A stretch of 23,079 nucleotides of DNA from Ruminococcus sp. UBA3767 (GTDB taxonomy: Bacteria; Bacillota; Clostridia; Oscillospirales; Ruminococcaceae), in NCBI GenBank assembly GCA_002371625.1, contig DFFV01000097.1, positions 1-23,079 on the forward strand, given 5' to 3'. Positions 1 to 23,079 of this stretch are shown in pieces; the stretch's first letter is position 1; each line of letters opens with the position of its first letter. The notes beneath the pieces are model-generated. The model saw only the letters and a program-made list of their open reading frames with translations, was not told the DNA's origin and ran no database searches. The position numbers and the translations under genes were made by a program.

Positions 1-83
1 TAGCTGACCCTTTCCACCTTCATTTCAGGTCTTGTAAAAAGAGCATAGTCTGCTTGAACAATTATTTTGAAACCATAGCCCAT
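1..83 (-). CDS. cas5c: Cas5 (type I-C, Cas5c/d), N-terminal fragment cut by the window edge
   Basis: Only the first 27 codons are present. The gene begins with ATG at 83-81 and runs off the left edge. The visible protein begins MGYGFKIIVQADYALFTRPE and continues MKVERVS; the stretch ALFTRPEMKVERVSY is a hallmark of the N-terminus of type I-C Cas5. In type I-C this protein is both a Cascade subunit and the endonuclease that cuts pre-crRNA below the repeat stem, leaving an 11-nt 5' handle. A strong ribosome binding site (AGAGAGGTGG on the minus strand, about 91-100) lies about 7 nt before the ATG. It follows cas3 in the usual I-C order (cas3-cas5-cas8-cas7-cas4-cas1-cas2), but a 253-bp gap with its own regulatory content separates them. 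This fragment was read directly from the sequence because it is very short. Confidence 0.88.
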   Translation of the reverse strand, partial: MGYGFKIIVQADYALFTRPEMKVERVS

Positions 84-113
84 TGTTTACCACCTCTCTT
101 TAAATCACAACTT

Positions 114-130
114 ACTTTAATTTTATTAAA
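114..130 (+). promoter_or_regulatory. Candidate Cascade operator: protospacer-like site in the cas5 promoter/leader
   Basis: Positions 114-130 read ACTTTAATTTTATTAAA. The spacer-like part of the neighbouring crRNA-like RNA begins ACTTTTATTTTGTTACA. Fourteen of 17 bases match, with differences at positions 6, 12 and 16. Positions 6 and 12 are flipped out and do not pair in type I crRNA-target duplexes. Beyond position 17 the match breaks down, so only the PAM-proximal part is paired. That pattern suits repression without cleavage. The three bases on the PAM side (111-113) are CTT, not the usual type I-C TTC, which is a real weakness. Confidence 0.6.
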
Positions 131-140
131 GCTTGTATAT

Positions 141-169
141 ATGATAATAGATTGTTACATAAAAATCAA
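141..169 (-). promoter_or_regulatory. Predicted sigma-A promoter of the cas5-led operon
   Basis: On the minus strand, -35 TTGATT (169-164) and -10 TATCAT (146-141) are separated by 17 nt. Transcription would start near 134 and give a leader of about 50 nt before the cas5 ATG at 83. The region at 114-130, just downstream of this -10, is matched by the spacer-like part of the adjacent crRNA-like RNA. A Cascade footprint of about 35 nt from 114 would cover the start site and the -10. Confidence 0.6.
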
Positions 170-221
170 TAGTCTTTTTTCACAAAAATCAGATTGTAAA
201 ATTATTCATATTTGCCAGCAC

Positions 222-250
222 TTGATTTGTTGTGCTGAATATGATATAAT
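222..250 (+). promoter_or_regulatory. Consensus promoter of the crRNA-like RNA
   Basis: On the plus strand, -35 TTGATT (222-227) and a perfect -10 TATAAT (245-250) are 17 nt apart. The predicted start at about 256-258 falls on the first base of the degenerate repeat. The promoter points away from cas5 and toward the 3' end of cas3, and no convincing plus-strand protein gene follows it. Confidence 0.7.
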
Positions 251-255
251 GAATT

Positions 256-338
256 GTCTGCGAAAGCAGTGAGTTGAAATACTTTTATTTTGTTACAAGG
301 TATACTGGGCGGTCATTACACGACCGCCCATCTTGTTT
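256..338 (+). ncRNA. Degenerate single-repeat mini-CRISPR: crRNA-like regulatory RNA (CreR/CreA-like)
   Basis: The unit contains three things. First, a repeat-like block at 256-280: GTC or a close equivalent, a perfect 4-bp stem CTGC/GCAG (258-261, 266-269) closed by a GAAA tetraloop, and the 11-nt tail TGAGTTGAAAT (270-280). That tail differs at only two positions from the TGGATTGAAAT handle common in type I-C repeats. Second, a spacer-like stretch from 281, beginning ACTTTTATTTTGTTACA. Third, a 9-bp hairpin at 306-330. It has its own consensus promoter, and the predicted 5' end coincides with the repeat start. CreR and CreA RNAs are known crRNA mimics that guide Cascade to promoters by partial pairing. 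The spacer part here matches the cas5 promoter region. No second repeat is visible, so 3' processing would rely on the hairpin. The real CRISPR repeat of this strain lies outside the window and could not be compared. Confidence 0.7.
306..338 (+). terminator. Hairpin ending the crRNA-like RNA, also abutting the cas3 3' end
   Basis: A 9-bp stem TGGGCGGTC/GACCGCCCA (306-314, 322-330) has a 7-nt loop. On the plus strand it is followed by the T-rich stretch TCTTGTTTAT; on the minus strand the following bases are not T-rich. It therefore works better as the terminator of the plus-strand small RNA than of cas3, though it sits 6 bp after the cas3 stop and may serve both. Confidence 0.55.
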
Positions 339-2535
339 ATCCAATGTAATCATTTATCCTGTTTATCATCAATCCTGTTTTGCAGCTGTAATCTTCTCTA
401 TCCGCCAGCACATACAAACCTTTGTACCGTTCCTCTAACCTGCCTGTTTCCAGCATAGGCACAAACTCATTGAAATATTTCAGTGCCACTGAATACCTTT
501 GCAGTTTACGCCGAACTATCCTGGGATCATCACAAAAGCTATCAAGAAGCTCATGAGTATCAGAGCAGTTGTCTATAACTACTGCCACCGTATCATCCTT
601 GATGAACTCAAAATGTTCGGCATATTTCCTGAATGCGATCTCGTTCATTCCACCGCCGCAATAGTATTCTGTGTCGGCAATTGAATTCTTATCTATTATG
701 CTTTTCCTGTTATAAAAAAGCCTGTTATAGTATTCTCTGATACATTCAGTCGATGATATATCCTCATATTCACTCAACAGATTTTCCGTTATCTCAGTCC
801 TTAAAGATAGTTCCCCATGTGATTTTTCATCTGTTTTGAAAATAAAAACATCCGCCTTTTCACGCCTTCCTTCACGGTTGCACCGTCCGCCTGACTGCAA
901 AATGCTGTCAAGCCCTGCAAGCTGCCTGAACACTGATTCAAAATCCAGATCAACACCCGCTTCTATAAGCGAGGTAGATACGACTGTCAGTTGAACACCG
1001 TTTTTCAGGTCAGCCCTTATACGTCCTATTGTCGCAGACCTGTCAGCAGGTGTCATGTAAGTAGATAGATGATATTTATTACCGCTCAGAAGTGAAAAGA
1101 TATCTCTTGCAGTCTTACGGCTGTTAACTACTATAAGTGAATTGTTGTACTCCAATGCTTTGCAAACTATGTACTCAATGTCCGTATCTCCCAAGTATGT
1201 ATAATCGCATTTTTTAAAAAATCTGTCATCACCTTTATCCGTAATAAGATTCCTGTAACTGCTGGTTGGCAGATACTCATCAAACAGCTTTGAATGATCG
1301 GGCATAGTTGCCGAAAGTAATATCGCTTTACTTCCAAGATACTTCGTGATATAACCGACGCCTCTTAAACAAGGCTGAAGGAGTTCCATCGGCAGAAGAT
1401 GCACCTCGTCAAAAACTATTACCGACTCCGCCATATTGTGCAGCTTGCGAAGTTTTGAGCCTTTATAATGGTACAGCGATTGAAAAAACTGAACGCTTGT
1501 TGTTATCACAAAAGGTGAATCCCAATTCTCACAGGCAAGCTGTAATTTCTTCTCTGTGCTATATTCTTCACCATTATCATCGTAATAATAATTTGAGTGG
1601 TGCTGCAAAATATCCGCATATTCTCCGAAAAGCCTGCCGAACTCATCAGCAGTCTGTTCGATTATGCTGGTATATGGTATAACGTAAATAATCCTCCTGA
1701 GCCTGCCGTCAGAACGTTTCAACATATCAAGTGCCGTTTTCAGACTGCACAGGGTTTTTCCGCTGCCTGTGGGCATATCAAGCAGATAGATATTATCATC
1801 TGTCGCACTGTTTCTCAAAGACTGTTCAAGGTATCTTCTACGGGCTTTTTGCAGTTCGGTATCTGAATTATCACTAAGTTTTTTAAGTTCATTATCTACA
1901 GAGTTTATTACACCATCTATATCAGCTTTCAATTCTCTGTCGGTCTTAGGCAGAAAAAATCTTTCAGTATCAATATAATCAGCGTCTGTCAGACAAGAGA
2001 ATAAATACCTTGTAAAGAACGCATATCGTTCCACTAATTCACGCATATCATCTTTTGCTATGCCTTCCATCAGCATACTGATAAGTGTATTCGGAGCCGG
2101 TGGTTCTATCTCTACCTCATTTTTATACGCAGAATAATCAGCACTGCCGGAATAAAACTTTGCTCGCTTTAGCCTCCCCTGCAATTCGGGGGAATTTTCA
2201 TCACTGCCACTTGAACCACCGTCCGCAAGCCCTGTATGATGCCCTGCTATGCAGTATTCCAACATTGGGATAATTATTTTCGTCATTCTGTCACAGTTTA
2301 GCTTTTCAAGCTCTATCGCCCCACAGACAGCGTGTTCAAATCGGATATTACTCCCTCTTATGCGTTTTTGAAAATCCTCGGCATACTTTCCGATATCATG
2401 GATCTTTCCGATAAACTCCGCATAAGGTTTAAATGCTTCCACCGCAAACATATACGCAAGCTCAGAAGTATTCTCCATGTGTTGATTTATACTCTGTTCA
2501 CGTCCATCCTCAGTCTTATGAGCTATATTTTCCAT
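337..2535 (-). CDS. cas3: CRISPR-associated nuclease-helicase Cas3 (type I-C)
   Basis: Cas3 is recruited by target-bound Cascade, where it nicks and degrades DNA with its HD domain while its superfamily 2 helicase unwinds it. With the ATG at 2535 the protein has 732 residues, normal for I-C Cas3. The HD domain fills the N-terminus: HD at 46-47 (GKIHDIGK), H68, HH at 99-100 (AGHHTG), and DAD near 184-186 (CLTDADY). Helicase motifs follow: Walker A MPTGSGKT (254-261), DEVH box (376-379), SAT (408-410), and the C-terminal motifs EAGVDLDF and QSGGRCNREGR (about 547-557). The open frame extends upstream to a TTG at 2574, but that codon overlaps the -10 of a consensus promoter. The ATG at 2535 follows a GGTGGTGG ribosome-binding-like stretch, and its sequence MENIAHKTEDGREQS fits Cas3 N-termini. 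All catalytic motifs are intact, so it is probably functional. Confidence 0.93.
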   Translation of the reverse strand: MENIAHKTEDGREQSINQHMENTSELAYMFAVEAFKPYAEFIGKIHDIGKYAEDFQKRIRGSNIRFEHAVCGAIELEKLNCDRMTKIIIPMLEYCIAGHHTGLADGGSSGSDENSPELQGRLKRAKFYSGSADYSAYKNEVEIEPPAPNTLISMLMEGIAKDDMRELVERYAFFTRYLFSCLTDADYIDTERFFLPKTDRELKADIDGVINSVDNELKKLSDNSDTELQKARRRYLEQSLRNSATDDNIYLLDMPTGSGKTLCSLKTALDMLKRSDGRLRRIIYVIPYTSIIEQTADEFGRLFGEYADILQHHSNYYYDDNGEEYSTEKKLQLACENWDSPFVITTSVQFFQSLYHYKGSKLRKLHNMAESVIVFDEVHLLPMELLQPCLRGVGYITKYLGSKAILLSATMPDHSKLFDEYLPTSSYRNLITDKGDDRFFKKCDYTYLGDTDIEYIVCKALEYNNSLIVVNSRKTARDIFSLLSGNKYHLSTYMTPADRSATIGRIRADLKNGVQLTVVSTSLIEAGVDLDFESVFRQLAGLDSILQSGGRCNREGRREKADVFIFKTDEKSHGELSLRTEITENLLSEYEDISSTECIREYYNRLFYNRKSIIDKNSIADTEYYCGGGMNEIAFRKYAEHFEFIKDDTVAVVIDNCSDTHELLDSFCDDPRIVRRKLQRYSVALKYFNEFVPMLETGRLEERYKGLYVLADREDYSCKTGLMINRINDYIG

Positions 2536-2573
2536 CTGTTGCCACCACCCACCAACGCTATTGATTTCATACA

Positions 2574-2602
2574 ATTATAGCACCGTTTGTCTAATTTGTC
2601 AA
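2574..2602 (-). promoter_or_regulatory. cas3 promoter, perfect consensus
   Basis: On the minus strand, -35 TTGACA (2602-2597) and -10 TATAAT (2579-2574) are 17 nt apart, a perfect sigma-A promoter. The start near 2567 gives a leader of about 30 nt before the ATG at 2535 and rules out the upstream TTG as start. cas3 is therefore transcribed independently of whatever regulates the cas5 promoter. Confidence 0.85.
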
Positions 2603-2845
2603 TACAGCACATTTATGTCCACTTTTGTAACATAAAAATTGTGCAATATCACAAAGTTTAATTATCTTATTACATTGAAGTAAAACGTGCACCACTTAAA
2701 TGGCACGGCTGATCCTATGCTCCCTGATCTTCAGACGTTTTATAATTCTTACGCTTGTTCCTATTACCATTTACTATTATAGCACACACGAAAAGATTTG
2801 AGGGGAATTTTTTTGGACAGTTGAAAAAATGCGCACATTCACAAC
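2603..2845. other. AT-rich intergenic stretch without a recognisable gene
   Basis: Between the cas3 promoter and the terminator-like hairpin of the next gene I see no coding sequence with a ribosome binding site. A TATAAT-like hexamer on the minus strand (2781-2776) has no matching -35. A 68-codon minus-strand frame overlapping the end of the neighbouring gene has no start signals. Confidence 0.5.
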
Positions 2846-2877
2846 AAAGCTCCCCTGCTTTTTTGCAAGGGAGCTTT
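2846..2877 (-). terminator. Terminator-like hairpin after the Big_2/CWB2 protein gene
   Basis: A 9-bp stem AAAGCTCCC/GGGAGCTTT (2846-2854, 2869-2877) encloses a T-rich loop just downstream of the stop at 2884. The run of T after the stem is weak. A near-identical hairpin sits after the EamA gene at 7010-7040. Confidence 0.6.
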
Positions 2878-2883
2878 TGAGTA

Positions 2884-5800
2884 TCAGTAAGAATTCTTAG
2901 CGATTTCCGCAGCGTACGCATCGGAAACTGCGCCTGTGCCGCCGAAAACTGTGATCTTATTCGGTTTTTTAGCTTTAAGGTATTTCAGCTGCGCAGCATT
3001 CAGATCCGGCTTTGCAGCCTTGCTGTTTATAAGGAACAGCGGAGCTTTATTTTTTGCTGCATAAACTCCGCCTGCGAGTGCATCGGGGAAATCCATTCCC
3101 GTTGCAGCGCAGATCATATCGCCCGTAAGAACGCTTGCGAACTTTTGATTGACCGCTGTGCAGGTAGCAAACCTGTCAGCGCCAAAAATGCGTACTGCGG
3201 ATTTTATTCCCAGTGCATTTGCTGCTTTGTTCATCATATCGTCCGAGATAACACCGTCTCCGCCGATCACATAAGCGTTTTTAACGCATTTTTTAGCCTT
3301 GAGCTCTTCAAGGTATGCTTTGGTGTCGCTGTCAAGCTCGCCATTTGTAGTAAGGTAGATTATCGGCGCTCCCTTAACGGCTGCAACGGTGCTTACCGAA
3401 AGCGCATCTGCGTAATTAAGACCGTATACGAAGAACACCTCGGTCGGCTTAGCTTTAAGCTGCTTTGCTATCGCAGTTGCTGTGCCAAAACGTGTATTTC
3501 CTGCTATGCGCTCGATGTTTTCTGCTTTTATGCCGTTATTTACAAGCGCAGCTACAACCTCTTTACCGATAGCACCCTCGCCGCCGAGAATTACAACTTT
3601 CTTTGCGCCAAGGCGTTTTATCTCGGCAAGAGTCGACTTGTCGATAGTTTTGGTATCTGTCAGCAATATCGGTGCTTTCAGCTTTTGAGCAAGCGGAACA
3701 CCTGCAAGCGCATCTGCGTAGTTCAAGCCGTAAGCGAGAACGACAGTACCTGTTCCGTCGGGATATGCTTTCTTTGAGATCTGCACAGCAGTATCGTATC
3801 TTCCCGCACCGGAAATGCGGACGAACGAATTTGCATAGCTGCGTGTTTCGGTCTTTTTGCAGACTGAACAGGTGCGGCTTTCGAGCCTTGTGCCCTTTGC
3901 AATATCAAAGCCTGCTCTTGCCCAGCTTCCCCATTTATGTGCAGTGAGCGCAATATCCTGAACGTCCTTCGTCTGAGTTTTGAACGCTGTATTCTTAAAC
4001 ACTGCCGTGTATGTGGTAGTGCCCTTGACTGCGCAGGTCGCAGCAGTTTTTACCTTGCTTGTAACGGTGACCTTTTCGGTCTGGGTATGCGACTTTTCAT
4101 TTTTGCAAACACGTTTTGCAGTGCAGGTCTTCATATCGCCTGACCATGTATAAGTCGGCGAGTTCCACGAATGGCCCTTTGCTTTGATAGTTTCGGTAAC
4201 CGTTTTTCCGCACACGCTGCAGGTCTTTGTGGTGCTTCCGTCTGTCGTGCAGGTCGCTGCAACGGACGATTTTACAACATAGTTGTGAGTATGCAGGTCT
4301 GTTACCTCAAACGGCTGTACAGCATAGAATTTAGGTGCGCCCGAGGCAGTAGCATACCACCTGATGCAGCCGTCTGAACACATTATCGGCTGGCAGTCGG
4401 AAAGCCTTGCTTTAAGGCTGCCCACAGCAGAGCACTTATTTCCCATACCGTCAACGAGCTGCATTTTCACGGTATATTTATTGGAAGCATCCTTTTCCTC
4501 CCACATCACTGCAAACAGATAATCTGATACTTTTACAATATGCGGTGTGCCTGCACGCACATTTGAAGATGCAGTAAACCCGGTCAGCTTTACCTGGCTT
4601 GTTTTATTGAACAGTTTATCCGTAACGCTCAGGTAAACATCTCTCACGGCAGATGAGGTATTCAGGTCCTTGACATAGCCGATCAGGCAGCTCTCCTTTG
4701 AAAGCTCAGCGCCGCCCAGAGCTATGCCTGTATAGTTTGATGTGCCGTTGGTTTCAAGCGGGACAGTGACCGCAACATTTGTAAGGCTGTCGCCGTTTTT
4801 CATTCGTGTGATAGTAATTCCCTGCGTTGAAAGCGGACGGTTGTTCATATACATCTTGCTGCCTTCTGCGTGGTCAACACGGTATACATACTTGCCGTCA
4901 TTCAGAACGAACTGGTCAAACGAATGGCTGACATAACCCGATGTGAGATTATCGACGCTGTACTGAGAATCGGTAATTTTCATTGTTGCCTTATCAAGAA
5001 TATAGGTCATGTTCGCCTGGTGATTCAGCCCGTCGCTGTCGGCGTACATTGTGTGACAGGTGTGGATATATATCTTTCCGCCGATCTCGGTAAATCTGCA
5101 CGAGCCTGCATCAAACGGAGTAAATGTATTTGCGCCCTTTACGCTGACATGGTCTTTCTTTTTCCAGTCCTTTGTATAGCGTGTTACTCTCAGCACCTCG
5201 GCAGAATCGCTGTATGAAGCATTTTTCTGCCCCGTGACAACGTAGTTGTAATCGGTGCTGAAATACACACCTCCGAAAAGCGAAAGCTCGGGAGTGACAG
5301 TGTAGCTTTTGAGAAGTGAGGCTGCACCTGCCGAATATTTTTCAGCGATAATTTTACCGCCGATATACTCGGCACGCCATATATTCTTCGAGGAGTCCTC
5401 GCAGATATAGGAATTATTCACCTTTGACCACACGGTATAGTCATTGCGTGAAGCGTTTGTGCTTGAAGCGCCCTTGGAGTCTACCTCGGTCACGGGCGAA
5501 ACAAGTGCGCTGTTATCGGTAACGGTGAGCTTTTTAGTCGCTTTCAGCCCTGTGCTTGTGGAAACGGTGATAGTTACCGTTCCCTTGCCTGTTGCGTAGA
5601 GCTTTCCGTCCTGAGAAACTGTTGCGACCTTTGTATCACTGCTTGACCAGCTAAAGCCCTCATTCAGTCCGCCGTTTGACTTTGGTGTCAGTTTGAGAGT
5701 TTTGCCGACTGCGACAGATGATGCGGACGAGGTTATGCTCAGCGTTGTTGAACGTTTCCAGTTGATAGTTTCAAGATAGTAATCACCGTTATCGTCAAGC

Positions 5801-6894
5801 TCTATCGCAAAGACATTGCTGCCCGCTTTACTAAGGGAAAAGACGTGGTTCTTAGTTGTGTAGGAAACGTTCTGTGCACCTTTTTTATCAAACTCGGTGA
5901 TATTGTTTGCGCCTGTATAGATAATAAATGAATCGCTATCGCTGTTATACAGCGTTCTTATTCCGCAGCTGTAATTATCCTTGCCCGACTTATCGCTTTC
6001 AAGCTCGCTTCTTGCAACGCCTAAAATATAAGGCGCACTTGATGCGGTAAGGTCAAAGGTATTTGAGTCGATGAACCCGACCTTGCTGGACATGAAGCGG
6101 CAGGAATATGCAAGGTACTTTCCGCCGATAAGCTCGCAGCCATTGTTGTGGTCATAAAAGTATTTCTGGAAAAGCGAGTCGATAGCTTTTGAAGTAAAGG
6201 TGAGCTTATTGTTTTTTACGTTTGCTGCAAACACCGAGTTGGTGTCGTGGTCGTAGCCCCAGTAAATGTAGTTGAAGTAGCCCTCAAAATAGAGATTGCC
6301 GCTTGTTTCGTCATATCCTGCAAAGCGGTAGACCCTGTTACTGCCCGTTTCCACCTCGCTGAGCTTAGTTCCCGAGGAATTGAGAAGATATATCTTTGAA
6401 GAATCAGCAAGGAAAATATTACCCTTGGTATCGGCTGCGACTGCATTTGCGCTTATTGCAACATCAAGCGTTTTCAGCAGCTTTTTGCTGTCAAGGTCAA
6501 ACGTGAACACCCTGTAAACATAGCCCTTTGAGCTTTCGTAATGATTACCCAGAAGATACAGCTTGCTGCCGCAGAGGTATGAATTTGTGATACTATCGCT
6601 GCTGCTTTTCTTGAAATCATAGACCTGCGAAACTGCGCCTGCCGATGTGATAAAGAACAGCTTTGAATCGTTGACGGTATAAACGCCGTTGTTTTTATCA
6701 TTGCCGTAAACTGCAAAACCGTAATTGGTTGCGCTGAACGAAGAAAAAGCACTTTTATCCAGCTTGACAGCCGTTGCAGCCTGTGCGGTGATAGATGCAG
6801 GAGCGATATTCGTGAATGCGCCTTGCGGAAGTGCACAGGCACAGCTGAACAGCATAGCCAGCGAAGCCGCTGCTGCGACGAGTTTTTTTCTCAT
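2884..6894 (-). CDS. Secreted cell-wall-bound protein with Big_2 domain, Cys-rich module and three CWB2 repeats
   Basis: This 1336-residue protein is exported and probably held on the wall by its C-terminus. It begins with a signal peptide (MRKKLVAAAASLAMLFSCAC). Residues about 45-380 and 465-860 are rich in short beta-strand patterns, plausibly propeller-like, with no enzyme motif I recognise. A bacterial Ig-like Big_2 domain lies at about 384-460 (SWSSSDTKVATVSQDGKLYA). Residues about 868-1020 form a Cys-rich module (HSWNSPTYTW, paired CxxC such as CSVCGK and CSVCKK) found in many clostridial surface proteins. Three CWB2 repeats end the protein (about 1024, 1128 and 1233 to the end; RISGAGRYDTAVQIS, VILGGEGAIG, VFGGTGAVSD). 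CWB2 repeats are known to bind cell-wall polymers non-covalently in clostridia. The ATG at 6894 follows GGGAGG. The C-terminal half is a paralogue of the CAP protein encoded at 10099-14244. The function of the N-terminal part is unknown. Confidence 0.85.
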   Translation of the reverse strand: MRKKLVAAAASLAMLFSCACALPQGAFTNIAPASITAQAATAVKLDKSAFSSFSATNYGFAVYGNDKNNGVYTVNDSKLFFITSAGAVSQVYDFKKSSSDSITNSYLCGSKLYLLGNHYESSKGYVYRVFTFDLDSKKLLKTLDVAISANAVAADTKGNIFLADSSKIYLLNSSGTKLSEVETGSNRVYRFAGYDETSGNLYFEGYFNYIYWGYDHDTNSVFAANVKNNKLTFTSKAIDSLFQKYFYDHNNGCELIGGKYLAYSCRFMSSKVGFIDSNTFDLTASSAPYILGVARSELESDKSGKDNYSCGIRTLYNSDSDSFIIYTGANNITEFDKKGAQNVSYTTKNHVFSLSKAGSNVFAIELDDNGDYYLETINWKRSTTLSITSSASSVAVGKTLKLTPKSNGGLNEGFSWSSSDTKVATVSQDGKLYATGKGTVTITVSTSTGLKATKKLTVTDNSALVSPVTEVDSKGASSTNASRNDYTVWSKVNNSYICEDSSKNIWRAEYIGGKIIAEKYSAGAASLLKSYTVTPELSLFGGVYFSTDYNYVVTGQKNASYSDSAEVLRVTRYTKDWKKKDHVSVKGANTFTPFDAGSCRFTEIGGKIYIHTCHTMYADSDGLNHQANMTYILDKATMKITDSQYSVDNLTSGYVSHSFDQFVLNDGKYVYRVDHAEGSKMYMNNRPLSTQGITITRMKNGDSLTNVAVTVPLETNGTSNYTGIALGGAELSKESCLIGYVKDLNTSSAVRDVYLSVTDKLFNKTSQVKLTGFTASSNVRAGTPHIVKVSDYLFAVMWEEKDASNKYTVKMQLVDGMGNKCSAVGSLKARLSDCQPIMCSDGCIRWYATASGAPKFYAVQPFEVTDLHTHNYVVKSSVAATCTTDGSTTKTCSVCGKTVTETIKAKGHSWNSPTYTWSGDMKTCTAKRVCKNEKSHTQTEKVTVTSKVKTAATCAVKGTTTYTAVFKNTAFKTQTKDVQDIALTAHKWGSWARAGFDIAKGTRLESRTCSVCKKTETRSYANSFVRISGAGRYDTAVQISKKAYPDGTGTVVLAYGLNYADALAGVPLAQKLKAPILLTDTKTIDKSTLAEIKRLGAKKVVILGGEGAIGKEVVAALVNNGIKAENIERIAGNTRFGTATAIAKQLKAKPTEVFFVYGLNYADALSVSTVAAVKGAPIIYLTTNGELDSDTKAYLEELKAKKCVKNAYVIGGDGVISDDMMNKAANALGIKSAVRIFGADRFATCTAVNQKFASVLTGDMICAATGMDFPDALAGGVYAAKNKAPLFLINSKAAKPDLNAAQLKYLKAKKPNKITVFGGTGAVSDAYAAEIAKNSY

Positions 6895-6929
6895 TATGCG
6901 GACCTCCCATAAATAAATACTTCACATAA

Positions 6930-6938
6930 ATTATACCA
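6930..6938 (-). promoter_or_regulatory. Extended -10 promoter of the Big_2/CWB2 gene
   Basis: On the minus strand, TGGTATAAT (6938-6930) is an extended -10. The hexamer 17 nt upstream, TGGAGC, is a poor -35. The start would be near 6923, about 30 nt before the ATG. Confidence 0.5.
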
Positions 6939-7009
6939 CACAAATACAACTTGCTCCATACCAAAAACGCCGAAATTTCGCTTTTTCATATATATACTTT
7001 GCACAAAGC

Positions 7010-7040
7010 AAAGCTCCCCTGCTTTTTGCAAGGGAGCTTT
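7010..7040 (-). terminator. Terminator-like hairpin after the EamA gene
   Basis: The stem AAAGCTCCC/GGGAGCTTT (7010-7018, 7032-7040) lies directly after the stop of the transporter gene. It repeats the hairpin at 2846-2877 with one T fewer in the loop. There is no clear T run after it. Confidence 0.6.
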
Positions 7041-7046
7041 AAACTA

Positions 7047-7988
7047 TCAATCAGAAGAAACGCTGCTTTTATCGGTATTGACAACGATTATGCCTGCGGT
7101 TATAAGCACAAGCGCTGCGGCGTGCTTCAAGCCGAGCTGCTGAGCTTCGCCGAGCAAAAGCGCCGAGAGGATGACGCCGATAACGGGGTTCATAAAGCCA
7201 AACACCGAGATCTTTGAGACATCGCTGCTTTTGAGCAGTATTCCCCAGAGGGTGTAGGCAACGCTTGAAACAAGGGCAAGGTAAATAAGTATCGCAGCTG
7301 CCTTGCCTGCCTGCATCTCACCGTCAGCGCTCTCGCCCGAAAGCATTATGCCAAGCTGTCCGATAAGCGTCATCACCACGCCGCCGAACATAAACTGATA
7401 GCCGCTGAAAAGCACTGTATCATGCTTTGACGAGAATGATTTTATCATCACCGAGGATACGCCGTAGCAAAGTGCGGAAAGAGCCACAAGCCCGTCCCCG
7501 AGAGGTCTGAACGAGAAGCCTGCGGAGGTGATGTTTATTATCACCACTCCGAGTAGTCCCAGCAGGCAGCCGAGTATTTTGCGTGAGGTCAGCTTTTCCA
7601 TTTTGACAAAAATGCTTGCGATGATTATTGCAAAAAAAGCTGTGAGCGAATCGACTACCGCCGAGTTCACGCCTGTTGTATGAGCAAGCCCGACATAGAA
7701 AAACACATACTGCCCTATCGTCTGAAAGAGGCTGAGCAGCATTATTTTTTTACACTCCGTTTTTTGGGGCACAGGCAGCTTTCGCCGCAGGGCTGCCGCA
7801 AAAGCTATCACCAGCACGCCTGCGAGAAAAAACCTTATCCCTGCAAAGCGTATCATCTGCCAGGTATCGCTTGAGGAAATGCCCCAGTAATCGTAGCCCA
7901 GCTTTATCCCGGGGAAAGCACTTCCCCACAAAAAACAGCACACGAACGCACCAAGAAAGATCAGTGCGTTTTTCTTTACCGCTGTCAT
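7047..7988 (-). CDS. EamA-family (drug/metabolite transporter superfamily) membrane transporter
   Basis: This 313-residue protein has about ten predicted membrane helices arranged as two EamA repeats, the usual size and layout for DMT-superfamily exporters. The first repeat shows the typical start FLWGSAFPGIKLG and a central VDSLTAFFAIIIASIF with the helix-ending LLGLLGVVII. The second repeats the pattern with LVSSVAYTLWGILL and FMNPVIGVILSALLLGE. Members export amino acids, metabolites or drugs; the substrate cannot be read from the sequence. The open frame reaches a TTG at 8009, but the ATG at 7988 follows GGAAGTG at about 7 nt and is preferred. It is a monocistronic unit with its own promoter (8049-8021), separated from the upstream diguanylate cyclase gene by a strong terminator. 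Confidence 0.9.
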   Translation of the reverse strand: MTAVKKNALIFLGAFVCCFLWGSAFPGIKLGYDYWGISSSDTWQMIRFAGIRFFLAGVLVIAFAAALRRKLPVPQKTECKKIMLLSLFQTIGQYVFFYVGLAHTTGVNSAVVDSLTAFFAIIIASIFVKMEKLTSRKILGCLLGLLGVVIINITSAGFSFRPLGDGLVALSALCYGVSSVMIKSFSSKHDTVLFSGYQFMFGGVVMTLIGQLGIMLSGESADGEMQAGKAAAILIYLALVSSVAYTLWGILLKSSDVSKISVFGFMNPVIGVILSALLLGEAQQLGLKHAAALVLITAGIIVVNTDKSSVSSD

Positions 7989-8020
7989 ATCATCACTTCC
8001 ATAAAACAAATAACGCTTCT

Positions 8021-8049
8021 ATTTTAACACACCACAGCCTGCCTGTCAA
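8021..8049 (-). promoter_or_regulatory. Promoter of the EamA gene
   Basis: On the minus strand, -35 TTGACA (8049-8044) and -10 TAAAAT (8026-8021) are 17 nt apart. The start would be near 8014, about 26 nt before the ATG at 7988. Confidence 0.75.
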
Positions 8050-8065
8050 CAAGACAAAAGCAGCA

Positions 8066-8099
8066 CAAAAAACTCCCGCAGCGCATTGCCGCGGGAGTT
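8066..8099 (-). terminator. Rho-independent terminator of the MBL-diguanylate cyclase operon
   Basis: A 9-bp stem AACTCCCGC/GCGGGAGTT (8071-8079, 8091-8099) is followed on the minus strand by a run of six T, counting the last two stem bases. It lies 15 bp after the stop of the GAF-GGDEF gene. Confidence 0.85.
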
Positions 8100-8113
8100 C
8101 ATATTATACATTA

Positions 8114-9121
8114 TTATATACATACCTGGTTTCTGCCGTTATCCTTTGCGGTGAACAGCTTATCATCAGCAAGGCTGACATTTTCCTCGATAGTCTTTTT
8201 GCGGTCATACAGAATGCAGCCGAAGCTCGCAGTTGACTTGATAGGCAGCACGCTGACTTTAACAGGGCTGTTCATAATATCCTCTCTTATCTCATCAGCT
8301 ATCTTCTTACATTCCTCAAGCTCGGTAGCCGGCATTACCATAATAAACTCGTCGCTGTCCCAGCGGTAAACCGAATCGTTGGTACGGCAATGCTGTGCAA
8401 GGATAGCCGCAACGTTCTTGACTATCTCGTCACCTGCCTGATGGCCGTAATTATCGTTTATCTTCTTGCACTTGTCTATATCGCACAGGAAAACTGCGAA
8501 CGGGCTAATCATTCCCGGCTGGAGATACTCGGCATACTTATGCATAAAGTCATGTATAAGTCCCTTACGGTTTTTGATGCCTGTGAGCGAATCGATCTGA
8601 GAGTCCTCATAGAATGTTTCCGATTCAAGTGTGATGCCGCAGATAAATGCTGCAAGCGACAGCTTTTTAACGTCCTCGACCTCATCAAATCCGTTTTCGC
8701 CTATCTTATTGATGATCTGGAAAGCTCCGATATACTCGCCGTTGATATCAGCAACAGGCATTACCAGCACAGAAAAGGTGATATAGCCTGTTTTCTTATC
8801 GACATCTGCATTGAAGTCAGGATCGCTGTAAGGCTCATTGGTAACGATAACTCTCTTTTCCTTCAGCGCCTTTCCTACCAGGCCTGCATTCTCGGGAATA
8901 ACTATCCTGTCTATCTTTGTAGCGGAAGTTGTCCACAGCTCGTGGTTTTCCTTATCCCATTTCCAGAAGCTCGCTCTGTCAGCGCCGACAAGTGTTCTGC
9001 CCAGCTCTGTAAGAAGCTCAAATGCGTCCTTATGTCCGCCGTCTTCTGTTGTGCCCATTGTTTTGTAAAGTTTTTCTCCTATTTCGTAGATCTCATTAAG
9101 CATCTCGTTTTGCTCATCCAT
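8114..9121 (-). CDS. GAF-GGDEF protein, probable diguanylate cyclase with degenerate signature (DSDEF)
   Basis: This soluble 335-residue protein has an N-terminal GAF sensor domain (about 30-165) and a C-terminal GGDEF domain (about 172-333). GGDEF domains join two GTP into cyclic di-GMP. Supporting features are the entry motif SLTGIKNR, the metal-binding region CDIDKCKKINDNYGH (D214, N222/D223, H227) and the I-site RTND (246-249) exactly five residues before the signature. The signature itself is DSDEF (255-259) instead of GGDEF: the catalytic DEF is kept, but both glycines of the GTP loop are replaced. Activity is therefore uncertain, and it could be a c-di-GMP receptor through the intact I-site. 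The GAF domain has an NKFDE-like pattern (N138-K139, F145, E149-D150) seen in cyclic-nucleotide-binding GAF domains. The ATG follows GGGAGG. The gene starts 42 bp after the MBL-fold hydrolase gene and shares its promoter and the terminator at 8066-8099. Confidence 0.87.
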   Translation of the reverse strand: MDEQNEMLNEIYEIGEKLYKTMGTTEDGGHKDAFELLTELGRTLVGADRASFWKWDKENHELWTTSATKIDRIVIPENAGLVGKALKEKRVIVTNEPYSDPDFNADVDKKTGYITFSVLVMPVADINGEYIGAFQIINKIGENGFDEVEDVKKLSLAAFICGITLESETFYEDSQIDSLTGIKNRKGLIHDFMHKYAEYLQPGMISPFAVFLCDIDKCKKINDNYGHQAGDEIVKNVAAILAQHCRTNDSVYRWDSDEFIMVMPATELEECKKIADEIREDIMNSPVKVSVLPIKSTASFGCILYDRKKTIEENVSLADDKLFTAKDNGRNQVCI

Positions 9122-9163
9122 TGTTGTAACCTCCCGTTCATGATTATGATAATAGAAACGAAA

Positions 9164-9868
9164 TCAGTACAGCGGAGCAAGCTGTACACCCAGCTTTTCA
9201 GCTTCTTCGCCTGCTGCTTGTTCATCGTCAAGGTGCATCAGGAACACCTTTGTGCCTCTGCCTTTGATCTCATCACTTCGCTTTTCAAACTCCTCAAAGC
9301 TGATGTGCACCCCTGCATCATGCAGTGCGATCTCAGAATAAAACAGCGTATCCTTTTCAAGATATTCCATATACGGTCCAAGCGTATTGGTATCGCCTGT
9401 GTAGACCACTCTCCTGCCGTTTATCTCAAGGCACCAGCCAAAGCACCTTCCCTCAAGCTCGGGTGTATGCGAGGTAGGTATCGCTTTTGCGGTAAAGTCG
9501 GCATTGAGCTTATCAGCAGTTATTATTTTATATCCCTTTTCGCAGCAGCCGTCAAGTCTTTCGGTAAGATAGCTTATATCCTTTGCTAACTCGGCACTTG
9601 GAACGACTATCTCAACAGGGATATGGATAATATAGTAGCAGTAGTGTATCAGGCTGCCTATGCCGCCGATGTGATCGGCATGGGTGTGCGTAACAAAGAC
9701 TTTTACGCCCTGCGCTTTTGTTCCTGCAAGCTCATCTATGCCGATATGGCGTATCCTGTTGAGCGCTGAGGACGGGCAGTCAAGCAGGACAAGAGTGCCC
9801 TGCGAAACAAAAAATGCGCAGTTGTTATTGGTATGAAAGGCAGAACCTCTGCCCAGAAATCTCAGCAC
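9164..9868 (-). CDS. MBL-fold (metallo-beta-lactamase superfamily) hydrolase
   Basis: This cytoplasmic 234-residue protein carries the metal-binding set of the RNase Z/PhnP-like branch: HTHADH at 61-66, H134 (TSHTPE), GDT with D159, and H212 (MHLDDE). The fold binds two metal ions and hydrolyses phosphodiesters or other esters; the substrate is not evident. Its length is normal for a single-domain member. The start is a GTG at 9868 preceded by AGGAG about 8 nt upstream; no ATG in frame is better placed. It is the first gene of an apparent two-gene operon with the GAF-GGDEF protein (42-bp gap), driven by the promoter at 9936-9908. The pairing suggests a role in nucleotide second-messenger metabolism, but that is inference. 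Confidence 0.85.
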   Translation of the reverse strand: MLRFLGRGSAFHTNNNCAFFVSQGTLVLLDCPSSALNRIRHIGIDELAGTKAQGVKVFVTHTHADHIGGIGSLIHYCYYIIHIPVEIVVPSAELAKDISYLTERLDGCCEKGYKIITADKLNADFTAKAIPTSHTPELEGRCFGWCLEINGRRVVYTGDTNTLGPYMEYLEKDTLFYSEIALHDAGVHISFEEFEKRSDEIKGRGTKVFLMHLDDEQAAGEEAEKLGVQLAPLY

Positions 9869-9907
9869 GGCACCATCTCCTCACGCTCAAAATAATTCTA
9901 CCTAATA

Positions 9908-9936
9908 AGTATAGCACATTCCGTTTATTATTTCAA
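9908..9936 (-). promoter_or_regulatory. Promoter of the MBL hydrolase-GAF-GGDEF operon
   Basis: On the minus strand, -35 TTGAAA (9936-9931) and -10 TATACT (9913-9908) are 17 nt apart. The start would be near 9901, about 33 nt before the GTG start. Confidence 0.7.
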
Positions 9937-10045
9937 CCGTTTTATTATAATTTCATCTAATATTCACGCAGGCGGTGACCGGGATTTGTAGGTTTTAACT
10001 ATATGAAAGCCATACTTTTGGCTTAAAATGATGCTCAGCAAAACA

Positions 10046-10075
10046 GGGAGAAAGTACTTTTCAGTATTCTCTCCC
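10046..10075 (-). terminator. Terminator of the CAP/CWB2 protein gene
   Basis: An imperfect 12-bp stem (10046-10057 with 10064-10075; outer 6 bp GGGAGA/TCTCCC perfect) has the loop TTTTCA. On the minus strand it is followed by TGTTTTG. It lies 24 bp after the stop of the CAP gene. Confidence 0.65.
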
Positions 10076-10098
10076 CGTGATTCTTTAATTTCCGCAGC

Positions 10099-13000
10099 TT
10101 ACACGCAAGCCTTAGCCACCGTATTTACAAGGCTGTCGGGCACTGCGCCCGTTCCGCCGAACACATATATGTTGTCGGGATCTTTTGACTTCAAGTATTC
10201 TGCCTGAGCGCTGCTGAGTGAATTATCCGCAAGGAACAGCGGAGCTTTTTTGCCTGCTGCAAAAACTCCTCCTGCAAGCGCATCGGGGAACGCAAGTCCC
10301 GTTGCGATGCAAACTGCCTTGCCCGTCAGAGTTTCGGCGAACGCTTTGTTGACCTCAACACAGGTAAGGTACCTGTCCTTGCCTGCAACACGAGCAGCAG
10401 ATTTTAGCCCCAGCGCCTTTGCGGCTTTGTTCATCATATCGTCCGAGATAACTCCTTCGCCACCGATAACATAAGCATTTTTCACCCTGCCCTTTATCTT
10501 GGCAAGATAATCCGCTGTGTCGTGGTCGAGCTCACCGCTCGTTGACAGATAGATTATCGGTGCGCCCTTGACCGCTGCGACCGTGCTGACAGAAAGTGCA
10601 TCGGCGTAATTGAAGCCGTAAACGAAGAACACTTCCTGCGGAGCACTGTTGAGCTGCTCAGCGATCGCTGTTGCTGTTGAAAAACGAGTGCTGCCTGCGA
10701 TACGCCTTGTTGTCAGGTCTTCTTTCGCAAGTGCATTTTCCACTTCCTTGCTTATCGCACCCTCACCGCCAAGAATTATCACGTTTTTGGCACCAATGCG
10801 TTTTATCTCCGCAAGAGTTGCCTTATCGAGCGTTTTGGTATCGTTAAGGAGTATCGGAGCGCCAAGCTTATGCGCAAGAGGAACGCCTGCAAGCGCATCG
10901 GCGTAGTTCATGCTGTAAGCCAGCACAACGGTATCGCCCTTTGTGCCGCTCGCCCTGGATATCTCGACCGCAGTTTCGTATCTGCCCTTGCCGGCAAGAC
11001 GAACAACGCCATTTTCTATACTCCTGTTTTCAGTCTTTTTGCAGACTTTACAGCTGCGGCTCTCAAGCCTTGTGCCTGCTGAAACGTCAAAGCCGGTTTT
11101 CTTCCAGCTGCCCCAGGTGTGAGCCACGAGAGCTATGTCCTGAACGTTCTTGGTCTGCGTTTTGAACGCAGTGTTCTTGAACGTTGCCGTGTAGGTCGTA
11201 GTTCCCTTTACTGCACAGGTCGCAGGGGTCTTAACCTTGGAAGCTATCGCTGCGCTTTCCGTCTCAACGTGCGCCGAATCATGTGCGCATACTCTTTTAG
11301 CTGTGCAGTTCTTTCCGTCCGCCGACCAGCTGTAAGTCGGGGATTGCCAGCTGTGAGCGTTTGCATTTATCGCAATGTCCGCTGTGGCTACCTTTTTGCA
11401 GACCGAGCAAGTTCTTTGTTTTGTGCCCTTTGCGGAGCAGGTAGCTGCCTTGGTGGTAGTCCAGCTGCCCCATGTGTGAGCCACAAGTGCGATGTCCTGA
11501 ACGTCCTTGGTCTGCGTTTTGAACGCTGTGTTCTTGAACGTTGCCGTGTAGGTGGTAGTTCCCTTTACTGCGCAGGTCGCAGGGGTCTTCACCTTGGAAG
11601 CTATCGCTGCGCTTTCGCTCTCAACGTGCGCCGAATCATTAGCGCATACTCTTTTAGCTGTGCAGGTCTTTCCGTCTGATGACCAGCTGTAAGTAGGTGC
11701 TTGCCAGCTGTGAGCGTTTGCGTTTATCGCAATGTCCGCTGTGGCGACCTTTTTGCAGACCGAGCAAGTTCTTGTTTTTGTGCCCTTTGCAGAGCAGGTC
11801 GCTGCCTTGGTGGTAGTCCAGCTGCCCCAGGTGTGAGCCACAAGTGCGATGTCCTGAACGTCCTTTGTCTGCGTTTTGAACGCCGTGTTCTTGAACGTTG
11901 CCGTATAGGTGGTAGTTCCCTTTACCGCACAGGTCGCAGGGGTCTTCACCTTGGAAGCTATCACTGCGCTTTCGCTCTCAACGTGCGCCGAATCATGTGC
12001 GCATACTCTTTTTGCTGTGCAGTTCTTTCCGTCCGATGACCAAGTGTAAGTAGGTGCCTGCCAGCTGTGAGCGTTTGCGTTTATCGCAATGTCCGCAGTG
12101 GCGACCTTTTTGCAGACCGAGCAAGTTCTTGTTTTCGTGCCCTTTGCAGAGCAGGTCGCTGCCTTGGTGGTAGTCCAGCTGCCCCAGGTGTGAGCCACAA
12201 GTGCGATGTCCTGAACGTTCTTTGTCTGCGTTTTGAACGCTGTGTTCTTGAACGTTGCCGTGTAGGTGGTAGTTCCCTTTACTGCGCAGGTCGCAGGGGT
12301 CTTCACCTTGGAAGCTATCGCTGCGCTTTCGCTCTCAACGTGCGCCGAATCATTAGCGCAGACTCTTTTAGCTGTGCAGGTCTTTCCGTCCGATGACCAA
12401 GTGTAAGTCGGGGATTTCCACGAATGCCCTGTTGCCTTGATAGTTTCGGTCTTTTTCTTGCCGCAGCCGCTGCATTTGTAGGTTTTGGAGCCTGCCTCTG
12501 TACAGGTCGGTTCCTTGGTCGAAAACAGCTCATAATTGTGACTGACCGTCAGCGTTCTGGGAATATTGCAGGCATAAGCAGTATCCCACGAGCCGCCCGA
12601 ATAATAGTAAAGCGAAATGTATTCACCGCTGTCCGCCTCGGTCGCTTTTATATTATAATAATGGTATGTGCCGCTGCCCTCACTGTCAAACTCGGGCGAG
12701 GTGAGCGAATCGTAGGACTTTTTGCAGTAATAATTTCCGCTGCTGTCCTTGGCTATAAGCCCGAGGAGCGTTGTTCTGTAAGTGGTGAGAGTACGGTGTA
12801 TAGAAAACCTGACATTATTTCCGCAGGTGGTATCCGAGGGGTAGATGCTCAGCGTATTATATACATCATAGCTGTCATCGGTGCTCTCGTATCCGATAGT
12901 CAGCTTTTTCAAAAGCCCGTTTGTATCAACGAATTTGCTTGGAACTGCCGAAGGATCAACGCTGTTATACCAGCACTTGTTAGCTTCGTCAAGCGTCCAC

Positions 13001-14244
13001 TTGCCTTTTGCTTTCACCTGCACCTTGTTGCCGAACTCGTTAGTGACAGTTACCGTTGTAGGCAAAAGTGCGCCGAGCTTTTTAAGGCTTTCGGTATCGG
13101 TATAGTAGCCGTTATAGAACAGTACCTTTTTATAATCAAAGCCGGCACTCGTTATCCTGCCCTGAGCGTGATCCTTGAGGTCGAAGAACTTTACTGTATA
13201 CTGCACCTGTGCAGGATTGCCTGTTGCGACATCGGTAAGACCTGTGATAACGACTTTAAAGCTGTCGGTATAATTATAGGTCGATTTATCGTACTCGGAC
13301 GGCTGGACAAAGGCTATTGAGCTTGAGGAGACAGATGCTTTATCATTACTGCTCGTACACTCGTAGCTTGTTTTGGTCGAAAGGTTGGTAACGGTGACCT
13401 TAACGGCGGAGGTATCGGTCACTTTAATCTTGCTGGTATCAAAGTCGACCGACCAAGCGGAATACGTCGGACTTATGCAGTCGGCGGGTACATAGCCCGG
13501 GGACGGGAAAGCATAGAAAGGCTGATATGACGATGCCTTTGTATAATAGTTATACTTTCCTATACCTATCGTTCCGCAGTAACCGAACTGCACATCAAGA
13601 TTATCGGGCGAGATCAGCGCATATCTGTGTCCCAGAGTATCCCACTTTTTCGACGAAAGATAATAGCCCTCATTCATCCAGCCCGTTATCGAATCCAATG
13701 GGGTATACCCCCAGGCAAGAATGTTATGCTGGCAGGCATAGCCTTTTTGCCACAACTCATCGGGCATATCCTCAGGCTTGCTGCTCTGGCTGATTTTATG
13801 GTTGAATTCAAAATTCCTGTCAAGCGCCTGGCACTGCAAAGAATCGTTCTGCGTACACTCAACAACAAGCGGCTCATTGCCCACGAGCCACCTGTAAAAG
13901 TTAGTCATTTCCTGCATACATTTGAGCGTATCCTTTGAAAGCACGCCCTGATTATATGGTGATTCTGTCGATGCAGGCGTTGAGTAGTAGGTCGAGCTGT
14001 CCGAGTTTACATAAGAAGCTCCCGCATAATATGCATCGGTATACTTTTTAGCAACGCTTTCCGGCGTTCTTGAAGAAAACGTGCTCATTTTGTCGCCGTC
14101 ATAAACTACGGTATTGACCGCCTGAGCAGTTACCGATGTTTCGCTTTGTGATATATCTGCCGATGCAGGCAGCAGAGCCGTGCAGCCAATAAGCACCGCA
14201 GCACACAAAAGACCTGCTTTCAGCTTTTTGAACGAGCTTTTCAT
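10099..14244 (-). CDS. Secreted CAP/SCP-domain protein with tandem Cys-rich repeats and three CWB2 repeats
   Basis: This 1381-residue protein is exported and wall-associated. It has a signal peptide (MKSSFKKLKAGLLCAAVLIG with ALLPASAD before the cut). A CAP (SCP-like) domain spans about 105-250: TNFYRWLVGNEPL, ALDRNFEFNHKI, GHRYALISPDNLDVQFGYCG and YAFPSPGYVP resemble the conserved CAP motifs around H and the GHR block. CAP proteins in bacteria are secreted and of poorly known function. A beta-rich region follows (about 260-560). Then come a CxxC module, three full and one partial copies of a 119-residue Cys-containing repeat (607 to about 1047), and three CWB2 repeats (from about 1070; RLAGKGRYETAVEIS, IILGGEGAIS, VFGGTGAVPD). 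The ATG follows AGGGAGG. It is a monocistronic unit with its own promoter and terminator. Its C-terminal part is paralogous to that of the protein at 2884-6894. Confidence 0.86.
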   Translation of the reverse strand: MKSSFKKLKAGLLCAAVLIGCTALLPASADISQSETSVTAQAVNTVVYDGDKMSTFSSRTPESVAKKYTDAYYAGASYVNSDSSTYYSTPASTESPYNQGVLSKDTLKCMQEMTNFYRWLVGNEPLVVECTQNDSLQCQALDRNFEFNHKISQSSKPEDMPDELWQKGYACQHNILAWGYTPLDSITGWMNEGYYLSSKKWDTLGHRYALISPDNLDVQFGYCGTIGIGKYNYYTKASSYQPFYAFPSPGYVPADCISPTYSAWSVDFDTSKIKVTDTSAVKVTVTNLSTKTSYECTSSNDKASVSSSSIAFVQPSEYDKSTYNYTDSFKVVITGLTDVATGNPAQVQYTVKFFDLKDHAQGRITSAGFDYKKVLFYNGYYTDTESLKKLGALLPTTVTVTNEFGNKVQVKAKGKWTLDEANKCWYNSVDPSAVPSKFVDTNGLLKKLTIGYESTDDSYDVYNTLSIYPSDTTCGNNVRFSIHRTLTTYRTTLLGLIAKDSSGNYYCKKSYDSLTSPEFDSEGSGTYHYYNIKATEADSGEYISLYYYSGGSWDTAYACNIPRTLTVSHNYELFSTKEPTCTEAGSKTYKCSGCGKKKTETIKATGHSWKSPTYTWSSDGKTCTAKRVCANDSAHVESESAAIASKVKTPATCAVKGTTTYTATFKNTAFKTQTKNVQDIALVAHTWGSWTTTKAATCSAKGTKTRTCSVCKKVATADIAINANAHSWQAPTYTWSSDGKNCTAKRVCAHDSAHVESESAVIASKVKTPATCAVKGTTTYTATFKNTAFKTQTKDVQDIALVAHTWGSWTTTKAATCSAKGTKTRTCSVCKKVATADIAINANAHSWQAPTYSWSSDGKTCTAKRVCANDSAHVESESAAIASKVKTPATCAVKGTTTYTATFKNTAFKTQTKDVQDIALVAHTWGSWTTTKAATCSAKGTKQRTCSVCKKVATADIAINANAHSWQSPTYSWSADGKNCTAKRVCAHDSAHVETESAAIASKVKTPATCAVKGTTTYTATFKNTAFKTQTKNVQDIALVAHTWGSWKKTGFDVSAGTRLESRSCKVCKKTENRSIENGVVRLAGKGRYETAVEISRASGTKGDTVVLAYSMNYADALAGVPLAHKLGAPILLNDTKTLDKATLAEIKRIGAKNVIILGGEGAISKEVENALAKEDLTTRRIAGSTRFSTATAIAEQLNSAPQEVFFVYGFNYADALSVSTVAAVKGAPIIYLSTSGELDHDTADYLAKIKGRVKNAYVIGGEGVISDDMMNKAAKALGLKSAARVAGKDRYLTCVEVNKAFAETLTGKAVCIATGLAFPDALAGGVFAAGKKAPLFLADNSLSSAQAEYLKSKDPDNIYVFGGTGAVPDSLVNTVAKACV
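11104..12426 (-). repeat. Tandem 357-bp repeats, three full copies plus one partial
   Basis: Units run 12426-12070, 12069-11713, 11712-11356, and a partial 11355 to about 11104. The period is exact: the string CCAGCTGTGAGCG recurs at 12061, 11704 and 11347, spaced 357 bp. Each unit encodes 119 residues starting HSW and ending AINANA, with several paired Cys. The last copy diverges after HTWGSW into the same sequence type that precedes CWB2 in the paralogue. Copies are nearly identical in DNA, including silent sites, which suggests recent expansion or homogenisation. Confidence 0.93.
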
Positions 14245-14289
14245 TATTATCCTCCCTGCTTTTTCTTAGTTTAATTACTATTATATCCA

Positions 14290-14318
14290 ATTATACACTT
14301 TCCACGAAAGTTAGTCAA
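14290..14318 (-). promoter_or_regulatory. Promoter of the CAP/CWB2 gene
   Basis: On the minus strand, -35 TTGACT (14318-14313) and -10 TATAAT (14295-14290) are 17 nt apart. The start would be near 14283, with a leader of about 39 nt. A 12-bp palindrome TTTGTGCACAAA lies at 14366-14377, 48 bp upstream of the -35. Confidence 0.8.
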
Positions 14319-14383
14319 CAACGCAGCTGATATTTCGACATTTTCACCAATCGGACGCAACCTGATTTGTGCACAAATAAAAC

Positions 14384-14407
14384 GCTGCATTCATGCACAG
14401 ATGCAGC
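14384..14407 (-). terminator. Second hairpin downstream of the small-peptide gene
   Basis: A 7-bp stem GCTGCAT/ATGCAGC (14384-14390, 14401-14407) has a 10-nt loop. On the minus strand it is followed by GTTTTATTTG. It could be a backup terminator for the short gene at 14495-14587 or a structural element upstream of the CAP gene promoter. Confidence 0.4.
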
Positions 14408-14437
14408 ATACTTTATTTATGATCTTTAAAAAGGCAC

Positions 14438-14466
14438 AAAAAAAGCCCTGTGCCATAAAGCACAGG
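14438..14466 (-). terminator. Rho-independent terminator of the small-peptide gene
   Basis: A 7-bp stem CCTGTGC/GCACAGG (14447-14453, 14460-14466) with a 6-nt loop is followed on the minus strand by GGCTTTTTTT. It lies about 30 bp after the stop codon of the 30-codon ORF. Confidence 0.85.
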
Positions 14467-14494
14467 ACCCGATGTTCAAATAAAAATATGCCGC

Positions 14495-14587
14495 TTAATC
14501 CATCTCATTAGGACAAAGACTAGAAGTAATAACATCCTTAGTATCAAAAGTTATTATCTTAATTTCTGCATTCTCATAATTCTGCAT
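14495..14587 (-). CDS. Small peptide gene, 30 codons, function unknown
   Basis: The ORF starts with ATG at 14587 and stops with TAA at 14497-14495. The peptide begins MQNYENAEIKIITFDTKDVI and ends CPNEMD, is acidic, has one Cys (C25), and has no signal peptide or membrane segment. A second in-frame ATG lies two codons upstream (14593), but it is only 3 nt from the GGAGGG ribosome binding site (14602-14597), whereas 14587 is at 9 nt. The gene has all the parts of a complete unit: a perfect promoter (14660-14632), a strong ribosome binding site and a terminator (14466-14438). From memory, short peptides of the form YExxEIxIIxFxxxDVITxS are common in clostridial genomes and have no known role. 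No maturation enzyme or exporter gene is adjacent. Confidence 0.75.
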   Translation of the reverse strand: MQNYENAEIKIITFDTKDVITSSLCPNEMD

Positions 14588-14631
14588 GATCATTCACCCT
14601 CCATCAATTATCTGCTTAAATCATCCTACAT

Positions 14632-14660
14632 ATTATATCACATACATATCCATTTGTCAA
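14632..14660 (-). promoter_or_regulatory. Perfect consensus promoter of the small-peptide gene
   Basis: On the minus strand, -35 TTGACA (14660-14655) and -10 TATAAT (14637-14632) are 17 nt apart. It begins 14 bp after the terminator of the upstream beta-helix gene, so the peptide is transcribed on its own, about 38 nt of leader before the ATG. Confidence 0.85.
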
Positions 14661-14673
14661 TAGCAATTCCAAT

Positions 14674-14707
14674 AAAAAAACCAACTCCTCCATTAAGGAG
14701 GAGTTGG
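14674..14707 (-). terminator. Strong rho-independent terminator of the beta-helix protein gene
   Basis: An 11-bp perfect stem CCAACTCCTCC/GGAGGAGTTGG (14681-14691, 14697-14707) with a 5-nt loop is followed by seven T on the minus strand (14680-14674). It starts 24 bp after the stop codon. Confidence 0.95.
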
Positions 14708-14730
14708 TAATGGCAAATCTTTTTGGTTTA

Positions 14731-17700
14731 TCAGATATCTGCTGTCTTTCCTGCAATGCTTCCGCCGTTGAAGGAAACAAGCTCATTGTAGTACCAGAAG
14801 AGTGCACGGCAGGTATCAATCTTATTCTGTGTCTTAACGTCCTTGGAATCACCGTTCTTGATAGCATTAGCGATGTAATCCATAGGGCTGCAGCTGAAGC
14901 TCATCACGCCTGCTGCCTTGTTGCATACAACCTTGAAATCAACTGCCTTTGCAAGATCACAAAGTCTTGTTTCACCTGTTACGATGTAGTATGTGTTCTT
15001 GCCGTTAGCGATAGGCTTAACTACCTGATTGTTGATGTAGAATGTGTAATCGCTGATCTTTGCGCCTTCCGCAAGTGTGAAGTACTGTCTCTGCTTGATC
15101 TCAGACTCAAGCTCAAGAGTTGTCTTTTCAAAGCTCAGTCCCTTGATGCTTTCAGGCTTAACGAAGTTGATGTACTTAGGCTCGTTAGCGAGAATGTCTG
15201 CTGTCTTAACAGCTGCCTCAGACTTGTAGAATCTGTCGCCCATAGCGCTGTCAGTTGTGTTCTGGTTGAACAGGATCTGTGCCTTGCTGCCGTAGTTGAG
15301 CATTGCCTTTACAAGCTCGTGTGCATCCTTGTAGGAAGCATCGCCGAGGATAGTGTTTGCATACTCACGGATAGAAGTTGACTTGCTTGCCTGGAGAACA
15401 TCGTTGTAGTAAAGATCAAGATTGATCTGATCTGACATATACTTAGCTGCAAGAGGAAGATCAATGTAGTACTTTCCGTTCTCATCCTTTACAACCTTTA
15501 CAACTTCGCCCTTTGTGCCGTAGCTTGCGCCCTTTACAAGAACATAAGCGTACTGCAGCTTATCAGCAGGGAGATCCTTTGTGAAGTTGATGAATACTCT
15601 GAGGCTGATAGCGTTGTCTATTGTCAGCTTAGCGTCCTTGAATGAACCGATGATCTGGTTCTTGTAAGCCTCGAACTCGTGGTAGGAGATCTTTCCGCCT
15701 TCCTCATCTGAAATGAAGAACTGAGCAGGATCGTTATCCTTCATGTACTTCTCATAGTCAACAGTGAACTTCAGGTCATCAGCTGATGATACGCAGATAG
15801 CGCTTCCTGTTATGTCGCCCTGAACGAGGATGCTCTCATGTCCGCTGAGCTTAACGTTGCTGCTGCCGTTCTTATCATTGTTCTGTGATACGAATACTTT
15901 ACCCTTTACCTTTACAGGAGCTGTTGTTGTAAGACCCTCACCGAATACGTTTGCACCGCCGTTAGCAAAAGCTCTGTTGTTAAGGATCCTTGTACCGTCG
16001 TAGATGCCCAGTGTACCGAAGTGGTATACAGCACCTGCGTCACGCTTTGCAGTGTTGAATGAAATATCTGCGTTGTAGAAATCTACGCCTGCTTTAGTAT
16101 AAGCTGCACCGCCGTTTTCTGCTATGTTATCCTTGAAAACTGTGTTCTTAAACACATCGCTCGCACCCTTAGGGTCTCCAAAGTGACATACAGCACCGCC
16201 GAGGTTAGATCTGTTGCTTGTAAATACAGAACCCTCATCTGTTATAGCTTGGGTACCTGTGCTGAATATTGCGCCGCCGTTTGTACCGGTTGTGAACTCT
16301 GAGCCTGCAACATTGGCTGTGAATGTTGATGCCTTAAGTGTGAGCTTATTGCTTGTTGAAATAGCACCGCCCAGCTTAGCAACAGTATTTCCTATGAACT
16401 GTGTATTAGCAACATTCATTTCAGCATCGGAGTCGATCGCACCGCCTCTTTGTGCTGAGTTGTTCCTGAATACTGAGCCGGTCACGTTGAGCAATGTACC
16501 GTTTACAGAATTAAAAATGTCACACGCAATAGCACCGCCTTCATATTCAGCCTTGTTATCTGTGAATGTTGCTCCGTTGACAGTAACTCTTTCACTCTTG
16601 TTCCAGCTGTATAACGCACCGCCGCTAATTGCTGAGTTGCCGCTGAACAAAATGTTCTTACCACTGATAGTCAGTTCACCATGGAGATTGATGATAGCAC
16701 CGCCATTGTTATGAGCGATGTTGGATATGAACTTACCGCCCGTGATCATTGCCTTTCCTGTGTTATAGATCGCTGCGCCACCTTTTGCTGTGTTGTTGCT
16801 GAACTCGGTTTTCTCACCGCTGACAGTCAATTCACCGTAGTAATTGTAGATAGCAGCACCGTTGATATTAATTGAGTTAGATTTGAACTTAGCATCTATG
16901 ACGCTGAGCTTTCCTTCGTTATAGATCGAACCGCCGTTATCTGATACGTTTTTGCTGAGCTCGGATCTCTCACCCTTGATAGTCATTACACCGTTGTTTC
17001 TGATAGCGCCGCCGCCCAAAACACTTGTGTTAGATGTGAATGTACCGTCGATTATCTCAGCTGTACCCTCGTTGAACAGAGCTCCTGCATTTTTATCAGT
17101 ATTATCTTTGATGATCACGCCGGAAGCTGTTAACACTGATTTATTATCAACATAGGCAGCTGCACCCTTTTCAGCCTCGTTTTTGCTGATAACAGCCTTG
17201 TTAAGATCTGCTGTTGACTCACCGGTTACATAGATTGCACCCATATTAGCCTTGTTATCGCTGATCTGTGTGCCGGAAACTGTTACCTTTGATTTGTTAT
17301 AAGCAAGGATAGCTGCACCGTGGTTCTCTGCAACGTTTCCTTTGATCTCGCCGCCTGTTACAGTTACCTGAGAACGCTCTACACTGATAGCTGCACCATT
17401 CTTAGCCTTATTATTGTTGAGCTTTGTATCTGTGATAGTTACCACTGAACCCATCACTGCTGATACTGCTGCGCCATTCTGACCGGAGCTGTTTGAAATT
17501 GAGCTGTTCTTGATATCACAAACAGCATTGTTAACTTCTACCGCACTGCTCTTACTATTTTTATTATCTATGCTAACATTGTCTATTGTGAGTTTTCCGG
17601 ATGCTAATATATTACTATATGTGTTATTGGAAGCCGTTGTGTTCTTTACAGTAACATCGTTCTCCTGTCCAGAAGCGCTTACTACAGAACCGTAAATTGC

Positions 17701-19392
17701 ATAATTATCGACAAACTGACAGTCATCAACAACAGCAGAGTCGGATGTTACTTGTATTGTTCCTTCCGTTGCCTGGTTCTTAGCGATCTCACACTTGGTC
17801 ATCTCCAGGTTGCCCTCAGAGTAAACAGCTGAACCACTGTCAGCTTTGTTGCCGCTGAACTTGTTATTATTAATTGTAGCTTTTGAACCCTTTGTAACAC
17901 AAACTGTACCACGTACACCAGCAAAAGAATTAACGTAATTAAAGTAGCCGTTGTCGGTGAACTCATTATCGCTGAGCGCAGCCTCTATACCATTGAAAAG
18001 AGCAACGCTTCCATAGCCTTTAGCAATATTGTCAGATGCCTTAGATCCGCTGATCTTTACAACAGCATCCTTTGCAGAAAGAATTACACCGCCGGCTTCA
18101 GCAAGGTTTGATTTAAACTCACAGTTGTTGATGTTAGCAGCACCCTTAGTGTAAACAACACCGCCTTCCTTAACAGCTGAGCACATGTGTGCCTTGCTGC
18201 TTTCCATATCGAACTTGCCGTTATCAACAAATGCTGCACCGCCGTTGTTTGCTTTGCAGCCGTAGAAATAAGTGCCCTTTGCACTAACATCTGCATTGCC
18301 TTCTGCGAAGATAGCACCGCCGATTTCTGCAGTTGATCCCATGATGTGTGAATCGCTGATCTCAGTTTTGCCTGATACTGCGAATGCACCGCCGAGCTTA
18401 GCACTGTTATCCGTAACGTCAACGCCCTTAACTGTAAGCTGTGCCTTATCCTCTGTGCAAACAACGCCGCCCTTTCCGTTAGCCTTGTTGTTGTCAAATC
18501 TACCGCCGGTGATGTTTACCTGGCTTCCTGCCTTAGCATATACTACTGTACCATCATCAGCAGTATTTCTCTTGAAAAGACCACCGCTGATATTTACGAT
18601 ACCCTTGCTCTCATTTACGATCAGACCGTATCCCTTGATCATATTATCGGTGAAGTCACCGCCTAAAATGTTTATTGTACCGTTGTTCTCGATCACGCTT
18701 GTTCTATTGTTATTAAATACACCGTCAAGTATATTCAGCTCAGCGCCTTCCTCATTCTTTATAACAGTGGTAATAAATCCATAGAAACCTCCTGTTTTTT
18801 CATCAGATGAGTCGATTATAGTGAGCTTACCTTTGTTTATGATAACAGGAGCCTCATCCTTGCTTTCTGGACCTCTGAAATTAACTATATTATTTCCGTT
18901 CAGGTCAATTACTACGTTGGAATTAGAATTAATTATACCTGAAAGAACGCAGTCACTCACTAATACATCCTTGTTAAGCTTAACAGAAACATAACGTTTA
19001 GCCTTTCCTTCAACAGATTTAGAAGCATCTGTAATCTGCTTGTAGAAAGGATCTTTGCCATAGTCTACTATATGTGCTGATGAACGATTTACTCCATCTA
19101 AAGATAAAGAACTATATTTGGAATGTGCATCATAATTACCTTTTATTGCCTTTGGAGCAACATACTCACTCTGGATCTGCTTAACCTCGACCTTGCTGTT
19201 CTGCTCGACAGCAACCTGCTCCTTCTGGCTGCCGGTATCCATATCATAAACTACAGCTTCCTGTGCGCTTGCTGTGATAGATGATGGCTGGAAAAGTTCA
19301 GCTACTGCCGGATAGTTTGCTGTACCTGCGAATGAAAGAACTGCAAGTACTGCTGCCACGATTCTTTTGGATGCGTTGTTTTGCTTTTTCAT
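14731..19392 (-). CDS. Large secreted right-handed beta-helix protein with PMP-like GGAI repeats
   Basis: This 1553-residue exported protein has a signal peptide (AAVLAVLSFAGTANYPAVAE, likely cut near ASITASAQ, residue 43). Residues about 130-1230 are a long run of coils rich in N, G and S. They carry the recurrent pattern GGAI or GGAV about every 20-25 residues, with FxxNxA between (for example GGAIFAEGN, GGAIYNTGK, FTDNKAEYEGGAIA). This resembles the repeats of polymorphic membrane proteins and other adhesin beta-helices. Residues about 1262-1553 form a separate C-terminal domain (RVFINFTKDLPADK, ELVKAMLNYGSKAQ, LFWYYNELVSFNGG) of a type I have seen in clostridial extracellular proteins but cannot assign. 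No LPXTG, CWB2, dockerin or SLH motif is visible, so how it stays on the cell is unknown. The ATG follows AAGGAG. A probable adhesin or matrix protein, not an enzyme. Confidence 0.82.
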   Translation of the reverse strand: MKKQNNASKRIVAAVLAVLSFAGTANYPAVAELFQPSSITASAQEAVVYDMDTGSQKEQVAVEQNSKVEVKQIQSEYVAPKAIKGNYDAHSKYSSLSLDGVNRSSAHIVDYGKDPFYKQITDASKSVEGKAKRYVSVKLNKDVLVSDCVLSGIINSNSNVVIDLNGNNIVNFRGPESKDEAPVIINKGKLTIIDSSDEKTGGFYGFITTVIKNEEGAELNILDGVFNNNRTSVIENNGTINILGGDFTDNMIKGYGLIVNESKGIVNISGGLFKRNTADDGTVVYAKAGSQVNITGGRFDNNKANGKGGVVCTEDKAQLTVKGVDVTDNSAKLGGAFAVSGKTEISDSHIMGSTAEIGGAIFAEGNADVSAKGTYFYGCKANNGGAAFVDNGKFDMESSKAHMCSAVKEGGVVYTKGAANINNCEFKSNLAEAGGVILSAKDAVVKISGSKASDNIAKGYGSVALFNGIEAALSDNEFTDNGYFNYVNSFAGVRGTVCVTKGSKATINNNKFSGNKADSGSAVYSEGNLEMTKCEIAKNQATEGTIQVTSDSAVVDDCQFVDNYAIYGSVVSASGQENDVTVKNTTASNNTYSNILASGKLTIDNVSIDNKNSKSSAVEVNNAVCDIKNSSISNSSGQNGAAVSAVMGSVVTITDTKLNNNKAKNGAAISVERSQVTVTGGEIKGNVAENHGAAILAYNKSKVTVSGTQISDNKANMGAIYVTGESTADLNKAVISKNEAEKGAAAYVDNKSVLTASGVIIKDNTDKNAGALFNEGTAEIIDGTFTSNTSVLGGGAIRNNGVMTIKGERSELSKNVSDNGGSIYNEGKLSVIDAKFKSNSININGAAIYNYYGELTVSGEKTEFSNNTAKGGAAIYNTGKAMITGGKFISNIAHNNGGAIINLHGELTISGKNILFSGNSAISGGALYSWNKSERVTVNGATFTDNKAEYEGGAIACDIFNSVNGTLLNVTGSVFRNNSAQRGGAIDSDAEMNVANTQFIGNTVAKLGGAISTSNKLTLKASTFTANVAGSEFTTGTNGGAIFSTGTQAITDEGSVFTSNRSNLGGAVCHFGDPKGASDVFKNTVFKDNIAENGGAAYTKAGVDFYNADISFNTAKRDAGAVYHFGTLGIYDGTRILNNRAFANGGANVFGEGLTTTAPVKVKGKVFVSQNNDKNGSSNVKLSGHESILVQGDITGSAICVSSADDLKFTVDYEKYMKDNDPAQFFISDEEGGKISYHEFEAYKNQIIGSFKDAKLTIDNAISLRVFINFTKDLPADKLQYAYVLVKGASYGTKGEVVKVVKDENGKYYIDLPLAAKYMSDQINLDLYYNDVLQASKSTSIREYANTILGDASYKDAHELVKAMLNYGSKAQILFNQNTTDSAMGDRFYKSEAAVKTADILANEPKYINFVKPESIKGLSFEKTTLELESEIKQRQYFTLAEGAKISDYTFYINNQVVKPIANGKNTYYIVTGETRLCDLAKAVDFKVVCNKAAGVMSFSCSPMDYIANAIKNGDSKDVKTQNKIDTCRALFWYYNELVSFNGGSIAGKTADI

Positions 19393-19414
19393 AACATCTT
19401 CTCCTTTTTCCTTA

Positions 19415-19432
19415 CCCGTTCGTCATGACGGG
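19415..19432 (-). promoter_or_regulatory. Small hairpin in the leader of the beta-helix gene
   Basis: A 5-bp stem CCCGT/ACGGG (19415-19419, 19428-19432) lies between the predicted transcription start (about 19463) and the ribosome binding site (19406-19401). On the plus strand it is followed by CATTTTTG, so it could instead stop antisense transcripts. Weak evidence. Confidence 0.3.
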
Positions 19433-19469
19433 CATTTTTGTTATAACTTTTTTCATTTTCAATGATTAA

Positions 19470-19498
19470 AATATATCACAAATAATCACGGCTGTCAA
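19470..19498 (-). promoter_or_regulatory. Promoter of the beta-helix gene
   Basis: On the minus strand, -35 TTGACA (19498-19493) and -10 TATATT (19475-19470) are 17 nt apart, giving a leader of about 70 nt. A palindrome TTGTGCACAA lies at 19540-19549, 42 bp upstream of the -35. Confidence 0.75.
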
Positions 19499-19639
19499 TT
19501 AGTACGTATAACAAATGTACAAAAAAATAAAGGGCTATTTTGTGCACAATGTTAAAATTATAAACAAACGATAAATCAATTTGGGTATAAATTATTACAA
19601 AATAACCTAAAAAATATATATAATATTCACATCTCTCAA

Positions 19640-19830
19640 AATCGGTCATTTCCTTGCAGAAAATTCTTATTTTCTTTCACGGGAATTTTCTCACCGCCGC
19701 CGCTTATCCCCTGCACCCGACTTGGCTGCCCCGGACAGCATACAAAAGCAAATCACACCGAAATCAAGCGCTTTTGCGCAGCATACCCATTTGTGCACGC
19801 ACGGTTTATCCTGCTGCTGTTTTACCATAC
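19640..19830 (-). ncRNA. Candidate structured RNA or leader in a GC-richer intergenic block
   Basis: The 753-bp gap between the beta-helix gene and the symporter gene is mostly very AT-rich, but about 19680-19830 is clearly richer in GC. It begins immediately downstream of a consensus minus-strand promoter (19865-19837). Local stems on the minus strand include GCGC-AAAA-GCGC and a 9-bp stem AGAAAATTC/GAATTTTCT. A 45-codon minus-strand frame starts at 19828 without a ribosome binding site, so a protein is unlikely though not excluded. I recognise no known RNA family (not tmRNA, RNase P, SRP RNA, T-box or the common riboswitches). Low confidence. Confidence 0.3.
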
Positions 19831-19836
19831 CGATTT

Positions 19837-19865
19837 ATTATACACATTTTGAGCTTTTCGGTCAA
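19837..19865 (-). promoter_or_regulatory. Orphan consensus promoter in the large intergenic region
   Basis: On the minus strand, -35 TTGACC (19865-19860) and -10 TATAAT (19842-19837) are 17 nt apart. The start would be near 19830. The nearest annotated minus-strand start codon is 440 bp away and has its own promoter, so this one implies a separate transcript or a long alternative leader. Confidence 0.6.
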
Positions 19866-19973
19866 TATACATCATGCATAAAATTAAATGATTTTTCGTG
19901 TATACATTTTTTATTACTTTCAAGTGTTAAAATATATGATTTTATGCTCCGTTTATATAATTCTCCGCACACG

Positions 19974-20023
19974 TTATATGTACATATAATATACACTTTA
20001 ATAAATATGTTAAAGTAATAACA
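19974..20023 (+). promoter_or_regulatory. Palindromes upstream of the symporter promoter
   Basis: A perfect 16-bp palindrome TTATATGTACATATAA spans 19974-19989, and an interrupted repeat TGTTA-N6-TAACA spans 20008-20023. Both lie 50-100 bp upstream of the symporter -35. They could be regulator sites, but AT-rich sequence makes chance palindromes common. Confidence 0.25.
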
Positions 20024-20072
20024 AATAGAACTGCTGCTTTGTACCCAATGCACAGCAAAGCGCACTTTCACA

Positions 20073-20102
20073 TTGACTTGAACCCCTGAAATGTGATATA
20101 AT
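20073..20102 (+). promoter_or_regulatory. Promoter of the AGCS symporter gene
   Basis: -35 TTGACT (20073-20078) and -10 TATAAT (20097-20102) are 18 nt apart. The leader is only about 37 nt, too short for a riboswitch. Confidence 0.75.
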
Positions 20103-20145
20103 TACTTTACTGCACTGCGCAGAATATGAAAAATGGAGAAAAAAT

Positions 20146-21564
20146 ATGTTCGATAATATCGTTAATGCCCTGAACAAGCTGAATGATGTGATGTACTACC
20201 CTGTTCTTATAATAGTACTCGCAGCAGGCGGACTGTATTTTTCTGTACGCACACGTTTCGTACAGCTGCGTATGCTCAGAGAATCGTGCAGGCTTATCAT
20301 GGAAAAGCCAAAGGAAGGCGCAAAGGTCTCCTCCTTTCAGGCGCTTATAGTTTCCACCGCATCACGAGTTGGCACGGGCAATATCGTCGGCGTTTCAACG
20401 GCTATATGTCTCGGCGGTCCGGGAGCGTGCTTCTGGATGTGGCTGATGTGTATAATCGGTGCTTCGTCCGCCTTTATAGAAAGTACACTTGCGCAGATCT
20501 ACAAGCGCAGGAACAAGGACGGCAGCTGCTACGGCGGACCTGCATACTATATTGAACAGGCGCTTAAAAAGCCGCTTATCTCTGTCCTCTTCTGCATTTT
20601 CCTTATAGCGACTTATGCTTTCGGCTTCAATTTGCTCTGCTCGTTCAATTTACAATCAACATTCTCGGTGTACAGCTTTTATAACGAAAATATCACTCCT
20701 ATTATAATAGGTATCATTCTTGCCGCATCGGTAGGCTTCTGTCTGCTCGGCGGAGGAAAGAGGATAATCAGCCTTACCGAAAAGATAGTTCCGTTTATGG
20801 GCATCGCCTACGTTATAATTTCGCTCATAGTTATTTTTGCAAACGTCACCAACATTCCCGGGATGTTTGCACTCATCTTCAAGGATGCTTTTGATTTCCG
20901 TTCGATTTTCGGCGGCCTTGCGGGAAGCTGCATGGTGCTTGGCATAAAGAGAGGTCTGTATTCAAACGAGGCAGGTGTAGGCTCAGCGCCTAATGCTTCC
21001 GCCTCGGCAGAGGTCACGCACCCGGTTAAGCAGGGACTTGTTCAGACGGTGTCGGTTTACATAGATACTATTCTTTTGTGCACAGCGACCGCTTTCATGT
21101 GCCTCAGCTCGGGAACTGCCTATAACGAGGAGGTCTCGGGTGCGGTGTATGTGCAGAATTCCATCTCCACCGTTTTCGGCAGCGCAGGTCCGATATTCAT
21201 AACCGTGGCAATGGTGCTGTTTGCATTCACAACGCTGCTTGGCAACCTTTATTATGTTGACAATGCGCTGATATACCTTAATAAAAAAAGGCAGCCCTCC
21301 AAAAAGTTCATGGCAGGTTTCTATGTTGCCTGCGTTGCGGTCATCTTCTTTGGCGCACTTATGAAAATGGATTTTGCCTGGACGATAGCAGACATCACGA
21401 TGGGCTTTATGACGCTGATAAATATACCCTGCTGCCTGATGCTTTCGGGGCAGGTGTTTGCAGCGCTGAAGGATTATGAAAAACAAAAAAAGGCAGGAAA
21501 AGATCCTGCCTTCCACGCAGAAGATATCGGGCTTGACAGCAGCGAGCTGAGCTTCTGGGATTAA
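20146..21564 (+). CDS. Sodium:alanine/glycine symporter, AGCS family (AlsT-like)
   Basis: This 472-residue integral membrane protein imports small neutral amino acids with a cation. It has about eleven hydrophobic segments. The AGCS signature region is clear at about 60-120: SSFQALIVSTASRVGTGNIV, GGPGACFWMW and SAFIESTLAQIYK. Later family blocks are also present: CYGGPAYYIE, LGIKRGLYSNEAGVGSAPNA and the FAFTTLLGNLYY region. Length is typical for the family. The ATG at 20146 follows GGAG at about 8 nt. It is a single-gene unit with its own promoter and the terminator at 21573-21609. Substrate choice between alanine, glycine and serine cannot be decided from the sequence. Confidence 0.92.
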   Translation: MFDNIVNALNKLNDVMYYPVLIIVLAAGGLYFSVRTRFVQLRMLRESCRLIMEKPKEGAKVSSFQALIVSTASRVGTGNIVGVSTAICLGGPGACFWMWLMCIIGASSAFIESTLAQIYKRRNKDGSCYGGPAYYIEQALKKPLISVLFCIFLIATYAFGFNLLCSFNLQSTFSVYSFYNENITPIIIGIILAASVGFCLLGGGKRIISLTEKIVPFMGIAYVIISLIVIFANVTNIPGMFALIFKDAFDFRSIFGGLAGSCMVLGIKRGLYSNEAGVGSAPNASASAEVTHPVKQGLVQTVSVYIDTILLCTATAFMCLSSGTAYNEEVSGAVYVQNSISTVFGSAGPIFITVAMVLFAFTTLLGNLYYVDNALIYLNKKRQPSKKFMAGFYVACVAVIFFGALMKMDFAWTIADITMGFMTLINIPCCLMLSGQVFAALKDYEKQKKAGKDPAFHAEDIGLDSSELSFWD

Positions 21565-21572
21565 AAGAATAC

Positions 21573-21609
21573 GTCCGGTGTTTTGTCAGCAAAGCATCGG
21601 ACTTTTTTT
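21573..21609 (+). terminator. Rho-independent terminator of the symporter gene
   Basis: An 8-bp stem GTCCGGTG/CATCGGAC (21573-21580, 21595-21602; one G-T pair) is followed by seven T (21603-21609), 9 bp after the stop codon. Confidence 0.9.
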
Positions 21610-21643
21610 GTTATCGCCAATCTTTCCCAAGCGCACAAAACGC

Positions 21644-21672
21644 TTGACATTCAGCAAATATTGCCGTATAAT
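21644..21672 (+). promoter_or_regulatory. Perfect consensus promoter of the DHHW lipoprotein gene
   Basis: -35 TTGACA (21644-21649) and -10 TATAAT (21667-21672) are 17 nt apart. Its position downstream of 21583 shows that the longer open frame starting there is not the true gene start. Confidence 0.85.
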
Positions 21673-21738
21673 AATAAATATCAACTAAGGTCAACTATAC
21701 AATATTATGTACACTTAATCCAAGAAAGGAAAGCCCGA

Positions 21739-23034
21739 ATGAAAGCAAGAACATCAGCAGCTGCGCTCGCTGCAGCTATCACCATACTGCTCACAGGCTG
21801 CGGTCAGGGTAATGACAGCAGCGAAAGAGAAAGAGAAACCGCAAGCGAAAGCAGCTCATCTGTTTCGTCGCATGAAGAAAGCAGCAGTACCGCTGAAAGC
21901 TCGCAGGCGGAAAGCAGCAGTAATACCGAAAGCTCGCAGGCAGAAAGCAGCAGTACCGCTGAAAGCACACAGGCGGATTCATCGGAAAAGGCAACTACCA
22001 CCGGGCAAACCTCTTCCGCTTCATCAGCTGCACCTTCCACCACCGCTGCTGCCACAACTACGACCGCTGCAGCGGCCGCACCTCACGACGAATCCGGCAC
22101 TGCCAATAAAAGTGCGAACTACGCTGCCGTTCCCACATCAGGCAGCTGGGTAAACGGCGTTTTCGTTTGCGACAGAAACAAGGGCGACAGGATAAGAGGT
22201 CTTATCGGCTTTTACGGCAGCGAAAGCTGCGGACAGAAATTCGCCGCAATGGTGAACGATGTTAAAAAGGCAGTCGGTGACAAGGTAAATGTATACACGC
22301 TGGGCGCACCTGTTTCCTCTGCGTTTTATACTCCAAAGGGCGTTACAGGCGTTACGACAGACCAGCACAAAGCAATACTTGACCTGAGCAAAACGCTTGA
22401 CAAGAGCATTAAGAACATCGACACCTACGCTGCACTTGCTTCACACACCAACGAATACATTTATTACCGCACAGACCACCACTGGACAACACTTGCAGCA
22501 TATTATGCGGTAAAGGAATTTGCAAAGGCAGCCAACGTTCCCTACGCACCGCTTTCCTCTTACGAAAAGTGCGTTAAAACGAGGTTTACAGGTTCAATGT
22601 ACACTTACAGCAACTATCCAGAGTTCAAGACCTACCCCGATACCTACACCTACTACAAGCCCAAGAACAAGTACACTACGACCTATTATAACGGCGCTTT
22701 CCAGAACGGAACGGCTTCTCAGCTCTTCCTTGACAGTGCCGTGGGTTCAAACAGCTACTGCACTATCCTCGGCTCAGACCTTAACCTTGCCGAGATAAAG
22801 ACCGATGTTAAAAACGGGCGCACGCTCGTGCTCATCAAGGACAGCTACGGCAATGCGCTCACGCCTTATTTCGTGGGCAGCTTTGAAAAGATATATGTGC
22901 TTGATATGCGCTACACAACAGTTAATCTCAGGAGCTTCTTCAAGAAGGTCGGTGCGACGGATATTCTGTTTGGCTCGTCGCTTTCCAGCTTCTACACCCC
23001 CAGCCGTGTTGACGGCATTAGGGCGATCCTGTAA
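21739..23034 (+). CDS. DHHW-family (SGNH-like) surface lipoprotein
   Basis: This 431-residue protein has a lipoprotein signal peptide ending in lipobox LTGC (C21), so it should be tethered to the outer face of the membrane. A low-complexity linker rich in Ser, Thr, Glu and Ala (about 25-130) includes three copies of an 11-residue unit ESSSTAESSQA. The globular part (about 136-431) starts with GVFVCDRN and holds TDHHW (245-249) and KDSYGNALTPYF (S369). These match the DHHW family, relatives of the alginate O-acetylation proteins AlgX/AlgJ with an SGNH-like catalytic site. Such proteins are often encoded near a membrane O-acyltransferase (MBOAT), but none is in the window. The open frame extends upstream to 21583, but the promoter lies inside that stretch. 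The ATG at 21739 follows GAAAGGAAAG and starts the signal peptide. A role in modifying surface polysaccharide is inference. Confidence 0.85.
   Translation: MKARTSAAALAAAITILLTGCGQGNDSSERERETASESSSSVSSHEESSSTAESSQAESSSNTESSQAESSSTAESTQADSSEKATTTGQTSSASSAAPSTTAAATTTTAAAAAPHDESGTANKSANYAAVPTSGSWVNGVFVCDRNKGDRIRGLIGFYGSESCGQKFAAMVNDVKKAVGDKVNVYTLGAPVSSAFYTPKGVTGVTTDQHKAILDLSKTLDKSIKNIDTYAALASHTNEYIYYRTDHHWTTLAAYYAVKEFAKAANVPYAPLSSYEKCVKTRFTGSMYTYSNYPEFKTYPDTYTYYKPKNKYTTTYYNGAFQNGTASQLFLDSAVGSNSYCTILGSDLNLAEIKTDVKNGRTLVLIKDSYGNALTPYFVGSFEKIYVLDMRYTTVNLRSFFKKVGATDILFGSSLSSFYTPSRVDGIRAIL
21877..21975 (+). repeat. 33-bp tandem repeat, three copies, in the lipoprotein linker
   Basis: Units at 21877-21909, 21910-21942 and 21943-21975 each encode an 11-residue Ser/Glu-rich segment (ESSSTAESSQA with small changes). 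The repeat keeps the reading frame, so copy number can change linker length without breaking the gene. Confidence 0.85.
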
Positions 23035-23079
23035 AGTAAAAAAAAATCAGCGGAGCTTAGGTGCTGTACTTATACAGAA

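Follow-up and report, generated by a model that had tools for sequence, protein, structure and literature searches.

The closest described counterparts of the element reported here are the cas-regulating RNAs termed CreR (Liu et al. 2023 Cell Host Microbe 31:1481, as cited in PMC12737573 and PMC13131331), which, in the parts of PMC13131331 available to us, are named for types I-B, I-E and V-A. Our element resembles them in that it is a crRNA-like RNA tied to cas genes and is complementary, to a limited extent, to the promoter region of its cognate operon, and Cascade-dependent repression is the outcome expected from this likeness, in our case as a prediction from sequence. It differs from them in belonging to type I-C, in its predicted processing by Cas5c, and in having one repeat, a guide of about 25 nt and a 3' end set by an intrinsic terminator. 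CreA, the RNA of the CreTA toxin–antitoxin modules of type I-B, for which one-repeat creA genes have been described, likewise combines degenerate repeats, one or two in number, with partial complementarity to a promoter and represents a natural reprogramming of Cascade into a repressor; CreA, however, targets a toxin gene, whereas our element targets a cas operon (PMC9458426, as far as its accessible parts go). The phage-encoded anti-CRISPR RNAs (Racrs) are also solitary repeat mimics, but they sit in viral genomes, whereas our element lies in a host cas locus and carries a guide that matches a cas upstream region (PMC10651486, accessible parts). The literature searched, including the available parts of PMC12737573, PMC13131331, PMC12948488, PMC9458426 and PMC10989794, reports no type I-C CreR, and the supplement of the primary CreR paper may list one. 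We consider it very probable that the element is a type I-C CreR, i.e. a guide RNA that steers Cascade to its own cas5 operon in an autorepressing loop.

A single-repeat element between cas3 and cas5

The DNA examined, in the following termed the window, is a stretch of 23,079 nt (contig C94) whose 5' edge falls within the cas5 gene of a type I-C operon. The remainder of cas5, cas8c, cas7, cas4, cas1, cas2 and the CRISPR array are found in that order on contig C117 of the same genome, and the cas genes are consecutive on locus L023. The order cas3-cas5c-cas8c-cas7-cas4-cas1-cas2, the lack of cas6 in the operon and profile matches, over cut-off for Cas8c (TIGR01863), Cas7 (TIGR02589) and Cas1c (TIGR03640) and with the sister Cas5 assigned to TIGR01876 (Cas5c), identify the host system as type I-C. 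To our knowledge, type I-C lacks Cas6, and the predicted processing enzyme is therefore Cas5c. Both flanking genes, which an earlier sequence-only reading had taken to be cas3 and cas5, are indeed these, cas3 by TIGR01587 and TIGR01596 and cas5 by its identity to the sister Cas5c; they lie on the minus strand and are separated by 253 nt. The features of the locus are as follows.

3..83, minus strand: 5' end of cas5 (type I-C Cas5c), first 27 codons, 85% identical to the sister Cas5c and continuing on C117
111..113, plus strand: CTT at the PAM position of the target, directly preceding 114–130
114..130, plus strand: target (protospacer) ACTTTAATTTTATTAAA in the cas5-operon leader, mismatched at guide positions 6, 12 and 16
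141..169, minus strand: predicted promoter of the cas5 operon, TTGATT (169–164)-17-TATCAT (146–141), 9/12 to consensus
222..250, plus strand: predicted promoter of the small RNA, TTGATT-17-TATAAT with a TG before the -10 element
256..280, plus strand: single degenerate CRISPR repeat, GTC-TGC-GAAA-GCAG-TGAGTTGAAAT
258–269, plus strand: stem of this repeat within the 256–280 block, CTGC (258–261)-GAAA-GCAG (266–269)
270–280, plus strand: 11-nt handle TGAGTTGAAAT, 3' of the stem
281..305, plus strand: guide (spacer-like) ACTTTTATTTTGTTACA, 25 nt up to the 3' hairpin, with the target match in positions 1–17
306–330, plus strand: predicted intrinsic terminator hairpin TGGGCGGTC-ATTACAC-GACCGCCCA, with a T-rich tail to 340, in the place of a second repeat
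337..2574, minus strand: cas3 open reading frame (TIGR01587 and TIGR01596), with TTG as the listed start
2574–2602, minus strand: cas3 promoter, a perfect TTGACA-17-TATAAT with TG, 12/12

The listed cas3 start at 2574 overlaps the cas3 promoter, so that the true start is probably an ATG near 2535. Farther upstream of cas3, a protein of 1336 amino acids with CWB2 (cell-wall-binding) and Big_2 domains is encoded on the minus strand (2884–6894). At gathering scores, Rfam had no match in the window.

The anatomy of the element can be read directly from these features, and the promoter, the repeat-like block with its stem–loop and 11-nt tail, the spacer-like stretch and the terminator hairpin that the sequence-only reading had pointed out are all present. 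The promoter at 222–250 matches the consensus at 10 of 12 positions; among the 23 promoter-like sites in positions 1–8000 (mean of 13.1 sites in shuffled sequence), it is one of two with 10 matches and is surpassed only by the cas3 promoter with its 12. The RNA from 257 to 338 folds with z = -3.85, and none of 200 dinucleotide shuffles folds as well. The real array on C117 consists of 22 intact GTCACCCCCTGCGTGGGGGTGTGAGTTGAAAT repeats and 21 spacers of 33–37 nt, and comparison of the block at 256–280 with this repeat bears out the proposed kinship, since the two share not only the 5' GTC but also the 3' 12 nt (GTGAGTTGAAAT) and the placement of the stem relative to the handle. The handle of type I-C is 11 nt long, and both hairpins, that of the block and that of the real repeat, leave the identical 11-nt tail TGAGTTGAAAT.

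Thus, a repeat-like element with the cognate handle stands beside cas genes. It is not an ordinary CRISPR array, which in this genome lies on C117: the window contains one exact handle, the element has no second repeat and has its own predicted promoter, its stem is 4 bp in a 25-nt repeat as against 7 bp in the 32-nt repeat of the array, and the stretch that had been called spacer-like falls short of every one of the 21 real spacers. Five further GTGAGTTGAAA sites occur in the genome (C33:2498, C58:2942, C79:30258, C93:9521 and C109:9238; a reversed-pattern control gave none), but at these, considered as possible pointers to other regulated genes, no stem or promoter-like context was apparent by eye. 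A separate observation concerns the leader-proximal spacer of the array (L023:2156–2189 on C117, minus strand), which when reversed reads as a consensus promoter, TTGACA-17-TATAAT with TG; it matches the cas3 promoter of the window at 22 of 34 positions, other sites in the window reach 24, 23 and 22, and the match at the cas3 promoter is preceded by ATA, not CTT.

The match of the guide to the cas5 leader

Type I Cascade flips out the bases at guide positions 6 and 12. Our match score counts guide positions 1–17 without these two, giving a maximum of 15, and the guide of the window reaches 14 in the leader of the cas5 operon, including all ten unflipped positions among the first 11. This target lies 31–47 nt upstream of the cas5 start codon and just downstream of the transcription start predicted from the promoter at 141–169. 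On both strands of the 23-kb window, nothing but the guide's own sequence fits the guide better, and the runner-up scores 12. Chance scores are pushed up by the AT-richness of the target regions (null mean 9.95 of 15). When the cas5 upstream region was dinucleotide-shuffled 5000 times, 3 of the shuffles reached 14. The window guide also scores 14 in a single one of 110 foreign cas upstream regions, and this hit is the guide of the element in the sister locus L025 itself.

A possible additional target in the promoter region of cas3 was considered and rejected, as its best score of 11/15 is at chance level; aligning the guide by hand to the sequence upstream of cas3 (at 2620 and 2642) gave nothing better than chance either. 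In the window, the cas5 operon thus appears to be the only target, and cas3, which has its own promoter, is not detectable as one.

From the match as such, the guide might activate cas5 or merely sense Cascade, e.g. by excluding a repressor, instead of repressing the operon, and the targets in the relatives L115, L037, L043 and L116, which are over 100 nt away from the gene start, could be seen in this light. The targets in the window and in its sisters, however, are at the predicted start site or in the leader, i.e. at the classic place for a roadblock, and the known CreRs, as described in the available parts of PMC12737573 and PMC13131331, repress; activation or mere sensing is therefore improbable. 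The anatomy of one or two degenerate repeats with partial promoter complementarity is also that of a CreA-type antitoxin RNA (PMC9458426, accessible parts), which would restrain a nearby toxin gene, creT, and so make the CRISPR locus addictive. Yet the guide matches the cas5 leader rather than the promoter of an adjacent toxin gene, and the targets in relatives precede either cas5 or cas3; nor did any toxin gene catch the eye beside the element. Because the match is to a region before a cas gene, we assign the element to the CreR rather than the CreA branch and regard an antitoxin role as very unlikely.

Occurrence and covariation in relatives

Relatives were collected by Cas5-based searches, which gave 138 loci with a Cas5 match—a scan of genome contigs by Cas5 alignment contributed the best 80 of 566—and 126 loci were kept after dropping identical or too-short upstream regions; a Cas3-based scan of genome contigs found no relatives. 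A loose scan of the 620 nt upstream of cas5 gave 44 handles, 17 of which score at least 12. Fifteen of these 17 lie on the strand opposite cas5 (L047 and L048 being those on the cas5 strand), and 14 of the 15 are in cas3–cas5 gaps of at least 218 nt, the gap of L079 having been measured at 94. Where the gap is at least 200 nt (28 loci), half of the loci (14) carry an element opposite cas5 with a score of at least 12. An element on the cas3 side that matches the upstream region there was found in 10 of the 70 loci looked at; cas3 and cas5 abut in all ten (gaps of 10–50 nt), out of 52 abutting loci in which that side was looked at. With 14/28 wide-gap and 10/52 abutting loci carrying one, the element is common among type I-C loci yet far from universal. 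The layout of promoter, stem and handle, which the sequence-only reading had proposed to look for in related I-C loci, recurs there but is missing from some, including close relatives: L054/L084, L026/L085 and L086 have no element on the cas5 or cas3 side, and L056 has none on the cas5 side, which was the side scanned. L088 has no handle in its 337-nt gap. An exact TATAAT within 50 nt upstream of the repeat is present in 11 of 13 cas5-side elements and in only 2 of 10 cas3-side ones.

Where elements do occur, both stem and guide vary. In the sister locus L025 (Cas5 87% identical), the stem is CTAC-AATA-GTAG, with one pair changed on both sides, and guide position 5 is changed from T to A with a corresponding change in the target. 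L027 carries a quite different guide, ATATTCGTATTCGGTAC, which fits its own leader, GTATTAGTATTAGGTAC, with mismatches at positions 1, 6 and 12. Guides also vary within a group at paired positions, each fitting its own region; position 4, for instance, is T in L095, A in L094 and G in L091. L074 has a repeat with an 8-bp stem and the handle GGATTGAAAT between cas3 and cas5; its best target score is 11, and its target may be elsewhere than near cas5. Other repeat-like blocks were noted along the way. On the minus strand of L048, 73 nt into the scanned region, such a block has an 8-bp stem, the handle GGAATAGAAA and a borderline target (12/15, mismatches at 6, 12 and 18, GTC in front). Solitary repeat-like handles with short stems also occur upstream of cas5, on the cas5 strand, in L141, L131, L151, L138 and L158 (hosts Oleiagrimonas, Halomonas, a Rhodobacterales MAG, Lysobacter and Desulfonema, respectively), and no target for these five was found in the 300 nt scanned (scores 8–10).

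For a statistical treatment, a strict handle rule that was blind to targets was applied to 111 cas upstream regions, where it returned 32 handles, and for every guide, scores were obtained both in the region it came from and in about 110 foreign regions. Twenty-three of the 32 (13 on the cas5 side, 10 on the cas3 side) score at least 12 in their own region, and 21 of these 23 pass a control in which at most two foreign regions were allowed to be as good and at most one in fact was. L043 (score 12; 3/110 foreign regions as good) and L116 (12; 9/110) were left out of the positionwise count, and L079 (15) and L040 (14), found only by the looser handle pattern or region rule, stand outside the strict count. 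The nine strict handles below 12 are those of L060 (minus strand), L074, L125, L141 and L131, three repeats of the real array in L154 and the second repeat of L094.

Across the 21 elements, unflipped positions within 1–17 match in 302 of 315 cases, a number that is partly inflated by the choice of the best site; free of that inflation, and equal to chance, are the matches at the flipped positions 6, 12 and 18 (15/63) and at positions 19–30 (57/252). With a mask on multiples of six, 10 of 23 elements match fully at the scored positions, as against none of 920 null comparisons; each of the five other mask phases gives 0/23 (null 0/920 for four phases and 2/920 for one), and without a mask no element (0/23) is fully matched. 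As elements within a group are related, the 21 represent fewer than 21 independent origins. Taken across the relatives, these alignments indicate that guides and targets change together.

The bases in front of the target were not used in choosing sites and can thus be read independently. In the 21 elements, these three bases are CTT in 11, CTC in 7, TTC in 2 and TTT in 1, and CTT or CTC precedes the site in 18 of 21 elements as against 101 of 2309 null best sites. The PAM itself was read from overlapping spacers, of which the 1606 array spacers in the fetched loci provided seven usable overlaps. The five perfect ones, all in GTGAGTTGAAA arrays (L093 and L096), read CTT without exception, two of them being both sides of one L096 pair; a poor overlap (14/16) in the GTGAGTTGAAA array of L090 reads AAA, and an imperfect one (18/20) in the GGATAGAAA array of L141 reads TTC. 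Because sister arrays with the same repeat tail read CTT in their perfect overlaps, the CTT before the target in the window is very likely the working PAM of the system, i.e. the target lies beside a PAM recognized by arrays of its own kind. The I-C PAM is likely to be clade-specific, with CTT for GTGAGTTGAAA-type arrays versus TTC for the GGATAGAAA array; elements beside distant I-C operons (n = 6) have TTC in five cases and TTT in one. Direct searches for protospacers gave no reading: viral-contig scans with the 20-nt cores of 8 of the 21 array spacers found none (L170 and L171 match little past the core), megablast of six arrays (L023, L113, L095, L123, L096 and L093) against phages found nothing, and array spacers had no clean protospacer outside arrays in the fetched loci.

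A purely cis-acting role, with the hairpin at 306–330 ending cas3 transcription and the block serving as a Cas5 site in an antisense transcript that tunes cas3/cas5 mRNA, would suit the position of the hairpin directly after the cas3 stop codon (337) and the antisense orientation of the RNA to the cas3–cas5 spacer; it is nevertheless highly improbable, as it is the plus strand that bears the T-rich tail, with no T run on the minus-strand side, and as a PAM and flipped bases are the marks of a Cascade protospacer match, which an antisense mechanism would not lead one to expect. That the element is a stray, functionless repeat left from a decayed array is hardly credible, for although the repeat is solitary and degenerate and some close relatives have no element, decay would not preserve a consensus promoter, a two-sided stem change, an exact handle and a terminator, nor would it produce, across many species, a guide that covaries at its unflipped positions with the region upstream of the cas gene; this covariation and the six-base pattern are strong arguments against decay.

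The idea of a crRNA mimic of the CreR or CreA kind in a type I-C system, put forward by the sequence-only reading, is therefore supported by the handle and stem shared with the real repeat and by recurrence in relatives. In addition, it acquires a candidate target, the leader of the cas5 operon, together with a six-base periodicity of the match, a PAM in line with the clade and the covariation of guide and target.

Proposed mode of action and origin of the 3' end

These observations suggest how a type I-C CreR may operate. Transcription would begin near 256, as predicted from the promoter at 222–250, and Cas5c would cut at the base of the short stem, on its 3' side, to expose the handle at 270–280, as the identity to the real repeat implies; the 3' end would be fixed by the terminator hairpin, making a second cut unnecessary. 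The RNA would then compete with array crRNAs for Cascade, as reviews describe it for known CreRs. The resulting complex is expected to read the CTT at 111–113, to pair with the strand opposite 114–130 near the predicted cas5 start and to act as a roadblock to the cas5 operon; it is in this sense that we infer repression by the element. Plentiful Cascade would thus shut its own operon, which would open again when Cascade is occupied by array crRNAs or by anti-CRISPRs.

Because pairing would end some 17 nt into a guide of no more than about 25 nt, the R-loop would be too short for cutting by Cas3 or for priming, and it is presumably this shortness that allows safe self-targeting at a good PAM. 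Across relatives, guides seem to be held at 15 paired bases within 17 positions, which would be enough to bind but insufficient to license Cas3, and the length from guide start to hairpin is 22–30 nt in 17 of the 19 elements with a hairpin (none was found in four). In the type I-B system of Haloarcula, 21–24-bp spacers repress strongly with interference and priming lost, although the same group once saw very weak priming when a 24-bp spacer was directed at a virus (PMC10989794, accessible parts).

The 3' ends of the elements can be ordered into a series from repeat to terminator, the direction of which we infer. L094 has two intact repeats. In L091, L093, L095 and L096, the hairpin of the second repeat is kept and the handle TGAGTTGAAA is replaced by TGAGTTTTAT or TGAGTTTTTA, a change by which the second repeat would become a terminator. 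In the window and in the sister locus L025, a different hairpin with a T-rich tail stands in this place, that of the window being an unrelated terminator. The architecture of one repeat followed by a hairpin, which the sequence-only reading had thought might be distinct, is thus real and recurs, but one-repeat creA genes are already described in the available parts of PMC9458426.

More generally, and with reasonable though lesser confidence than for the window itself, we propose that, in Clostridia from gut and rumen, type I-C systems have a dedicated, co-evolving autorepressor, whose guide spans about three Cascade segments, whose second repeat has turned into a terminator and which tracks the promoter that drives the Cascade genes, following whichever of the cas3 and cas5 promoters does so. 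If so, RNA-guided autorepression of cas genes would extend to type I-C, a widespread subtype that lacks Cas6. Sequence by itself would then reveal how selection arrives at a guide for binding but not for cutting—three segments with 15 pairs in all, the flipped bases left free and the PAM of the system kept. The pairs of guides and targets would also constitute a comparative dataset on the R-loop length needed before Cas3 acts, and the change from repeat to terminator would be a simple route from a piece of a CRISPR array to a stand-alone regulatory RNA gene. For the gut bacteria that carry it, the element is a candidate sensor of both crRNA load and anti-CRISPRs.
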